A model generated the notes under the pieces. That model made no database searches, was not told the DNA's origin, and worked only from the letters and a program-made list of their open reading frames with translations. Made by a program: the position numbers and the translations under genes. Below, piece by piece: positions 1 through 64,000 of a stretch of DNA of 64,000 nucleotides (position 1 is the stretch's first letter; the number at the start of each line of letters is the position of its first letter). Source of the DNA: Frigoribacterium sp. CFBP 13712. Its GTDB lineage: Bacteria > Actinomycetota > Actinomycetes > Actinomycetales > Microbacteriaceae. The stretch covers positions 98,399 to 162,398 of the forward strand of contig NZ_JACYVH010000004.1 of the NCBI RefSeq assembly GCF_014842255.1, read 5' to 3'.

Positions 1-78
1 CCCGGCGAGCACGGGAACCCGCCGAACCACCCGGCTAGCACCGAAACCCACCGGAGCCCGGAGCCGAGGAGGCGCGGG
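1..78. repeat. Intergenic DNA with probable partial palindromic repeat and one copy of the abundant motif
   Basis: The first 30 bases resemble the right half of the palindromic element found twice at 44298-44557 (shared core AACCCGCCGAACC), so the window may begin inside a degraded copy. Bases 66-80 carry the abundant motif (GAGGAGGCGCGGGTA). The motif's final TA merges into the -10 box of the next gene. No coding sequence is seen. Confidence 0.4.
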
Positions 79-84
79 TAGCGT
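79..84 (+). promoter_or_regulatory. Leaderless -10 box (TAGCGT) of DUF429 gene
   Basis: TAGCGT lies exactly 7 nt before the GTG start at 92 and there is no Shine-Dalgarno sequence between them. This matches the leaderless pattern seen before many other genes here. Confidence 0.5.
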
Positions 85-91
85 CCCCGAC

Positions 92-1003
92 GTGACCTCA
101 CCCCGCTTCGTCGGCATCGACCTCGCCTGGCGCGACTCGACCCCGGCGCGACCCGCGAACGAGACCGGTCTCGCCGTGATCGACGCCGACGGCACGGTGC
201 TCGACGCCGGCTGGGCGCGCGGCGTCGACGAGGTCGTCGAGTGGATCGGCGCCTGGGCGACCCCGGGCTCGTCGATCGCGATCGACGCCCCGGTGCTCGT
301 GCCGAACGCGACGGGCATGCGGCCGAGCGAGCGGGAGGTGGCGCGCGCCTACGGTCGCTGGCACGTCGCGGCCAACGCGAGCAGCGCCTCCTTGGCGTGG
401 CTGGGCGGTCGCACCCTCGGCGAGCGCCTCGAGTCGGCGGGGATGGTCTACGACGACGGCGTGGCCGAGGTGCCGGCCGATCGGTCGTCGTACTTCGAGT
501 GCTACCCGTACACGACGCTGGTCGGCATGTCCGAGCTGGGCTACGAGACCCGGCGGCCGCGCTACAAGCGACCCGACACGACGCTGCCGCTCGCCGATCG
601 CCGGGCCGCGCGGGCCGCGGTCTGCGACGACCTGATCGCCCGCATGAGTGCCCTGGACTCGGCCACCCCGCCGCTGTCGCTCGCGTCGCACACGGTGTCG
701 CGCCTCCTCGTCGACGAGCCCTCGCCGCTCGTCGACCGGGCCTACAAGCACCGGGAGGACCTCCTCGACGCGCTGCTCTGCGCCTGGACGGCGTCGATCA
801 GGGTGCGGACGCCGGGGCGGCTGCAGGTGCTTGGCAGCACGACGGAGCCCGACGAGCGAGGGAGGCGCGCGACGCTCCTCGCGCCGGCCCGCGACTCGCA
901 GCGGCTGGCTCCCGCGCCGCGGGCTCTCGGCCGCCCGGAGACGTCGGGCCGCACGCCCGGCGCCCCGGCCCAGGGCGCACCGGACCGGGGCGCACCGGCC
1001 TAG
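92..1003 (+). CDS. DUF429 family protein
   Basis: A 303-residue protein with the hallmarks of the DUF429 family, a predicted RNase H-like fold of unknown function: GIDLAW (residues 8-13), AIDAPV (63-68), ECYPYT (136-141) and YKRP (158-161). The acidic residues in the first two motifs are where a nuclease-like fold would bind metal; that activity is inferred. The last 50 or so residues are a Pro/Ala/Gly/Arg-rich tail that most family members would not have. It starts at GTG 7 nt after TAGCGT and has no ribosome site. Its TAG stop overlaps the stop of the convergent YchJ-like gene (shared CTAG). Confidence 0.85.
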   Translation: MTSPRFVGIDLAWRDSTPARPANETGLAVIDADGTVLDAGWARGVDEVVEWIGAWATPGSSIAIDAPVLVPNATGMRPSEREVARAYGRWHVAANASSASLAWLGGRTLGERLESAGMVYDDGVAEVPADRSSYFECYPYTTLVGMSELGYETRRPRYKRPDTTLPLADRRAARAAVCDDLIARMSALDSATPPLSLASHTVSRLLVDEPSPLVDRAYKHREDLLDALLCAWTASIRVRTPGRLQVLGSTTEPDERGRRATLLAPARDSQRLAPAPRALGRPETSGRTPGAPAQGAPDRGAPA

Positions 1004-1386
1004 GAGACGTCGCCGTCGATGTACAGCCAGCGCCGGTCGCGGTCGCGTACGAACCGGCTCGCCTCGTGCTGCACGTGCACCTCACCGTCGGTCTTCGAGT
1101 GCGCCTCGAACTCGACGACGCCCGTGTCGTCGAAGGGACCGCCTCGCTCGGTGCGGAGGATGTCGAGCCGGAACCAGCGGGTGCCGGCCTCGACCTCGAG
1201 CGCGGTCGGCCGGGTCGACGGGTGCCAGGTGGCGGCGAGGTAGGGGGCGTCGCGCAGCGAGTAGGCGGTGTAGCGCGAGCGCATCAGACGCTCGGCGGTC
1301 GGCGCCGCGGCACCGCGGTGCAGGGGGCCGCAGCAGTCGCCGTAGACGTCTCCGCTCAGGCAGGGGCAGCGGGCGGTGTCATCCAT
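1000..1386 (-). CDS. YchJ family protein (UPF0225), SEC-C-like metal-binding N-terminus
   Basis: 128 residues. The N-terminus has a cysteine-rich CPCLSGDVYGDCCGPLH stretch (residues 7-23) resembling the SEC-C zinc motif, followed by the ERLMRSRYTAY signature typical of YchJ/UPF0225 proteins (NTF2-like fold). The biochemical role of the family is not established. Zinc binding is inferred from the cysteine spacing. It is convergent with the DUF429 gene, the two stop codons sharing the sequence CTAG. The start has a GAGAAT box 6 nt upstream and no clear ribosome site, so the mRNA may be leaderless. Confidence 0.85.
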   Translation of the reverse strand: MDDTARCPCLSGDVYGDCCGPLHRGAAAPTAERLMRSRYTAYSLRDAPYLAATWHPSTRPTALEVEAGTRWFRLDILRTERGGPFDDTGVVEFEAHSKTDGEVHVQHEASRFVRDRDRRWLYIDGDVS

Positions 1387-1453
1387 CCCGCCATTCTCGC
1401 CGGTCGGCGCAGGGGGCCGCGGCGGCGGCGGCGCCGGCAGCGGCGGGCGGCGT

Positions 1454-1867
1454 TCAGGCGGCCTCGCCGGCGATGTTGACCATCCAGTGGATGCCGTACC
1501 GGTCGGTGACCATGCCGAAGCTGTCGCCCCAGGGGGCCTTCTCGAGCGGGACGCCGACGACGCCGCCCTCCGAGAGCCCGGCGAAGTAGGCCGTGAGCTC
1601 GTCGGCGTCGTCGCCGGACAGCGACAGCGAGATGGAGTTCTCGCTCTCGAGGGGGATGTCGTCGGGGCGGTCGGAGGCCATCAGCAGCATGCCGTTCGCC
1701 GCGATCAGCTGGCCGTGCATGAGGCGGTCCTTCTCGGCCGGGCCGCCCATGCCGAACTCGCCGAAGGTGCTGACCGTGTACTCACCGCCGAACACCGAGC
1801 GGTAGAAGTCGAGCGCCTCGCGCGCCGTGTCGCGGAAGGCCAGGTACGGGGTGAGCTGGGTGGGCAT
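1454..1867 (-). CDS. VOC family protein (PhnB-like glyoxalase/bleomycin-resistance fold)
   Basis: 137 residues opening with TPYLAFRDTAREALDFYRSV, the usual start of PhnB-like VOC-superfamily proteins, and ending in the matching half-domain FGMVTDRYGIHWMVNI. Members are small metal-dependent or metal-lost enzymes and binding proteins; the substrate cannot be told. Two ATGs occur in tandem (1870 and 1867). AGAGGAG is only 2 nt from the first but 5 nt from the second, so the second is preferred. Likely monocistronic. Confidence 0.88.
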   Translation of the reverse strand: MPTQLTPYLAFRDTAREALDFYRSVFGGEYTVSTFGEFGMGGPAEKDRLMHGQLIAANGMLLMASDRPDDIPLESENSISLSLSGDDADELTAYFAGLSEGGVVGVPLEKAPWGDSFGMVTDRYGIHWMVNIAGEAA

Positions 1868-2012
1868 CATCGCTCCTCTTCGTCGGTGACGGCAGCATGG
1901 CACCGGTCGACCGCCGACGGAACCCCTTGCGGCGTCCTCATCCGCGACTCCCGTCCGGGGGCGACCCGAACTGGGCCTCGTCGGGCTCGGCGCCGGGTGG
2001 CACAGTGACACG

Positions 2013-2408
2013 ATGAGCACCTCGCCCGGCGACGGCCCGCACGCCGTGCACGACGCCGAGCTCGTGTTCGCGCACGTGCGCGCGGTGGTCGGCGACCGGG
2101 CCACCCGCCAGGCGTCGCCCCGGCTGTCGGCACGACTGACGGCGCGGGCGCTGCGACGCGCCGGGTTCCACCACGTGACCGGCGAGCGGCTCACCGCCGG
2201 TGATCTGCGCCGCGACCGCACCCAGTTCTTCGACCGCAGCGAGACGGTGCTCGTCGAGGTGCTCGCGCTGCCGCGCTGGTTCTACGGCCTGTACGTCGAG
2301 CCGAACACCCCGACCTGCACGCAGTGGGCCGAGGTGACGGCCGTGCTCGACGAGCTCGGCCGCCGCGTCGACGCCCGCCTCGCCCCGGCCGACGACTTCG
2401 CCCACTGA
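2013..2408 (+). CDS. Hypothetical protein, 131 aa
   Basis: I do not recognise this protein. It is soluble, basic in the first half (many Arg) and has an aromatic patch in the second half (PRWFYGLYVEPNTPTCTQW). It has no signal peptide or membrane segment. The start lacks a ribosome site. CACAGT lies 6 nt upstream, a poor match to the leaderless -10 box. It is divergent from the VOC gene and 65 nt upstream of the phosphoesterase, which has its own promoter. Confidence 0.7.
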   Translation: MSTSPGDGPHAVHDAELVFAHVRAVVGDRATRQASPRLSARLTARALRRAGFHHVTGERLTAGDLRRDRTQFFDRSETVLVEVLALPRWFYGLYVEPNTPTCTQWAEVTAVLDELGRRVDARLAPADDFAH

Positions 2409-2460
2409 CCCCGCTCGCCCGCGTCGCGGCCCGTCGCGATCGGATGTCGGCGGCCGTCTC

Positions 2461-2466
2461 TACGCT
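2461..2466 (+). promoter_or_regulatory. Leaderless -10 box (TACGCT) of metallophosphoesterase
   Basis: TACGCT ends 6 nt before the ATG at 2473, with no Shine-Dalgarno in the gap. Confidence 0.5.
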
Positions 2467-2472
2467 GACCTC

Positions 2473-3363
2473 ATGCAGCCACTCGCGCCGGGGGCCCTCC
2501 GCCTCGTCCATGTCAGCGACTCCCACCTGACCGGCGACGGCACCCTGCACCAGGGCGTCGTCGACACCACTGCGGCGCTCGACCGGGTGCTGGCCGAGGC
2601 GGGGCGGGTCGAGGGGGTGCGACTGCTCGTCGGGTCGGGCGACCTGTCCGACGACGGCAGCAGCGCCTCCTACCGTCTGCTGCGCGGTCGGCTCGACTCC
2701 TGGGCGGCGCCACGGGGTGCGGCCGTCGCGCTGGTGCCCGGCAACCACGATCTGCGGGCGGGTTTCGCCGAGGTGTTCGGCGGAGACCCCGATGCGCCGC
2801 TCGACCGCGTCGTCGAGGTCGACGGCTGGCGCGTGATCGGGCTCGACACCTCGGTGCCGGGCGCCGGCTACGGCGACCTCCGCCCGCGCCAGCTCGATCT
2901 GCTGCGCGATCTGCTCGCGACCCCCGCCGCGCGGGGCACCGTGCTGGTGCTGCACCACCCGCCGCTGCCCGCACCGACCACGCTGCACGAGGCCCTGGCC
3001 CTCCGCGCTCCGGAGGCGCTGGCTGCGGTCATCGACGGAACCGACGTCAGGGTCGTGCTCGCCGGCCATTACCACCACCACATCGTCGGCGACCTCGCCG
3101 GCGTGCCCGTCATCGTGGCCCCCGGGGTCGCCAACGACACCGACGTCGCGGCGCCGGAGGGCACGGAGCGCGCCGTGCGCGGGTCGGGCTTCGTCGTCGT
3201 GGACATCGAGCCCATGGACGTCGAGCCCGGCGGCGGGCACGTCGGCGGCGTCCGATCGACGGTCGTGCGGGTGTACGACGCCCACGACGGCGACGAGGTC
3301 TTCTCACTCGATCGCGACACGGTCGAGCGGATCGCCGCGGAAGCCGGGCCGCCGCGCGACTGA
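2473..3363 (+). CDS. Metallophosphoesterase, CpdA-like (cyclic-nucleotide/nucleoside phosphodiesterase family)
   Basis: 296 residues with all five calcineurin-like phosphoesterase motifs in order: DSH (16-18), GDLSDDG (56-62), GNHD (90-93), LHHPP (about 160) and GHYHHH (about 199-204). These supply the ligands of a two-metal centre. The layout is that of the class III cyclic phosphodiesterase/CpdA group; the true substrate (cAMP, phospholipid or other) is not determined by sequence. It is cytoplasmic, with no signal peptide. Probably transcribed alone as a leaderless mRNA. Confidence 0.88.
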   Translation: MQPLAPGALRLVHVSDSHLTGDGTLHQGVVDTTAALDRVLAEAGRVEGVRLLVGSGDLSDDGSSASYRLLRGRLDSWAAPRGAAVALVPGNHDLRAGFAEVFGGDPDAPLDRVVEVDGWRVIGLDTSVPGAGYGDLRPRQLDLLRDLLATPAARGTVLVLHHPPLPAPTTLHEALALRAPEALAAVIDGTDVRVVLAGHYHHHIVGDLAGVPVIVAPGVANDTDVAAPEGTERAVRGSGFVVVDIEPMDVEPGGGHVGGVRSTVVRVYDAHDGDEVFSLDRDTVERIAAEAGPPRD

Positions 3364-3499
3364 CACGAGCCGCATGACGATGACGACCGGAGGGCCCGCG
3401 GGCGGGCCCGGCACCCCGGCCGTCCAGCCCCTTGGCGTACGCTCGCAGCACACGCGGGCAGCGCCCGCACCCCTTGTCGCACAACCAGGAGGAGCCCGC

Positions 3500-4516
3500 A
3501 TGCGCGTGGTCGTCGTCGGAGCCACGGGCAATCTGGGCACGGCCCTCCTCAGACGCCTGCAGGCCGAGCCCCGCGTGACCGAGCTCGCCGGTGTCGCACG
3601 CCGCGGGCCGCGCTCGGCCTCGCCGCCCTACGGCGACGTCACCTGGTTCGGCATCGACATCGGCGACGACGCCGCCCCCGAGCAGCTCGCCGCCGCGTTC
3701 GCCGGGGCCGACGCCGTCGTCCACCTCGGGTGGGCGCTGCAGCCCAGCCACGATCGCGACGCCATGTACCGGACCAACGTGACCGGCACCTCCCACGTCC
3801 TCGATGCCGTCGTGCGCGCCCGGGTTCCGCACGTGCTGATCGCCAGCTCGGTCGGCGCCTACAGCCGCGGCCCCAAGGGGCGCCGGGTCGACGAGTCGTA
3901 CAAGACGCGCGGCGTGCGGCACTCGAGCTACTCGTCGTACAAGGCGACGAACGAGAGCGTGCTCGACGGGTTCTCGCGGCAGCACCCCGACGTCGTCGTG
4001 ACGCGGATGCGCCCCGGGCTGGTGTTCCAGGCCGCGGCGGCGCGCGAGATCGTCGGGCTCTTCGCCGGGCGCTGGGTGCCGACCACCTGGCTCAGCCGGT
4101 TCCGACCGCCGTTCCTGCCGCTGTCGCCCCGCTTCGTCTCGCAGGTGGTGCACGCCGACGACGTCGCCGACGCCTTCTGGCGCGCCATCGACCGGCGGGC
4201 AGGGGGCGCGTTCAACCTCGCTGCCGAGCCCCTCGTCGACTCGTACTCGATCGCCGAGGCGTTCGGCAGCCGCGTCGTGCCCGTGCCCTACCGGGTGCTG
4301 CGCACCGCCGCGCTCGTGACCTGGCTGCTGCGCCTCCAGCCGACCGAGCCCGGCTGGCTCGACATCGCCGCGAAGATCCCGGCGATGTCGACCGAGAAGG
4401 CCCGTCGCGAGCTGGGCTGGGCTCCGACCCGCACGGCCGACGAGACCCTGCGCGAGTTCGTCGGCGGACTCGCCGCCGGCACGTCGAACGAGGCGTCGCA
4501 CCCCCTCAGCGGCTGA
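3500..4516 (+). CDS. NAD-dependent epimerase/dehydratase family protein (extended SDR)
   Basis: 338 residues. A Rossmann glycine motif GATGNLG (7-13) and the SDR catalytic pair Y144-x3-K148 (YSSYK) define an extended short-chain dehydrogenase of the NAD(P)-dependent sugar epimerase type. The substrate is unknown. The start at 3500 is chosen because AGGAGGAG sits 5 nt upstream and the Rossmann strand MRVVVVGA begins there; an upstream in-frame start would add 42 low-complexity residues. The aminotransferase follows 55 nt downstream with its own ribosome site, so the two may be co-transcribed. Confidence 0.9.
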   Translation: MRVVVVGATGNLGTALLRRLQAEPRVTELAGVARRGPRSASPPYGDVTWFGIDIGDDAAPEQLAAAFAGADAVVHLGWALQPSHDRDAMYRTNVTGTSHVLDAVVRARVPHVLIASSVGAYSRGPKGRRVDESYKTRGVRHSSYSSYKATNESVLDGFSRQHPDVVVTRMRPGLVFQAAAAREIVGLFAGRWVPTTWLSRFRPPFLPLSPRFVSQVVHADDVADAFWRAIDRRAGGAFNLAAEPLVDSYSIAEAFGSRVVPVPYRVLRTAALVTWLLRLQPTEPGWLDIAAKIPAMSTEKARRELGWAPTRTADETLREFVGGLAAGTSNEASHPLSG

Positions 4517-4571
4517 CCCGCGCCTCCGCCGCCACCACCAGCGCCACCGCCGCCGACCGAGGAGAACCGCC

Positions 4572-5474
4572 GTGTCCGACCTGCCCCCCGCCTCCCTCGT
4601 CGTCGTCGACCGGCCGATGCGGGGCACGCCGCCCCGGGGCCCCGGCGACGTCGGCTTCCGGCTCGTCGACCCCGACAGCATGACGATCCACGTCACCGAC
4701 CTCGGGGTCACCCGAGGCGACGGCGTCTTCGAGGGCCTGGGCGTCGTCGACGGGGCGGTGCAGGCGCTCGAGCCGCATCTCCTGCGCCTGGCGCGGTCGG
4801 CCGCCATGCTCGATCTGCCCGAGCTCGACCTCGACGTCTTCCGCGCCGCGTGTCTCGCCTCGGCCGCCGCGCACGAGCCGGCTCCGTTCCTGCTGCAGAA
4901 GCTCGTCGTCACCCGGGGCATCGAAGGCGGCGACGGCACCCCCACCGCCTGGGTGCGGACCGCCGTGATGGACGACCCCGCGCCCGAGCGCCGACAGGGC
5001 ATCTCGGTGGTCTCGCTCGACCGCGGTTACCGGCACGACGTGGCCGAGACGTCGCCGTGGCTGCTGCAGGGGGCCAAGACGCTGTCGTACGCCGTCAACA
5101 AGAGCGTGCTGCGCGAGGCCGCCCGCCGCGGTGCCGACGACGTCCTCTTCGTCAGCAGCGACGGCTACGCGCTCGAGGGTCCGTCCGCCTCGCTGATCGC
5201 CCGCTTCGGCGACCGGTACGTGACGCCGCGCACCGACCAGGGGATCCTCGCCGGCACGACCCAGGCGGCCGCGTTCGACGCACTCGGACGACGCGGAGTG
5301 ACCGTCGAGTACGCGCTGCTGACGCTCGAGCAGGTGCGTCGGGCCGACGCGCTCTGGCTGGTCTCCAGCGGTCGGCAGATCGCGCCCCTCACGTCGCTCG
5401 ACGGCGTCGCGCTGGTCGTCGACCACGACGAGACCGAGCGCCTCGGCGAGGCCCTCGTCGGGCGGCGGAGCTGA
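4572..5474 (+). CDS. Aminotransferase class IV (aminodeoxychorismate lyase/branched-chain aminotransferase-like)
   Basis: 300 residues of the fold-type IV PLP family. K169 in QGAKTLSYAVN is the expected Schiff-base lysine, GVTRGDGVFEG (46-56) is the N-terminal active-site strand, and the LAGTT loop near residue 230 holds the PLP phosphate. The family includes PabC (4-amino-4-deoxychorismate lyase, folate pathway) and branched-chain/D-amino acid aminotransferases. PabC-like is the best guess. It starts at GTG behind GAGGAGA. Confidence 0.87.
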   Translation: MSDLPPASLVVVDRPMRGTPPRGPGDVGFRLVDPDSMTIHVTDLGVTRGDGVFEGLGVVDGAVQALEPHLLRLARSAAMLDLPELDLDVFRAACLASAAAHEPAPFLLQKLVVTRGIEGGDGTPTAWVRTAVMDDPAPERRQGISVVSLDRGYRHDVAETSPWLLQGAKTLSYAVNKSVLREAARRGADDVLFVSSDGYALEGPSASLIARFGDRYVTPRTDQGILAGTTQAAAFDALGRRGVTVEYALLTLEQVRRADALWLVSSGRQIAPLTSLDGVALVVDHDETERLGEALVGRRS

Positions 5475-5661
5475 CGCTGGCCCGCCCCTTCGGCACCGGC
5501 GGAGACAGCCGACGAACCCCGTTGTCCATGATGCGAACGGACTCCGTCGGCGACTGGACGACCCTCGGAGCCGGTGCGAGAGTGACGGTGCACCGGTTCA
5601 CGGCGGTGCGACACCAGTTCCCCTCACGGTGACCACAGGGACACCAGAAATGAGTTGAACC
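5475..5661. other. Intergenic region upstream of small-ORF unit
   Basis: About 190 nt between the aminotransferase and the first small ORF. It has no obvious -10 box, riboswitch or terminator. It is comparable in position to the leader before the second small-ORF unit at 57948, but I see no shared sequence. Confidence 0.3.
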
Positions 5662-5763
5662 ATGATCTCCACCCCCGATTCGATCTCCTCCCCCGCCGTC
5701 CTCGACCTGGCCGAGACCCAGCCGCTCGACCTGGCCGCCCTCTTCGCGGCGGACGCCCGATGA
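5662..5763 (+). CDS. Small hypothetical ORF, 33 aa (first of a two-ORF unit)
   Basis: An ATG-initiated 33-codon frame encoding a short Leu/Ala-rich peptide (ending LDLAALFAADAR). Its TGA stop overlaps the ATG of the next ORF (ATGA). No strong ribosome site is visible (weak AGAAATGAG upstream). Support comes from the coupled overlap and from the parallel unit at 57948-58222, where a small membrane peptide is likewise joined to a homologue of the second ORF. Function unknown. Confidence 0.45.
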   Translation: MISTPDSISSPAVLDLAETQPLDLAALFAADAR

Positions 5764-6011
5764 GCGCCGCATCCCTCGAGCGCCTCTCGCACGAGGCGCT
5801 GGTCGCGCACATCCGCAGCCGTGTCGACACGTCGAGCGAGAGCTTCTACCGCCGCGAGGTCGGCGTCTCGGCCGTGCGCATCACCGCGTACCCGAAGCGC
5901 CGCCGCGCCTCCACCGCGCTCGCCTCGCAGCCCGAGACGCCCGCCGCCTCGAGCGAGCCCACCTACGCCGACTTCCTGCGCGGCACCCGGTCGGAGCTCG
6001 CCTCCGCCTGA
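5760..6011 (+). CDS. Small hypothetical protein, 83 aa, with SLERLSHEALVAHIRSRV motif
   Basis: 83 residues. The N-terminus (about residues 5-22) carries LERLSHEALVAHIRSRV, which matches LQSLTHEQLVAVVRGTV in the 41-residue protein at 58097. Both ORFs begin on a start codon overlapping the stop of a tiny upstream ORF. The rest is basic (YPKRRR near 44-49) with an Ala/Ser/Pro linker and a C-terminal YADFLRGTRSELASA. The shared segment would form one amphipathic helix. No known family is recognised. A strong hairpin follows directly (6021-6069). Confidence 0.65.
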   Translation: MSAASLERLSHEALVAHIRSRVDTSSESFYRREVGVSAVRITAYPKRRRASTALASQPETPAASSEPTYADFLRGTRSELASA

Positions 6012-6020
6012 CCCCGCACG

Positions 6021-6069
6021 ACACGAAGGGCCCATTCCGCCGACCGGCGGCGCGGGCCCTTCTGCGTGT
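6021..6069. terminator. Hairpin terminator, probably bidirectional
   Basis: ACACGAAGGGCCC pairs with GGGCCCTTCTGCGTGT across a 20-nt GC-rich loop. It ends the small-ORF unit on the plus strand. Confidence 0.65.
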
Positions 6070-6092
6070 CGGCCTCCGACGTCGCTACGACC
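6053..6092. repeat. Start of motif-rich spacer downstream of glgX
   Basis: This is the boundary between the terminator stem and a spacer (to 6201) that holds four copies of the abundant motif, near 6107, 6153, 6179 and 6203. No gene is visible. Confidence 0.3.
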
Positions 6093-6152
6093 GCCCTCGG
6101 AGGCCGGACCGCGCCTCCTGAACCGCCAGGTCGCGACGTGCGGGCGGCACCG

Positions 6153-6192
6153 GCACCGCGCCTCCTGACCGGCGGCCGAGGAGGCGCGGTGC
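6153..6192. repeat. Inverted pair of the abundant motif (14-bp arms)
   Basis: GCACCGCGCCTCCT (6153-6166) faces AGGAGGCGCGGTGC (6179-6192), perfect 14-bp arms around a 12-nt spacer. It lies between the terminator of the small-ORF unit and the end of glgX. A further copy at 6203-6214 supplies the last codons and the stop of glgX. Confidence 0.75.
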
Positions 6193-6201
6193 GGCACGTG
6201 C

Positions 6202-8250
<2,049 letters not shown>

Positions 8251-8446
8251 TGATCCAGATGTACAGCAGCGGCGCGCGCGAGGGCCAAGCTGAGCGGTCG
8301 GGCCGCCCGCCGTACCCCGCGCTGCCCTGCCGCCCCGGCCCGCGCCCTGCCGCCCCGGCCCGCGCCCTGCCGCCCCGGCCCGCGCCTGCGCCGCGCCACC
8401 CCGCCCTGCCACCCAGCCCCCCCCCGCCCCGCCCCGCCCCGCCCCA
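8251..8446. repeat. Tandem GC-rich repeats (20-bp unit x3, then CCCCG runs)
   Basis: Around 8324-8386 a 20-bp unit (CCTGCCGCCCCGGCCCGCGC) is repeated three times. From 8415 to 8445 CCCCG runs are repeated. The region reads as simple-sequence DNA, G-rich on the minus strand. No gene is visible. The C-rich end abuts the left hairpin of the DUF559 cassette. Confidence 0.8.
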
Positions 8447-8516
8447 GCGATGAACCGCGTTCGCGAAGATGAACTGCGATCTATCGCGGTTCATCTTCGC
8501 GAACGCGGTTCATCGC
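8447..8516. repeat. Left hairpin repeat of the DUF559 cassette (34-bp stem)
   Basis: Arms 8447-8480 and 8483-8516 are complementary over 34 positions with one G-T pair and a 2-nt centre (CT). The 64 bp at 8450-8513 recur at 9673-9736 with one difference. The stem is too long and the loop too short for an ordinary terminator. Confidence 0.9.
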
Positions 8517-8626
8517 GGCTCACAGGCCGACGAGACGACTCCTCCACACCGGCGTTCCGCCCCTCTCGGTACACAGCCCAGGAGGCGCGAGCCGGCCTGG
8601 CGACTCCGGGTCGCCACGATCGGTGC

Positions 8627-9676
8627 ATGACCCCGACAGACCCCCGCCGCTGCCCGATCGTCTACGCCGCCGGCCATGGCGCCGGGACGCGAGAGCAGCG
8701 GCGCCTCCAGCTGAGTGCGCTGCGAGGCGATCTCATCCGCATCCACAGGGGCGTCTACGTCGCAGCAGACGTCTGGAGCGGACTCGACGCGCGCGGACGG
8801 CATGTGGTCCTCACCCGAGCCGTGACCGCCGGCCTCGACGAACGGTGCGTCATCGGACACCACACCGCCGCGGCCGTATGGGGCCTGCCTCGCGTGCACG
8901 ACGACTACGGCGACGTGGTGACCGTGTTCGACCCGAGACGCTCGACGACCAGCAGGTCCACGCACCTCCTGCGGCGTCCCGGCATGGTGACACCCGACGA
9001 CCAGGTCGTGGATGATGGGCTGCGGCTCACGACCATCGAACGGACCGCGGTCGACGTCGCACGGACGGCGTCGTTCGCCGACGCGGTGCTCTGCGTCGAC
9101 GCCGTCCTGCGGCGGCTCGTCCTGCCCCACGTCGATCGACCACTGGACCCGGTGGTCGTCCGAGCCCTCGATTCGCGGCGAGCCGATCTGCTCGGCCGGT
9201 TGGGCCCTCCGTCGCATCCCGGCAACCGCTCTGCGCGACGCGTCCTCGAATTCGCGTCGCCCCTGGCCGAGAGCGCCGGGGAGTCGTTGTTGCGCGTCGT
9301 CCTGTTCGAACTGGGCCTGTCGCACGTCGAGCTGCAACGGGTCTGCAGAGATCGGGGCCGCTTCGCCGGGCGATGCGACGCCTTCCTGGCCGAGCTCGGA
9401 GTGGCCATCGAGTTCGACGGCCACGCCAAGCTGACCGACCCCGAGATGCTGCAGGGACGGCGACCGGCAGACGTCCTGCGGGAGCGGAGTCGGCGGGACC
9501 GGCGCCTCCTCGGTGACCCTGCGATCCGCGTCGTCGTGCACTGCGAGTACATCGACCTCGTCCAGCCCGAGAGGCTCGTCGGACTGCTTCGTTCAGCCGG
9601 GGTGCCGCTCGACCCTCGTCGCGTGACCGCCGCCGCTCGCATCGCCCGTCGGCGCTTCACGGGCATGACGTCATGA
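8627..9676 (+). CDS. AbiEi-like winged-helix plus DUF559-like endonuclease-fold protein
   Basis: 349 residues. Residues about 20-60 (REQRRLQLSALRGDLIRIHRGVYV) look like the winged-helix start of AbiEi-type antitoxins, and HTAAAVWGLP follows in the usual place. The C-terminal part has the VAIEFDGHAK motif (about 260-269) seen in DUF559/Vsr-like restriction-endonuclease folds. Such fused proteins are common in Actinobacteria and their role is unknown; no partner toxin gene is adjacent. Unusually, near-identical hairpins lie 110 nt upstream and directly at the stop codon: the TGA stop is part of the right hairpin. Start at 8627 is chosen because upstream codons read through hairpin DNA. Confidence 0.75.
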   Translation: MTPTDPRRCPIVYAAGHGAGTREQRRLQLSALRGDLIRIHRGVYVAADVWSGLDARGRHVVLTRAVTAGLDERCVIGHHTAAAVWGLPRVHDDYGDVVTVFDPRRSTTSRSTHLLRRPGMVTPDDQVVDDGLRLTTIERTAVDVARTASFADAVLCVDAVLRRLVLPHVDRPLDPVVVRALDSRRADLLGRLGPPSHPGNRSARRVLEFASPLAESAGESLLRVVLFELGLSHVELQRVCRDRGRFAGRCDAFLAELGVAIEFDGHAKLTDPEMLQGRRPADVLRERSRRDRRLLGDPAIRVVVHCEYIDLVQPERLVGLLRSAGVPLDPRRVTAAARIARRRFTGMTS

Positions 9677-9736
9677 ACCGCGTTCGCGAAGATGAACTGC
9701 GATCTATCGCGGTTCATCTTCGCGAACGCGGTTTAT
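9673..9736. repeat. Right hairpin repeat of the DUF559 cassette
   Basis: Direct copy of 8450-8513, 63 of 64 bases identical, again an almost perfect palindrome with CT at its centre. Its first bases (ATGA) include the stop codon of the DUF559 gene. Confidence 0.9.
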
Positions 9737-9855
9737 CGCGGGGCGGGGCGGGGCGGGGCGAGCCGGGGCGGGGCGAGCCGGGGCGGGGCGAGCCGGGGCG
9801 GGGCGAGCCGGGGTGGGGCGAGCGAGGCGGGGCCGGGCCGGGGCGTGGCGAGCGC
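9737..9855. repeat. GGGGC runs and 15-bp tandem repeat
   Basis: GGGGC is repeated right after the hairpin, then a 15-bp unit GAGCCGGGGCGGGGC is repeated four times from 9760. The plus strand is G-rich here, the mirror image of the C-rich run left of the cassette. G-quadruplex formation is plausible. Confidence 0.8.
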
Positions 9856-9873
9856 AGAGCGCCTCGCGCGGGG

Positions 9874-11865
9874 CTAGCTGACGTGCACGTCGGGGCGGCG
9901 CGAGCGGTGCGGCTCGGCCTGGCGCAGGACCTCGCGGGTGACGGGTGCGACCTCGCCGGCGCCCGTCACCAGGAACCTCCCCATGTTCGACAACGGGCTG
10001 CCCTCGGTCCACTCGAAGTAGATGTCGGGCACGACGCCCGTCTCGTCGCGGATCGCCAGCAGCACCGACGCGATCGTGTTCGGCACCGCGCCGCTCGTCA
10101 CACGCAGCACCCGGTACCCGTGCACGACGCAGCCGGTGACGACGAGGTCCTCCTCGAAGTCCGACGAGTCGCCGGGGTGCACCTCCAGGAAGATGACCGG
10201 CGAGCGCTGCGGGATGCCGCTGTACCGCCGCTCAGCGCTGAGCTTCTTCTTGTAGATCTCGGCGACCTCTCGCCCCGGCTCGTGCGCGATCACGCGGATC
10301 GACCCGTACTCGTCGGCGTCCTCGCGCACGTACCCGAGCGCGGTGTCGTCGAACGAGATCGAAGTCGCCCGCAGCTGGAACGACCGGCGCACCCGCGAGA
10401 ACAGCGACACGGCCATGATGCCCACGATGAAGATCGCCGCGATCTTGACGCCGTCGGGCCGCTCGACGACGTTGACGATGGTCGTGTAGACGAAGACCAG
10501 GGCGATGGCGCCGAAGCCGATCGTGCGCTTCGACTGGCGTGCGCGCCGAGCCGACAGGGTGACCGCGACGGAGGCGCTGGTGATCAGCACGAGCACCCCC
10601 GTCGCGTAGGCCCCGCCCTGGGCGTCGACGTCGGCGTCGAACACGATGGTGATGATGAACGCCACGACGGTGAAGACGAGCACGAGCGGGCGCACCGCGC
10701 GCGCCCACTGCGGCGCCATGCCGTAGCGGGGCAGGTACCTCGGCACGAGGTTCAGCAGGCCGGCCATGGCCGAGGCCCCGGCGAACCACAGGATGCAGAT
10801 GGTGCTGATGTCGTAGATCGTGCCGAAGCCGTTACCGAGGTACTCGTGCGCGAGGTAGGCCAGTGCGCGGCCGTTCGCCGCGCCTCCTGCCTGGAACTGC
10901 TCTTGAGGGATCAGCAGGGTCGTGACGAAGCTCGACAGGATGAGGAACGAGCTCATGATGATCGCCGCGGTGGTCAGCAGGCGGCGGGCGCCGCGGATGC
11001 GACCTGTGGGTCGCTCGGCGGTGTCGGTCGCGTCGCCGGTGATCTGCGGCATGACGGCGACGCCGGTCTCGAATCCGGAGAGGCCGAGCGCGAGCTTCGG
11101 GAACACGATCAACGCGATCCCTACCATCACCAGAGGGTTGCCGTGCTGCACCGTGAGCGCCTGCCACCAGTTGCCGATCACGACGGTGTTCTCGGCGACA
11201 TGGAAGATCGACACCGCGATGACGACGAGGTTCAGCGTCAGGAACACCCCGACGAGCACCACGGCGATGCCGATCGCCTCCTTGAACCCGCGGAGGAACA
11301 CGGCGGCCAGCAGCGCGATCAGGAACAGCGTGATCGGCACCTCCGCCCCGTGGAACCACTCGGGCGTGAACGGGTTCTCGACGGCGTGGGCGGTCGCGTC
11401 GGCAGCCGACAGCGTGATGGTGATCATGAAGTCCGTCGCCGCGAAGCCCAGCAGCACCAGCACGAACAGCTTGCCGCCCCACCAGGGCAGCAGCCGCTCG
11501 AGCATCGCGATCGAGCCCTCGCCGCGGGGGCTCTCGCGGGCGACCCGGCGATAGACGGGCAGCGCGCCGAGCAGCGTGAGCGCGATGAGCACGATGGTCG
11601 CCAACGGCGACAGCAGACCGGCGGCGACCGCGGCGATGGCGGGCTGGTATCCGAGGGTCGAGAAGTAGTCGACGCCGGTCAGGCACATGACGCGCCACCA
11701 CGAATGCGTCTTCTCGACCTTCTCGGCGTGGGGCCCCTGGTGGGCGCCCGAGTTCTCGGTCAGCCCGTCGAGCAGCCAGTTCCGGAGGCGCGAGTCATCC
11801 GGTCGCGTCGGCTGCGGTTCGAGCGCATCGCCGTCGCGACCGCTTCTCTCAGACACTGTGGACAC
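9874..11865 (-). CDS. APC-superfamily permease, probable potassium/amino acid transporter
   Basis: 663 residues with about 12 hydrophobic segments and a cytoplasmic C-terminal domain of roughly 190 residues. The segment [16 protein letters not shown] sits in transmembrane helix 1, as in the KUP/KimA-like branch of the APC superfamily; such proteins are often annotated as amino acid permeases. It lies directly downstream of kdpE and kdpD on the same strand, with a 99-nt gap, which suggests it is their target and carries K+. That assignment is inference. Start at GTG 11865 is chosen for GGAGGGT 5 nt upstream; a GTG at 11913 is also in frame. Confidence 0.82.
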
Positions 11866-11964
11866 GGCGGACCCTCCGATCGCACGCTCCGAGGCCGAAG
11901 CACGCGTGATCACACGTTAGGCGTGCGATCGGCTGCTCAGAGGGGCTCGAGCGTAGGGATTCCG

Positions 11965-12663
11965 TTAGGACTGCGGTTCGTCGGGTTCGAAGCGGTAGCC
12001 CATGCCGAGCACGGTCACGAGGTAGCGGGGCGACGCGGGCACGGGCTCGAGCTTCTTGCGCAGCTGGGCGAAGTAGAGGCGGAGGTAGCCGGTGTCCTTC
12101 GCGTGGAACGGGCCCCAGACCTGCGTGAGGATCGTCTCGCGCGTGATCAGCTTGCCCGGGCTGTGCAGCAGCAGCTCGACGATCTTCCACTCGGTCGGGG
12201 TGAGCCGCACCGGCTCGCGGTTCGCGCCCCGCTCGACGGTCTTCGCCGACAGGTCGACGCGCACGTCGCCGAACGTCGTCACCGGATGCTCGTCGTCGGC
12301 TCCGCTCGGCAGCCGCCGGGTCTGCGCCCGGATGCGCGCCAGCAGCTCCTCCATGGCGAACGGCTTCGTCACGTAGTCGTCGGCTCCGGCGTCGAGCGCC
12401 TCGACCTTGTCGGCCGCGTCGGTGCGACCCGAGACGACGAGGATCGGCACGGTCGACCAGCCGCGCAGCCCCGCGATGACCTCGACGCCGTCGAGACGGG
12501 GCATCCCGAGGTCGAGCATCACGAGATCGGGGTGCTCGGTGGCGGCCAGGTCGAGGGCCGTCCGGCCGTCGCCCGCGGTGACGATCTCGTAGCCGCGCGC
12601 GCCGAGGGTGACCTTCAGCGCCCGCAGGATCTGCGGGTCGTCGTCGGCGATCAGGATCTTCAC
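11965..12663 (-). CDS. kdpE: KdpE-like response regulator (OmpR/PhoB family)
   Basis: 232 residues. Receiver domain with acidic pocket D7-D9, phospho-acceptor D51 (VMLDLGMP) and K100 (YVTKPF), then an OmpR-type winged helix (LTPTEWKIVELLL, LRLYFAQLRKKLEP). With KdpD it forms the potassium-limitation two-component system. The GTG start overlaps the kdpD stop (GTGA), with GAGGAGG upstream, so the two are translationally coupled. No kdpFABC pump is nearby; the downstream APC permease is the likely regulated gene. Confidence 0.9.
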   Translation of the reverse strand: MKILIADDDPQILRALKVTLGARGYEIVTAGDGRTALDLAATEHPDLVMLDLGMPRLDGVEVIAGLRGWSTVPILVVSGRTDAADKVEALDAGADDYVTKPFAMEELLARIRAQTRRLPSGADDEHPVTTFGDVRVDLSAKTVERGANREPVRLTPTEWKIVELLLHSPGKLITRETILTQVWGPFHAKDTGYLRLYFAQLRKKLEPVPASPRYLVTVLGMGYRFEPDEPQS

Positions 12664-15224
12664 GGTGCCTCCTCGCCGACCGTAGCCGATGCGGTCGACC
12701 CGACCCGCGCCTCCGGCGTAGGGATTCCGTGAGGATGCGCGACGGAGACCGCGGCGAGCGACACCACCATGGTCAGACCGCCGCCCGGGGTGTCGTCGAG
12801 CGACAGCGTGCCGCCCATCGCCTCGACGAAGCCCTTGCTGAGCGCGAGACCGAGACCGAGACCCGCGGCGTTGTCGGTGTCGCCGAGTCGCTGGAACGCC
12901 ACCATGATCTCGTCGCGCCGATCGGCCGGCACACCCGGCCCACGGTCGACGACCCGGATCTCGACGCGGCCGCCGAAGACGCTCGACGAGATCCGCACCC
13001 GCTCGCCCGCAGGCGAGTAGCGCAGCGCGTTGTCGAGCAGGTTGACCAGCACGCGCTGCAGCAGCACGGTGTCGGCGCGCACCGGCGGCACCGCGACACG
13101 GAGCGAGAGCTCGACGTCGACGGGGCCGAGCCCCAGCTCGTCGAGGGCGCCCATCACGACCTCGTCGACGTCGACGTCGGCCGGGGTGACGGCCAGAGCG
13201 CCCGCCTGCACCCGACTGACGTCGAGCAGGTTCGTCACGAGGGTCGAGAGCGAGTCGAGACTCTCGTGCGCGGTCGACAGCAGCTCGTCGCGGTCGGCGT
13301 CGCTCCAGCGCACGTCGCTCTGACGCAGCCCGCTGACGGCCGCCGTCGCCGCGGCGAGCGGTCGGCGCAGGTCGTGTCCGACGGCCGCGAGCAGGGCGCT
13401 GCGCATCCGGTCGACCTCGGCGAGCGGCCCGACCTCGCCGGCCGTTCGGCTGAGGGCGGAGTGCTCGAGCGCCGCCTCGACCTGCGCCGCGACCACGCCG
13501 AGCAGACGCCGGTCGGCCGCGGTGACGTCGCCGGTCACCTCGAGAGCGGTCCCGTCGCCCACCGGGAGGCGCGTGACCGGGCCGACCACCGCCTCCTGCC
13601 CGGTGCTCTGCAGCTCCCGCTCCCCCGAGCCCGAGTCGGTCACGATGCGCACACGGCTGAGCCCGAAGGCCTCGCGGGTGCGCGTGATGACCGCCTGCAG
13701 CGCCCCCTCGCCGCGGATCACGCTGCCAGCGATCGTCGCCAGCAGCTCGGTCTCGGCGAGGGCACGGGCCGCCGCCCGCGATCGCCGCGCGGCCTGGTCG
13801 ACGACCCAGCTGACCAGCGTCGCATTGACGAGATAGAGCACGACCGCCAGCAGATGCAGCGGTTGAGCGATGGTCAGGCTGTAGATCGGGGCGATGAAGT
13901 AGACGTCGAGGATGATGCCCGACAGCAGCCCCGCGAACAGCGCCGGCCAGAGACCGCCGGTCACCGCGACGACGAGCACGAGCAGCTGGAGGAGGAGGAC
14001 GTCGCCGGCGATGCCGTCCTCCGTCCGGTTGTTCGTCAGCAGCCAGGTGAGCAGCGGCCCTCCCGCGAGAGCGAGCACGAAACCGGCGATCACCCGGCGG
14101 GGCGAGAGGGCGCCGCCGAGCCGCGGCAGGCGCGATCGACCGCCCGCAGCCGAGTGGGTGACGATGTGCACGTCGATCCGACCCGACTCGCGGATCACCG
14201 TCGCCCCGATGCCGGGGCCGGTGAGCGCCGTGGCGAGACGCCCGCGACGACTGACCCCGATCACGAGCTGCGACGCGTTCGACGCCCGGGCGAAGTCGAC
14301 GAGGGCGCGCGGCACGTCCGAGCCGACGACCTGGTGGTACGTGCCCCCGGCCTTCTCGACCAGGGCGCGTTGGGCCGCGAGGGCGCCGGGCTCGCCCTGC
14401 GCCAGGCCGTCCGGGCTGCTGACGTGCACGGCGATCAGCTCGCCGCCCGACGACCTCGCGGCGACGCGCGCGGCCCGCCGGATGAGCGTCTCGCCCTCGG
14501 GCCCGCCGGTGAGCGCGACGACGATGCGCTCGCGCGCCTCCCAGTGGCTGTCGATGCCGTGCTCGTCGCGGTAGGCCTTGAGCGCGCTGTCGACCTCGTC
14601 GGCGAGCCAGAGCAGGGCCAGCTCGCGAAGGGCCGTGAGGTTGCCGAGCCGGAAGTAGTTCGACAGCGCCGCGTCGACCCGGTTCGCGGGGTAGACGTCG
14701 CCGGCCGCCAACCGGTCGCGGAGCGCCTGCGGGGCGAGGTCGACGACCTCCACCTGATCGGCGGAGCGGAGAACCGCGTCGGGCACGGTCTCGCGCTGCC
14801 GCGCACCCGTGATCTCCTCGACGACGTCGCCGAGCGACTCGATGTGCTGCACGTTGACCGTCGACACGACGTCGATGCCCGCGTCGAGCAGGGCCCGCAC
14901 GTCGTGCCAGCGCTTCTCGTTCGTCGAGCCGGGGGCGTTCGTGTGCGCGAGCTCGTCGACCAGCGCCAGCTCGGGTCGCCGCGCGAGCACCGCCTCGAGG
15001 TCCATCTCGTCGAGCACGACGCCCCGGTACGTCCGCACGCTGCGCGGGACCACCTCGAGGTCGCGGATCATGGCCTGCGTCGCCGCACGCCCGTGGGTCT
15101 CGACGACGGCCACGACCACGTCCCTGCCCTCGGCGGCGAGCCGCGCGCCCTCCTCGAGCATCGTGTACGTCTTGCCCACCCCGGGCGCGGCCCCGAGCAG
15201 CACCCTCAACCGACCGTGCGTCAT
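12660..15224 (-). CDS. kdpD: Sensor histidine kinase KdpD
   Basis: 854 residues with the full KdpD architecture: N-terminal KdpD domain with Walker A GAAPGVGKT (11-19) and VDELAHTN (about 98-105), a universal-stress-protein-like domain (about 240-360), four membrane helices (about 385-475), a GAF-like linker, and a kinase core with phospho-acceptor H near 616 (AVGHDLRRPL) and GLGLGLALSKG. KdpD senses low K+ or ionic stress and phosphorylates KdpE. A GATGCT box lies 6 nt before the ATG, suggesting a leaderless start. The kdpE start overlaps its stop. Confidence 0.93.
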   Translation of the reverse strand: MTHGRLRVLLGAAPGVGKTYTMLEEGARLAAEGRDVVVAVVETHGRAATQAMIRDLEVVPRSVRTYRGVVLDEMDLEAVLARRPELALVDELAHTNAPGSTNEKRWHDVRALLDAGIDVVSTVNVQHIESLGDVVEEITGARQRETVPDAVLRSADQVEVVDLAPQALRDRLAAGDVYPANRVDAALSNYFRLGNLTALRELALLWLADEVDSALKAYRDEHGIDSHWEARERIVVALTGGPEGETLIRRAARVAARSSGGELIAVHVSSPDGLAQGEPGALAAQRALVEKAGGTYHQVVGSDVPRALVDFARASNASQLVIGVSRRGRLATALTGPGIGATVIRESGRIDVHIVTHSAAGGRSRLPRLGGALSPRRVIAGFVLALAGGPLLTWLLTNNRTEDGIAGDVLLLQLLVLVVAVTGGLWPALFAGLLSGIILDVYFIAPIYSLTIAQPLHLLAVVLYLVNATLVSWVVDQAARRSRAAARALAETELLATIAGSVIRGEGALQAVITRTREAFGLSRVRIVTDSGSGERELQSTGQEAVVGPVTRLPVGDGTALEVTGDVTAADRRLLGVVAAQVEAALEHSALSRTAGEVGPLAEVDRMRSALLAAVGHDLRRPLAAATAAVSGLRQSDVRWSDADRDELLSTAHESLDSLSTLVTNLLDVSRVQAGALAVTPADVDVDEVVMGALDELGLGPVDVELSLRVAVPPVRADTVLLQRVLVNLLDNALRYSPAGERVRISSSVFGGRVEIRVVDRGPGVPADRRDEIMVAFQRLGDTDNAAGLGLGLALSKGFVEAMGGTLSLDDTPGGGLTMVVSLAAVSVAHPHGIPTPEARVGSTASATVGEEAP

Positions 15225-15362
15225 GCGGCCAGCATCGCACCTCCGGCGGTGCGGGCGGTGCGGGCCGGTGCGGGCTGCGATCAGCGCAGCGCAGGCATCG
15301 CGGGGGAAAAGCGAAGGACCCCGTGAACTGATCTGGCGAGATCACAACTCAACGGGGTCCAG

Positions 15363-15452
15363 CGGAGCCGGTGGGATTTGAACCCACGGTTCCCACAAAG
15401 GGAACTCCACCTTAGCAGGGTGGTGCACTAGGCCGAACTATGCGACGGCTCC
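15363..15452 (-). tRNA. tRNA-Ser (anticodon GCU)
   Basis: About 90 nt. Acceptor stem GGAGCCG/CGGCTCC, anticodon loop CTGCTAA giving anticodon GCU (reads AGC/AGU), a long variable arm (GAGTTCCCTTTGTGGGAAC) as in class II serine tRNAs, and T arm GTGGGTTCAAATCCCAC. The 3' CCA is not encoded. A TATGCT box at 15485-15490 could be its -10 element. Confidence 0.95.
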
Positions 15453-15594
15453 ATCACGCGCCGCAGAGCGAACGCGCTTCGGAAAGCATACCCGGAGTCG
15501 GAGTGGATGCCGAACCGCGCCTCCTCGGCGATGTCACGGCACCCGCGGCGGTGGATTCACCCGTCTATTCCCCGTTCCGACGGGTGCATCGATT

Positions 15595-15623
15595 TTGTCC
15601 CCCCAACGGCGGACCAATAAAGT
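15595..15623 (+). promoter_or_regulatory. Candidate sigma-70-type promoter of a small RNA
   Basis: TTGTCC (15595-15600) and TAAAGT (15618-15623) are separated by exactly 17 nt, in an unusually AT-rich patch for this DNA. Transcription would begin near 15630. Confidence 0.5.
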
Positions 15624-15629
15624 ACCCCT

Positions 15630-15750
15630 TGCTGCCTTGCGGTGCCGCACCTGATCCCGGCACCGCAGGGCTTCATGTGTGCCGGTTCGGGCCGCCGCAT
15701 GAATCCCCGATCGCCCCGCCGAGCTGGTTACTCGTCGGGGCGATCTCTTC
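15630..15750 (+). ncRNA. Candidate small structured RNA, about 120 nt
   Basis: Downstream of the predicted promoter come three possible stem-loops: a 14-bp stem (GCCTTGCGGTGCCG with CGGCACCGCAGGGC) closing on the 10-nt loop CACCTGATCC; a short TTCATG/CATGAA stem; and a terminal stem (15709-15745) followed by TCTTCTCC. No reading frame of note runs through it. The exposed loop is pyrimidine-rich. The minus strand could instead use the last hairpin as a terminator for the alpha-glucosidase. No known RNA family is recognised. Confidence 0.4.
15709..15745. terminator. Hairpin terminator
   Basis: GATCGCCCCGCCGAG pairs with CTCGTCGGGGCGATC with one mismatch around a 7-nt loop. On the plus strand TCTTCT follows. 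On the minus strand it lies about 70 nt after the stop of the alpha-glucosidase, so it may serve both directions. Confidence 0.6.
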
Positions 15751-15769
15751 TCCGCACCGGAGGCCCACC

Positions 15770-15814
15770 GAGGAGGCGCGGGTCGAGGAGGCGCGGGTCG
15801 AGGAGGCGCGGGTC
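15770..15814. repeat. Three perfect tandem copies of the abundant 15-bp motif
   Basis: GAGGAGGCGCGGGTC is repeated at 15770, 15785 and 15800 with no gaps, ending 2 nt before the stop codon of the alpha-glucosidase gene. Confidence 0.9.
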
Positions 15815-15816
15815 GC

Positions 15817-17541
15817 CTACGCCCGCAGCCAGACCGCCGTCTCGCCCGGCAGCACCGCGTCGGCACCGCTGCCAGGGCCCTCGCCGGCGTCACCCAGCGG
15901 GCCGCTCGCGACGAGCACCTCGCCGGTCGGCATCGCCACAGGGGTCGGGCCGAAGTTGCAGACGACGTGCCAGCCGCCGGGGCGGGAGAAGTGCAGCACC
16001 TGAGGCTCCGCACCGGCCACGGCACCGGTGTCGGCCACCGCCTCCCAGGTCAGGGTCTCGTCGGTCTGCAGCTCGCGCCGCGCCGCGAGCGCCGCGCGGT
16101 AGAGAGACAGGGTCGAGGTCGGGTCGCCCTCCTCGGCCTCGACCGAGAAGTCGCGGAACCACGTCGGCTGCGGCAGGTGCGCCGGGCCGGGGCCGAAGCC
16201 GAACGACTCGCCCGTGCGCTCCCACGGCAGCGGCACGCGGCAGCCGTCGCGACCGACGTCGACGCCCGGGTTGCGGAAGAACGCCGGGTCCTGGCGCTGC
16301 GACTCGGGGATGTCGCCGACCTCGGGCAGCCCGAGCTCCTCGCCCTGGTAGACGTAGGCCGAGCCCGGCAGACCGAGCATGAAGAGCGACGCCGCCCGCG
16401 CGCGCCGCAGACCGCGCTCGGCGTCGACCTCGGAGGCGTCGCCTCCGGCGAGCAGCCACTCGGCGCCCTGCTTGATCTCGCGCCCGGCGAGGGGCGGCAG
16501 ACCGTAACGGGTCGGGTGACGCACCACGTCGTGGTTCGAGAACACCCACGTGGTCGACGACCCCGACTCGTCGGCCGCCTTGAGGTTGTACGTGATGATG
16601 TCGTGGAACGCCGTGGCGTCGAAGTCGGCCTCGAGCAGGTCGAAGTTGAACGCCTGGCCGAGACCCTCGGCGCTGGCGTAGCGGGCGCGACGCGACGGCT
16701 CGACCCAGGCCTCGGCCACGGCCGTGCGGGGCGGATCGTACGAGTCGAAGACCTCGCGCCACGTGGCGTAGATCTCGTGCACCTCGTCGCGATCCCACAC
16801 CGGGTGGTCGCCGTCGGCCTTCGGCAGGGCGTCGAGCTCGGCCTTCGAGGGCAGCACCTCGGGCAGGCTCTTGGCGAGACCGTGGGCGACGTCGACACGG
16901 AACCCGTCGACACCGCGATCCGACCAGAACCGCAGCGTCGTCAGGAAGTCCTCGCGCACCTCCTCGTTGTCCCAGTCCCAGTCGGGCTGTTCGCTCGCGA
17001 ACGAGTGCAGGTACCACTGACCGTCGGCGACGCGGGTCCAGGCCGGGCCGCCGAAGATCGAGGTCCAGTCCGACGGCGGCAGCTCGCCGTCCTCGCCGAG
17101 ACCGTCGCGGAAGATGTAGCGGGCACGGGCCGGCGAGCCGGCGGGCGCCGCCAGGGCCTCCTGGAACCAGACGTGCCGGTCGGAGGAGTGGTTCGGCACG
17201 AGGTCGACGATCACCTTGATGCCGGCGCCGTGCAGCGCCGTGATCATCTCGTCGAACTGCGCGAGGGTGCCGATCTTCGGATCGACGTCGCGGTAGTCGT
17301 CGACGTCGTAGCCGCCGTCGGCGAGGGCAGACGGATAGAACGGGCTGAGCCAGACCGCGTCGACGCCGAGCGTCGTCAGATACGGCACGCGAGCGGTGAT
17401 GCCGGGCAGGTCGCCGATGCCGTCGCCGTTCGAGTCGGCGAAGCTGCGCGGGTAGATCTGGTAGACGGCTGCCTGGCGCCACCAGGTCGGGTCGTCGGTC
17501 AGCAGCTCGGTCGTGGGCGTGGTCTGGAGCGTGTCGGTCAT
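15817..17541 (-). CDS. GH13 alpha-glucosidase (oligo-1,6-glucosidase/maltase type)
   Basis: 574 residues. It opens with WWRQAAVYQIYPRSFADSNG, the classic N-terminus of GH13 subfamily alpha-glucosidases. Catalytic residues: nucleophile in GFRVDVA (about D217), acid/base in AVAEAWVE (about E277) and transition-state acid in FSNHDVVR (about D338). It hydrolyses terminal alpha-glucosidic bonds of maltose, isomaltose or sucrose-like substrates in the cytoplasm; specificity is not fixed by sequence. Start at 17541. AAAGGA is about 13 nt upstream, rather far. No linked sugar transporter or LacI regulator is present. Confidence 0.9.
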   Translation of the reverse strand: MTDTLQTTPTTELLTDDPTWWRQAAVYQIYPRSFADSNGDGIGDLPGITARVPYLTTLGVDAVWLSPFYPSALADGGYDVDDYRDVDPKIGTLAQFDEMITALHGAGIKVIVDLVPNHSSDRHVWFQEALAAPAGSPARARYIFRDGLGEDGELPPSDWTSIFGGPAWTRVADGQWYLHSFASEQPDWDWDNEEVREDFLTTLRFWSDRGVDGFRVDVAHGLAKSLPEVLPSKAELDALPKADGDHPVWDRDEVHEIYATWREVFDSYDPPRTAVAEAWVEPSRRARYASAEGLGQAFNFDLLEADFDATAFHDIITYNLKAADESGSSTTWVFSNHDVVRHPTRYGLPPLAGREIKQGAEWLLAGGDASEVDAERGLRRARAASLFMLGLPGSAYVYQGEELGLPEVGDIPESQRQDPAFFRNPGVDVGRDGCRVPLPWERTGESFGFGPGPAHLPQPTWFRDFSVEAEEGDPTSTLSLYRAALAARRELQTDETLTWEAVADTGAVAGAEPQVLHFSRPGGWHVVCNFGPTPVAMPTGEVLVASGPLGDAGEGPGSGADAVLPGETAVWLRA

Positions 17542-17795
17542 CGTGGAGCGGCGTCCTTTCGTGGGTGGAGCGGTGGGCGCGGGCACGCCGTCGTATCCCG
17601 GTTCGCGAACGCGGCGTCGGTGCCGCGGTCCGAGTCGTCCAGGTGTCTGGATTGAGACTCTAGATCGCCGCCCTGGCGGTCGCCGACACGGGCGCGGGCG
17701 TTGGCGCTGGCGTGGGCCGGCCGACTCGACTCCGCGCGGCACGGCGCCGTGCGGCTCGACACCAGGCGGTGCTACCCGGGGCAGGCTCGCCGAGC
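17542..17795. other. Intergenic region between alpha-glucosidase and TetR gene
   Basis: 254 nt that must hold the alpha-glucosidase promoter. CTAGAGTCTCAATCCAGAC around 17640-17665 is the only AT-rich patch. No convincing gene, riboswitch or terminator is seen. Confidence 0.3.
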
Positions 17796-18440
17796 TCAGC
17801 CGGGGAGGCGCCGGCCGAGAGCGTCGGACACGGCCCGGTCGAGCACGGCGCGTTGTCGCGCCGGAGGCCATCGCTCGGGATCGCCCGCCGCCAACGACGA
17901 CACTCCCTCGACCGCTGCGGCGAGCGCGGCAGCCCGCACGGTGACGTCCCCTGCGGCGCCGTCTTCGGTGGCGCCGGATTCGGTGGCGTCGACTTCGGTG
18001 GCACGAGCCTCGTCGGCCGCCGTCAGCAGTCGCGCCAGCCGGTCGGCGAAGGCCCCGCTGTTGTCCGCGTGGCGCTCGACCAGCACTGGGTCGCTGAGCG
18101 CGGCGGCCAGGAACCCGATCCAGACGCGGGCCTCGGCGAGGGTCGCCTCCTCGGTCGGCAGTGCCGCTGCGACCACGGCCCGCAGCGCCGCCGCCGGGTC
18201 GCTCGCGTCGGACTCGACCCTGTCGGCGCGGAGCCTGGTGCGTTCGTGCAGCACATCGCGCGCGTGCAGCAGGAGGGCCTGCTTGTTCGGGAACGTGTGG
18301 AGGACGAGCCCCGTCGTGCACCCGGCCCTCTCGGCGACCGCCCGCAGCGTGAGGCCCACGGGCCCCCGGTCGGCGAGCGTCGTGAAGACGGCCTCGGACA
18401 GGCGGAGGCGGGTCGCGTCGGTGTCTCGGGTGCGAGGCAT
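17796..18440 (-). CDS. TetR/AcrR family transcriptional regulator
   Basis: 214 residues with a TetR N-terminal helix-turn-helix (LRLSEAVFTTLADRGPVGLT, then AGCTTGLVLHTFPNKQALLL, about residues 11-60) and a variable ligand-binding C-terminal region. It is divergent from a GNAT acetyltransferase across 51 nt that contain nested inverted repeats of GTAAC. Its start lies 7 nt from TACGCT, so the mRNA is probably leaderless and the operator overlaps the -10 box, as expected for autorepression. The ligand is unknown. Confidence 0.88.
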   Translation of the reverse strand: MPRTRDTDATRLRLSEAVFTTLADRGPVGLTLRAVAERAGCTTGLVLHTFPNKQALLLHARDVLHERTRLRADRVESDASDPAAALRAVVAAALPTEEATLAEARVWIGFLAAALSDPVLVERHADNSGAFADRLARLLTAADEARATEVDATESGATEDGAAGDVTVRAAALAAAVEGVSSLAAGDPERWPPARQRAVLDRAVSDALGRRLPG

Positions 18441-18447
18441 GACACAC

Positions 18448-18470
18448 AGCGTAACGCCTGTTACCGTAAC
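18448..18470. promoter_or_regulatory. Divergent promoter and TetR operator
   Basis: GTAAC-GCCT-GTTAC (18451-18464) and the perfect palindrome GTTACCGTAAC (18460-18470) overlap, giving three half-sites. The minus-strand -10 box TACGCT (18448-18453) of the TetR gene lies inside. The likely regulator is the neighbouring TetR protein. Confidence 0.6.
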
Positions 18471-18491
18471 GGTCGTCACGAAAGGACGAGC

Positions 18492-18965
18492 ATGACCTGG
18501 CAGATCGAGACCATCCCCTTCGACCACCCCGAGGCCGACCAGCTGCGCCGCGCCCAACGCCGCGAGCTCGACGCCCGATACGGCAGCGACGACCACGAAC
18601 CGGGCGCGGTGCCGACCGCCTCCGACGTCCCGGTGTTCATCGTCGCCCGCGACCCCGACGGTCGGGCGGTCGCCTGCGGCGGCCTCCGCCCGCTCGACGA
18701 CGCCGTGGTCGGCCCGGACACCGTCGAGATCAAACGCATGTTCGTCGAGCGGACCGCTCGCGGCTCGGGCGTCGCGACCGCCGTGCTGCGGGCGCTCGAA
18801 GACGCCGCCCGGGGGCTCGGAGCCCGACGCGTCGTGCTCGAGACCGGCACCCTGCAACCCGACGCGATCCGCTTCTACGAGCGCGAGGGGTACGAGACCA
18901 TCCCCGGCTTCGGCCCCTACGCCGGCGCCGACCTCTCGGTCTGCTACTCCCGCGACCTGCGCTGA
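18492..18965 (+). CDS. GNAT family N-acetyltransferase
   Basis: 157 residues with the GNAT acetyl-CoA site: VEIKRMFVERTARGSGVATAV (motif A, R/Q-x-x-G-x-A form, about residues 77-97) and LETGTLQPDAIRFYEREGY (motif B). Acceptor unknown. AAAGGA lies 7 nt before the ATG. Divergent from, and probably controlled by, the TetR regulator; such pairs often handle toxic amines or antibiotics, which is inference. Confidence 0.88.
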   Translation: MTWQIETIPFDHPEADQLRRAQRRELDARYGSDDHEPGAVPTASDVPVFIVARDPDGRAVACGGLRPLDDAVVGPDTVEIKRMFVERTARGSGVATAVLRALEDAARGLGARRVVLETGTLQPDAIRFYEREGYETIPGFGPYAGADLSVCYSRDLR

Positions 18966-18971
18966 TCCCGC

Positions 18972-19423
18972 GTCGGCAACTCCTGCCTCCTGACGCGCGA
19001 CACGGCGACACGCGGCACCATCGCACCCAGCACCGCACGGAGCAGGAGTTGCCGACCACCCCACCAGCACCGGCCACCGCGAGCACGCGCGCACCGGAAG
19101 TCCCGAGCGCCACGAGCGCCCCGAGCGCCCCGAGCGCCCCGAGCGCACCGTGAGCACCGCGGCCCCCGACACCCCCGCGTCGGCAACTCCTGCCTCCCGT
19201 CACGCACCCCGGCGACACGCGGCACCGGCAGCACCCAGCGCCGCACGGAGCAGGAGTTGCCGACCACCCCCGCCGACCCCGCCAGCACGCGCACCCCGAG
19301 CATCGCGAGCAACGCCGCCCCCCGACGACCCGGCGCGCGTCGGCAACTCCTGCCCCCTGACGCGCTGGCCGCCCCGACGCGTCGCCCGGGCTCTCGTTCG
19401 CGCACGAGTCCGGAGTTGCCGAC
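18972..19423. repeat. Three copies of an 85-bp element with 15-bp terminal inverted repeats
   Basis: Each copy starts GTCGGCAACTCCTGC and ends GCAGGAGTTGCCGAC: 18972-19056, 19179-19264 and 19339-19423 (the last has a degenerate right end, CCGGAGTTGCCGAC). The interiors of the first two are alike (ACACGCGGCACC, CACCGCACGGA). All are in the same orientation with unequal spacers of 122 and 74 nt. This looks like a non-coding mobile or REP-like element. It fills most of the 580-nt gap between genes; no gene is seen in it. Confidence 0.85.
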
Positions 19424-19547
19424 GGGACTACGCATCCCCAGACCCCGGCCGCCAGCCCAGGGCCAGGCCCAGGCCAGGGCGGGAGCCCGACTCGCGGGTC
19501 GTGTCGCACGAGCACCGGCTCCTCAGGGCCGTCGCGCCCGGCCCCCG

Positions 19548-20906
19548 CTACGGGTACCCGACGAACCAGAGCAGCACCACGGCGACGGGCTGCAGGGCGA
19601 TGCCGCCGACGAGCAGGGACCTCCGGAGGCGCGGCGACGGTGCGATCGCGGGGTGCCCGAGCAGCGGCGCGATCGGCATGAGCAGCCGCGGCAGACTCTG
19701 CTGCGGCAGGAACACCGCCACGAGATACAGCACGTAGGCCGCCGAGTACGACCAGACCTCGATGCCGAGCGACCGGGTCGAGCGACGGGAGAAGAACCAC
19801 GCGACGGCCGCCAGCACGCCGACCACGACGACCACCCCGGCCACGCCCAGGAAGGTCGTCGCCATCACGAACCACGGCGTCAACGGCGCGAAGTGCTGAC
19901 GCCCGACGAATCCGACCCACCACGAGAGCTCGGTGTCGAGATAGGCCCCCGACCGCCCGGTGACGACGTCCGCCACGACCGGCCACGCGAGACCCGCCGC
20001 CGCCACGACGAGCCCGGTGACGACGAGCGAGACCTGCTCACGCCTCCCGAAACCGTCGCGCGCCGAGTCAGCCCCGGGCGCACCCCGCGCAGCCCGCGCA
20101 CCCCGCGCAGCCCACGCACCCCGCGCAGCCCACGCACCCCGCGCAGCCCACGCACGCCGCCCAGCCCACGCACCCCAAGCACCCCCCCCCCCCCCCGCAC
20201 CCCCCGCACCCCGCGCACCCCAAGCACCCCGCACGAAGCGCACGACCCCCGTCACGGCCAGCCCCAGCGCCAGCGCCAGCACGCCGGGCCGGGTGAACGC
20301 CGCGACGACGGCGAACGGCATCATCAGCAGGTACCGCCGACGGATCATCATCAGCAGCGCCGCGAAGACGAGCAGCAGCATGAGGCTCTCGGCGTAGGCG
20401 ACCTGCAGCACGAACGAGGTCGGTCCGAAGCAGAACAGGGCGACGGCCCAGAGGGCGTTCGGGGCGCCGACGGTCTCGGTGACGATGCGGTGCAGGAGGA
20501 CGGCGGCACCGCCGCCGGCGATGGTGGCGACGACCAGCCCGATGGCGAAGAACGAGTTGCCCGCGAGGTCGACGCCCAGCACGGCGGCGATGCCCCGCAC
20601 CAGCATCGGGAACACCGGCAGGAACGCCCACGGGTTCGGCTCGACGCGACCCCGCCCGTCGACCGGCAGCTCGGTCGGATACCCCTGCTGCGCGATGGTG
20701 CGGTAGAAGCTGGCGTCCCACGAGCCCGAGAACGAGGCGAAGCCCGGGTCGCTGCGATGGCTGGCGAACTCCCACCCGCGGGTCGTCGCGAGCGCGAAGA
20801 GCCCGCCCAGCCAGGCGCTCGACACCAGCCGGGACACGGCGTAGAGGCCGAGCACGACGAGTAGGGGCGGAGCCGACCTCACCCGGGTCGCGACGGTCTG
20901 CAGCAC
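19548..20906 (-). CDS. PIG-V-like membrane mannosyltransferase with low-complexity insert
   Basis: 452 residues with 8-10 hydrophobic segments. The N-terminal region (SGSWDASFYRTIAQQGYPTE, then NPWAFLPVFPMLVR) matches the lumenal/extracytoplasmic loop of PIG-V/Gpi18-like polyprenol-phosphate-mannose-dependent mannosyltransferases. The aspartate in the WDASFY motif is the probable catalytic residue. Residues about 228-285 are an inserted repeat of W/A/R/G (WAARGA units) encoded by an 18-bp tandem repeat plus a run of 14 G (20182-20195 on the plus strand). It starts at GTG 6 nt after TAGGCT, leaderless. Slippage in the homopolymer would shift the frame mid-protein. Confidence 0.82.
   Translation of the reverse strand: MLQTVATRVRSAPPLLVVLGLYAVSRLVSSAWLGGLFALATTRGWEFASHRSDPGFASFSGSWDASFYRTIAQQGYPTELPVDGRGRVEPNPWAFLPVFPMLVRGIAAVLGVDLAGNSFFAIGLVVATIAGGGAAVLLHRIVTETVGAPNALWAVALFCFGPTSFVLQVAYAESLMLLLVFAALLMMIRRRYLLMMPFAVVAAFTRPGVLALALGLAVTGVVRFVRGAWGARGAGGAGGGGGAWGAWAGRRAWAARGAWAARGAWAARGARAARGAPGADSARDGFGRREQVSLVVTGLVVAAAGLAWPVVADVVTGRSGAYLDTELSWWVGFVGRQHFAPLTPWFVMATTFLGVAGVVVVVGVLAAVAWFFSRRSTRSLGIEVWSYSAAYVLYLVAVFLPQQSLPRLLMPIAPLLGHPAIAPSPRLRRSLLVGGIALQPVAVVLLWFVGYP
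20080..20235. repeat. 18-bp tandem repeat and 14-base C homopolymer inside a gene
   Basis: A CGCAGCCCACGCACCCCG-type 18-bp unit is repeated several times, followed by 14 consecutive C (20182-20195) and further CGCACCC units. The repeats stay in frame on the minus strand. Read length of the homopolymer is error-prone in sequencing, so its exact size is uncertain. Confidence 0.85.
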
Positions 20907-21035
20907 GCAGCGAGCCTAGGGCGTCGCCGAACGGGGTACGCCTCCGCTGAGAAGCTGGTGCACGACGCCGCGAGACCCCCCGAAGGAGGCGCAGGGTGAC
21001 CGAGGCGGCACGTGCCGCCACGATCAGGAGGCGAC

Positions 21036-21989
21036 ATGTACTTCCACGCACAGACCTGGATCAACGACATCGCCGACGGCGAGCCCGACCCCGCCGCGGC
21101 GAACGCGCTGCAGGAGGGCCTCGGCGGCCAGTTCGGCGAGATGCGCACCATGATGCAGTACCTCTTCCAGGCGATGAACTTCCGGGGCGCGGCGGCGAAG
21201 CCCTACCGCGACCTCATCCAGGGCATCGGCACGGAGGAGATCAGCCACGTCGAGCTGATCGGCACGACGATCTCGCGCCTGCTCGACGGCAGCCCCGACT
21301 ACACCGGCAAGCTCACCGACCCGCTCGACACCCCCGGCGCGGGCGGCGCCACCCCGCTGAACATCGCGCTCGACACGGGCAACATCCACCACTACCTGGT
21401 CGGAGCGCAGGGAGCTCTGCCGGTCGACTCGGTCGGCAACCCGTGGAGCGGCAGCTACGTCTACAACAGCGGCAACCTGCCCCTCGACCTGCTGTACAAC
21501 CTCATGCTCGAGTCGACGGGGCGTCTGCAGAAGAGCCGCATCTACGAGATGACCGACAACCCGGTCGCCCGCAAGACGGTCGCATACCTCATCGTCCGCG
21601 ACCAGGCTCACGAGAACGCCTACGCCAAGGCGCTCGAGACCCTCGGCGTCGACTGGGGCAAGCTGCTGCCGATCCCCAAGACGAACGCCGAGAAGTTCCC
21701 CGAGGTGAAGGAGCTGCTCGACCTCGGGCTGCAGAGCAAGCAGTACACGTTCGATCTCGACGGCAAGTCGGAGGCCGGCAAGATCTTCCAGGGCTCGTCG
21801 CCGTCGAGCGACGGCACCGAGCTCGTCTCGAACGAGCAGGCACCCCAGGGCGCCCCCTCGACCATCGCGCCCGAGCGCCTCGAGGAGTTCGCGCCGGGAC
21901 TCGACAAGGATCTGCTGGCGCTCATCCAGCAGACCGCCGAGATGGAGCTCGACGAGATCGAGGGCTTCTACGGACCCACCGCCAAGTAG
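21036..21989 (+). CDS. Manganese catalase
   Basis: 317 residues. Opens MYFHAQTWINDIADGEPDPAA and carries the dimanganese ligands expected for the family: E35 (GQFGEMRTM), E67/E68 and H71 (GTEEISHVE), E near 155 (LMLESTG) and H near 188 (RDQAHENAY). It disproportionates hydrogen peroxide to water and oxygen without haem. Excellent ribosome site AGGAGG 5 nt before the ATG; this is itself a near copy of the abundant motif. Monocistronic. Confidence 0.94.
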   Translation: MYFHAQTWINDIADGEPDPAAANALQEGLGGQFGEMRTMMQYLFQAMNFRGAAAKPYRDLIQGIGTEEISHVELIGTTISRLLDGSPDYTGKLTDPLDTPGAGGATPLNIALDTGNIHHYLVGAQGALPVDSVGNPWSGSYVYNSGNLPLDLLYNLMLESTGRLQKSRIYEMTDNPVARKTVAYLIVRDQAHENAYAKALETLGVDWGKLLPIPKTNAEKFPEVKELLDLGLQSKQYTFDLDGKSEAGKIFQGSSPSSDGTELVSNEQAPQGAPSTIAPERLEEFAPGLDKDLLALIQQTAEMELDEIEGFYGPTAK

Positions 21990-22054
21990 CCGGCTGCGAG
22001 GCCCGCTCCGGGCGTCGGTCGCTCTGCGGCCGACGCCCGAGCTGTGGGGCGGGT

Positions 22055-22618
22055 CTAGGCCGAGCCGAGGAGGCGCGCGACGGCCTCGCGCACGATCTCG
22101 CGCTGCACGGCGCGATCGGGCCCTCCGGCGGCGGCGTGCGGCAGCCCCGGCAGCTGCAGCCACGCCGTCGCGATCGAGAGCACCAGAGCGAAGACGTCGT
22201 CGACCGACCACGCCACATCGTCGCCGATGAGGCGATCGAGATGCCCGACGGAGGTGCGCCTCACCTCGTCGAGGACGGCGAACGACGACGCCCAGTCGTG
22301 TCGCTGCTCGAGACGGGCCCAGCCGAGCAGACGGTGGTTCTCGGGGTGCTCGACGAGATGATCGTAGATGGCGACCGCGAAGTCGGGCGCGGTGGCGAAG
22401 TGCGGGGCGGCGGCGACGCCGAGCTCGGCGAACGAGTGGTTCAGCACCGCGGTGAACAGGGCCTCCTTGTCGCCGAAGTGCGCGTAGAGACGCTCCTTGC
22501 TGCAGCCGGCGGCGGCGGCGATGCGGTCGACGCGGGCGCCGGCGAGGCCGTGCTCTGCGAACTCCGCCGTCGACGCCGCGAGGATGCGGCGGCGGGTCTC
22601 GTCAGCGTCGTAGGCCAT
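22055..22618 (-). CDS. TetR/AcrR family transcriptional regulator
   Basis: 187 residues. Helix-turn-helix at about residues 8-55 (TRRRILAASTAEFAEHGLAG, then AGCSKERLYAHFGDKEALFT). Divergent from the MFS transporter at 22717; this TetR/efflux arrangement usually means the regulator represses the pump until it binds a pump substrate. TACGGT (22625-22630) lies 6 nt before the ATG, so the transcript is probably leaderless. Confidence 0.9.
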   Translation of the reverse strand: MAYDADETRRRILAASTAEFAEHGLAGARVDRIAAAAGCSKERLYAHFGDKEALFTAVLNHSFAELGVAAAPHFATAPDFAVAIYDHLVEHPENHRLLGWARLEQRHDWASSFAVLDEVRRTSVGHLDRLIGDDVAWSVDDVFALVLSIATAWLQLPGLPHAAAGGPDRAVQREIVREAVARLLGSA

Positions 22619-22635
22619 GAGATGACCGTAGCCGC

Positions 22636-22664
22636 TTACGAGCCAACCAACCAGTAGGTAGTAT
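22636..22664 (+). promoter_or_regulatory. MFS promoter with TetR operator in the spacer
   Basis: TTACGA (22636-22641) and TAGTAT (22659-22664) are 17 nt apart. The spacer holds ACCAACCAGTAGGT (22646-22659), a palindrome of the form ACCnACnnGTnGGT often bound by TetR proteins. Confidence 0.65.
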
Positions 22665-22716
22665 CGATCCGTCCACGACGGCCGCTCGTCGTGCGGCACC
22701 CCGATCCAGGAGAACA

Positions 22717-24180
22717 GTGACCACCTCAGAAGCAACGCCCGCCACCGGTGCGACCCGCACCGCGCCTCCTTCGCCCCGCCGCTGGTGGGTGCTCGTCATC
22801 GTCGGGCTCGCGCAGCTCGTCGTCGTGCTCGACGGCACGATCGTCAACATCGCCCTGCCCCAGGCCCAGGCCGAGCTCGGCCTGAGCGACGAGAACCGCC
22901 AGTGGGTCGTCACGGCCTACGCCCTCGCCTTCGGCGCCCTGCTGCTGCTCGGCGGGCGCATCGCCGACTTCTGGGGTCGCAAGCGCACCTTCATCGTCGG
23001 CATGATCGGCTTCGGTGCGGCCTCCGCCTTCGGCGGCCTCGTCTCGACCGGCGAGCTGCTCGTCACGGCGCGCGCCCTGCAGGGCGTCTTCGCCGCGCTG
23101 CTCGCCCCCGCCGCCCTCGCGGTGCTCACCACCACCTTCGACCGTGGTCGCGAGCGCAACACCGCGTTCGCCGTCTTCGGCGCGATCTCGGGTGCCGGCG
23201 CCGCCGTCGGCCTCGTGCTCGGCGGGGTGCTCACCGAGTTCGTCAGCTGGCGCTGGTGCCTGCTCGTCAACGTGCCCATCGTGATCGTGGCCATCGTGGC
23301 CGCGGCGCTCGTCGTGCGCGAGAGCAAGGCCGAGGGCGACAACCGCCTCGACGTCGCCGGCACGATCGTCGTCGCGCTGGGGCTCGCCTCGCTCGTCTAC
23401 GGCTTCACGCAGGCCGAAGACGGCTGGGACTCGGCCGTGGTGATCGGCTTCATCGCGCTCGGCGCCGGGCTGCTCGCCCTGTTCGTGCTGATCCAGAAGC
23501 GCAGCGACCACCCCCTCCTGCCGCTCGGCGTGCTCACGAACCGGGTGCGCGGCGGGGCGTTCCTGGTGCAGCTGATCGTCGGCAGCGTCATGATCGGCGC
23601 GCTGCTCTACCTGACCTTCCACCTGCAGATCGTGCTCGGCTTCGGCCCGCTCGAGGCCGGTCTCGCGACCCTGCCGATGACCCTCGTCATCATGGTGATG
23701 GCCCCGATCCTGACGAAGCTGCTGCCGGTCGTCGGCCCGCGCATCCTCATGATCGTCGGCCCGATCGTGGCCGCGGCCGGCCTGTTCTGGCTGTCGTTCA
23801 TCACCGTCGACGGCGCCTACGCGACGCATGTGCTGCCCGCGCTGATCGTGATGGGCGTCGGCCTCGCCGGCATCTTCGTGCCGATGCAGAACCTGGCCCT
23901 CGCCGGCGTCGCGCCGCACGAGGCCGGCGCCGCGAGCGCCACGTCGAACGCCATGATCCAGATCGGCGGGTCGATCGGACTCGCGGTCTACACGAACCTG
24001 TACACCTCGGCCGTGGCCGGCAGCGACCTGCAGGGGCTCGGCGGCCTCGTCGACGGCTACCAGGCCGCCTTCGTCGGGGCCGCGGTCGCCGCCCTCGTGG
24101 CCGCGCCGATCAGCTTCTTCATGATCCGCGGCTCGAAAGAGGACCTGCTGCCCTCGGGCCCCGTCGTCCACATGGGCTGA
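22717..24180 (+). CDS. MFS transporter, DHA2 family (EmrB/QacA-type, 14 TMS)
   Basis: 487 residues with about 14 hydrophobic segments. Motif A is GGRIADFWGRKRTFIVG (about 88-104), D in the first helix region is LVVVLDGTIVNIALP, and motif C-like glycines follow in helix 5 (GAISGAGAAVGLVLGG). A proton-driven drug or metabolite exporter of the inner membrane; substrate unknown. GTG start with AGGAGA. Controlled in all likelihood by the divergent TetR. Confidence 0.92.
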   Translation: MTTSEATPATGATRTAPPSPRRWWVLVIVGLAQLVVVLDGTIVNIALPQAQAELGLSDENRQWVVTAYALAFGALLLLGGRIADFWGRKRTFIVGMIGFGAASAFGGLVSTGELLVTARALQGVFAALLAPAALAVLTTTFDRGRERNTAFAVFGAISGAGAAVGLVLGGVLTEFVSWRWCLLVNVPIVIVAIVAAALVVRESKAEGDNRLDVAGTIVVALGLASLVYGFTQAEDGWDSAVVIGFIALGAGLLALFVLIQKRSDHPLLPLGVLTNRVRGGAFLVQLIVGSVMIGALLYLTFHLQIVLGFGPLEAGLATLPMTLVIMVMAPILTKLLPVVGPRILMIVGPIVAAAGLFWLSFITVDGAYATHVLPALIVMGVGLAGIFVPMQNLALAGVAPHEAGAASATSNAMIQIGGSIGLAVYTNLYTSAVAGSDLQGLGGLVDGYQAAFVGAAVAALVAAPISFFMIRGSKEDLLPSGPVVHMG

Positions 24181-24212
24181 CGCCGGACCCGCCTCGCCCT
24201 CCTCCGGTCGAG

Positions 24213-24261
24213 GAGTCATGACACGCCGCGCCTCCTCGGGGGACGCGGCGTGTCGTGACTC
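24213..24261. terminator. 18-bp-stem hairpin after MFS gene
   Basis: GAGTCATGACACGCCGCG pairs with CGCGGCGTGTCGTGACTC (one G-T pair) across a 13-nt loop that carries CCTCCTCGG from the abundant motif. No T-run follows. It may be a terminator or a decayed repeat element. Confidence 0.6.
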
Positions 24262-24307
24262 ATGGACGGACGCGGGCTGGCCCGGTGCCGAGGAGGCGCG
24301 GGTCGGC

Positions 24308-24697
24308 TCAGTGCCGCCGGGTCAGGTTCTTGACGGTGTCGGCCGGCACCGGGGGCACGCCGCGCTTCAGGGCGCGCAGGCCGCCGGCGAGCACGAGGGC
24401 GGCCGCGACGGCGAAGACGGCGAGCACGACGAGGGTCGCGGCCCAGAGCGGCAGGACGAGCGCGAGGGCCGTGACGCCGGCGGTCGCGGCGAGCGCGACG
24501 GTGATCAGCGCGAGGACGACCCCCAGGACGACGAGCACGATGCCGGCGCGAGCGTCACGCGCCCGCCCGGCGATCTCGTCGCGGGCCGCGCCGATCTCGG
24601 TGCGGACCGCCCGGATGACGGGGTCGATGGCCTTGCTGCCGATCTGGCCGCGGAGGCGGTCGGCGAAGGAGGTCTCGGGGGTGCTGTCGTCGGTCAT
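24308..24697 (-). CDS. Small membrane protein, Phage_holin_3_6 (Actinobacterial holin-X) family
   Basis: 129 residues: an amphipathic N-terminal helix (VIRAVRTEIGAARDEIAGRA, about 28-47), two transmembrane helices (about 51-75 and 80-105) and a short basic tail. This matches the holin-X/superfamily III label, which in Actinobacteria marks a common chromosomal membrane protein rather than a lysis gene. The strong ribosome site AGGAG precedes the ATG. It follows the Asp23-like gene on the same strand, so the pair probably serves the cell envelope. Confidence 0.75.
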   Translation of the reverse strand: MTDDSTPETSFADRLRGQIGSKAIDPVIRAVRTEIGAARDEIAGRARDARAGIVLVVLGVVLALITVALAATAGVTALALVLPLWAATLVVLAVFAVAAALVLAGGLRALKRGVPPVPADTVKNLTRRH

Positions 24698-24730
24698 GGT
24701 GGCTCCTGGTTCGAGGGTCTGAGGGCAGAC

Positions 24731-24765
24731 GGACGGCCCCCGCCGAGGGTGGGCGGGGGCCGTCC
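24731..24765. terminator. Rho-independent-like hairpin
   Basis: GGACGGCCCCCGCC and GGCGGGGGCCGTCC form a perfect 14-bp stem with a 7-nt loop between the Asp23-like gene and the membrane protein gene on the minus strand; it may partly separate their expression. Confidence 0.75.
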
Positions 24766-24806
24766 GGAGGGTCACCGGCCGTGCGGCCGGAGGGTGTCGC
24801 GAGCGA

Positions 24807-25244
24807 CTACTGGACGCGGCTCTCGTCGGCGTCGTCGTTGTCGTCCGAGGGGATGTGCACGTCGGAGACGGTGACGTTGACCTCGGCGACCTCCATGCCG
24901 ACGACCTGCGTGATGGCGTCGGTGACGGCCTTGCGGACGTCGTCGGCGACCTTCTGCAGCTCGACGGGGTACTCGGCGACGATGACGATGTCGGCGGCGA
25001 CCTGCTTCTCGCCGACCTCGACGGAGACGCCCTGGCCGCGGTCCTGCTGGTTGACGACGTTGCGGATGGCGCCGATGGCACGGGCCGCGCCGTTGCCCAG
25101 GTCGTGGACCCCGGGCACCTCGCGAGCAGCGATCCCCGCGACCTTCGACACGACGCCGTCGACGATGGTGTTCTTGCCGGCCGCGTCGGAGGCGGTGTGC
25201 TTGGCGGCGGCGGTCCCGGTCGTGGCGGGGGTGACGTTGCTCAT
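24807..25244 (-). CDS. Asp23/Gls24 family envelope stress response protein
   Basis: 145 residues. The Asp23 core (IVDGVVSKVAGIAAREVPGV, then VSVEVGEKQVAADIVIVAEY and VTDAITQVVGMEVAEVNVTV) is intact, flanked by a Thr/Ala-rich N-terminus and an acidic C-terminus. Family members are abundant membrane-associated stress proteins, often next to a small membrane anchor; here the anchor could be the downstream holin-X protein. AAGGAGAG lies 5 nt before the ATG. Confidence 0.9.
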   Translation of the reverse strand: MSNVTPATTGTAAAKHTASDAAGKNTIVDGVVSKVAGIAAREVPGVHDLGNGAARAIGAIRNVVNQQDRGQGVSVEVGEKQVAADIVIVAEYPVELQKVADDVRKAVTDAITQVVGMEVAEVNVTVSDVHIPSDDNDDADESRVQ

Positions 25245-25475
25245 GATCTCTCCTTGTTTTGTTCCTGACGACGCGGGGGCGAGCGGCCCGGGCGTCGAGT
25301 CCGTGAAGCGGACACATCATTCAGACGCATCCATCGGGGCAGGGGTCACGCCCCCTCAGCGAGCTTCCAGACAGACGCCGCCGAGCACTCGTTTCGCGGC
25401 CAAGCGGTTTCGGAAGAGGGATTCCGGCCGATTCGGTCAGGATCGGCGTTTACGCGACACTCCTCTAGTGAGGGG

Positions 25476-26018
25476 GTGGATGTGGATCCGCACACGATGA
25501 GCGACGCTGACCTGATCAAGCGCGCTGCGACCGGCAGCAGACAGGCGCTGTCCGCGCTGTTCGACCGGTACGCCACGACGGTCACGCGGTACGCGTGGGC
25601 TCTGGCGCCGAGTCGCATGGACGTGGAGGAGATCGTGCAGGACACCTTCGTCACGCTCTGGAAGAAGAGCAACGGGCTGACCCTGCCGACCGACTCGCTG
25701 CTGCCGTGGCTGCTGGTGGTCTGCCGCAACCACGCTGCGAATCAGCGCCGCAAGCTCGCCCTCGCGGCGGCGGATGCGCTGCCCGACGACCTCGTCGCGC
25801 CCGATGGGGCCGAGGCGCGCGAGATGCTGCGCTTCGTCCGCGAGGCCATCGACGCCCTCTCGCCCGACGACCGCGCCATCTGCGAGCTCTGCCTGATCGA
25901 GGGCCTCTCGTACCGCGAGGCCGCCGACCGTCTGGGCATGACCGTCGGGGCGGTCACCAAACGGGTCTCCCGAACACGCTCGCGACTGCGAAAGGCGGTG
26001 ACGCACGATGAACACTGA
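25476..26018 (+). CDS. RNA polymerase sigma factor, ECF type
   Basis: 180 residues. Region 2 (LIKRAATGSRQALSALFDRY to VEEIVQDTFVTLWKK, about 13-70) and region 4 (LSPDDRAICELCLIEGLSYREAADRLGMTVGAVTKRVSRTRSRLRK, from about 128) are both clear. The start is unsure: GTG 25476 or 25482, or ATG 25497. The next gene starts 11 nt before this stop and encodes a one-helix membrane protein, the usual position of an anti-sigma factor. Confidence 0.9.
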   Translation: MDVDPHTMSDADLIKRAATGSRQALSALFDRYATTVTRYAWALAPSRMDVEEIVQDTFVTLWKKSNGLTLPTDSLLPWLLVVCRNHAANQRRKLALAAADALPDDLVAPDGAEAREMLRFVREAIDALSPDDRAICELCLIEGLSYREAADRLGMTVGAVTKRVSRTRSRLRKAVTHDEH

Positions 26019-27288
26019 GCCCCCCACCGGTGACGACCTCACCCGCATGCTCGTCTCGATGAAGAAGGACGTCCTCGAGCGGGCCGCCGACACGACCCGT
26101 CGTCGACCCGGTCGGCGCTTCGGCATCGCGTTCGGACTCGTCGCCCTCATCGGACTGGGCAGTGCCGGCGGCGCCGTCGCGATGGGCTTCGTGCCCTCGC
26201 CCTTCGAGGGTCTCGCGCAGCCCGAGCCGTCGGCTTCCGTCTCGGCTCCCCCGGCCCCGACGCCCACCGCGACCCCGACGCCCGAGCCGAGCGCGCCTCC
26301 TTCGACCCAGCCGGTCGGCGGCACGCCGCAGCCGTATCTGCCGATGGACTGCGCGACCCTCGCGACCGAGTCGTCGCTGACGTCGCTGCTGCGCGCGCCG
26401 GAGCTCGCGCAGGAGGAGGGCCTGGTCTTCACGCCCCGTGACGCGTCGCTCCGTCAGAACGGAGTCCAGACCTGCCAGTGGACGTCGTCGAGCGAGGCGG
26501 ACTTCGCCGTGTTCGAGGTCGACATCAGCCTCGACGACCCGGCGTCCGCCGACGCCCTCGCCGCCAAGCGGGAGGGCGGCGCCGGCGCCGACCTCGGACT
26601 CGGTGACGACTCGGCCCTGGCCTGCGGTGACGCTCTCCGCTGTGCAGCCACCGTCGTCGTCGGCGACTACTGGATCGAGGCCGGCTACGAGCAGTCGCAG
26701 GAGTTCGGCGGCGACACGACCGATCTCGTCGTGGCCCAGCTCGGACGGATCGCCGACGTCGTGCGCCCCCTCGAGGCCAGGGCGCCGTGGGCCGCCGACG
26801 CCGCCTCGCGACGCTGGGTCGCGACGGGTGATTGCTCGACGCTCGACCTGGTCACGCCCCTGGGGACGATCTTCGCGGACCCGTCGCTGGACGCATCATG
26901 GTCCGAGGCCAGCCCGGACGGTCGCAACGCGCTCGTCGCCGCAGCCTCCGACGAGTACGACTGCCAGTCGGAGGGCACGACTCAGGACGACGACGGCCTG
27001 CCGATCTACACGAGCATCCAGGTGAACGTCTCGGCCGGAGCACGGTGGGGTTACGAACGGTTCCGCGAGTACGCCGTCGCCGGACCGGGCGCATCCGACG
27101 GGTTCACGACGGTGACGGTGACGGGTGCCGAAGACGGGCTCCTCCAGTGCGACGGGATGTCGAGCATCTGCTACCTCGACGTCCTCGTCGACGACTCGTG
27201 GATGCGCGTGATCTACGAGGGGCCCGTCGACGCCGGTCAGGCTCCGCGACTCGTGCAGGTCGCCGAGAGCGTCATCGCCGCGCGATGA
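26008..27288 (+). CDS. Membrane-anchored protein, candidate anti-sigma partner, duplicated extracytoplasmic domain
   Basis: 426 residues: cytoplasmic N-terminus (about 1-36), one transmembrane helix (about 38-60), a Pro/Ser/Thr-rich linker (about 70-105), then two similar domains each opening with a cysteine motif (PMDCATLATES near 111 and TGDCSTLDLVTPLG near 275) and holding further Cys-Trp/Cys pairs. It overlaps the sigma gene by 11 nt, so it is the likely anti-sigma factor or sensor. No ASD/RsgI domain is recognised, so this is positional inference. The duplication suggests a ligand-binding outer part. Confidence 0.7.
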   Translation: MNTEPPTGDDLTRMLVSMKKDVLERAADTTRRRPGRRFGIAFGLVALIGLGSAGGAVAMGFVPSPFEGLAQPEPSASVSAPPAPTPTATPTPEPSAPPSTQPVGGTPQPYLPMDCATLATESSLTSLLRAPELAQEEGLVFTPRDASLRQNGVQTCQWTSSSEADFAVFEVDISLDDPASADALAAKREGGAGADLGLGDDSALACGDALRCAATVVVGDYWIEAGYEQSQEFGGDTTDLVVAQLGRIADVVRPLEARAPWAADAASRRWVATGDCSTLDLVTPLGTIFADPSLDASWSEASPDGRNALVAAASDEYDCQSEGTTQDDDGLPIYTSIQVNVSAGARWGYERFREYAVAGPGASDGFTTVTVTGAEDGLLQCDGMSSICYLDVLVDDSWMRVIYEGPVDAGQAPRLVQVAESVIAAR

Positions 27289-28421
27289 GCGCACGGAACG
27301 CGACCGTCGTCGTCGTGGGCGGTGGGCAGGCGGGGCTGTCGGCCGCCCACCACCTGCGGCGTCGCGGCTTCACATCGGCGCTCGACGCCCGCCCGACCGA
27401 CGCCCCGGGCGACCGCACCTTCGTCGTCCTCGACGCCGACCGGGCCCCCGGAGGCGCGTGGCAGCACCGCTGGGAGTCGCTGCGGATGGCCACGGTGAAC
27501 GGCATCTTCGACCTGCCGGGCATGCCGCTGCCGCCGGTGGACCCCGGCGAGCCGAGCCGCCTCGCGGTCCCCCGGTACTTCGCCGCCTACGAGGCCGCCG
27601 AGGGGCTGCCGATCGTGCGCCCCGTGCACGTCGACCGGGTGCGCGCGGTCGACGACGACCCCGACGGCGACCTGCGGGTCGACACCACCGCGGGAGCCTG
27701 GGAGGCGCGGGTCGTCATCAACGCCACCGGCACCTGGAACGCACCCCGCGTCCCCGACCTGCCGGGGCGCGACGTCTTCACGGGCAGGCAGCTGCACACC
27801 CGCGACTATGTCTCCGCCGACGAGTTCGCCGGTCTCCGGGTCGCCGTGGTCGGCGGCGGCATCTCGGCGGTGCAGCTGCTCGACGAGATCAGCCGCGTGG
27901 CCACGACGCTCTGGTACACGCGTCGCGAACCGGTGTTCCTCGACCACGACTTCACGCAGAGCCTCGACGGCGTCGACGTCGAGCGCCGGGTGGCGGCCGA
28001 CGCCGCGGCCGGGCGCGAGCCGGCCAGCATCGTGTCGTACACCGGCCTCGGCTGGACCTCGTACGCCGTCGAGGCCCGCCGGCGGGGCGTGCTCGTCCGT
28101 CGCCCGATGTTCGCGGCGCTCGGTGCACGGCACGTCATCGAGTCCGACGGCTCGAGCACGAGCGTCGACGCGGTCGTCTGGGCCACGGGGTTCCGCGCCG
28201 ATCTGAGGCACCTCGACGGTCTCGGGTTGCGCGGCCCGCTCGGCGGCGTGCCGCTCGACGGCACCGCCGCCCGACTCGACCCCCGCGTGCACCTGATCGG
28301 CTACGGCCCGTCGCAGTCGACCGTCGGCGCGAATCGCGCGGGTCGGGCGGCCGTCACCGCGGTCGCCCGCCGCCTCGCCGACGAGGGCGGTGCGGCGGAC
28401 AGCGGGGGCGTGCGAAACTAG
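27285..28421 (+). CDS. FAD-dependent NAD(P)-binding monooxygenase-like protein
   Basis: 378 residues. FAD-binding GGGQAGLSAAHHL (about 11-23), a second Rossmann motif AVVGGGISAVQLLDE (about 187-201) for NAD(P), and the ATG motif VVWATGFRADL near the C-terminus place it with flavin-containing monooxygenases/thioredoxin-reductase-like proteins. Substrate unknown. The ATG overlaps the previous stop (ATGA), putting it in an operon with the sigma factor and the membrane protein, an unusual partner that may act on the sensed compound. Confidence 0.85.
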   Translation: MSARNATVVVVGGGQAGLSAAHHLRRRGFTSALDARPTDAPGDRTFVVLDADRAPGGAWQHRWESLRMATVNGIFDLPGMPLPPVDPGEPSRLAVPRYFAAYEAAEGLPIVRPVHVDRVRAVDDDPDGDLRVDTTAGAWEARVVINATGTWNAPRVPDLPGRDVFTGRQLHTRDYVSADEFAGLRVAVVGGGISAVQLLDEISRVATTLWYTRREPVFLDHDFTQSLDGVDVERRVAADAAAGREPASIVSYTGLGWTSYAVEARRRGVLVRRPMFAALGARHVIESDGSSTSVDAVVWATGFRADLRHLDGLGLRGPLGGVPLDGTAARLDPRVHLIGYGPSQSTVGANRAGRAAVTAVARRLADEGGAADSGGVRN

Positions 28422-28606
28422 GAGCCTCGGCCCTCGACGGCCCGCGACGCGTTCGCGCCCTGACTTCTCGCACCACCCGAGATCGCTGGCACCTGATTCC
28501 CGATCTCCGCTCCACCATCCGCATCAAGAGCACCACCCGTACGACCACGCGCACCTGGCCCAGAGGTGCGGCCCGCAGAACCCACCTCAGAGACAGAAGA
28601 TCCTCT

Positions 28607-30301
28607 ATGCAGACCACCAAGCACTCCCTCGACCTCAAGAAGCCCCAGCCGCTCAAGCGCGGCGCCCTGCGCGTCACGCCGCTCGGCGGCCTCGGCGACG
28701 TGGGTCGCAACATGACCCTCTTCGAGAACAAGGGCAAGCTGGTCGTCGTCGACTGCGGCGTGCTCTTCCCCGAAGAGACGCAGCCCGGCATCGACGTGAT
28801 CCTGCCCGACTTCACCCCGCTGCGCGACCGTCTGAAAGACGTCGAGGCCATCGTGCTGACGCACGGTCACGAAGACCACATCGGCGGCGTGCCCTACCTC
28901 CTCAAAGAGCGCCCCGACATCCCGCTGATCGGCTCCAAGCTCACCCTCGCGTTCATCACCGCGAAGCTGCAGGAGCACAAGATCACCCCGATCACGCACG
29001 AGGTCGCCGCGGGCGACCGCCACCAGGCCGGCCCGTTCGACCTCGAGTTCGTGGCCGTGAACCACTCCATCCCCGACGGTCTGGCCGTCGCCCTCCGCAC
29101 GAGCGCCGGCATCGTGCTGCACACGGGCGACTTCAAGATGGACCAGTTCCCGATGGACAAGCGGATCACCGACCTCAACCACTTCGCCCGTCTGGGCGAC
29201 GAGGGCGTCGACCTCTTCATGACGGACTCCACCAACGCCGAGGTGCCCGGCTTCACCACCGCCGAGAAGGACCTCGGCGCGGCGATCGACCGCGTCTTCC
29301 GCGAGGCGCCCAAGCGCATCGTCGTCTCGAGCTTCGCGAGCCACGTCCACCGCATCCAGCAGGTGCTCGACACCGCTCACAAGCACGGCCGCAAGGTCGC
29401 CTTCGTCGGTCGCTCGATGGTGCGCAACATGGGCATCGCGTCCGACCTCGGCTACCTCAACATCCCCAAGGGCCTCGTCGTCGACCTCAAGCAGCTGAGC
29501 AAGATGGCCGACAACAAGATCGTGCTGATCTGCACCGGCTCGCAGGGCGAGCCGATGGCCGCGCTGTCGCGCATGGCGAACCGCGAGCACATCATCAAGG
29601 TCGGCGAGGGCGACACCATCCTGCTCGCCAGCTCGCTGATCCCCGGCAACGAGAACGCCATCTACGGCGTCATCAACGGCCTGATCCGCTGGGGCGCCAC
29701 GGTCGTGCACAAGGGCAACGCGAAGGTGCACGTCTCGGGTCACGCCAGCGCCGGCGAGCTCACCTACTGCTACAACATCGTCAAGCCGAAGAACGTCCTG
29801 CCCGTGCACGGCGAGTGGCGCCACCTCACGGCGAACGCCGACCTCGCCGTCGCCACCGGCGTGCCGGAGGACCGCGTGCTCGTCGTCGAGGACGGCGTCG
29901 TGGTCGACCTCGACCGGGGCCGCGCCAGCATCGCCGGCCGCATCCCCGCCCCGTACGTCTTCGTCGACGGCGCCACCATCGGCGTCGCGACGGAGGACGC
30001 GCTGAAAGACCGTCTCTCGCTCGCCGAAGAGGGCCACATCACCGTGCTGGGCATCTTCGACGAGGGCACCCAGAAGCTCGTCGACCCGGTCGAGTTCCTG
30101 CCCCGCGGCTTCGTGGAGGAGGCCGGCTGGATGTCGCAGGCCGAAGACGTCGCGACCAAGGCGCTGGCCGAGGCCACCGCACGCGGTCATGTCGACGGAG
30201 CCGGCGCCGAGAACGCCATCGCCGACGGGCTGAGCCGCTGGTTCCTGCGCCGTCACCGTCGCACCCCGGTCATCACGACCGTCGTCGTCGACGCCGACTG
30301 A
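28607..30301 (+). CDS. rnj: Ribonuclease J
   Basis: 564 residues. Metallo-beta-lactamase/beta-CASP nuclease with HGHEDH (H86, H88, D90, H91), the VNHSIPD and HTGDFKMD motifs, beta-CASP motifs SFASHVHR and CTGSQGEPMAALSRM, and the VHGEWRHL motif near the end. It processes and degrades RNA with 5'-exonuclease and endonuclease activity. The ATG at 28607 is where the conserved part begins; the ribosome site is weak (AGAAG) and a GAGGTG/CACCTC stem can form just upstream. A strong terminator follows. Confidence 0.95.
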   Translation: MQTTKHSLDLKKPQPLKRGALRVTPLGGLGDVGRNMTLFENKGKLVVVDCGVLFPEETQPGIDVILPDFTPLRDRLKDVEAIVLTHGHEDHIGGVPYLLKERPDIPLIGSKLTLAFITAKLQEHKITPITHEVAAGDRHQAGPFDLEFVAVNHSIPDGLAVALRTSAGIVLHTGDFKMDQFPMDKRITDLNHFARLGDEGVDLFMTDSTNAEVPGFTTAEKDLGAAIDRVFREAPKRIVVSSFASHVHRIQQVLDTAHKHGRKVAFVGRSMVRNMGIASDLGYLNIPKGLVVDLKQLSKMADNKIVLICTGSQGEPMAALSRMANREHIIKVGEGDTILLASSLIPGNENAIYGVINGLIRWGATVVHKGNAKVHVSGHASAGELTYCYNIVKPKNVLPVHGEWRHLTANADLAVATGVPEDRVLVVEDGVVVDLDRGRASIAGRIPAPYVFVDGATIGVATEDALKDRLSLAEEGHITVLGIFDEGTQKLVDPVEFLPRGFVEEAGWMSQAEDVATKALAEATARGHVDGAGAENAIADGLSRWFLRRHRRTPVITTVVVDAD

Positions 30302-30316
30302 TCACCCCTGTCGCAT

Positions 30317-30350
30317 GAAGAGGGCCCCGGCATCAGCCGGGGCCCTCTTC
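30317..30350. terminator. Rho-independent terminator of rnj
   Basis: GAAGAGGGCCCCGGC and GCCGGGGCCCTCTTC form a perfect 15-bp stem with loop ATCA, 16 nt after the rnj stop. Confidence 0.85.
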
Positions 30351-30428
30351 CGTCGTCAGCGCCGGCCCAGGCGGGCCGGGTGAAGCGCCCCCGGGCGCCC
30401 CACCCGCCCGGGGCTTCGGACTCCGGGC

Positions 30429-30944
30429 TCAGACCTCAGGAGGCGCACCCGAGACGAACCCCGTGGTGATGCCCGAGAGCAGGGCGACCATCCGCCGCGA
30501 TTCGCGGTCCGAGAGAGCCGCCACGCGGGTCATCGCGATCAGGGATCCGGTGCCTGCCGCGCTCGCGACGGCGTCGCGGACGACGCGGGTGAGGTCGAGG
30601 TGCTGCCCCCGGCCGTCGCGGGGGTCGGGCCGTTTGGTGATGTACCCCCGGGCGGCGAGACGGGTGACGATGATGGAGGCGGCGCCGGTGGTGACGCCGA
30701 GATGCGCGGCGACGTCGATGACCCGGGCCTCGAGTCCGCGACTGCCGAGGCGCGCGAGGTACTGCACCGTCGCGAGCTCGCTGGCGCTGACGGCCAGCCT
30801 CCGTCGGAGACGGGCGCGGTACAGAGCCTCGGCGTCCTGCATCTCGTAGATCGCGGCGAGCACCCGGCCCGATGCCGACAGCGGATCGAGGGCCTCGTCG
30901 TCGGGAGGCTGTGTCAGAGAAAGAGGTGACGCATCGGAACCCAT
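30429..30944 (-). CDS. MarR family transcriptional regulator
   Basis: 171 residues. Winged helix at about residues 45-115: ELATVQYLARLGSRG, VIDVAAHLGVTTGAASIIVTRLAARGYITKRPDPRDGR, the last being the typical MarR recognition helix and wing. AAAGG lies 6 nt before the ATG. The 5' region carries an AT-rich patch near 31068-31096 (TACTTTTTCAACCAGTTCC) that stands out from its surroundings and may hold the promoter and an autoregulatory operator. Target unknown. Confidence 0.87.
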   Translation of the reverse strand: MGSDASPLSLTQPPDDEALDPLSASGRVLAAIYEMQDAEALYRARLRRRLAVSASELATVQYLARLGSRGLEARVIDVAAHLGVTTGAASIIVTRLAARGYITKRPDPRDGRGQHLDLTRVVRDAVASAAGTGSLIAMTRVAALSDRESRRMVALLSGITTGFVSGAPPEV

Positions 30945-31061
30945 CAGGACCTTTCGAATCGGTCCGCGAGCATCCGTCTGGTCTCGGTGAACATCCGCAG
31001 AACGACATCGAAGCACAGTCGACAGCACCCCCGCTCCCCCTCGACGCGACGAGACAGGCGA

Positions 31062-31098
31062 CCAGGCATACTTTTTCAACCAGTTCCTGTTAAAGAGC
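31062..31098 (-). promoter_or_regulatory. AT-rich putative promoter/operator of MarR gene
   Basis: On the minus strand TTTAAC, an 18-nt gap and TATGCC give a weak promoter; the gap holds GAACTGGTTGAAAAAG with partial dyad symmetry. The patch is clearly richer in A+T than its neighbours. Confidence 0.35.
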
Positions 31099-31236
31099 CT
31101 GGCCGAGTAGGGGAACGGCTGTCGTGCAACTAGACAGGGGTCAGCCGAACCGGTCCTCTTCGGGTGAGAACCGGCGCCGACTCTTCGGGGAGTCGATCGG
31201 CGAGGCGGGCGGCTCGTAGGGGTACGCGCCCCCGCC

Positions 31237-31605
31237 TCACCTCACCCCGGGCACGTCGGCCAGGTCGTGGTAGACGGGCAGGCCGCGAGCCTCGGCGATG
31301 GCGACGTCCTGATCCGCCCCGCGCGACGAGCCGGGGAGGCGCAGCACGGCATCGCAGCGCTGCAGCAGTCTCTCGGCGGTCGGGTACATGACCTGCGCCG
31401 CCAGCGGATCGGTCGGCCCGGAGGCCCCCGCGCTGCGGAGCACGGGCAGGGCGACCCATTCGCCGATCACCGGCAGGTGACCCGCCTCGAAGAGCGGCCA
31501 GGCCGCCGTCTCGAGACGCTCGAGGTTCTGCTGCATCAGAGCGGGGTCGCCGTCGGTCCCCGACGCGTACGGGCCGGCGATGAGGATCATGAGAGAAGTG
31601 GTCAT
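31237..31605 (-). CDS. DUF4406-like/nucleoside 2-deoxyribosyltransferase-fold protein
   Basis: 122 residues. LMILIAGPYASGTDGD near the start is the characteristic phosphate/nucleoside loop of the nucleoside deoxyribosyltransferase-like (DUF4406) fold, and CDAVLRLPGSSRGADQDVAIA is the matching C-terminal motif. Its exact reaction is unknown. It is divergent from a DeoR regulator, which suggests a role with sugars or nucleosides. TAGTGT at 31612-31617 lies 6 nt before the ATG (leaderless); an inner ATG at 31590 is possible. Confidence 0.75.
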   Translation of the reverse strand: MTTSLMILIAGPYASGTDGDPALMQQNLERLETAAWPLFEAGHLPVIGEWVALPVLRSAGASGPTDPLAAQVMYPTAERLLQRCDAVLRLPGSSRGADQDVAIAEARGLPVYHDLADVPGVR

Positions 31606-31661
31606 GCCCGTACACTAGGGCAAACACGAACAAACATGCACAATCGTGAAAGAGTGAGAAC
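31606..31661. promoter_or_regulatory. Divergent promoter region with repeated ACAA/CGAACAAAC half-sites
   Basis: 56 nt between divergent starts, AT-rich for this DNA. It holds GCAAACACGAACAAACATGCACAATCG as overlapping repeats of AACA-like half-sites, a plausible DeoR operator. The minus-strand -10 box TAGTGT occupies 31612-31617. Confidence 0.5.
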
Positions 31662-32426
31662 ATGTGGGCAGCAGAACGACGAGACGTGCTCCTCGAGCGG
31701 TTGCGCCGCGACGGGCGCATCGTCGCGAAGGACATCGCGGTCGAGTTCGGCCTCTCGGAGGACAGCATCCGACGCGACCTCCGCGAGCTCGCCTCCGAGG
31801 GGCTGCTGACCCGCGTCTACGGCGGCGCCGTCTCGGCCTCGCCCGCCGTCGCCGACTACGCGACCCGGGCCGACATCGCGACCGACAGCAAGCGCCTGGT
31901 CGCGGCCGCGGCTCTCGATCTGCTGCAGCCCGGGGCGACGGTGATCCTCGACGGGGGCACCACGACCCTCGATCTGGTCCGCCTCCTGCCGACGACCCTC
32001 GAGCTGACGATCGTCACGCACAGCCCGACGATCGCGGCCGCGCTCCTCGAGCACGACGCCGACGTGATCCTGATCGGCGGTCGGCTCTTCAAGCACTCGG
32101 CGGTCGCGATGGGCGCGGCCGCGGTCGAGTCCGCGTCGCGGGTGAACGCCGACCTGTTCCTGCTCGGTGTGACGGGCATCCGCGCATCCACCGGTCTCAC
32201 CACCGGCGACCCGGAGGAGGCGGCGATGAAGCGGGTCCTCGCCTCGCGGGCCGCCGAGACCTGGGTGCTCGGCAGCGGCGAGAAGATCGGCGCCGCGTCA
32301 CCGCACCAGGTGCTGCCGCTCGACGGCGTCTCCGGTCTGGTGCTCGACGTGACGGGCGGCGGCGAGGCCCTCGCCGACCTCCGTGAGACCGGCACCCGCA
32401 TCGTCGAGGCCGGCGGGCGGGCCTGA
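31662..32426 (+). CDS. DeoR/GlpR family transcriptional regulator
   Basis: 254 residues. DeoR helix-turn-helix at about 4-58 (RRDVLLERLRRDGRIVAKDI, GLSEDSIRRDLRELASEGLLTRVYGGAV), then the sugar-isomerase-like sensor domain with ILDGGTTTLDLVRLLP and DLFLLGVTGI. It usually represses sugar-phosphate catabolic genes and is released by a phosphorylated sugar. The divergent neighbour is the only nearby target candidate. Confidence 0.92.
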   Translation: MWAAERRDVLLERLRRDGRIVAKDIAVEFGLSEDSIRRDLRELASEGLLTRVYGGAVSASPAVADYATRADIATDSKRLVAAAALDLLQPGATVILDGGTTTLDLVRLLPTTLELTIVTHSPTIAAALLEHDADVILIGGRLFKHSAVAMGAAAVESASRVNADLFLLGVTGIRASTGLTTGDPEEAAMKRVLASRAAETWVLGSGEKIGAASPHQVLPLDGVSGLVLDVTGGGEALADLRETGTRIVEAGGRA

Positions 32427-32440
32427 CGACCGGGCCCGGG

Positions 32441-32725
32441 TCAGGGCGTCGTCGTCGGCGCCACGCGCTCGAGCAGACGCAGCAGCTGATCGGCGACGAG
32501 CACGGGGGCGGTCACCGAGAACGGGGATCCGGACTCCGCCCGCACGGTGAAGCGGGTGCCCTTCGACTGCACCTTGTGCGACCACTCGCGACCCTCGGCG
32601 ATGTCGACCGACCGACGCACCTCCGAGTCGGACATCCAGTGGCGGATCTGGACGAAGGCGCCGAAGTCGCAGGCCATGTACGAGTGACCCTCGTGCGACC
32701 ACTTGAAGCAGTTCAGCATCTCCAT
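32441..32725 (-). CDS. Hypothetical protein, 94 aa
   Basis: I do not recognise this protein. It is compact and soluble, with aromatic/His residues at the start (MLNCFKWSHEGHSYMACDFG) and a Leu-rich C-terminal helix (VLVADQLLRLLERV). TACCTT at 32732-32737 is exactly 6 nt from the ATG, supporting a leaderless start. Convergent with the DeoR gene and divergent from the ABC exporter. Confidence 0.65.
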   Translation of the reverse strand: MEMLNCFKWSHEGHSYMACDFGAFVQIRHWMSDSEVRRSVDIAEGREWSHKVQSKGTRFTVRAESGSPFSVTAPVLVADQLLRLLERVAPTTTP

Positions 32726-32780
32726 GGTCAGAAGGTAGGGCACCCGATCGCTCCGCCGAAAGCCAGCACGACCTAACCCG

Positions 32781-32804
32781 TCCCGCCGAGCGGCGGGCGG
32801 CGGG
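32781..32804. repeat. GC-rich repeat left of the ABC exporter genes
   Basis: TCCCGCCGAGCGGCGGGCGG and the following CGGG recur identically at 34951-34974, so the two-gene ABC unit is bracketed by direct copies. Confidence 0.6.
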
Positions 32805-32826
32805 GCCCGGCCGCTACCCTCGACGC

Positions 32827-33453
32827 ATGATCGATGCCGACGGAGTGGCTGTCGCCACAGGCGGATCGACGCTGCTCCCGCCCGTCTCGGTCGTCGTCGG
32901 CCCCGGGGAGGCGCTGGTCGTCCGGGGCGGGAACGGCGCGGGCAAGACGACGCTCCTGCGGGTGCTGGCGGGCTCGCGTCGACCGACGAGCGGAGTCGTG
33001 CGCATCGACGGCGACGCCGTCGATCCGTGCGATCGTGGCTTCCGCCGACGCGTCGCCTCGATGATCGGACTGCCGCCGATGGCACCCGATCTCACGGTCG
33101 CCGACCACGTGCTGCTCGTCGCCGCCACCTGGGTCGACGAGTCGACCGCCGGATCGCTCGCGGGGTCGGTGCTCGCCGAGCTCGGCCTGAGCACGCTCGG
33201 GCGCAGGTTCCCGCACGAGCTGTCGTCGGGGCAGACGCAGCTGTTCGGCCTCGCCCTCGTGCTCGCCCGGCCGTTCGACGTCCTCATCGTCGACGAGCCG
33301 GAGCAGAGACTCGACCCCGAGCACCTCGAGGTCGTGGGCCGAGCACTCCGCGCCCGCCGCGACGGCGGTGCGACGCTCGTCGTCGCCACCCACAGCCGAC
33401 CGCTGGCCGAGGCGATCGGCGACCGCTTCCTGCAGCTGGACCCGGCGGCATGA
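32827..33453 (+). CDS. ABC transporter ATP-binding protein
   Basis: 208 residues, short but complete: Walker A GGNGAGKTT (34-42), signature LSSGQTQ (about 134-140), Walker B VLIVDEPE (about 155-162) and the H-loop in VATHS. The glutamine-loop region is shortened. TACCCT (32815-32820) lies 6 nt before the ATG. Its stop overlaps the start of the permease gene, so the two form one ABC unit, perhaps an exporter. Substrate unknown. Confidence 0.92.
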   Translation: MIDADGVAVATGGSTLLPPVSVVVGPGEALVVRGGNGAGKTTLLRVLAGSRRPTSGVVRIDGDAVDPCDRGFRRRVASMIGLPPMAPDLTVADHVLLVAATWVDESTAGSLAGSVLAELGLSTLGRRFPHELSSGQTQLFGLALVLARPFDVLIVDEPEQRLDPEHLEVVGRALRARRDGGATLVVATHSRPLAEAIGDRFLQLDPAA

Positions 33454-34946
33454 GCCCGCGCCCCCGCTCGGCCGTCGCGATCTGGCGCGCACGCTCGACC
33501 ACGACGACCGGCGACCGCCTCTACCTCGGCTACCTGCTCGTCGCGGTGGCCGGAGTCGTCGTCGCCCCGCTCGCACGCGCGCTGTGGCAGGGCCTCACCG
33601 GCGCAGAGGGCATCGCCGCCCTGACGACGTCCACCGCGCCCGCGTCGGCGGGCCTGATCGTCGCCGCCGTCTGGGCGGCCGCCCTGCTGCTCGGGCGGGA
33701 GCGCGGGCCCGCGCTGCTGCCGCCGTTCCTCCTCCATGCCCTGGCGACCAGCGACCTGCCCTATCGCGTCGTCTTCCGCGGCCCGCTGCTGAGATGCGGG
33801 GCGCTCGTGGTCGCGATCTGCACCGGCGCGGCGGGCCTGACCGGCGCCTCCCTGGCTCATCGGGGGTTCGCGAGCGCCGAGCAGGCCGTGGTCTTCACGA
33901 TCGTCGGGGCGCTGGTCGGCGTCGTCGCGACCGCGGCCTGGCTGGCCGGGCAGACGCACCCGCGGGTCGCCCTGCCCGTCGCGATCGGCATCGTCGCCCT
34001 CGCGAGCGGCGGCCTGTCGTCGCCCGCCCTGCAGGCGAGCACCCCGTGGGGCTGGGTCGGCCTGGCCTACCCGCTCGGCACCGCCCCTCCTCCGTCAGGG
34101 GCTCTGGCCGGGCTCGTCGCACTCGTCCTCGTGGCCGTCGCCATGGTGCCGGCCCTGCTGTCGCGGCTGCACCCGGCGGAGACGGCGGTCCAGGCGGCGC
34201 GGTGGCAGGCCGCGACGAGCTCGGCCCTGGGCACGGAGTTCGGGGCGGCGGCGACCGTCTACCGGAAGGCGCCCCACGTGGGCCGTCGCGTGCGGGCCGT
34301 GCGACCGGGGCACGGTCTCGGCGTCGCGTTCTTCGTGCGCGACGCGATCGGTGCCGCCCGCACGCCCGGTCGACTCGTCGTCGGGCTGATCGCCCTGGGG
34401 GTCGGCGGACTGCTGCTCGGCTACGCGGTGGTGTCACCCGGCCCCGGCTGGCTGCTCGGTGCTGCGGCCGGGCTGATCGTCTTCGCCGCGACGGGGCCGC
34501 TCACCGACGGCATCCGGCACGCCGCAGCGGTGGCGGCCGACGTGCCGCTCTACGGCATCGGCGACGGGAGGCTGCTCGTCTCGCATTCGCTGCTCCCCCT
34601 CGCGGTCGTCGTGCTCGTGCTCGTCTCGGCCGCGGTGGTGGTGTCGCTCTCGGCGGCGAGCGGAGCCCCGATCCTGTCGGCGATGGCGCTCGGGGTGACG
34701 ACCCTGCTGCTCCGGGTCGGTCAGGCGCTGAAGGGCCCGTTGCCACCGGTGCTCCTCACCCCGATCTCGTCGCCGATGGGCGACCCGATGGCGGCCGTCC
34801 GCGTGCTCTGGTCACTCGACGGGCTGCTGTTCGCCGCTGTGATCGGCGCCGCGGCGACGGTCGGGCTCGACGCGCCGCTCGCCCTCCTGGCCGCTGCGGG
34901 CCTCGTCGCCGGTGTCGTCGCCCAGCGCTGGCGCCACCGGGCCTGA
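33450..34946 (+). CDS. ABC transporter permease (membrane subunit)
   Basis: 498 residues with about 10-12 hydrophobic segments and no ATPase motifs. The ATG overlaps the stop of the ATPase gene (ATGA), which marks it as the cognate membrane component. It does not resemble a standard sugar or peptide permease; the layout with one small ATPase suggests an ABC-2-like exporter. A weakly charged loop lies around residues 235-290. Confidence 0.78.
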   Translation: MSPRPRSAVAIWRARSTTTTGDRLYLGYLLVAVAGVVVAPLARALWQGLTGAEGIAALTTSTAPASAGLIVAAVWAAALLLGRERGPALLPPFLLHALATSDLPYRVVFRGPLLRCGALVVAICTGAAGLTGASLAHRGFASAEQAVVFTIVGALVGVVATAAWLAGQTHPRVALPVAIGIVALASGGLSSPALQASTPWGWVGLAYPLGTAPPPSGALAGLVALVLVAVAMVPALLSRLHPAETAVQAARWQAATSSALGTEFGAAATVYRKAPHVGRRVRAVRPGHGLGVAFFVRDAIGAARTPGRLVVGLIALGVGGLLLGYAVVSPGPGWLLGAAAGLIVFAATGPLTDGIRHAAAVAADVPLYGIGDGRLLVSHSLLPLAVVVLVLVSAAVVVSLSAASGAPILSAMALGVTTLLLRVGQALKGPLPPVLLTPISSPMGDPMAAVRVLWSLDGLLFAAVIGAAATVGLDAPLALLAAAGLVAGVVAQRWRHRA

Positions 34947-34950
34947 CCCC

Positions 34951-35010
34951 TCCCGCCGAGCGGCGGGCGGCGGGCGGCGAGCGGCGAGCGGCGGGCGGCG
35001 GGATCTCATC
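34951..35010. repeat. GC-rich repeat right of the ABC exporter genes
   Basis: Begins with the same 24 nt as 32781-32804 and continues as CGGCGGGCGGCGAG-type repeats to about 35003. Confidence 0.6.
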
Positions 35011-35098
35011 CGTCCGGTCGAGTCGCGGCGGCGACCCGTCGCCCACACTGGGGTCGCGGCCCCGACGCGCCGACCGGACGCCGACGAGAAGAGGACCC

Positions 35099-35878
35099 GT
35101 GAGTCACGAGCACGCCCCGACGGCGCCACCCGCACCTCCTGCCGCCGTCGACCGGCGCGACGTCCGTCCGCAGGGCGTCGACGGAGGCATGCTCCCGTCG
35201 CTCCGCCCCCGCGCCACAGTCGCCCTCCTCGCGATCCTCCTCGCCGCCACGGTCGTCCTCTTCGGGGCCGTCGTGCTCGGGCTGCTGTTCATCCCCGGTG
35301 CGCGCGCGGCCGCCGTCCCCGTGCTGGCGGCGGCGCTCGTCGCGCACCCCGTGGTGATGCTGCTGACGCTGCATCTCGGTCTCCGTCGTGCGGGGAGCGG
35401 ATGGCGCGACGTCGGTCTGCGACGGCCCACCGCCCGGATGCTCCATCTGCTCTGGCAGATCCCGTCGATCTTCGTGCTGCTGCTCGTGGTCCAGGGTGCC
35501 GCCGTGGCGATCACGGGGGCTCCCGCCGGCCGGGGCGACGCCGTCGACACGCTGTTCGGCGGGACGAGCACGGTCCAGATCGTCGCGGCGTTCGTCGGGG
35601 TGGCCCTCCTCACCCCGCTGTGGGAGGAGGTCGTCTTCCGCGGGCTCGTCCACGGCGGGATGCGGCGGCGCCTCGGCCCGCTGCCGGCGTCGCTGATCAG
35701 CGCCGCGATCTTCGCCGCCTGCCACGGCGTGCCGATCCTGCTGCCGTACATGCTCCTCCTCGGCCTGTCGCTCGCCTACTTGCGCGAATTCCACCGGACC
35801 CTCTGGGCACCGGTCTGCATGCACGTCGTCCTGAACACGGCTGCGACCGCGGTGACCCTGGCGGCCGTCTCGGGCTGA
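35099..35878 (+). CDS. CPBP family intramembrane glutamic/metalloprotease
   Basis: 259 residues with about six membrane helices. The CPBP (Abi) motifs are present: EEVVFRG (about 176-182), a histidine in AACHGVP (about 208) and HVVLNT near the end. The family includes the CAAX prenyl protease Rce1 and bacteriocin-immunity-type proteins. The N-terminus is Pro/Ala-rich. Start at GTG 35099, with GAAGAGGA 3 nt upstream. Confidence 0.88.
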   Translation: MSHEHAPTAPPAPPAAVDRRDVRPQGVDGGMLPSLRPRATVALLAILLAATVVLFGAVVLGLLFIPGARAAAVPVLAAALVAHPVVMLLTLHLGLRRAGSGWRDVGLRRPTARMLHLLWQIPSIFVLLLVVQGAAVAITGAPAGRGDAVDTLFGGTSTVQIVAAFVGVALLTPLWEEVVFRGLVHGGMRRRLGPLPASLISAAIFAACHGVPILLPYMLLLGLSLAYLREFHRTLWAPVCMHVVLNTAATAVTLAAVSG

Positions 35879-35947
35879 GCAGCGACATGATCGTGCTCCC
35901 AGAGGAGGACCGCGTCGAACCCGCCCGCCTCATCTCCGCTTGACGCG

Positions 35948-36844
35948 CTACGCCCACGTGCTCCGAACGGGGTCCCATCGGCCAGACGTCACGGAGCCGT
36001 CGAGGACCGGCGCGACCATCCGGTTCGCCAGCGCCTCGGCTTCCTGCCAGGTGAGCTCGAGATCCGGGGCCTTCTTCGCGACCGTGGCGAACGTGCCTCG
36101 GATGGAGCTGGACGCATCGATCGCAGTGAAAGGATCCAGGTGACGAGTGGCTGTCTGAACGTCGAGCGCCTCGCGCAGCATCGTCGCGTCGCAGGGCAGG
36201 TTCTGAGCGATGAGGGCGAGGTCCACGAGGTCCTTCGCCCGCGAGGAGCGCCCGTCGCCACCATGGTGTCGCTCCATCATGGCGGCGACCTTGTCGGCGA
36301 TCTGCTGCTCGACGGCGATCATCACGTACTCCGGCGCGGGGACGTCGCGACCGAGGGGAACACGGAAACTCGGATTCGCCCGGACGGTCGCGGCTCCAGC
36401 GCGGTCGTGGATCGCGAGGTCGAGCTTGACCCGCTGACGGGTGCCGACGGCTTCATAGATGAGTTTGATCATCGTCACATTCGGCTGGTCTGCACTGCCT
36501 GAACCTTGGTTCTTGCCGACGCGGACGAAGCGGAGGCGATCGCCGTTGTCGCGCTCGAGGAGTCCGTCCAGAGCCGTGACCGCATCGTCGACGCTGGCTG
36601 CGACGGTTTCGAGGTCGATGTCGACCGTCGCCCGGGCACGGGGGATGAATGCGAGCATGCGCGTTCCCCCTTTCAAGACGAACGGACCCTCTCCCTCGAA
36701 CACACGAGACAGCAGACGGTCGAAGAGGAGCAGCTGCTGAAGCGTCGCCGACTGGACGCCGACGGCTGCAGCGCCGTTCTTCGCAGCTGACCGGATGGCC
36801 GCCCAGGTGGCTTCCGGCGTCGCGTAGCCGTCACTCTCAGTCAT
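35948..36844 (-). CDS. abiEii: AbiEii-type nucleotidyltransferase toxin
   Basis: 298 residues. VLKGGTRMLAF and RATVDIDLE (about 56-82) form the nucleotidyltransferase KGG...DxD active site of the AbiEii family, with a helical C-terminal part (RSSRAKDLVDLALIAQ). As the toxin of type IV toxin-antitoxin systems, such enzymes can block growth and give phage abortive infection. Its ATG overlaps the stop of the antitoxin gene (36841-36844). The first metal-binding motif is a VDID form rather than GSxxxDxD, which is normal for this family. Confidence 0.88.
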   Translation of the reverse strand: MTESDGYATPEATWAAIRSAAKNGAAAVGVQSATLQQLLLFDRLLSRVFEGEGPFVLKGGTRMLAFIPRARATVDIDLETVAASVDDAVTALDGLLERDNGDRLRFVRVGKNQGSGSADQPNVTMIKLIYEAVGTRQRVKLDLAIHDRAGAATVRANPSFRVPLGRDVPAPEYVMIAVEQQIADKVAAMMERHHGGDGRSSRAKDLVDLALIAQNLPCDATMLREALDVQTATRHLDPFTAIDASSSIRGTFATVAKKAPDLELTWQEAEALANRMVAPVLDGSVTSGRWDPVRSTWA

Positions 36845-37935
36845 CGGACCTCCTCGTCGATCGTCTCGCGGTCGACCTCCCCGCTTCGCGCACGGCCCTC
36901 CGGTCGCCCTCCCGTCTGCACCGCAGTTCGCGCGCTGTGCTGCGCGAGGTCGCGCAGCATTGCCTGGATGGCTGGCGGCAGGGCGATCTCAGGCAGCGCC
37001 GCGCTGGGGAGCTTCACGCGGGGAGGATACGGCGACAGGTATCCCCTCAGGGCTTCGCGGGTGGGGGCTGTCAGCCGCCGCACCTGTTCGTCGAGCTGCT
37101 TGCGGAAAGGGGCCATCATCCGCTCGGCCTGTTCGTCGAGCTGCTCTCGCAGGGGCGCGAACGTGTCGGGGCCCATTCCTTCGACAGATGCGTTCAGCTC
37201 GAAGAGGATCGGGGCGAGGGCTTGCTGCATCTGCTGGCCGAGCTCAGCGCTCAGGCGTTCCGTGAGGTCGGTCCTGACGACGAGGTCCTTGAGGCGTGCC
37301 GCGTCGACGCCGGCGAGTGTCCGCAGCTCGGCATACACGTCGGTGCCGTTCGCGTGACCCAGTCGCTTCGCGTGGGCATCGAGGTGTCGGACGAGAGCCG
37401 GGATGTCGAGGTCGTCGTCGGAGCGTTCCGCGTCGCCCAGAGCGTCGGCGACGAGGGAGAGGTCGCCCTCGTCCAGGAGATCTGCGATCGTGCGCTCTCG
37501 GGTGGTGACGGGAAGGCCGTCGAGGATCATCACGTCGGCCCGAGACAGGTGGCGCCGGCTGTAGCGCACGTCGTCGTGCGCGGTCTGACGGCGCTTCGCC
37601 GTATAGAGCAGGTACGGGGCCGGGTAGAGGTCCCCGATCTCGTGGACCCACGCTGCGGCGGCGCCACCGACGACGACATCGGGGTCGACGAGTCGATCGC
37701 GGGCGATGGCTGCAGGATCACTGGCCAGCCACGCGGCCCGAATGTCATCCAGACGATCCGTCGGCACACCGGGCAGCCGGTAGACGCCCGGTCGCATCCG
37801 TTCGAGCGTGCCTGCCTTCTCGCGTCGCGCGATCGTGCTTCGAGCGATGCCCTCGCCGTTCGCCTGGACAGCAGTGAGCATCCCCCACTGGCCCGCGGCG
37901 AGGCCGGCTAGACGACCCTCCGCTGACACAGACAT
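36841..37935 (-). CDS. abiEi: AbiEi family antitoxin, transcriptional regulator
   Basis: 364 residues. N-terminal winged helix (AVQANGEGIARSTIARREKAGTLERMRPGVYRLPG, about 23-57) followed by the AbiEi antitoxin domain (LVDPDVVVGGAAAAWVHEIGDLY) and a C-terminal region with a long coiled-coil-like helix (EQLDEQAERMMAPFRKQLDEQ). AbiEi binds inverted repeats at its own promoter and represses the abiE operon. The -10 box and a GCGCTAGCGC palindrome are directly upstream, and the start is leaderless. Confidence 0.88.
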   Translation of the reverse strand: MSVSAEGRLAGLAAGQWGMLTAVQANGEGIARSTIARREKAGTLERMRPGVYRLPGVPTDRLDDIRAAWLASDPAAIARDRLVDPDVVVGGAAAAWVHEIGDLYPAPYLLYTAKRRQTAHDDVRYSRRHLSRADVMILDGLPVTTRERTIADLLDEGDLSLVADALGDAERSDDDLDIPALVRHLDAHAKRLGHANGTDVYAELRTLAGVDAARLKDLVVRTDLTERLSAELGQQMQQALAPILFELNASVEGMGPDTFAPLREQLDEQAERMMAPFRKQLDEQVRRLTAPTREALRGYLSPYPPRVKLPSAALPEIALPPAIQAMLRDLAQHSARTAVQTGGRPEGRARSGEVDRETIDEEVR

Positions 37936-37941
37936 GCTTAG

Positions 37942-37958
37942 AGTGTACGCGCTAGCGC
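37942..37958 (-). promoter_or_regulatory. Leaderless promoter and operator of abiE
   Basis: TACACT (37942-37947 on the minus strand) ends 6 nt before the ATG, and the perfect 10-bp palindrome GCGCTAGCGC (37949-37958) is one base upstream of it, where a bound AbiEi would exclude RNA polymerase. Confidence 0.65.
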
Positions 37959-37987
37959 AACAAATTCAGCATGCCGAAGCGGCCGTC

Positions 37988-38689
37988 TCACCCTCGGCGG
38001 GGCGACCCCGCTGCGACGGCGAGCACCGTGGCTATCGTCCGCGGCAGCGCCAGCACCCGGAAGTGCCCGCCCGCCGACAGCCGTACGTTCTCGGCCCCCG
38101 GCAGCTCGCTGCCCTCGGGGATGTGCGGATCGAACTCCCCGTAGATCGAGACGATGCGGCTGTTCACGCTCTCGTCGCGTCCGAGCAGCATCGTCGTGGC
38201 GTCGCGGGGCGAGAACGCGCGGAGGGTCGACAGCGGCAGCCAGCGGGCGTACCTCGACCCCGAGAAGGGCGCGCAGATCGCCACCATCGTGTCGACCCGG
38301 CGGTCGGGGTCGAGCCGGGCCATGACGTACTTGCCGATCAGACCGCCCTTGCTATGGGCGACGATGACCACGTCGCGGAGATCGTGCCGCTCGAGGTGGG
38401 CCGCGACGTCCCGTGCCGCCGCCTCGACCGGGCGGCCGTTCCAGCGGAGCGCCGACAGCACGTGCACGGGATGCCCCTCGGAGTGGACCCGCGCGATCAG
38501 CGGACGGAGGAACGCCCAGGTCTCCCAGACGCCGGGCACGACCAGCACGGGTCTCCCGTCGCCCGCGAGGTACTCGGCCTCGCCCCTCGGTGCGAGCACC
38601 GCGCGCAGCTGCCAGTGCGCGGCGTAGGCGTAGTCCCGCACCCACCAGACGAGGAGGCGCGCGAGACGGGACGGGGACGGCGCGGTCAC
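37988..38689 (-). CDS. Alpha/beta hydrolase, lipase-like
   Basis: 233 residues. LVVPGVWETW (oxyanion strand, about 47-56), nucleophile elbow VAHSKGG (Ser about 112), acid in YGEFDPHIPEG and H in AGGHFRVL complete a Ser-Asp-His triad of esterase_lipase/PGAP1-like proteins. No signal peptide is seen. Start at GTG; GGAGG is about 12 nt upstream. Confidence 0.83.
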   Translation of the reverse strand: MTAPSPSRLARLLVWWVRDYAYAAHWQLRAVLAPRGEAEYLAGDGRPVLVVPGVWETWAFLRPLIARVHSEGHPVHVLSALRWNGRPVEAAARDVAAHLERHDLRDVVIVAHSKGGLIGKYVMARLDPDRRVDTMVAICAPFSGSRYARWLPLSTLRAFSPRDATTMLLGRDESVNSRIVSIYGEFDPHIPEGSELPGAENVRLSAGGHFRVLALPRTIATVLAVAAGSPRRG

Positions 38690-38775
38690 GGGGATGGGGC
38701 CTCCAGAGACGACTCGACGGGCGCAGGGGTCGCCCCGGAGTGTAGGCGCGGGCCGGGGGCGACGCGCGGGCCGGC

Positions 38776-38799
38776 CGCCTACGACTCAGGTCGTAGGCG
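38776..38799. promoter_or_regulatory. Perfect 10-bp inverted repeat, candidate operator
   Basis: CGCCTACGAC and GTCGTAGGCG, 4 nt apart (loop TCAG), lie 55 nt before the beta-lactamase-like gene. This kind of site is what NarL-type regulators bind, and the NarL-type regulator is in the same operon. Confidence 0.55.
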
Positions 38800-38853
38800 A
38801 TGTCCCGACCTGCGCCTCCTGTGCGACGGGGCCGCGACGGCGAGCGTAGAGGC

Positions 38854-41010
38854 ATGACAACGACACCGACCATCCGACCGCCGCGGCGTCGCCCCCGTGC
38901 GCCGCGCCTCCTGCCCCGACTCGCCGCCGCGACGGCCGCCGTCGCCCTCGCCCTGCCGCTCGCCGCGTGCTCCGCGGGGGCCGCGAGCGGCGCGACCGCC
39001 GACACCGCGCCTCCCGCCCCTCCCCGCCACCAGCCCGGCGGGCACACCCTGACCGCCGACGACGTCGACGGCTGGCTCGACGGGGCCGTCGGCTCCGCGC
39101 TGCAGACGACGGGGATCCCCGGGGCGTCCGTGTCGGTCGTCTCGGGCGGCGAGCTGCTCACCGCACGGGGCTACGGCGTCGCCGACACGGGCACCGAGAG
39201 CGGGACGGTCGTGCCCGTCGACCCCGACGAGACCCTGTTCCGCGTCGGCTCCGTCTCGAAGGTCGTCTCGGCGACGGCGATCATGCAGCTCGTCGAACGC
39301 GGCGACCTCGACCTCGACGCCGACGTGCAGCAGTACCTCGACTTCGACCTCGACACCCCGAAGGGCGCGATCACCCTGCGGCACCTGCTGACGCACACCG
39401 CGGGCTTCGAGGAGGTCATCTCGGGCCTGATCGGCACCCCCGGCAGCGAGGTGTCGCTGCACGACGCCGTCTCGGCCGCGCCGCCCGCGCAGGTCTACGC
39501 GCCCGGGACGACGCCCGCCTACTCGAACTACGGCGCCACCCTCGCCGGCTACATCGCCGAGCGGGTCGGAGGCGAGCCGTTCGCCGAGCTGCTGCAGCAC
39601 GACGTGTTCGAGCCGGCGGGGATGACCTCGTCGTCGTTCGAGCAGCCGCTGCCCGACGCCCTCGACGCCCGCCTCGCGAAGGGCTACGCCGACGACTCGA
39701 AGCCGGCGTCGCCCACGGAGGTCGTCAACGCGGCCCCCGCCGGCGCGATGACCTCGAGCGCCACCGACATGGCCCGCTTCATGCTCGCCCACCTCGGCGA
39801 GCTGCCCGACGGGGCCTCGCTGCTCGGCGACGACGCGCTCGCCGAGATGCACCGCCCCGCCCTCGACTCCGACGACCTCGGCACCCTGGCCGCCGGGCAG
39901 CGCATGGACCTCGCGTTCTTCGACGACAGCACCCCCGGTGTCCCGGCCTTCGGGCACGACGGCGACACCCAGGTGTTCCACACGGCCATGCGGATCTTCC
40001 CCGAGCACGACGCGGGCATCTTCATCACGATGAACGGCAGCGGGCGCTCGGCGACCGACTCCCTGGACCTGCGGACCACCGTGCTGCAGGGCTTCGCCGA
40101 CCGCTACCTGCGCGACGCGGGTGAGAGCACGGGCGGCAGCGCAGACGAGAGCGCCGACGAGAGCGACAGCCGAGGAGGCGCGGGTGCGGTCGCGGAGAGC
40201 GGCTCCGACGCCGAGTCGGCCGGCTCCGACGCCGCCGCGCTGGCGGGCACGTACGTCTCGTCGCGCTCGCCGGTGACGAACTTCGGGTCGCTGCTGGCGC
40301 TCAGCGGTCAGACCGTCGTCGCCCCGCGCGCCGACGGCACCGTCTCGGTCACCCCGAAGCCGCTCGGGGTCACCACGGGCGTCTACGAGCAGGTCGAGCC
40401 CGACCTGTGGCGCGAGGTGGGCGGAGACGCCGTGCTCGCGACGCGGACGGACGACGCGACCGACCCGGACGCGGCCGTGACCGCCATCTCGTGGGGCGCC
40501 TCCTTCACCATGCTGCGGGCGGAGCCCTGGCAGGCGGCGTCGGTCGCCCTGCCCCTCGTCATCGCCTCCGTCGTGGTGCTGCTGGTGTCGCTGATCGTCT
40601 GGCCCGCGACCGCGCTCGCCGGTCTCGGGTCGCGCTCCCGCCGTGGCACCGCCCCGGTTCCGGGCACCGCCGTCGCGCCCCGCACCGCACCGCGCCGTCG
40701 CGACCGGACGCTGCTGCTCTCGCGGCTCGGGCAGGCGTCGACGATGCTCGCCCTCGTCGGCTGGGCGGTCGTCGCCGTGCAGGCCATGTCGTTCGCCGAG
40801 GTGTCGGCCACGACCCTGCGGGTGCTGCAGGCGCTTCAGCTGCTCGGCGTGCTGGCCGTCGTGCCCGCCGCGATCGTCGCGTGGCAGGCCGTCCGGGCAC
40901 GACGCGGCTGGGCGGTCGTCACCGGCCGGGTGCTCGTCGTCGTCGCGCTCGTCGCCCTCGCCGGGTTCGCGTTCGCGTTCCGCCTCATCGCTCCGAGCGT
41001 GAGCTTCTGA
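38854..41010 (+). CDS. Serine beta-lactamase/penicillin-binding-fold lipoprotein with C-terminal membrane domain
   Basis: 718 residues. Lipobox LAAC (about 30-33) after a signal sequence, then a class C/DD-peptidase fold: SVSK (about 133-136), YSNYG (about 222-226), HDGDT replacing the KTG box (about 368-372). After an acidic Ser/Gly linker (about 425-465) come three or four membrane helices (about 555-715). It may bind or hydrolyse beta-lactams or be an esterase. The start ATG 38854 is chosen for the signal peptide. The motif copy at about 40170 lies in the linker. Confidence 0.82.
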   Translation: MTTTPTIRPPRRRPRAPRLLPRLAAATAAVALALPLAACSAGAASGATADTAPPAPPRHQPGGHTLTADDVDGWLDGAVGSALQTTGIPGASVSVVSGGELLTARGYGVADTGTESGTVVPVDPDETLFRVGSVSKVVSATAIMQLVERGDLDLDADVQQYLDFDLDTPKGAITLRHLLTHTAGFEEVISGLIGTPGSEVSLHDAVSAAPPAQVYAPGTTPAYSNYGATLAGYIAERVGGEPFAELLQHDVFEPAGMTSSSFEQPLPDALDARLAKGYADDSKPASPTEVVNAAPAGAMTSSATDMARFMLAHLGELPDGASLLGDDALAEMHRPALDSDDLGTLAAGQRMDLAFFDDSTPGVPAFGHDGDTQVFHTAMRIFPEHDAGIFITMNGSGRSATDSLDLRTTVLQGFADRYLRDAGESTGGSADESADESDSRGGAGAVAESGSDAESAGSDAAALAGTYVSSRSPVTNFGSLLALSGQTVVAPRADGTVSVTPKPLGVTTGVYEQVEPDLWREVGGDAVLATRTDDATDPDAAVTAISWGASFTMLRAEPWQAASVALPLVIASVVVLLVSLIVWPATALAGLGSRSRRGTAPVPGTAVAPRTAPRRRDRTLLLSRLGQASTMLALVGWAVVAVQAMSFAEVSATTLRVLQALQLLGVLAVVPAAIVAWQAVRARRGWAVVTGRVLVVVALVALAGFAFAFRLIAPSVSF

Positions 41011-42551
41011 TGCACGGGCCGACGACTCCTCCACAGGGCCCTCCGGGGGGCGACCGCTCACCATCGCGGTCGGACGGCGCCACCGCGCCGACCGGCACCT
41101 GGCATGCTCGGACGATGACATCGCACCAGGCCGCCGACGCCGGGGCTCCCGACGCCGGGGCCCTCGACACCGGCGCCCTCGCCCCCGGCGCCGGCATCGG
41201 CCCCGGTGTCGCGACGATGCGGCGGGTGCTCGGTCGCCTCGGGGTCCGCTCCCCTCTCGGTCGCGACATCGTGCTCGCCGCCGTGTGGGGCGTGGTCACC
41301 CTCGCCCTGCTCGGCGGGCTCCTCGCCACCGGCGAGCTCGGCGTCGCGCCGCGCGGGCCCTCGAGCCCGCAGATCACCGTGATGGTCGTGCTGGCCGTCG
41401 TCCAGTGCGCGCCGCTCGCGCTGCGACGGGTCAGACCGGTCGCCGTGCTGCTGGTCGTCGCGGTCCTTCAGGCCGGTCTGCTGGCCGTCGTGCCGTCGGG
41501 CATCGCCCTCTGGACGGCTGCGCCCGTCGTCGCCGCCTACACGGTGGGCTCGCTCCGGTCGACGCGCGTCGCCGTCGGGGCGTCGCTCGGGGCGATCGGC
41601 GTCGCGACCGTCGGGGCCGTCGTCGGCGCGACCGACGTCGTCGCCCGGCGACTGGGCGGCGGCGACGCGGTCTCGACGCCCGGCGCGCAGCTGTACGGCG
41701 AGGGGGCCTCCGGCGTCGTCGTCGAGGTCCTCGCACTCCTCGCGACGGGCGTGCTCGTCATCGGGGTCAGCGCGGCCGTCGGCTCGTGGGTCGCCCTCCG
41801 GCGCAGCCACGACCGCGACGCCCGGGCGCGGGCCGCCGAGACGGTCGAGCACCAGGCGACGCGCACCCGCGAGGCGGTCGCCGCCGAGCGCACCCGCATG
41901 GCGCGCGAGCTGCACGACGTCGCGGCCCACCATCTGACCGGTCTCGTGGTGCAGGCGGGGGCGGCCGAGCGACTGGTCGACGCCGACCCCGACCGCGCGA
42001 AGGAGTCGCTGCGGAGCGTGCGGGCGCAGGGCCGCGAGACCCTCGACGCCCTCCGGTCGATCGTCGGGATCCTCCGCGAGACCGGCGACGACGCGAACGG
42101 CACCGTGCCGGTGCCCGGTCTCGGCGACGTGCCCGGCCTCGTCGACTCGGCCCGCGCCTCCGGAGCGGTCGTCGAGGTCCGGTCGCAGGGCACCCTGCCC
42201 GTGCTGGCGCCGCTGGCCGACGTGACGGCGTTCCGCACCGTCCAGGAGGCGCTGGTCAACGCCCGCCGCCACAGCCCCGGCGCGGTGGTCGAGCTCTCGA
42301 TCGACGCGACCGCCGAGCGGCTGACCATCGTGGTCGAGAACGACCTGCCGGCCGACGGCGGCACGGAGCACACCCCCGGGTACGGACTGGTCGGCATGCG
42401 CGAACGGGCGGCGCTGGTCGGCGGAGCGCTCGAGGCGGGCGTGGCCGCTCCGGCCGGGGCCCGTGCAGCCGGGGCCGCACAGCGCTGGCGCGTGCGGCTC
42501 GAGCTGCCTGTCGAGACCGACACCGAGGTCACCTCCGGAGGCCCGGCGTGA
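41010..42551 (+). CDS. Sensor histidine kinase (NarL/LiaS-type, HisKA_3)
   Basis: 513 residues if started at ATG 41010, which overlaps the upstream stop (TGATG). ATG 41115 is an alternative, with CATGCT 6 nt before it. Four to five membrane helices (about 90-245) precede a HisKA_3 domain, ARELHDVAAHHLTGL (H about 304), and an HATPase domain (GLVGMRERAALVGG). With the next gene it forms a two-component system whose likely output is the operon itself and the upstream beta-lactamase-like protein. Confidence 0.88.
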   Translation: MHGPTTPPQGPPGGDRSPSRSDGATAPTGTWHARTMTSHQAADAGAPDAGALDTGALAPGAGIGPGVATMRRVLGRLGVRSPLGRDIVLAAVWGVVTLALLGGLLATGELGVAPRGPSSPQITVMVVLAVVQCAPLALRRVRPVAVLLVVAVLQAGLLAVVPSGIALWTAAPVVAAYTVGSLRSTRVAVGASLGAIGVATVGAVVGATDVVARRLGGGDAVSTPGAQLYGEGASGVVVEVLALLATGVLVIGVSAAVGSWVALRRSHDRDARARAAETVEHQATRTREAVAAERTRMARELHDVAAHHLTGLVVQAGAAERLVDADPDRAKESLRSVRAQGRETLDALRSIVGILRETGDDANGTVPVPGLGDVPGLVDSARASGAVVEVRSQGTLPVLAPLADVTAFRTVQEALVNARRHSPGAVVELSIDATAERLTIVVENDLPADGGTEHTPGYGLVGMRERAALVGGALEAGVAAPAGARAAGAAQRWRVRLELPVETDTEVTSGGPA

Positions 42552-43240
42552 TCCGCGTGGTGCTGGTCGACGACCAGGCCATCGTGCGGACGGGGTTCCG
42601 GGTGGTGCTCGAGACGTCCGGCGGGATCGAGGTCGTCGGCGAGGCGGCAGGCGGGCGCGAGGCCGTCGACCTGGTCCGCCGGGTGCGACCCGACGTCGTC
42701 GTCATGGACGTCCGCATGCCCGCGGGCGACGGCATCGCGGCGACGCGGGCCATCGTCGGCGGCGGCGACCCCGCGCCGGGCTCCGCAGGGCCGGAGGCGC
42801 GGGTCGAGTCCCCCGCGCCTCCGGCCGTCCTCGTCGCCACCACCTTCGACCTCGACGAGTACGTGTTCGGCGCGCTCGAGGCCGGGGCCAGCGGGTTCGT
42901 GCTGAAGGACGTCGAGCCCGACGAGTTCGTCGCCGCCGTGCGGAGCCTCGCGGCGGGGCAGGCCGCCATCGACGGCGCGACGACCCGCCGGGTGATCGCC
43001 GAGTTCACCCGGCGCCGCCGCACGACGGCCGTCGAGCCCTCGCCCGACGTGCTCACCGAGCGCGAGCAGCAGATCGTGCGGCTGCTGGGCGACGGGCTCT
43101 CGAACGACGAGATCGGCGACCGGCTCGTCGTCGAGACGAGTACGGTCAAGTCGCACCTCACCCGCGTCATGACCAAGCTCGGCACGCGCGATCGGCTGCA
43201 GACCGTCGTCTGGGCGTTCCGATCGGGTCTGCTGCCCTGA
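42548..43240 (+). CDS. Response regulator, NarL/LuxR family
   Basis: 230 residues. Receiver: acidic pair D8/D9, phospho-acceptor D54 (VVVMDVRMP), K120 (FVLKD); C-terminal LuxR helix-turn-helix (LTEREQQIVRLLGDGLSNDE, SHLTRVMTKL). GTG overlaps the kinase stop. Residues about 71-93 form an inserted Pro/Gly/Glu segment between the receiver's helix and the next strand; it is coded by a perfect inverted pair of the abundant motif (42791-42824). Confidence 0.92.
   Translation: MIRVVLVDDQAIVRTGFRVVLETSGGIEVVGEAAGGREAVDLVRRVRPDVVVMDVRMPAGDGIAATRAIVGGGDPAPGSAGPEARVESPAPPAVLVATTFDLDEYVFGALEAGASGFVLKDVEPDEFVAAVRSLAAGQAAIDGATTRRVIAEFTRRRRTTAVEPSPDVLTEREQQIVRLLGDGLSNDEIGDRLVVETSTVKSHLTRVMTKLGTRDRLQTVVWAFRSGLLP
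42791..42824. repeat. Inverted pair of the abundant motif inside the receiver domain
   Basis: CCGGAGGCGCGGG (42791-42803) and CCCGCGCCTCCGG (42812-42824), 13-bp perfect arms around 8 nt, encode part of a protein insertion in the response regulator. Confidence 0.9.
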
Positions 43241-43257
43241 GAGCTGCCCGCGACCCC

Positions 43258-43345
43258 GCTCGCGCCTCCCGGATCCCGCCTCCCCGACCCGCGCCTCCCC
43301 GATCCCAGCCATCGCCTCCCCGACCCGCGCCTCCCCCACCCGAGC
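43258..43345. repeat. Degenerate tandem array of the abundant motif
   Basis: CGCGCCTCCC, CCGCCTCCCCG, GACCCGCGCCTCCCCG and similar units follow each other every 15-25 nt in the gap after the response regulator. Confidence 0.75.
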
Positions 43346-43391
43346 CCTGGCGACCACCCGTCGACCGGCCGACAGATTGCGATCCGCAGCC

Positions 43392-44297
43392 ATGACCACC
43401 ACCCTCCTCGTCGCCGGCGCCACCGGAGACCTCGGTCGCCGCATCGTCCGCGAACTGCTCGAGCACGACGTCCACCTGCGGGTCCTGACCCGGCCCGGCA
43501 GCGACACGGCGGCCACGCTGTTCGGCGGCGACGACCGCATCGACGTCGTCACCGCCGAGTACACCGACCACGCGGGGCTGGCCGCCGCGGTCTCGGGCGT
43601 CGAGGTGGTCGTCTCGGCGGTCAGCGGCGTGCGGCCCGTGATCGTCGACGCGCAGCGGGCGCTGCTCGCAGCCGCCGTCGTGGCGGGTGTGCCGCGCTTC
43701 ATCCCGTCGGACTACTCGGCCGACTACCGACGCATCAGCCCCGGCACCAACCGCAACTTCGAGCTGCGCCGCGAGTTCGCCGCCGACGTCGACGCCGCGC
43801 CGATCCAGGCGACGTCGATCCTGAACGGCATGTTCACCGACCTGCTGACCGGCGACGCGCCGATGATCCTCTTCGACCGCCGCCGGGTGCTGTTCTGGTC
43901 GTCGGCCGACCAGGTGCTCGACTTCACCACGAAGGACGACGTCGCCCGGATCACCGCGCTCGCGGCGCTCGACCCGCAGGCGCCGCGCGTCGTCGAGGTC
44001 GCCGGGTCGCAGGTGTCGGCACGGGAGGTCGCGGCGACGATGACCGAGCTGACCGGCACCCCGTTCAAGCTCCTCTGGGCCGGGACGACGGGCACGCTCT
44101 CGGCGATGAGCTCGATCGGGCGACGGCTGTCGAAGAGCGGCGACGAGACGTTCCCCGCCTGGCAGGGGATGCAGTACTTCGTCAGCATGTTCAGCGGCCA
44201 GGCGCAGCTGCACCACGTCGACGACGACCGCTACGGCCCCCACCGCTGGACGACGGTGCGCGACGTGCTCGAGCAGCACCTCGCGGCGCGCCCCTAG
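43392..44297 (+). CDS. NmrA-like NAD(P)-binding protein
   Basis: 301 residues. N-terminal AGATGDLGRRIV (about 8-19) is a Rossmann dinucleotide motif, and VPRFIPSDYSADYRR (about 99-113) is the NmrA/isoflavone-reductase signature. The family senses or reduces with NAD(P)H; the substrate is unknown. No ribosome site is obvious. Confidence 0.88.
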   Translation: MTTTLLVAGATGDLGRRIVRELLEHDVHLRVLTRPGSDTAATLFGGDDRIDVVTAEYTDHAGLAAAVSGVEVVVSAVSGVRPVIVDAQRALLAAAVVAGVPRFIPSDYSADYRRISPGTNRNFELRREFAADVDAAPIQATSILNGMFTDLLTGDAPMILFDRRRVLFWSSADQVLDFTTKDDVARITALAALDPQAPRVVEVAGSQVSAREVAATMTELTGTPFKLLWAGTTGTLSAMSSIGRRLSKSGDETFPAWQGMQYFVSMFSGQAQLHHVDDDRYGPHRWTTVRDVLEQHLAARP

Positions 44298-44557
44298 CCC
44301 GCGCCTCCTGATCCGATGGGGGTGCGGCGGGTTCCCGTCATCCGCGGCGGGTCAGCGCTGACCCGCCCGCGATGACACGAACCCGCCGAACCCGCACGGC
44401 GCCGCCCCGCCCAACCCGCAGCACGCCGCCCGGCCGACCCGCGCCTCCTGACCCGCGCCTCCTGATCCGATGGGGGTGCGGCGGGTTCCCGTCATCCGCG
44501 GCGGGTCAGCGCTGACCCGCCCGCGATGACACGGACCCGCCGCACCCGCACGGCGCC
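44298..44557. repeat. Two 106-bp direct copies of a palindromic element
   Basis: 44298-44403 and 44452-44557 are the same 106 bp with two base changes (offset 154). Each starts with CCCGCGCCTCCTG (abundant motif) and contains a 74-bp imperfect palindrome centred on GGGTCAGCGCTGACCC. They look like a non-autonomous or REP-like element. A partial copy may begin the window. Confidence 0.88.
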
Positions 44558-44611
44558 CCGCCCAACCCGCACGGCACCCGCACGGCACCCGCACGGCACC
44601 CGCTACGCGGC
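44558..44611. repeat. Short tandem ACGGCACCCGC repeats
   Basis: CACGGCACCCG is repeated about three times just beyond the second palindromic element, before the pstS terminator. No gene is seen. Confidence 0.5.
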
Positions 44612-44642
44612 GAGGCCGCCACCCCGCAGGGGTGACGGCCTC
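44612..44642. terminator. Hairpin terminator of pstS
   Basis: GAGGCCGCCACCCC pairs with GGGGTGACGGCCTC (one mismatch), 3-nt loop, 17 nt beyond the pstS stop. Confidence 0.75.
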
Positions 44643-44658
44643 GTGCTGGAGCGCGGTG

Positions 44659-45756
44659 CTACTTGATGAGCTCGATGGCGCTGGCGACCTCGGTCGACAG
44701 CTCGCTCGAGATGGGGGCCGAGCCGGCGGCGTCGGCGGCGACCTGCTGGCCGTCCTCGCTCGTGACGTAGCTGAGGTACGACTTGACGAGCTCGCCCTGC
44801 GCCTCGTCCTCGTACGACTCGCACGCGATCAGGTAGCTGATCAGCACGATCGGGTAGACGCCGGCCTCGGTCGAGGTGCGGTCGAGCTCGATGGCGATGT
44901 CGCCCTCGCCCCGGCCCTCTTCGCGCGGCGAGGCGTCGACGATGGCGGCGGCCGCGTCAGCCGAGTACTCGACGAACTCGTCGCCGACCTTGATCTTGGC
45001 GACACCGAGGTCACCGGCGCGCGAGGCGTCGGCGTAGCCGATGGTGCCGTCGCTGTTGGTGACGGCGTCGATCATGCCGGTGGTCTGGTTGGCGCCCTCA
45101 CCGCTGTCGAGGGGCCAGACTCCGTCGGCCTCCTCGGTCCACACGTCGGGCGCCGTGGCGTGCAGGTAGTCGGTGAAGTTCTCGGTGGTGCCCGAGTCGT
45201 CCGAGCGGTGCACGGCGGTGATGGCCGTGCTGGGCAGCTCGGCGTCGGGGTTGTCGGCGGCGATCTCGTCGGCGTCCCACGTGGTGATCGTGCCGTTGAA
45301 GATGCCGGCGATCGTGGCGGGCGAGAGGTTGAGCTCGTCGACGCCCTCGACGTTGAAGATGACCGCGATGGGCGAGACGTAGGCGGGCAGCTCGACGATG
45401 TCGGTGTCGGGCGTGCAGCCGGCGAAGGTGCTCGACTCGAGCTCCTCGGCCTTGAACGCGCGGTCGGAGCCGGCGAAGTCGGCGGCACCCGAGATGAAGC
45501 TCTCGCGCCCGCCGCCCGAGCCCTGCGCGTCGTAGTTGACGGTGACGCCCTCGTTGGCGGTCTGGAAGGCGGCGACCCAGGCCTCCTGGGCCGACTGCTG
45601 CGACGAGGCGCCGATGCCGGAGATCGTGCCGGACAGGTCGGAGGATGCGCTCTCGGAGGGGCTGGTCGAGCCGCCTTCGTTCGAGGCGCAGGAGGCGAGG
45701 AGGACGGTGCCGACGGCGGCGATCGCCAGGACGGTACCAGTGCGCTTGAGTTTCAT
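44659..45756 (-). CDS. pstS: Phosphate ABC transporter substrate-binding lipoprotein PstS
   Basis: 365 residues. Signal peptide with lipobox LASC (about 21-24), then the PstS fold: GTISGIGASSQQSAQEAW, YDAQGSGGGRESF, SPATIAGIFNG and AVHRSDDSGTTENFTDYL, the last being the classic phosphate-binding loop. It captures phosphate at the outer face of the membrane. AAGGA precedes the ATG. Upstream is a four-unit PHO box. No pstC, pstA or pstB follows; the next gene is convergent, so this is a lone copy, the transporter proper being elsewhere. Confidence 0.94.
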   Translation of the reverse strand: MKLKRTGTVLAIAAVGTVLLASCASNEGGSTSPSESASSDLSGTISGIGASSQQSAQEAWVAAFQTANEGVTVNYDAQGSGGGRESFISGAADFAGSDRAFKAEELESSTFAGCTPDTDIVELPAYVSPIAVIFNVEGVDELNLSPATIAGIFNGTITTWDADEIAADNPDAELPSTAITAVHRSDDSGTTENFTDYLHATAPDVWTEEADGVWPLDSGEGANQTTGMIDAVTNSDGTIGYADASRAGDLGVAKIKVGDEFVEYSADAAAAIVDASPREEGRGEGDIAIELDRTSTEAGVYPIVLISYLIACESYEDEAQGELVKSYLSYVTSEDGQQVAADAAGSAPISSELSTEVASAIELIK

Positions 45757-45817
45757 CGGGTTCCTTCGTGAGGTGCTGAAAGCAAGGGATTCGAGGTGCT
45801 CAGAAGAATCTGACTGC

Positions 45818-45861
45818 AGCTCGTGTCTCACTCACGTCCTGTCCGTGTCCTGTCGGTGAAC
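45818..45861 (-). promoter_or_regulatory. PHO box, four 11-bp direct repeats
   Basis: On the minus strand four consecutive 11-mers occur: GTTCACCGACA, GGACACGGACA, GGACGTGAGTG, AGACACGAGCT. The GTTCACC unit is the actinobacterial PhoP-binding consensus and the 11-nt periodicity is diagnostic, which predicts induction by phosphate starvation. Confidence 0.75.
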
Positions 45862-45962
45862 GGACGGTCTCAGCACGGTCACGATCCGACGCGCGGGCGC
45901 GGAACATCGCCGGCGCAGAACGGCGCCGGCTCGGAGCAGCGTCAGCTCAGAGCAGCGTCAGC

Positions 45963-46733
45963 TCAGAACAGCGGCCAGGGCACCGCCGACGACTCCCCCG
46001 ACGGTGCGGGGAACCGGCCCGCGCCCAGCAGGGTCTCGAGGCGCGCGATCGTCGCGACCCGCGCCTCCTCGGTCAGCAGGCCGGCCAGCTCCACGCCGAG
46101 GTCGCCGTCGAGGTCGGCGCGGAGTCGTCGGAGCGCCGCCGTCTCGTCGTCGTCGAGCTCGTCGCCGATCCAGCCCCAGAGGACGGTGCGGAGCTTGTGC
46201 TCGACATGGAAGGTCAGACCGTGGTCGACCCCGTGGCGGCGGCCGTCTGCGAGGGCGAGCACGTGGTCGCCCTTGCGGTCGGCGTTGTTGACGACGACGT
46301 CGAACACGGCCATGCGGCGGAGCGCCGTGCTGTCTTCATGCACGAGCGAGACGGGCCGGTCGTCTTCGTCGGAGCCCTCGAGCACCGTCCGCCAGCCGGT
46401 TCCCGGCACCTCGTCGGTCGGCAGCAGGTCGACGGCGGGGTGCTCGGGGTCGATCTCGCACCAGAGCTGGACCATGCCGGGCCCGTGCGGTCCGTCGCGC
46501 AGCCAGGTGCGCGGCACGATGTCCCAGCCCAGCGCCTCCGAGACGAGGTGGGCGGCCACCTCGCGCCGGGCGAGGTCGCCGTCGGGGAAGTCCCACAGGG
46601 GGCGTTCGCCGCGGCTCGGCTTGTAGACGACCTCGCGGTCGCCGATCAGCCCGACGAAGGTCGCGTTCGAGGCCGTGGTCAGTCGCGCCGTGAGCTCGAG
46701 CTCGGCACCGTCGAGGTCGACCTCGTCGGTCAC
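45963..46733 (-). CDS. SCO1664 family protein (phosphatidylinositol-kinase-like fold)
   Basis: 256 residues. GDREVVYKPSRGERPLWDF (about 30-48) and MAVFDVVVNNADRKGDHVL (about 141-159) are the conserved nucleotide-like and catalytic-loop motifs of this actinobacterial family. The kinase-like fold is known; the substrate is not. GTG overlaps the stop of the DUF3090 gene (GTGA). It forms the conserved trio with that gene and the phosphomutase, a set often found beside the mycothiol gene mshC elsewhere. Confidence 0.88.
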   Translation of the reverse strand: MTDEVDLDGAELELTARLTTASNATFVGLIGDREVVYKPSRGERPLWDFPDGDLARREVAAHLVSEALGWDIVPRTWLRDGPHGPGMVQLWCEIDPEHPAVDLLPTDEVPGTGWRTVLEGSDEDDRPVSLVHEDSTALRRMAVFDVVVNNADRKGDHVLALADGRRHGVDHGLTFHVEHKLRTVLWGWIGDELDDDETAALRRLRADLDGDLGVELAGLLTEEARVATIARLETLLGAGRFPAPSGESSAVPWPLF

Positions 46734-47365
46734 CAGAGGTCGCCGGCGGGGCAGTCGTGGCCCTCGGGGTCGAGCGGGTTGCCGCAGCGCGGGCAGAGCG
46801 GACGACCGGCGCGGACGATGCCGAGCGTGCGGGTGGCGAAGGCCCTCGCGGTGCCCACGGGGATGCGGACGCGCAGCAGCTCGGCGGGCTCGACCGCCTC
46901 GGCCAGCATGGCGAGCTCGGGGTCGTCGGCGGACGGGTCGAACGAGAACCCGTCGAGACCGCCACCGGCACCGGGCTCGGTGTCGGCGGGCTCGGTGCCG
47001 TCGTCTTCGATCAGGGGGAACGCCTCGATGACCACCTGCGCGGTCGACGGGTCCCAGCCGAGGCTGATGGCGCCGGTGCGGAACTCGGGGGCGACGGGCT
47101 GGTCGAGGGGCTCGTCGTCGAGCAGCTCGGCCGGTGTGTCGGTGGGGATGGTCACGGGGTTGCCGCGACCCTCGGCCGCCTTGAGCTCGTCGAGCAGCTC
47201 GTCGACCTTCTCGGCGAGCACCGCGGCCTGCTGCTTCTCGAGCCCCACGCTGACGACGCGGGCCCCGGCACGGACCTGCAGGTAGAAGGCGCGTGCCCCC
47301 GGCTGACCGATGGTGCCGACGACGAAACGGTCGGGCCAGTCGAATCCGTGCACGATTGTTGGCAT
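46730..47365 (-). CDS. DUF3090 family protein
   Basis: 211 residues. FDWPDRFVVGTIGQPGARAFYLQV (about 8-31) opens the DUF3090 domain; the C-terminus has FATRTLGIVRAGRPLCPRCG and a second cysteine pair CPAG, a likely zinc ribbon (CPRCG...CPAG). Function unknown. TAGGAT at 47372-47377 is 6 nt before the ATG, so the mRNA is leaderless. Confidence 0.88.
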   Translation of the reverse strand: MPTIVHGFDWPDRFVVGTIGQPGARAFYLQVRAGARVVSVGLEKQQAAVLAEKVDELLDELKAAEGRGNPVTIPTDTPAELLDDEPLDQPVAPEFRTGAISLGWDPSTAQVVIEAFPLIEDDGTEPADTEPGAGGGLDGFSFDPSADDPELAMLAEAVEPAELLRVRIPVGTARAFATRTLGIVRAGRPLCPRCGNPLDPEGHDCPAGDLW

Positions 47366-47482
47366 GCGCTCATCCTACGAGCGCGACCCGCCGAGTGACC
47401 CGGGAGGCGCGGTGCCGGTCAGGCGCGACCCGCACCTCCTGAAGGCGCGAGGCGCGGCCCCCCTCAGGAGGCGCGGCGCCGG
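47366..47482. repeat. Intergenic spacer with two copies of the abundant motif
   Basis: GGGAGGCGCGGTGCCGGTCAGGCG and CAGGAGGCGCGGCGCCGGTCAGGCG are extended copies sharing a GCCGGTCAGGCG tail, so a longer repeat of about 25 nt is present. The region separates the phosphomutase from DUF3090; no gene is seen. Confidence 0.6.
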
Positions 47483-48169
47483 TCAGGCGTGCCCCGCACC
47501 CCCGCCCACGGGTGCGTCGCCCGTCGGGGCCACCGCCCGGAGCCACGACAGGTCGCCCGAGTCGGTGTTCGTCGCGATCACGTCGGGCCGGTGCGCGCCG
47601 TACCGGACGATCGAGACCGAGGCGGGGCCGACCGAGACGCGCTGGAAGAGATCGAGGTGCATGCCGAGAGCGTCGGCGAGCACCGACTTGATGATGTCGC
47701 CGTGGCTGACGGCGACCCAGACGGCGCCGGGCCCGTGCTCCGCCTCGATCTCGGCGTCGCGGCGGCGGATCGCGGCGACCGCCCGCGACTGCATCGTCGC
47801 CATCGCCTCGCCGCCCGGGAACACGACGGCGGAGGGCTGCGACTGCACCACCGACCAGAGCGGCTCTTTCGCGAGGTCGCCGAGCGAGCGACCCTGCCAA
47901 TCGCCGTAGTCGCACTCGGTGATGCCCTCGTCGAGCGGGCTGTCGAGCGGCCCCTGCTGGCGGTCGATGATGAACGAGGCGGTCTGGCGGCACCGGTCGA
48001 GCGGGCTCGACACGACCGCCACGACCGGGACGTCGGCGATGCGCTCGGCGGTACGGGCCGCCTGCTCGCGGCCGACGCGGTCGAGATCGACGCCGGGCGA
48101 GCGACCGGCGAGCAGACCGCTGGCGTTCGCGGTGGTGCGGCCGTGCCGCACGAGGAGGACTGTTGCCAT
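47483..48169 (-). CDS. MSMEG_4193 family histidine phosphatase/phosphomutase
   Basis: 228 residues. Histidine-phosphatase active site LVRHGRTTANASG (H9), SSPLDRCRQTA (about 54-64), and VSHGDIIKSVLADA (about 153-166). The family is the first member of the actinobacterial trio with DUF3090 and SCO1664-like proteins. Start at 48169, 7 nt after TAGGCT, with no ribosome site. Confidence 0.9.
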   Translation of the reverse strand: MATVLLVRHGRTTANASGLLAGRSPGVDLDRVGREQAARTAERIADVPVVAVVSSPLDRCRQTASFIIDRQQGPLDSPLDEGITECDYGDWQGRSLGDLAKEPLWSVVQSQPSAVVFPGGEAMATMQSRAVAAIRRRDAEIEAEHGPGAVWVAVSHGDIIKSVLADALGMHLDLFQRVSVGPASVSIVRYGAHRPDVIATNTDSGDLSWLRAVAPTGDAPVGGGAGHA

Positions 48170-48237
48170 ACCCCGGAGCCTACGGGCGACCACCGACGGG
48201 CGGGCCCGCTGCCGACGCACCCGCTGCCGGCGCACGG

Positions 48238-49257
48238 CTACGGGCGGTTGGCCACCAGGGCCGTCGCGTACGACGGGAACCACACGCCGGCGGCCGGGCC
48301 GCCCCCGCACGGGCCGTCGCTGGCGCCCGGCGTCTTGATCCAGAGCTGGGCGTCGAGCTTGCCCGTGCCGCTCGTGCGGTGCGGGTTCACGCCGAGCCCG
48401 GCGCCGGGCGCGTTGCACCAGGTGCCCTTCCAGCCGCGTCCGTTGCGGGAGACGTCGATGACGTAGTTCGCGCCTCCTACCGCCTTCGACACCTTCTGCG
48501 CGTAGGCGTTCTCGGCGGCGACCGGGTAGTAGTTCGAGACGTTGGTCGCGAAGCCCCGGGCGACGCCGACCCCCGCCGCGACGAGCCGCTTCGCCATGAC
48601 GTCGGCGGGCACCCAGTTCGAGTTGCCGGCGTCGATGTACGAGGGGACCCCGGCGTTGCTCAGAGCCGTGACGGCCTTCTTGATCAGGGCCTCACGACCC
48701 GTCGCGAGCTCGGGGCAGCTGCTGAGGTGGGCGAGCGCGTCGGGCTCGACGATCACGACGGCCTTGTGGCCCTTGAGGGTGTCGGCGATGCGCTGGTTCC
48801 AGGCGAGGTACGCGGTGGACGACGCCGCGCCTCCTCCCGAGTAGCCACCGCAGTCGCGGTTCGGGATGTCGTACGTGACGAAGACGGGGGTCGTGCCGGC
48901 CTTCTTCGCCTCGGCGAGGTTGTAGCGGACGACCTCGACGAGCTGCGCGTCGGTGTACCACGAGCCCAGCCAGATGGCGACGGACTGCCCGGCGATGGTG
49001 CGGGCGGCGGCGGCGTCCTTCGTGCGGCCCTGCTTCGCCAGGGCGTCGGCGGCGCGCGAGGCCTCGCTCGACTTCTGCACGTAGAGCCCGCCCGCGTAGA
49101 TCGTGCTGGTGGGGGCGGTCTTGATCGTGGCGCGCGTGACGGTGGCCGTGCCGGTCGTCGCGGCGTCAGCCGACGAGGCCGGGACGATGGAGGCGAGGCC
49201 TGTGGCGAGAACGAGTGCACCGACGGCGACGACGCTCGCGAATGCGAGACGGGTCAT
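48238..49257 (-). CDS. Secreted glycoside hydrolase family 6 (cellulase/endoglucanase)
   Basis: 339 residues. Signal peptide ending near ADA (about 31-33), then the GH6 domain: VTYDIPNRDCGGYSGGG (about 127-143) and VIVEPDALA (about 170-178, proton donor region), and the C-terminal LWIKTPGASDGPCGGGPAAG. GH6 enzymes cut beta-1,4-glucan with inversion. No cellulose-binding module is present. AAGGAT lies 7 nt before the ATG. Confidence 0.93.
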   Translation of the reverse strand: MTRLAFASVVAVGALVLATGLASIVPASSADAATTGTATVTRATIKTAPTSTIYAGGLYVQKSSEASRAADALAKQGRTKDAAAARTIAGQSVAIWLGSWYTDAQLVEVVRYNLAEAKKAGTTPVFVTYDIPNRDCGGYSGGGAASSTAYLAWNQRIADTLKGHKAVVIVEPDALAHLSSCPELATGREALIKKAVTALSNAGVPSYIDAGNSNWVPADVMAKRLVAAGVGVARGFATNVSNYYPVAAENAYAQKVSKAVGGANYVIDVSRNGRGWKGTWCNAPGAGLGVNPHRTSGTGKLDAQLWIKTPGASDGPCGGGPAAGVWFPSYATALVANRP

Positions 49258-49415
49258 GGGATGGATCCTTGCGGGGTGTCGGGCCTCGGGTGTGGGCGGA
49301 TGTGCTCACGGCCTCACCAAGTGCACCATGTCTCGTCGCGCGGCGTAGCCCCGTCTTCGGGGCACAGCGGATATCGGACAGCCGTCCGCCGAGGAGGCGC
49401 GGTGCCGGTCGGATG
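49258..49415. other. Promoter region of the cellulase gene and tRNA flank
   Basis: About 160 nt. It contains one copy of the abundant motif (49391). No clear operator, such as a CebR box, is seen. Confidence 0.3.
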
Positions 49416-49500
49416 CGGAGGGCGTGGGATTCGAACCCACGAGACATCTCTGCCCACTTGTTTTCAAGACAAGCTCCATCGGCCGCTCGGACAGCCCTCC
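49416..49500 (-). tRNA. tRNA-Ser (anticodon UGA)
   Basis: 85 nt. Acceptor GGAGGGC/GCCCTCC, anticodon stem CTTGT with loop CTTGAAA (anticodon UGA, reads UCA), long variable arm GTGGGCAGAGATGTCTC and T arm GTGGGTTCGAATCCCAC. CCA not encoded. It lies close to the HAD hydrolase and serS genes on the same strand. Confidence 0.95.
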
Positions 49501-49656
49501 CGGCCTGCACGGGGCGTACCCCGGCGACCGCCGCCGAGTCTACCGGACGGCGCCGGAGGCGCCAGGGGGCGACCATGAGCGCGAAGGCGGGCGTGTGCGG
49601 CCAGGCCGGGCGGGTGCCGACGCCCGTTATGGCCGGACTCGCCCGGGTTCTGCGAC

Positions 49657-50493
49657 CTAGAGCGTCGCGAGCGCCGTCGCCAGGCCGTCTTCCAGGTCGC
49701 TGCCGGTCTGCTCGCTCGCGACCTCGACCACGTCGTCGGGCGCCTGACCCATGGCCACGCCGCGACCCTCGGCCGAGGCCCAGCGCAGCATGTCGATGTC
49801 GTTGCGTCCGTCGCCGGCCGCGAGCACCCGGTCGCGCGGCACGTCGAGCCACCCGCGCACCCGCTCGAGCGCCGTGGCCTTCGTCACGCCGTCGGGGGCG
49901 ATGTCGAGCCACGCCGTCCACCCGACGTTGTAGTTCACCTTCGACAGCCCCATGCGCTCGACGACCTCGAGGAACTCGTCGGTGCCGTGGTCGGGCGACA
50001 CCACGACGACGCGGGTCGCGGGTCGCTCGCCCAGTCGCTCGAACTCGACCTTCTCGGCGTTGCCGGCGGCCTCGATCACCGGGAACGTGCCGCAGTAGCG
50101 CATCACCCCGTCGCGATCCTCGACGGCGTAGCCGCCCTCGGACAGGTTCGAGCGGATCGTCGTCAGCACCTCGGTGGGATCGAACTCCTCGACGAAGACC
50201 TGCCGGTAGCCGGTCGGCGCCGTCTCGTCACGGCCGAGCGTGATGGCCCCGTTGGCGCAGACGACGTAGTCGGAGACCAGACCGAGCCGCTCGAGCACCG
50301 GCAGCGTCATCGACACCGAGCGACCGGTGGCGATCATCACCTGGTGGCCGTCGGAGGCCAGGCGCCGGATCTCGTCGGAGACCGCGTCGCTGATCGTGCC
50401 GGTCTCTTGCATGATGGTGCCGTCGATGTCGAGGCAGACGAGCCACTGCTCGTCGTCGGGCAGAGCCGCCGCAGCGGCCGAGGCGTTCGTCAT
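49657..50493 (-). CDS. HAD superfamily hydrolase, Cof subfamily
   Basis: 278 residues. HAD motif [11 protein letters not shown] (about 19-28), motif II MIATGR (about 53-58), motif III near KATALERV (Lys), and motif [14 protein letters not shown] (about 226-237). Cof-like phosphatases dephosphorylate sugar phosphates or nucleotide cofactors. Its ATG overlaps the serS stop (ATGA), so it is expressed from serS. Confidence 0.92.
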
Positions 50494-51755
50494 GCGACCG
50501 GCTCGATGATCTCGAGGCCGCCGAGGTAGGGGCGCAGCGCCTCGGGCACCACGACCGAACCGTCGGGCTGCTGGTGCGTCTCGAGGATCGCCACGAGCCA
50601 GCGCGTCGTCGCCAGCGTGCCGTTGAGCGTCGCGACCGGCGCCGTCTTGCCGCTCTCGGTGCGGTAGCGGATGTCGAGGCGACGGGCCTGGAACGTCGTG
50701 CAGTTCGAGGTGCTGCTGAGCTCGCGGTAGGTGCCCTGCGTCGGCACCCAGGCCTCGATGTCGTACTTGCGGGCCGCGCTCGAACCGAGGTCGCCGGCCG
50801 CGACGTCGATCACGCGGTAGTGCAGACCGAGTGCCTGCATCATCTGCTCCTGGAACCCGACGAGCGCGAGGTGCTCGGCCTCGGCCTGGTCGGGGTGCAC
50901 GTAGGTGAACATCTCGAGCTTGTTGAACTGGTGCACGCGCAGGATCCCGCGGTTGTCGCGACCGGCGGCGCCGGCCTCGCGGCGGTAGCAGGTCGACCAG
51001 CCGGCGTAGCGGATCGGCCCCGACTCGACGTCGAGGATCTCGTCGGCGTGGTACCCGGCGAGCGCGACCTCGCTCGTGCCGGTCAGGTAGAGGTCGTCGG
51101 CGGGCAGGTGGTAGACCTCGTCGGCGTGGGCGCCGAGGAACCCGGTGCCGGCCATGATCTCGGGGCGCACGAGCGTGGGCGTGATGAGCGGCGTGAAGTC
51201 GTTCTGGAGGGCGAGGTCGAGCGCCATGTTCATCATGCCGAGCTCGAGTCGGGCGCCGATGCCCCGCAGGAAGTAGAACCGCGAGCCCGACACCTTCGTG
51301 CCGCGCTTGATGTCGATCGCCCCGAGCTTCTCGCCGAGGTCGGCGTGGTCGAGCGGTTCGAAGTCGAACTCGCGTCGAGTGCCGACCTCGCGCAGGGTGG
51401 TGAAGTTCTCTTCGCCGCCCGCGGGGACCCCGTCGATGATCGGGTTGCCGATCGCCCGGATGGCGCGGTCGAAGGCGGCGTCGGCCTCGGTGGACTCGGC
51501 CTGCGCGGCCTTCACCCGGCCGGCCAGCTCTTGCGCCTGGGCGACGAGCGCCTTCTTCTCGTCTTTCGGAGCCTTCGCGACGGTCTTGCCGAACGCGTTC
51601 TGCTCCGCTCGCAGCTCCTCGAACGCCGCGATGGCCGCCCGGCGGGCCGTGTCGGCCGCGACGGCGTCGTCGACCGCCGACTCGGACTCACCCCGGGCAC
51701 GCTGACTCGTCTTGATGAGGTCGGGGGCGTCGCGCAGCAGCTGGGGATCGATCAC
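50490..51755 (-). CDS. serS: Serine--tRNA ligase
   Basis: 421 residues. N-terminal coiled-coil tRNA-binding arm (about 25-105), then the class II catalytic core: motif 1 around [20 protein letters not shown], motif 2 [20 protein letters not shown] (about 251-270) and motif 3 [15 protein letters not shown]. It charges tRNA-Ser with serine and selenocysteine tRNA. Start GTG lies 6 nt after TAGGAT, leaderless; the diverging lipid kinase uses an equivalent box. HAD gene follows with a 4-nt overlap. Two tRNA-Ser genes are in the same window. Confidence 0.96.
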
Positions 51756-51761
51756 GCGACC

Positions 51762-51810
51762 ATCCTAAAAGAGATTCGCCGCGCCTCCTCGGTCCGGCGT
51801 CGCCTAGGTT
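51762..51810. promoter_or_regulatory. Divergent leaderless -10 boxes of serS and lipid kinase
   Basis: TAGGAT (51762-51767, minus strand) is 6 nt before the serS GTG and TAGGTT (51805-51810, plus strand) is 6 nt before the kinase ATG. A copy of the abundant motif lies between them. Confidence 0.6.
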
Positions 51811-51816
51811 TGCTGC

Positions 51817-52869
51817 ATGACGACCTCCTCCTCCCCCGCCGAGAGGCCCTCGTCGACCGAGGCCCCGTCGGCCGCCTCCGAGGGTGGGGCGGGTCGGGAT
51901 GCGACCGCCGTGCGGACGGCAGCCGTGGTCTACAACCCGATCAAGGTCGACCTCAAGACCATCCGCGCGTCGGTGCTCCGGCACCAGGACGACGCGGGGT
52001 GGGGCCCGACGCGGTACTACGAGACGTCGAAGGAGGATCCAGGAGGCGCGGTGACGGCGACCGCGCTCGCCGACGGTGCGTCGATGGTGATCGCGGCCGG
52101 CGGCGACGGCACCGTCCGGGCGGTGGCCGAGGCGCTGCGCGGGTCGGACGCCTCACTCGCGCTGCTGCCCTCGGGCACCGGCAATCTGCTGGCCCGCAAC
52201 CTGTCGCTCACGCTCGACCGCCTCGACGACTCGATCGCGACGGCCTTCCGAGGCCGCGACCGCGACATCGATCTCGGCGTCGTGGACATCGAGCGCGAGA
52301 ACGGCGACCGCGAGACCAAGGTGTTCGTCGTGATGGCGGGCGTCGGGCTCGACGCCAAGATGCTCGCGAACACGAACGACGAGCTGAAGAGACGGGTCGG
52401 CTGGCTCGCCTACGTCGACGCCATCGCCCGGGCGCTGCGCGACGACAACAAGATCGACGTGCGGTACCAGCTCGACGACGGCGAGACGAAGACGATGAGC
52501 GCGCACACGATCATCGTCGGCAACTGCGGCCTGCTGCCCGCGAACATCATGCTGCTGCCCGACGCCGCCGTCGACGACGGCATCTTCGACATCGTGGCGC
52601 TGAGGCCCGAGGGCGTCATCGGCTGGGCGCAGATCTGGATCAAGATCGTGTGGGAGAACGGGGTGCTGCGGCGCAGCCACGTCGGGCGCCGCATCATGGC
52701 CGCGAACTCGCGCGAGGTGCGCACGCTCCGCTACAACAAGGGGAAGAAGCTCGTCGTGCGGCTCGAGAGCGCCCAGGACTTCGAGATCGACGGCGACTCG
52801 GTGGGCAAGGCGGTCGCGCTGCGCGCGGTGGTCGACCCCGGGGCGCTCACGGTGCGGGTTCCCGCCTAG
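51817..52869 (+). CDS. Diacylglycerol/sphingolipid kinase family protein
   Basis: 350 residues. VVYNPIKVDLKTIRASV (about 36-52) and the catalytic GGDGT loop (AAGGDGTVRAVAEAL, about 92-106), then GTGNLLARNL (about 127-136), are hallmarks of the DAGK_cat (LCB5/YegS) fold. It phosphorylates a lipid or polyprenol with ATP; substrate unknown. The N-terminal 32 residues are low complexity. Confidence 0.92.
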   Translation: MTTSSSPAERPSSTEAPSAASEGGAGRDATAVRTAAVVYNPIKVDLKTIRASVLRHQDDAGWGPTRYYETSKEDPGGAVTATALADGASMVIAAGGDGTVRAVAEALRGSDASLALLPSGTGNLLARNLSLTLDRLDDSIATAFRGRDRDIDLGVVDIERENGDRETKVFVVMAGVGLDAKMLANTNDELKRRVGWLAYVDAIARALRDDNKIDVRYQLDDGETKTMSAHTIIVGNCGLLPANIMLLPDAAVDDGIFDIVALRPEGVIGWAQIWIKIVWENGVLRRSHVGRRIMAANSREVRTLRYNKGKKLVVRLESAQDFEIDGDSVGKAVALRAVVDPGALTVRVPA

Positions 52870-52939
52870 CCGCGCTGGGGCCGCCGCGCCGGTGCCCGAT
52901 TGGCCGCGCTGGCTCTGGCGGTCGCGTCCGGGCCGCCCG

Positions 52940-53899
52940 CTACGCCGGGTCGACGCCCGACACGAGGCTGCGCAGCCAGTCGCGGGCGTCGACGAAGGCC
53001 TCGTCGTCGTACCGGGGCGACACCTCGACCGGCGAGCCGTCGGCGCGCGGGTACGAGCCCAGGAACGTCACGTTCGGGCTGAACCGCTTGAGGCCGAGCA
53101 GGGCGTCGGCCACGCGTTCGTCGAGCACGTGACCCTCGAGGTCGATCACGAACCGGTACCGGCCGAGGGCGTCGCCGATCGGTCGGGACTGGATGAGACT
53201 CAGGTTGATGCCCCGGGTCGCGAACTGCTCGAGCATGTCGACCAGGGCGCCGGCGCCGTCGACGGGCAGCTCGACGATCAGGCTCGTCTTGTCGGCGCCG
53301 GTCGCCGGCGGCACGGGGACCGTGCGGCTGACCAGCACGAAGCGCGTGACGGCGTTCGCGTTGTCGCCGATGCCCGTCGCGAGCACCTCGACGTCGTGGT
53401 GGGCGGTGATGCCGGGCGGTGCGACGGCGGCGTCCGCCTCGCCCTGGCCGCGGTCGGCGCGCAGCAGATCGGCGGCGGCCGCGACGTTCGAGCTGGCCGG
53501 GATGTGACCGTGGCCGGGCAGGTTGGCCTCGAGCCAGAGGTGGGTCTGGGCGTAGGCGACCGGGTGCGCGTTGACGACCCGCACCTCCTCGAGTCGGGTG
53601 CCCGGCCGGGCCACGAGCACGAAGTCGACCCGCACCAGGTACTCGCCCACGATGCGGAGGCCCGGCACGGTCGCCAGTGCGTCTTGAGTGGCGCTGACGC
53701 CGCCCTCGACGCTGTTCTCGATCGCGATCATGGCGGCGGTGCTGCGACCCGCGACGACGTCGGCGAGCGCCTCGCCCACGTTGTTGACGCTGCGCCATTC
53801 GGCACCCACGGCCTCGGGCACCTGCTTCAGCGCGGCCTCGGTGAACGTGCCCGCCGGGCCCAGATAGCTGTAGGTCGACGAGGAGGCGGTGGTCGGCAT
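52940..53899 (-). CDS. pheA: Prephenate dehydratase
   Basis: 319 residues. Catalytic part (about 10-185): YSYLGPAGTFTEAAL, MIAIENSVEGGVSATQDAL (TRD-like threonine replaced by Ala/Thr region) and a C-terminal ACT domain (KTSLIVELPVDGAGALVDML, INLSLIQSRPIGDALGRYRF, the usual ESRP motif as QSRP) for phenylalanine feedback. It makes phenylpyruvate in phenylalanine synthesis. TAGGCT lies 7 nt before the ATG. Confidence 0.93.
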   Translation of the reverse strand: MPTTASSSTYSYLGPAGTFTEAALKQVPEAVGAEWRSVNNVGEALADVVAGRSTAAMIAIENSVEGGVSATQDALATVPGLRIVGEYLVRVDFVLVARPGTRLEEVRVVNAHPVAYAQTHLWLEANLPGHGHIPASSNVAAAADLLRADRGQGEADAAVAPPGITAHHDVEVLATGIGDNANAVTRFVLVSRTVPVPPATGADKTSLIVELPVDGAGALVDMLEQFATRGINLSLIQSRPIGDALGRYRFVIDLEGHVLDERVADALLGLKRFSPNVTFLGSYPRADGSPVEVSPRYDDEAFVDARDWLRSLVSGVDPA

Positions 53900-53968
53900 G
53901 TCCGAGAGCCTACTGAGGCCTGTGGAGACCCTGCGACGAACGTCGGCGGCTGGTGCCAGGATGACCTC

Positions 53969-55588
53969 ATGACAGACCGAGCCGGAACCCCCGCCGAAGC
54001 CAGCGACCTCATCGACCCCGAAGAGGTCTCGGCCGCGTACTACGAACTCGTGCCCGACGTCTCGGACCCCGAGCAGAAGGTCGTCTTCGGCACCTCGGGT
54101 CACCGCGGCTCGTCGCTCGACTCGGCGTTCAACGAGACGCACATCGCCGCCATCACGCAGGCGATCGTCGAGTACCGCGCGGGCCAGGGCATCACCGGGC
54201 CGCTGTTCATCGGGCGCGACACGCACATCCTCAGCGGGCCGGCCGAGCGCACGGCGGTCGAGGTGCTCGTCGGCAACGGCGTGCACGTGCTCGCCGACTC
54301 CGAGGGCGGCTACGTGCCGACCCCCGCGCTCAGCCACGCGATCCTCGTGTACAACGCCGACCCGGCGCACACCGACAAGGCCGACGGCATCGTCGTCACC
54401 CCCAGCCACAACCCGCCCCGCGACGGCGGCTTCAAGTACAACCCGCCGCACGGCGGCCCCGCCGACAGCGAGGCCACGAACTGGATCGCCACCCGCGCCA
54501 ACGAGATCATCGCCGCGGGCAACGTCGACGTCGTGCGCGGCGACGGCAGCCCGGGTCGGCACGACTTCCTCCGCGGCTACGTCGGCGACCTCGCGAACAT
54601 CATCGACATCGAGGCCATCAAGAAGGCCGGCGTCCGCATCGGCGCCGATCCCCTGGGCGGCGCGAGCGTCGCGTACTGGGGCGCCATCCGCGACGTCTAC
54701 GGCCTCGACCTGACCGTCACCAACCCCGGCGTCGACCCGACCTGGCGCTTCATGACCCTCGACTGGGACGGCAAGATCCGCATGGATCCCTCGAGCCCCT
54801 CGGCCATGGCCAGCGTCGTGCACCGCAAAGACGAGTTCGACGTGCTGACCGGCAACGACGCCGACGCCGACCGCCACGGCATCGTCACCCCCGACGGCGG
54901 GCTGATGAACCCCAACCACTACCTCGCCGTCGCGATCGACTACCTCTACACGCACCGCCCGCAGTGGCGCGACGACGCCGCCATCGGCAAGACGCTGGTC
55001 TCGTCGAGCATCATCGACCAGGTGGCAGAGTCGCACGGGCGACGCCTGTGGGAGGTCCCGGTCGGGTTCAAGTGGTTCGTGCCCGGACTCGTCGACGGCT
55101 CGGTCGGCTTCGGTGGCGAAGAGAGCGCGGGTGCCTCGTTCCTCCGCCACGACGGCACCGTGTGGACGACCGACAAAGACGGCATCCTGCTCGCACTGCT
55201 CGCGAGCGAGATCCTCGCCGTCACGGGCAAGACGCCCTCGCAGCTGTACGCCGAGCTCGTCGAGAAGTTCGGCGACCCCGTCTACCAGCGGGTCGACGCC
55301 GCCGCATCGAAAGACCAGAAGGCCCGCCTCGGCAAGCTGAGCGGCGACGACATCACGGCGACCGAGCTGGCGGGCGACCCGATCACCGCCAAGCTCACCG
55401 AGGCACCCGGCAACGGCGCGTCCATCGGCGGTCTCAAGGTCGTCACCGACAAGGCGTGGTTCGCCGCCCGCCCGTCGGGCACCGAAGACGTCTACAAGAT
55501 CTACGCCGAGTCGTTCGAGGGGCCCGAGCACCTCGCCCGCGTGCAGGCCGAGGCCAAGCAGATCGTCGACGCCGCACTGCAGGGCTGA
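53969..55588 (+). CDS. pgm: Phosphoglucomutase (alpha-D-glucose phosphate-specific)
   Basis: 539 residues. VVFGTSGHRG (about 38-47), active-site serine in VVTPSHNPPRDGGFKY (about 142-157), metal site in GNDADADRHG (about 291-300), sugar loop FGGEESAG (about 383-390) and phosphate loop RPSGTED (about 498-504). It interconverts glucose-1- and glucose-6-phosphate, feeding glycogen metabolism (compare glgX). CAGGAT is 6 nt before the ATG. A strong terminator follows. Confidence 0.95.
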   Translation: MTDRAGTPAEASDLIDPEEVSAAYYELVPDVSDPEQKVVFGTSGHRGSSLDSAFNETHIAAITQAIVEYRAGQGITGPLFIGRDTHILSGPAERTAVEVLVGNGVHVLADSEGGYVPTPALSHAILVYNADPAHTDKADGIVVTPSHNPPRDGGFKYNPPHGGPADSEATNWIATRANEIIAAGNVDVVRGDGSPGRHDFLRGYVGDLANIIDIEAIKKAGVRIGADPLGGASVAYWGAIRDVYGLDLTVTNPGVDPTWRFMTLDWDGKIRMDPSSPSAMASVVHRKDEFDVLTGNDADADRHGIVTPDGGLMNPNHYLAVAIDYLYTHRPQWRDDAAIGKTLVSSSIIDQVAESHGRRLWEVPVGFKWFVPGLVDGSVGFGGEESAGASFLRHDGTVWTTDKDGILLALLASEILAVTGKTPSQLYAELVEKFGDPVYQRVDAAASKDQKARLGKLSGDDITATELAGDPITAKLTEAPGNGASIGGLKVVTDKAWFAARPSGTEDVYKIYAESFEGPEHLARVQAEAKQIVDAALQG

Positions 55589-55608
55589 GCCGCGCCTCCC
55601 GCACCGCC

Positions 55609-55674
55609 CGACGGGCGTGTTCGCGACGGACGGGCGACTTCGGTCGCCCTTTTCGGACGAACACGTCCGTCTTG
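55609..55674. terminator. Terminator of pgm with nested palindrome
   Basis: GGGCGAC-TTCG-GTCGCCC-TTTT (55632-55653) is a canonical rho-independent terminator. An outer pair, GACGGGCGTGTTCG and CGAACACGTCCGTC, encloses it. Confidence 0.85.
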
Positions 55675-55692
55675 CTGCCCCGAGACCGCGCG

Positions 55693-55932
55693 TCAGTCGT
55701 CTCGACGGGCGCGCAGGCGACGCACCGTGTCGCGGGCCGACAGGACGATGCCCCAGAAGATCACGATGATGCCGACCGGCACGCCGAACAGGGCGATCCC
55801 TTCGATCCGTCCGCGCCAGTCCCAGTAGCTGAAAGCGAGGAACGCCCCCACGCCGAGTGCGACGAAGACAAGGCCGATGATGACGAGCTGTCGACCTGTG
55901 GCGGGCTTCTCGTCGGCGGGCGGACGTCGCAT
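55693..55932 (-). CDS. Small membrane protein, 79 aa
   Basis: 79 residues with two transmembrane helices (about 16-36 and 43-64) and a basic C-terminus (RDTVRRLRARRDD). Function unknown. It lies 4 nt after the DD-carboxypeptidase stop on the same strand, so it is co-transcribed with a cell-wall enzyme. Confidence 0.75.
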   Translation of the reverse strand: MRRPPADEKPATGRQLVIIGLVFVALGVGAFLAFSYWDWRGRIEGIALFGVPVGIIVIFWGIVLSARDTVRRLRARRDD

Positions 55933-55936
55933 GGGG

Positions 55937-56755
55937 TCAGCCGGCGTAGCCGGGCGCTGCAGGCAGGTCGAAGAACTCCTCGAGGGTCGTCACGCCCGTC
56001 TCGTGCATCTCGGTCGAGAGGTCCGTGCCGATGTACCGGAAGTGCCACGGCTCGAAGGTGAACCCGGTCACCGCGACCTTGTCGGCGGGGTACCGCAGCA
56101 AGAACCCGAAGCGCCAGGCGTTCGCCGCGAGCCACTTCCCCTGCGGGGTGTCGCCGAAGCACGCCTGCAGCGCGCAGCTGAGGGGCACGGGGCTGATGTC
56201 GAGCGCGAGCCCGGTCTGGTGCTCGCTGAACCCGGGTCGGGCGCTCTGCGCGTCGGCCTGGGTCTGCCCGAGTCGCTGCACCCAGCCGTCGTAGACGCTG
56301 ACCTGCGTGTCGTACGACCGGTACGCGCTCTGCACCTGGAACGCCCCCGCGCCCTCCGCCTCCCCCGCGGCGAACATCTCGACGACCGCGTCGGCGACCT
56401 CGGCACGCAGCGCGGGCGGGTTCTGACTCTGCACGTCGGGCGTGACGAGATCGGTCGGCGCGTAGTCGACGGGGTCGAGCGGACGCAGCTTGTCGCTGAC
56501 GACCCACAGGCTCGAGGGGTCGTCGATCGACCGCGCCGACCTGTCGAAGGCGGGTGTGGTCGGGGACGCAGGAGGCGCCTCCTCGGTCTCCGACGGAACC
56601 GGCGTCGCCGCCGTGGGCGTCTCGGACGGGCTGGGCGAGGCCGGAGTCGTGGGCGCGGGAGTCGCCGCCGAGCACGACGCGAGCAGCGCCCCGGCGACGA
56701 TCGCGGCGAGGGGCAGCAGGATCGCCGTGCGGGACGAGAAGGGGCGGGAGGTCAT
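55937..56755 (-). CDS. D-alanyl-D-alanine carboxypeptidase, VanY/M15B family lipoprotein
   Basis: 272 residues. Signal peptide with lipobox LASC (about 24-28), Thr/Pro linker, then the zinc-peptidase domain with VQSAYRSYDTQ, SEHQTGLALDIS (metal H and D) and EPWHFRYIG (catalytic E, metal H). It trims the terminal D-Ala of peptidoglycan. TAGGCT lies 7 nt before the ATG. Confidence 0.93.
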   Translation of the reverse strand: MTSRPFSSRTAILLPLAAIVAGALLASCSAATPAPTTPASPSPSETPTAATPVPSETEEAPPASPTTPAFDRSARSIDDPSSLWVVSDKLRPLDPVDYAPTDLVTPDVQSQNPPALRAEVADAVVEMFAAGEAEGAGAFQVQSAYRSYDTQVSVYDGWVQRLGQTQADAQSARPGFSEHQTGLALDISPVPLSCALQACFGDTPQGKWLAANAWRFGFLLRYPADKVAVTGFTFEPWHFRYIGTDLSTEMHETGVTTLEEFFDLPAAPGYAG

Positions 56756-56949
56756 CGCGTCGAGCCTAGTTCGTCGGCTCGGCGGCGATCAGGAGCCCGC
56801 CCCGCGTCGGGTCCGGGGCGGGTCCGGGCCGGGCCGGCGTCGGGCTCGCGTCGGGTCCGCGTCGGGCTCGCGGCGGGTGCTCGTCGGGCACGGGTCGGAA
56901 GCTGGAGGTCGCCTCGGTATCCGTCACCGCGGACCGAACCGGCCCCGCA

Positions 56950-57090
56950 AGGGGGTAGCGTGTTCCTTGCTGGAGGTGCTAGCCACCTCCCCGGTCGTCT
57001 CATCCCCGGCGTACCCTGCCCGTGAAGCTCACGCGGGAGGTGCGACGACCACAAGGGCCGCCCCTCGTCTCGAGGTGCGGCCCTTGGCAT
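56950..57090 (+). ncRNA. Candidate structured leader or small RNA upstream of MarR
   Basis: A TAGCGT box (56956-56961) could start a transcript containing GGAGGTG-CTAG-CCACCTCC and a 14-bp stem CAAGGGCCGC...GCGGCCCTTG (57052-57086). It ends before the leaderless promoter of the MarR gene. No known riboswitch is recognised, so this may be just a terminator region. Confidence 0.3.
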
Positions 57091-57108
57091 GTCCGCCGCC
57101 GGTGAAGC

Positions 57109-57114
57109 TAGTCT
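57109..57114 (+). promoter_or_regulatory. Leaderless -10 box (TAGTCT) of MarR gene
   Basis: TAGTCT lies 7 nt before the ATG at 57122; the gap CTCTAGT has no ribosome site. Confidence 0.55.
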
Positions 57115-57121
57115 CTCTAGT

Positions 57122-57751
57122 ATGGCGACCAACAGACCCTCGGCCCTCTACGACGCCACCGGCTACTGGTACACGAGCAGCGCCGAAGAGCGCGGGGTCG
57201 AGGTGCTCAACGCCCTGCGCCGCTACCGCTCCGCCGAGTCGGACATGCGCAAGCGGACCCGCGACTCGATGGGCATGGGCGACACCGACCTGGCCGCTCT
57301 GAGATTCCTGGTGCGGGCGTCCCGCCGCGGCGAGGACGTCAACGCGAAGGACCTCGCGACCCATCTCGGCATCACCTCGGCCTCGGCCTCGGTCCTGATC
57401 GCCCGACTGGTCGCCAGCGGGCACCTGCGGCGCAACCCGCACCCGACCGACCGGCGCGGCGTGCTGCTGACCGTCACGAACGACTCGCACGTCGAGGTCC
57501 GCTCGACGCTGTCTGCCATGCACCGACGCATGATCGTGACGGCCGAGTCGATGTCCGCCGACGAGCAGGCGGTCGTCGCGTCGTTCCTCGACTCGATGTC
57601 GGAGGCGCTGTCGATCGACGACCACGCCGCCGAAGCGGAGAGCCCGGCCGACGGCACGGCCGACAGCTCAGCCAACGGCCCGGCCGAGCACCCGGCCCAG
57701 AGCACGGCCGGGAGCCACGAACCGACCGGCTCCGAGAACCGTATCCGCTGA
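57122..57751 (+). CDS. MarR family transcriptional regulator
   Basis: 209 residues. Winged helix (about 50-115): GDTDLAALRFLVRASRRGED, AKDLATHLGITSASASVLIARLVASGHLRRNPHPTDRRG. A low-complexity tail (about 170-209) of Pro/Ala/Ser/Gly follows the domain. The gene precedes the second small-ORF unit by about 200 nt; a perfect palindrome TGTCTAGACA lies between. This may be its operator. Ligand unknown. Confidence 0.87.
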   Translation: MATNRPSALYDATGYWYTSSAEERGVEVLNALRRYRSAESDMRKRTRDSMGMGDTDLAALRFLVRASRRGEDVNAKDLATHLGITSASASVLIARLVASGHLRRNPHPTDRRGVLLTVTNDSHVEVRSTLSAMHRRMIVTAESMSADEQAVVASFLDSMSEALSIDDHAAEAESPADGTADSSANGPAEHPAQSTAGSHEPTGSENRIR

Positions 57752-57769
57752 ACGAATCGAGCCGGAGAG

Positions 57770-57779
57770 TGTCTAGACA
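57770..57779. promoter_or_regulatory. Perfect palindrome, candidate MarR operator
   Basis: TGTCTAGACA reads the same on both strands, followed at once by ACCTAGGCA with a second palindrome CCTAGG. It lies between the MarR gene and the small-ORF unit. Confidence 0.45.
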
Positions 57780-57947
57780 ACCTAGGCACCCTCTGCCAGT
57801 CTCATCGGACGGCCCCGATTCACGGCGGGGCCACCGACCCCGGTTCACGGCCGGAGTCGCACGGATCGGCCCCTGGTCGACCCGTGACCGCAGCACCGAT
57901 CACGATGGATCAGCCGGCATCGCAGGGATGCCAGAAACGAGCAGGAC
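57780..57947. other. Leader of the second small-ORF unit
   Basis: 168 nt with no recognised gene. It includes the repeated phrase CCGATTCACGGC/CCGGTTCACGGCC (57815 and 57841), a near-duplicate. Confidence 0.35.
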
Positions 57948-58097
57948 ATGACTGCACTCACCCCGACGCCTCGAGGACGTCGCTCGAACCCGATCGACGC
58001 CGGCCACGACACGACGGTCGTCGTCATCGTCGTCGCCGCTCTCGGCACGGTGGTCAGCCTCGGCGCAGCCGTCGGCACCGCCCTCGGACTCCTCTGA
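57948..58097 (+). CDS. Small membrane peptide, 49 aa (first of a two-ORF unit)
   Basis: 49 residues: a basic N-terminus (PRGRRSNPIDAGHD) then one hydrophobic segment (TTVVVIVVAALGTVVSLGAA and on, about 22-49). It can be a single-span membrane or bacteriocin-like peptide. Its TGA overlaps the start of the next ORF (TGATG). The arrangement mirrors 5662-6011. Function unknown. Confidence 0.55.
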   Translation: MTALTPTPRGRRSNPIDAGHDTTVVVIVVAALGTVVSLGAAVGTALGLL

Positions 58098-58222
58098 TGA
58101 ACGCCCAGATGCTCCAGTCGCTCACGCACGAGCAGCTGGTCGCGGTCGTCCGCGGCACCGTCTCAGCCGGTGGCGCCCACGCCGTCGACCACGGTCAGCA
58201 GATCACGCAGACCGCCGCCTGA
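58097..58222 (+). CDS. Small protein, 41 aa, paralogue of the 5760 ORF
   Basis: 41 residues with MLQSLTHEQLVAVVRGTV (about 5-22), aligning with LERLSHEALVAHIRSRV in the 83-residue protein at 5760. The ATG overlaps the upstream stop. The rest (SAGGAHAVDHGQQITQTAA) is unlike the other paralogue. No known family. Confidence 0.6.
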   Translation: MNAQMLQSLTHEQLVAVVRGTVSAGGAHAVDHGQQITQTAA

Positions 58223-58287
58223 ACCCCTCCTGCTGAGCGCCGGGCCTGCGGCCTCGACCTCCCCGCGACAGGGGCGGTCTCACGAGG

Positions 58288-59277
58288 TCAGTCCGCCTCG
58301 GCGACCGTCGTCCGTGCCGGCTTCGCGGTCGCCGGCTTCGCGGTCGCCGGCTTCGCGGTCGCCGGCTTGCGAGCGGCGGCTGGCTTGCGAGCGGCCGGCT
58401 TGCGCGTCGCGCGGGGCTTGACCACGGTGACGTCCGCCTGCGGGAGCCGTCTGCGCATCACGGCCACCGCCTCCTCGTTGCTGTCCACCAGCACGAAACG
58501 CCGGCCGAGCGACTCGGCCACGGCTCCGGTCGTGCCGCTGCCGGCGAAGAAGTCGAGCACCCAGTCGCCTTCACGACTCGAGGCCTGGATCATGCGTCTC
58601 AGCACGCCTTCGGGCTTCTGCGTCGGGTAGCCGGTCTTCTCACGGCCCGTCGGCGACACGATCGTGTGCCACCAGACGTCGGTCGGCAGCTTGCCCCGCG
58701 CGACCTTCTCGGGTGTGACCAGCCCGGGAGCCATGTACGGCTCGCGGTCGACCGTCTCGGAGTCGAAGTGGTACCGGGCAGGGTCCTTCACGTAGACGAG
58801 GATCGTGTCGTGCTTGGTGGGCCACCGGTTGCGGCTCTTCGCGCCGTAGTCGTACGCCCAGATGATCTCGTTCAGGAAGTTGTCGCGACCGAACAGCACG
58901 TCGAGCAGCACCTTCGCGTAGTGCGCCTCGCGGTAGTCGAGGTGCAGATAGAGGGTGCCGTCGGGGGCGAGCAGGCGCCAGGCCTCGGCGAGTCTCGGCT
59001 CGAGGAACGACCAGTAGTCGTCGAAACGGTCGTCGTAGCGCATCAGGTCGCCGCGGATCCGCTCGTACGCGACGCCCTTGAAACCCGTGACGGCGGTCAC
59101 GGAGTCGTCGGCGCTGCGGACCGAGGTGGTCGTCCGCCGCTTCTGCGCCCGCCCCGTGTTGAACGGCGGGTCGAGGTAGACGACCGTGAACGCCTCGTCG
59201 GGCAGCCGCGGCGTCACCTCGAGGTTGTCACCCTGGACCACGAGGCTCGAGGAGGCGCTGGTCCAGTTCAGGGGCAT
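58288..59277 (-). CDS. Orphan DNA methyltransferase (DPPF type) with lysine-rich C-terminal tail
   Basis: 329 residues. Catalytic motif IV DPPF (about 37-40, VVYLDPPFNTGRAQK) and motif I FAGSGTTG (about 254-261) place it in the N4-cytosine/N6-adenine methyltransferase class with IV before I. No restriction enzyme is adjacent. From about 292 the protein is a repeat of KPA(A/T)(A/R)K (histone H1-like) coded by 15-nt repeats at about 58318-58365; this tail should bind DNA non-specifically. CAGAAT lies 6 nt before the ATG. Confidence 0.88.
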   Translation of the reverse strand: MPLNWTSASSSLVVQGDNLEVTPRLPDEAFTVVYLDPPFNTGRAQKRRTTTSVRSADDSVTAVTGFKGVAYERIRGDLMRYDDRFDDYWSFLEPRLAEAWRLLAPDGTLYLHLDYREAHYAKVLLDVLFGRDNFLNEIIWAYDYGAKSRNRWPTKHDTILVYVKDPARYHFDSETVDREPYMAPGLVTPEKVARGKLPTDVWWHTIVSPTGREKTGYPTQKPEGVLRRMIQASSREGDWVLDFFAGSGTTGAVAESLGRRFVLVDSNEEAVAVMRRRLPQADVTVVKPRATRKPAARKPAAARKPATAKPATAKPATAKPARTTVAEAD

Positions 59278-59430
59278 GCCTCCATTCTGTCGCGTGCCGG
59301 GCCCGGCTCCGCCCACCCTCGCCGCGCCTCCTGCGGGCCGGCCCCGACCGGAGCGGAGTGGGGCGGAGGGGGACGGAGGGCGACGGAGGGGGCGAGGGCG
59401 GGTCGGGGGCGGCGGGCGTAGCGTGACGGG

Positions 59431-59715
59431 ATGAACGCCGTAGTAGAGAACCGCCCGGACCAGAACCAGTACGCCCTCGTGGAGGGCGACACGACCGTGG
59501 GCTTCGCCGCCTACGAGATCGTCGGCGACGAGATCCGCTTCACGCACACCGAGATCGAGCCGAGCCGACGCTCGACCGGCCTCGGCGCGCAGCTGGTGCA
59601 GGGCGCGCTCGACGACGTGCGCGAGAACAGCACCCGCCGCGTCGTCCCGCTCTGCCCGTTCGTGGTCGACTACATCGACGAGCACGTCGACTACCGCGAG
59701 CTTCTCAACCGCTGA
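59431..59715 (+). CDS. GNAT-like small N-acetyltransferase (YidJ/Gtn type)
   Basis: 94 residues. EPSRRSTGLGAQLVQGALDD (about 47-66) is the acetyl-CoA pyrophosphate loop, and RRVVPLCPFVVDYIDEH follows, as in the small GNAT subfamily (YjdJ-like). TAGCGT lies 6 nt before the ATG. Substrate unknown. Confidence 0.85.
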   Translation: MNAVVENRPDQNQYALVEGDTTVGFAAYEIVGDEIRFTHTEIEPSRRSTGLGAQLVQGALDDVRENSTRRVVPLCPFVVDYIDEHVDYRELLNR

Positions 59716-59866
59716 CCGGGCCGCCCGCCCGTCGGCGCCGTCGCCGGCGGCGACCACGGTGGTCAGATGGCGCCCCTTGCGGCCGCCCGAAGGGCCGTTT
59801 CTGCCCATCGTCGCACCCGGCACTCGCCGCCGGCGACCCTCGCGGCCGGACGGCGCGCGGGGGCGC

Positions 59867-60916
59867 TCAGGGGACGCGGCGCAGCCACTCCGGCGTCGCG
59901 AACTTCGTCGTCACGAGCTGCTCGGCCTGAGCGAGCTCGTCGTCGGTGACGCGACCCGTCGTCGCGCCGTACAGCCCGGCGAAGGTCTGCTTGAGCCGCT
60001 CGATGATCTCGGTGCGGGGCAGCCCGGTCTGACTGCGCAGCGGGTCGACGCGCTTCGCCGCGCTGGTCGTGCCCTTGTCGCTCATCTTCTCGCGGCCGAT
60101 GCGCAGCACCTGCACCATCTTCTCGCCGTCCATGTCGTACGACATCGTGGCGTGATGCAGCAGGGCGCCGTTGCCGAGGCGCTTCTGCGCGGCCCCGCCG
60201 ATCTTGCCCTTCGCCGACGTGATGTCGTTGAGCGGCTGGTAGAACGCGTCGATGCCGAGCGACTTGAGTGCCGTGATCACCCACTCGTCGAGATACGCGT
60301 ACGAGTCGGCGAAGCTCATGCCCTGCACGAGCTCGCCCGGTGCGTACAGCGAGTAGGTGACGATCGACTCGGCGTCCATGAACATGGCGCCGCCGCCGCT
60401 GATCCGACGGACGACCTCGAAGCCGTGCGTCGCCGCGTTGTCGAGGTCGACCTCGTTCTTCAGCGACTGGAAGCTGCCGATCACGACGGCCGGCTGGTTC
60501 CACTCCCAGAAGCGCAGAGTCGGGCCGCGGCGACCCGCGCCGACCTCCTCGGTCAGCACCTGGTCGAGCGCGAGGTGCATGTTGGGCGAGACCGGCTCGT
60601 CGTGGATGATCTGCCAGTCGTAGTCGCGCCAGTCTGTGGCCTTCGAGAGGCTGCGGCGGACGGCGACCGCGATGGCCTCGGGGCTGAAGCCGAGCAGCAC
60701 CGCGTCGTCGGGCAGACCTCGACGGATGGCCGCGGCGATCGTCGCCGCGTCGGACTCGACCGGCAGGCCGTTGACGGCCCGATCGATGGCGTCGAGCGCC
60801 GTGTCGGGCTCGAGGAAGAAGTCGCCTGCGAGTCGGAACCCTGCGATGCGCCCGTCGCCCACCTCGAGATCGACGACCACGAGCTTGCCGCCAGGGACCT
60901 TGTACTCACCGTGCAT
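59867..60916 (-). CDS. lplA: Lipoate--protein ligase A
   Basis: 349 residues. An N-terminal accessory domain (about 1-90, KVPGGKLVVVDLEVGDGRIA) like the C-terminal domain of bacterial LplA is fused ahead of the catalytic part, with RRISGGGAMF (about 167-176) and the K in GKIGGAAQKR (about 236-245) for lipoyl-AMP. It attaches lipoate to E2 subunits. TAGGCT lies 7 nt before the ATG. Confidence 0.92.
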   Translation of the reverse strand: MHGEYKVPGGKLVVVDLEVGDGRIAGFRLAGDFFLEPDTALDAIDRAVNGLPVESDAATIAAAIRRGLPDDAVLLGFSPEAIAVAVRRSLSKATDWRDYDWQIIHDEPVSPNMHLALDQVLTEEVGAGRRGPTLRFWEWNQPAVVIGSFQSLKNEVDLDNAATHGFEVVRRISGGGAMFMDAESIVTYSLYAPGELVQGMSFADSYAYLDEWVITALKSLGIDAFYQPLNDITSAKGKIGGAAQKRLGNGALLHHATMSYDMDGEKMVQVLRIGREKMSDKGTTSAAKRVDPLRSQTGLPRTEIIERLKQTFAGLYGATTGRVTDDELAQAEQLVTTKFATPEWLRRVP

Positions 60917-60926
60917 GAGTCGCAGC

Positions 60927-61793
60927 CTAGGCCACGCGGTCGTCGAGCCACCGGACGAGATCGGCCACGACCTCGTCGCGGTTCGTCTCGTTGAAGACCT
61001 CGTGCCGGGCGCCGGTGTAGACGATCAGCTCGACGTCGCTGAGGCCGCTGCGACCGAGGTACGCCGACGCGAGCCTGCGGGCGCTCGCCTCGCCGCCGAG
61101 GGTGTCGTCGCTGCCCACCAGGATGAGCAGCGGCGGGTCGGAGTCGAGCGATCGCGACGGCCGCCCGAAGAGCCGCAGCGCGTCGCGGTAGCCGAACAGC
61201 TTCGCCACGGTCGCGACGGTCATCAGGGGGTCGGCGACGGCGCGCTCGATCACCGCGGTGTCGCGGCTGAGCCATTCGAACCCGGTGCCGCCCTCGTGCG
61301 CGTGCCGGGCGTTGAGATCGCCGCCGTTCATGCTGCCCGGCATGCGGTAGGCCGTGCCGCTCAGCACGACGGCGTCGAAGAGCGACGCCTGCCGGTCGAC
61401 GATCTTCTGCATCATGAGCGATCCCCACGAGTGCCCGAGGCCGACCAGCGGCAGGCCGGGCTCGTCGGCCCGGATGATGCCCGTCAGCTGGGTGATCGCC
61501 TCGAGCGTGCCCGCGAGACCCGACGGGCCGAGACGACCGAGCTTCGTGTGATCGCCGCCCCACTGGCCGAGCCCGGTCTCGCCGTGCCCGAGGTGATCGT
61601 CGGCGTAGACCGTGTAGCCGGCCCGCACGAGATCGTGGGCGAGCGCCTCGTAGCGCAACGCGTGCTCGGCGACGCCGTGCGCGATCTGCACGACGGCCTT
61701 GGGCGTGGCCGCACGCCACACGTAGTAGTGGACGGTGACACCGTGCTGATCGACGAAGGTGTGATCGCCGCGGGCGGGGATGAACTGGGGCAC
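60927..61793 (-). CDS. Alpha/beta hydrolase, monoacylglycerol lipase-like
   Basis: 288 residues. AHGVAEHALRY (oxyanion region, about 38-48), DHLGHGET, nucleophile in GLGHSWGSLMMQ (about 118-129), D in LILVGSDDTLGG and H in GARHEVFNE. Membership of the monoglyceride lipase group is clear; the ester is not. CAGGAT lies 6 nt before the GTG start. It lies 10 nt upstream of lplA on the same strand, so the two may be co-transcribed. Confidence 0.88.
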   Translation of the reverse strand: MPQFIPARGDHTFVDQHGVTVHYYVWRAATPKAVVQIAHGVAEHALRYEALAHDLVRAGYTVYADDHLGHGETGLGQWGGDHTKLGRLGPSGLAGTLEAITQLTGIIRADEPGLPLVGLGHSWGSLMMQKIVDRQASLFDAVVLSGTAYRMPGSMNGGDLNARHAHEGGTGFEWLSRDTAVIERAVADPLMTVATVAKLFGYRDALRLFGRPSRSLDSDPPLLILVGSDDTLGGEASARRLASAYLGRSGLSDVELIVYTGARHEVFNETNRDEVVADLVRWLDDRVA

Positions 61794-61886
61794 GGGGTCA
61801 TCCTGCCAGTCGGGTACGACATCGGGCGGGCGCCGCCGGGTACGACATCGGGGCGGGCGCGGCCGGGAGGGAGGGGCGGAGACCGC

Positions 61887-61926
61887 AGGAGGCGCGGGTC
61901 GGCATCGGAGCCGACCCGCGCCTCCT
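61887..61926. repeat. Inverted pair of the abundant motif (17-bp perfect arms)
   Basis: AGGAGGCGCGGGTCGGC (61887-61903) and its exact complement (61910-61926) are 6 nt apart, between the lipase and the PepSY genes. Confidence 0.92.
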
Positions 61927-61945
61927 CGGCTGCGGAGCCCGTCGG

Positions 61946-62587
61946 TCAGCGGCGGGGCGAGTCCACGTCGGTGCGCACCACGCCGAAGTCGGCGTCGAGG
62001 TCGACGTCGACCTCGGTGCCGTCGTCGAGGCGCACGTCGACCTCGTAGGCCACGTCGCGGTCGTCGCTGCGGTCGGCGTCGGTGACGACACCGCCGCCAG
62101 CGGCCTCGATCGCGGCGGCCGAGGCGCGGTCGTAGTCGGCCCCGGTCAGCTCGGCGTCGTCGCGGTCGCCCGTGGTGGGCGCGCCGGGGGCGGAGCCGGT
62201 CGCGACGTCGTCGCCGTCGCGGTCATCCGCGTCGACGCTGCCGGTCGAGCCCGACGAGCCGGTCGAGCCGTCGTCGTCCGAGTCGTCCGAGTCGCCGCGG
62301 TCGTCGACCCGGCTCGACACGACGGCGCCCTCGCCGTCGAGCAGCACCGAGACCTCGCGGCCGTCGTCGCGAGTGACGTCGACCTCGTAGCCCTCGAGGC
62401 CGTCGTCGAGGCGGTCGACGTCGGTCACGACGCCGCTGCCGACCTCGGCGAGCGCCGCCTGCGACACCGACTCGCGGTCGGACGCCGACACGCGGTCGTC
62501 CAGGGTCGACGCGACGGCGATGCCGCCACCGGCGAGGACGATGACGGCCGCGGCCGCTCCGGCGATGATCATGGTCTTCTTCTTCAC
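61946..62587 (-). CDS. Secreted PepSY domain protein
   Basis: 213 residues. Signal peptide (about 1-26, KKKTMIIAGAAAAVIVLAGG) then two PepSY-like repeats (about 35-90 and 145-210), each with VVTDVDR and YEVDV motifs, separated by an acidic Asp/Ser/Gly linker. PepSY domains are thought to inhibit or bind peptidases in the envelope. It lies downstream of a sensor kinase and may be its target. Confidence 0.85.
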   Translation of the reverse strand: MKKKTMIIAGAAAAVIVLAGGGIAVASTLDDRVSASDRESVSQAALAEVGSGVVTDVDRLDDGLEGYEVDVTRDDGREVSVLLDGEGAVVSSRVDDRGDSDDSDDDGSTGSSGSTGSVDADDRDGDDVATGSAPGAPTTGDRDDAELTGADYDRASAAAIEAAGGGVVTDADRSDDRDVAYEVDVRLDDGTEVDVDLDADFGVVRTDVDSPRR

Positions 62588-62785
62588 GGTGTCTCCGATC
62601 GTGGGGCCCTGGGGCCGGCTTCCGACGCGGCGGGGGCGCCGGTCGAGCTGATGACATCACTCTGGATCGGGGGCCCTGAAGCGACACTGAAGCCCGCTGA
62701 AGAACCGTTCAGGAGGCGCGGGTCAACCCGTTCAGGAGCGGCAGGCCGGCACGTCAGGAGGCGCGGTTCGGCCCGTCCCGCCCGC

Positions 62786-64000
62786 TCATGCAGCGCCGGG
62801 GGGCAGGTCGACGACGAAGCGCGCGCCGCCCAGAGGGGACTCGCCGACCGTGACCGTTCCGCCGTGCACGCGGGCGATCTCGCGGACGATCGCGAGCCCC
62901 AGACCGCTGCCGCCCGAGTCGCGGGTGCGGGCCTCGTCGAGTCGCACGAACCGGTCGAAGACGCGCTCGCGGTCGGCCTGCGGCACTCCGGCTCCGTCGT
63001 CGTCGACCGTCAGCACGGCCCGCCCGTGCCGCTCGACCAGCCACACCGCGACCCGCGTCTCGGCGTGCCGCGCGGCGTTGGCGAGGAGGTTGCGCACCAC
63101 CTGGCCGAGCAGCCCCTCGTCGCCGTCGACCCGCGCCGGGCCGACGCCGGTCGCGTCGACGGCGAGACCCGGTGTCGCCCCGCGCAGTCGCGCCGTCTCG
63201 GTCACCACGAGGTCGTCGAGGTCGACGGGGCGACGGGTGACGCCGAGCGCTCCCTCGTCGGCGCGAGCGAGGACCAGCAGGCCCTGCACGAGCCCGGTGA
63301 GCCGCGCCTCCTCGGTCATCACCGTGCCCGCGAGCGCGGCGCCGTCGATGCTCTCGGGGTGCAGCAGGGCGACCTCGGCGTGCTGGCGGATGGTCGCGAG
63401 GGGCGTCTTCAGCTCGTGCGAGGCGTCGCCGACGAAGCGGCGCTGGGCCGCGGCCGACGACTCGAGCCGGGCCAGCATGTCGTTCAGCGTGCGGGCGAGT
63501 CGGGCGACCTCGTCGGTGCCGCCGGGGTCGGCCACGCGCCGATCGAGCTGAGCCGCCGTGACGGCGTCGACCTCGCGGCGCATCGCCTCGACGGGGCGGA
63601 GCGCCCGGCCGACGACGAGCCAGGTCGTCACGGCCAGCACCAGCAGAGCGACCGGGATCGCGACCCCGAGCGTGACGAGACTGGCCGAGGAGGCGGCCCG
63701 CGCCTCCTCGAGGGATCTCACGGCGACGACGGTGACGGTCGCCGCGGGGTCGGCGTTCGTGTCGGCGTCGGCGTCGTCCGCGTCGGAATCGGCGTCGGAG
63801 TCGGTATCGGAGTCGTCGTCGTCCGAGTCGACGGAGCCCGAACCCGAACCCGAACCCGAACCCGAGCCCGAACCGCTCGAGGCGTCGTCGCCCGGTCGGG
63901 TCGCCGATTCGGTCGCCACGACGTACGTGTCGCCGTCGATCCGCGCCGTGGGGCCGAGCGCCGACGGGTCTCCGACGCTGCCGTCGGTGAGGTGCTCGAG
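62786..64000 (-). CDS. Sensor histidine kinase, partial (5' end cut by window)
   Basis: At least 404 residues; the frame stays open to the window edge, so the N-terminus is missing. Visible: acidic, Ser/Gly-rich extracytoplasmic loop (GSGSGSGSGSGSVDSDDDD), one membrane helix, HAMP domain, HisKA with ASHELKTPLATIRQHAE (phospho-H), and HATPase with VDDDGAGVPQ and GSGLGLAIVREIARVHGG. The loop is coded by a (GGGTTC)n microsatellite and GAC/TCC repeats (63740-63890). Its response regulator should lie just beyond the edge. Confidence 0.88.
   Translation of the reverse strand, partial: LEHLTDGSVGDPSALGPTARIDGDTYVVATESATRPGDDASSGSGSGSGSGSGSGSVDSDDDDSDTDSDADSDADDADADTNADPAATVTVVAVRSLEEARAASSASLVTLGVAIPVALLVLAVTTWLVVGRALRPVEAMRREVDAVTAAQLDRRVADPGGTDEVARLARTLNDMLARLESSAAAQRRFVGDASHELKTPLATIRQHAEVALLHPESIDGAALAGTVMTEEARLTGLVQGLLVLARADEGALGVTRRPVDLDDLVVTETARLRGATPGLAVDATGVGPARVDGDEGLLGQVVRNLLANAARHAETRVAVWLVERHGRAVLTVDDDGAGVPQADRERVFDRFVRLDEARTRDSGGSGLGLAIVREIARVHGGTVTVGESPLGGARFVVDLPPGAA
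63740..63895. repeat. Microsatellite in the kinase sensor loop
   Basis: CCCGAA is repeated about five times (63836-63872) next to GTCGTC/GTCGGA runs. The repeat is in frame. Confidence 0.75.

Follow-up and report, generated by a model that had tools for sequence, protein, structure and literature searches.

The 64,000-nt stretch of Frigoribacterium sp. CFBP 13712 DNA analysed here (the window) contains a gene framed by two long palindromic hairpins, which sequence comparison leads us to read, with a probability of roughly 0.6, as the 'master' unit within a REP/RAYT-like system lacking a RAYT and built on an unrelated protein. In the proposed mechanism, a gene fixed at one locus would encode a protein that joins an AbiEi-like DNA-binding half to a half that is probably a Vsr/PD-(D/E)XK-like nuclease; this protein would recognise the cognate hairpin (60-nt core) flanking its own gene and would nick or process it, perhaps when the hairpin is extruded or single-stranded at replication. 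Hairpin copies would then be written into intergenic sites, non-autonomous hairpins of the gene's own type would build up to one or two dozen per genome, and the gene would stay put, save for inversion or deletion to a solo hairpin by recombination between the flanking palindromes. These steps carry different weights: we strongly infer that the protein recognises the hairpin, consider it likely that the protein also disperses it, and infer binding, cleavage and a role of the protein as spreader or maintainer of the hairpins.

Table 1. Features of the hairpin-framed gene and of its locus (positions in the window).
Feature	Position	Strand	Remarks
Left hairpin	8447..8516	.	34-nt arms; 60-nt core GAACC...GGTTC at 8452-8511; 110 nt upstream of gene start
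AbiEi-like/nuclease-like gene, 349 aa	8627..9676	+	Conserved start; AbiEi match; model and fold search; conserved residues
Right hairpin	9673..9739	.	Bases 2-4 supply the gene's stop codon
glgX-like gene, left border of locus	6202..8250	-	Longest frame extends to 8412
APC-type permease gene, right border of locus	9874..11913	-	

Both 64-nt copies that a preliminary description had reported (8450-8513 and 9673-9736) are present and differ by one base. Each is, as described there, a near-perfect palindrome around a 2-nt centre (one mismatch in the arms of the left copy), a single gene lies between them, and its stop codon TGA (9674-9676) is made by the right copy. The limits of the reading frame had to be revised, however, since the frame opening at 8450, inside the left hairpin, is merely the longest one and the conserved protein starts at about the ATG at 8627. 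As single-stranded DNA the left hairpin has a folding energy of -44.6 kcal/mol, versus a mean of -14.2 in shuffled sequences (z = -13.9), and no palindrome scoring 14 or more arose when the window was shuffled three times with a first-order Markov model. The bordering genes are a glgX-like gene, which we take to encode a glycogen debranching enzyme, and what is presumably an APC-type permease gene.

The AbiEi-like N-terminus proposed in the preliminary description was supported: the N-terminal half (about residues 24-155) matches the PADLOC AbiEi models with an E-value of 1.9e-9. With the Pfam AbiEi models, the window protein falls below the cut-off and one of five orthologs reaches 3.5e-6. 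The endonuclease-type C-terminus proposed alongside it stood in part, in that its motif residues are conserved and a Vsr-like fold is weakly supported by structure search, but Pfam DUF559 does not match the window protein. Residues E219, D251, E262, D264 and K268 are kept in 69, 69, 68, 65 and 68 of 70 homologs, respectively, with four of the main orthologs carrying N for D264 and one G for E262; we take the resulting E..D..ExDG..K pattern to be a PD-(D/E)XK-type motif. AlphaFold2, run on six sequences, returned a model with pLDDT 80 and pTM 0.80, for which Foldseek found nothing in the PDB at an E-value of 0.001 or better. The first match, Rv2827c (1zel), had a probability of 0.99, but an E-value of 0.011 and a TM-score of 0.29; ranks 2-5 were mitoribosome chains, and weak matches to Vsr endonuclease (1cw0 and 1vsr) came at ranks 9 and 13, with E-values of about 1. 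By sequence, the protein matched nothing in the PDB at E-values up to 1, the NCBIfam search gave one weak unrelated match, and the Y1/HUH transposase model did not match. The C-terminal half may fairly be regarded as a probable Vsr/PD-(D/E)XK-like nuclease. The gene is also far less conserved than the adjoining permease: across the 12 gene-bearing relatives, identity is 48-66% for the gene versus 87-93% for the permease.

The association of gene and hairpin was assessed across congeneric homologs, which occupy 72 places in 16 genomes (2-7 per genome). The analysis covered 70 of these places, omitting G009:C3:219958 and G001:C6:283908 (our own genome and contig labels, G000 being the genome of the window); genes in G013 and G015, which are near-identical, make some homolog rows near duplicates. 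With gene ends estimated from tblastn, a palindrome was counted as upstream if it ended no more than 160 nt ahead of the estimated gene start or 30 nt past it, and as downstream if it began no more than 80 nt ahead of the estimated gene end or 200 nt past it. A palindrome was found at an expected flank in 64 of the 70 homologs (44 upstream, 56 downstream, 36 on both sides), a figure that takes in a few GC-rich stems with a different build, such as a poly-G run in locus L080; 26 homologs have no upstream hairpin by this definition, 14 no downstream hairpin and six neither. Control windows of the same size shifted 500 nt outward, many of which fall in coding DNA, contained palindromes in 4/70 and 3/70 cases. 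Among the other genes called in the window, palindromes lie upstream of 4/42, downstream of 8/42 and on both sides of 1/42, counts that come from a simple gene caller that skipped the target gene and in which two flanks are the cassette's own hairpins; the one gene with palindromes on both sides is glgX, which borrows the cassette's left hairpin. The protein family was found in 63 of the 120 genomes and 52 of the 85 genera that were sampled, Frigoribacterium accounting for three of the genomes. In other Microbacteriaceae genera, a flanking palindrome was found at 21 of 27 loci, versus 0/27 and 0/27 in controls, the loci being one per genome, the top of a longer set of matches and inclusive of one broken gene model (L197), and the upstream window being wider than for the congeners. 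Twelve of these 21 loci score 18 or more, and nine have only stems scoring 13-16.5.

A stricter set, comprising the 33 genes with both flanking hairpins 50-80 nt long, was used to compare hairpin and protein sequences. The two flanks of one gene have a median similarity of 0.65, versus 0.12 for flanks of genes whose proteins are little alike, and among genes with protein similarity under 0.6 the best match of a flank was its own partner in 33 of 33 cases. Protein similarity and hairpin similarity are correlated (Mantel r = 0.42, a value reached by none of 999 permutations). These comparisons indicate that each homologous gene has its own hairpin and that repeat and protein coevolve. In the main orthologs, the hairpin has a 60-nt core with two boxes per arm and a 19-nt period, ordered as box, spacer, box and loop followed by the mirror image, for a total of four mirrored boxes. 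Across 40 aligned cores, 95.7% of cells are paired and 13 of the 27 pairs have changed on both sides; compensatory changes account for 100 cells versus 26 in shuffles, which do not translate into probabilities because the rows are related. The stem itself, and more than its sequence, is thus kept or copied. The consensus of the 40 cores (GAACC...GGTTC) does not contain GTAG, and an Rfam search gave nothing near the gathering score, the best matches being microRNA-precursor models that hit the hairpins below threshold.

The preliminary description had suggested a mobile or self-protecting cassette whose protein may recognise the hairpins, and the part of this claim that stands is that gene and hairpins form a unit and that recognition by the protein is probable; the cassette itself does not appear to move, given that 13 of the 15 readable congeneric genomes have the gene flanked by glgX and the permease, with both neighbours found in all 13. 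In G008, the contig ends at the native locus. Among relatives, the native locus occurs in full, inverted, solo-hairpin and empty states: the gene is inverted relative to its neighbours in G003 and G012, G005 has a solo hairpin and no gene, and G002, the closest relative by the permease (97%), has neither gene nor hairpin. The inverted, solo-hairpin and empty states are those that would be expected from recombination of palindromic flanks. The protein matched none of the 50,697 phage records searched, and a search of 72,556 plasmids gave two matches, both weak and partial; these results, together with the single locus, lead us to reject a mobile gene as the main reading. Nor were the features of an insertion sequence or composite transposon seen, the cassette being fixed at one locus and seven sites yielding no clean duplication. 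It is the hairpin, and not the cassette, that appears to spread.

The notion that the hairpin is no more than the frame of one cassette had to be abandoned, since full copies lie elsewhere in the same genome, away from the gene. That genome (3.16 Mb, 99.99% complete) contains 22 full-length hairpins, two in the window and 20 outside it, plus one half copy. Its copies are 89-100% identical in the better orientation, and those of other genomes at most 88% among the matches listed. The window's hairpin variant was matched in 11 of the 60 genomes searched, its own included, all of them of the same genus; five of the 15 congeners (G002, G008, G009, G010 and G012) gave no match at an E-value of 0.001. 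The dispersed copies in the own genome are apparently intergenic by ORF inspection, with several overlapping possible reading frames. Hairpins do therefore occur widely without the gene, which counts against the earlier claim of a mobile or self-protecting cassette, and the reverse case, a gene in a relative without hairpins, which would have counted against it too, is rare (the six of 70 above).

Other congeneric genomes carry dispersed hairpins of other variants. Variant b occupies 14 places in G013 and 13 in G015, and variant c 19 in G007 and 18 in G011, where one copy (C2:444987) is nearer to variant e. Variant e occupies 11 places in G003 and 15 in G012, and a further 5, 3, 3, 2, 1 and 1 in G007, G008, G004, G011, G001 and G006, respectively. 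Variant d is found in seven of the 16 genomes, namely G004 and G009, whose genes bear it, and G008, G010, G013, G014 and G015. Over the five variants counted, the dispersed copies mostly follow the variant of the local gene, with some sharing, so that the match is strong and non-exclusive; relics, exchange or paralogs may be the source of the non-matching copies. With these exceptions, the abundance of a cognate repeat is linked to its gene, and G002, which has no gene at the locus, gave no match to the window's variant. Within 229 kb of DNA from the own genome, two further hairpin families match two paralogs: the hairpin beside the C2:109.5k paralog resembles two near-identical long palindromes in the window (44317-44396 and 44471-44550) and one at L035:1982, and that beside the C1:747k paralog resembles one at L034:3807. 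Three orphan hairpins of the same genome (L030:12858, L035:5805 and L039:828) match poorly the hairpins of its five family genes.

At all seven own dispersed sites compared (of 20), the hairpin is absent from G002, and at one own site, C2:43116, it is absent from both G002 and G005; the differences from G002 would fit either gain in G000 or loss in G002, and the seven sites gave no clean case of target-site duplication. Six sites compared between the near-identical G013 and G015 were all common to both, and no empty site was seen there. Four hairpin copies of G005, whose locus is without the gene, retain 25, 23, 23 and 22 of the 27 pairs and a fifth was scored at 15 of 27, attributed to an indel, versus a mean of 25.4 over the 22 copies of G000; this is suggestive of hairpin decay in G005, but the sample is too small. 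Two hairpin pairs with a spacing of 1.2 kb, in G004 and G008, were considered as further cassettes and rejected, as no homolog was found inside them with tblastn at an E-value of 1e-4. Opposite the own sites C6:137774 and C6:145655, G002 (L167/L168, G002:C4) bears an unrelated hairpin of the AGACCCC family, and the two close species thus have the same intergenic sites occupied by different hairpin families. A region of G012 (L177, G012:C2:939500-944500) holds seven palindromes of three or four kinds in less than 1 kb (1918-2745), a possible hairpin hot spot.

By layout alone, the gene-hairpin system could be classed with REP/RAYT. RAYTs were recognised by a repeat-flanked gene, coevolution, fast evolution and repeat abundance linked to the gene (PMC2817692), RAYT genes are single-copy and vertically inherited (PMC8049555), and mobilisation of REPs by Y1 transposases has been proposed (PMC2817692). 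As in REPtrons, a palindrome-flanked gene is here accompanied by dispersed non-autonomous repeats that coevolve with the protein, and the gene evolves faster than its neighbours, sits mostly at one locus and is vertically inherited (PMC2817692, PMC8049555). Unlike REPtrons, the Frigoribacterium system has one long palindrome with a 60-nt core instead of a 20-40 nt GTAG-tagged REP, and 11-22 own-type copies in the genomes counted here instead of hundreds. Its protein also differs in matching no Y1/HUH transposase model, and Y1_Tnp (PF01797) matched in 0 of the 16 congeneric genomes, versus 5 of 14 control genomes; a RAYT elsewhere in the genome was discarded as a candidate on this result. Because the 16 genomes show no Y1_Tnp match and the hairpin has no GTAG tag, the system behaves like a REPtron yet is not one, and because the enzyme that defines REP/RAYT was tested for and not found, we count it as a new kind. 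With TIRtrons (TIRYT; PMC3733652) it shares long inverted repeats framing a gene and moderately abundant families in some species, and it differs from them in that TIRtrons have a tyrosine transposase and each flank here is itself a complete palindrome. The likeness to the type IV antitoxin AbiEi and to Rv2827c resides in the N-terminal half and in the binding of inverted repeats by AbiEi proteins (PMC7319586), and the differences are the lack of an adjoining toxin, the extra nuclease-like C-terminal half and the hairpins on both sides and dispersed; an AbiEii nucleotidyltransferase toxin is absent beside the gene, its neighbours being glgX and the permease in each of the 13 genomes whose locus contains it. 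The C-terminal half resembles Vsr endonuclease and DUF559-type PD-(D/E)XK proteins in its weak Foldseek matches and its E..D..ExDG..K residues, and departs from them in the missing Pfam DUF559 match and in having no mismatch-repair context.

Autoregulation by an AbiEi-like repressor, the main rival, could hold together with the REP/RAYT-like reading; as the sole explanation, in which the hairpin is an operator through which the protein represses its own gene and the dispersed hairpins form either a regulon or a set of passive copies, we regard it as unlikely. The position of the left hairpin upstream of the gene start and the four mirrored boxes of the core suit an operator, as does the binding of AbiEi antitoxins to inverted repeats of their own promoters (PMC7319586). 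Against it, the hairpin is found near the stop codon more commonly than upstream, 22 intergenic copies would be abnormal for operators, and a full 27-bp stem with compensatory changes is not normally needed; the locus moreover has no adjoining toxin gene, and the conserved nuclease-type residues would be left unexplained. In a second rival, the protein would be a defence or self-discrimination nuclease and the hairpins would mark or protect self DNA or restrain the nuclease, for which the inclusion of the AbiEi models in the PADLOC defence library, the weak Vsr-like fold match and the 2-7 paralogs per genome can be cited. This explanation we hold to be improbable, as the locus has no partner gene, about 20 copies in 3.2 Mb are sparse for a self mark, G002 lives without both gene and hairpin, and G005 retains hairpins without a gene at the locus.

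Two further explanations deny the protein a part in the matter, and to each we assign very little credence. The hairpins could be host elements, such as terminators, mRNA stabilisers or supercoiling sites, that merely lie near the gene, and their intergenic position, as far as ORF inspection tells, agrees with this; but no T-run follows the copies in the window, such palindromes are rare at the other genes of the window, and the hairpin sequence varies together with that of the encoded protein. Alternatively, an unrelated transposase encoded elsewhere (RAYT, IS200/IS605 or another insertion sequence) could move the hairpins, with the gene as a hitch-hiker. This idea draws on the proposed mobilisation of REPs in other organisms by Y1 transposases (PMC2817692), and it is hard to reconcile with the screen of the 16 genomes, which covered the Y1_Tnp family, and with the observation that one gene family, and no insertion sequence, is consistently framed by the hairpins.

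Carried beyond the locus, the REP/RAYT-like reading would define a new class of mobile DNA, to which we give even odds: dedicated proteins of the PD-(D/E)XK type, equipped with an AbiEi-like reader domain, would disperse palindromic hairpins, in many independent gene-hairpin pairs across the Microbacteriaceae and in convergence with REP/RAYT. In the sources consulted, wherever hairpin repeats have a named partner protein, that partner is a Y1/HUH transposase (PMC2817692, PMC8049555, PMC3733652), and term searches of the open-access literature listed no paper on a pairing of hairpins with an AbiEi/nuclease-like protein, preprints and most subscription papers being beyond reach. If the class is real, hairpin mobilisation would have evolved independently with a protein family of another superfamily, AbiEi/DUF559-like proteins, common in actinobacteria and similar to antitoxins or to the products of defence genes, would gain a function, and recognition could be decoded from natural protein-hairpin pairs available by the dozen.

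A separate repeat was noticed in the same DNA. The 11-mer AGGAGGCGCGG occurs at 32 places in the window, on both strands (for example at 67, 6109, 8056, 10878 and 61887), versus 0.37 expected from shuffles, and may represent a signal used genome-wide, Chi-like or of another kind; it also adjoins several of the hairpins.
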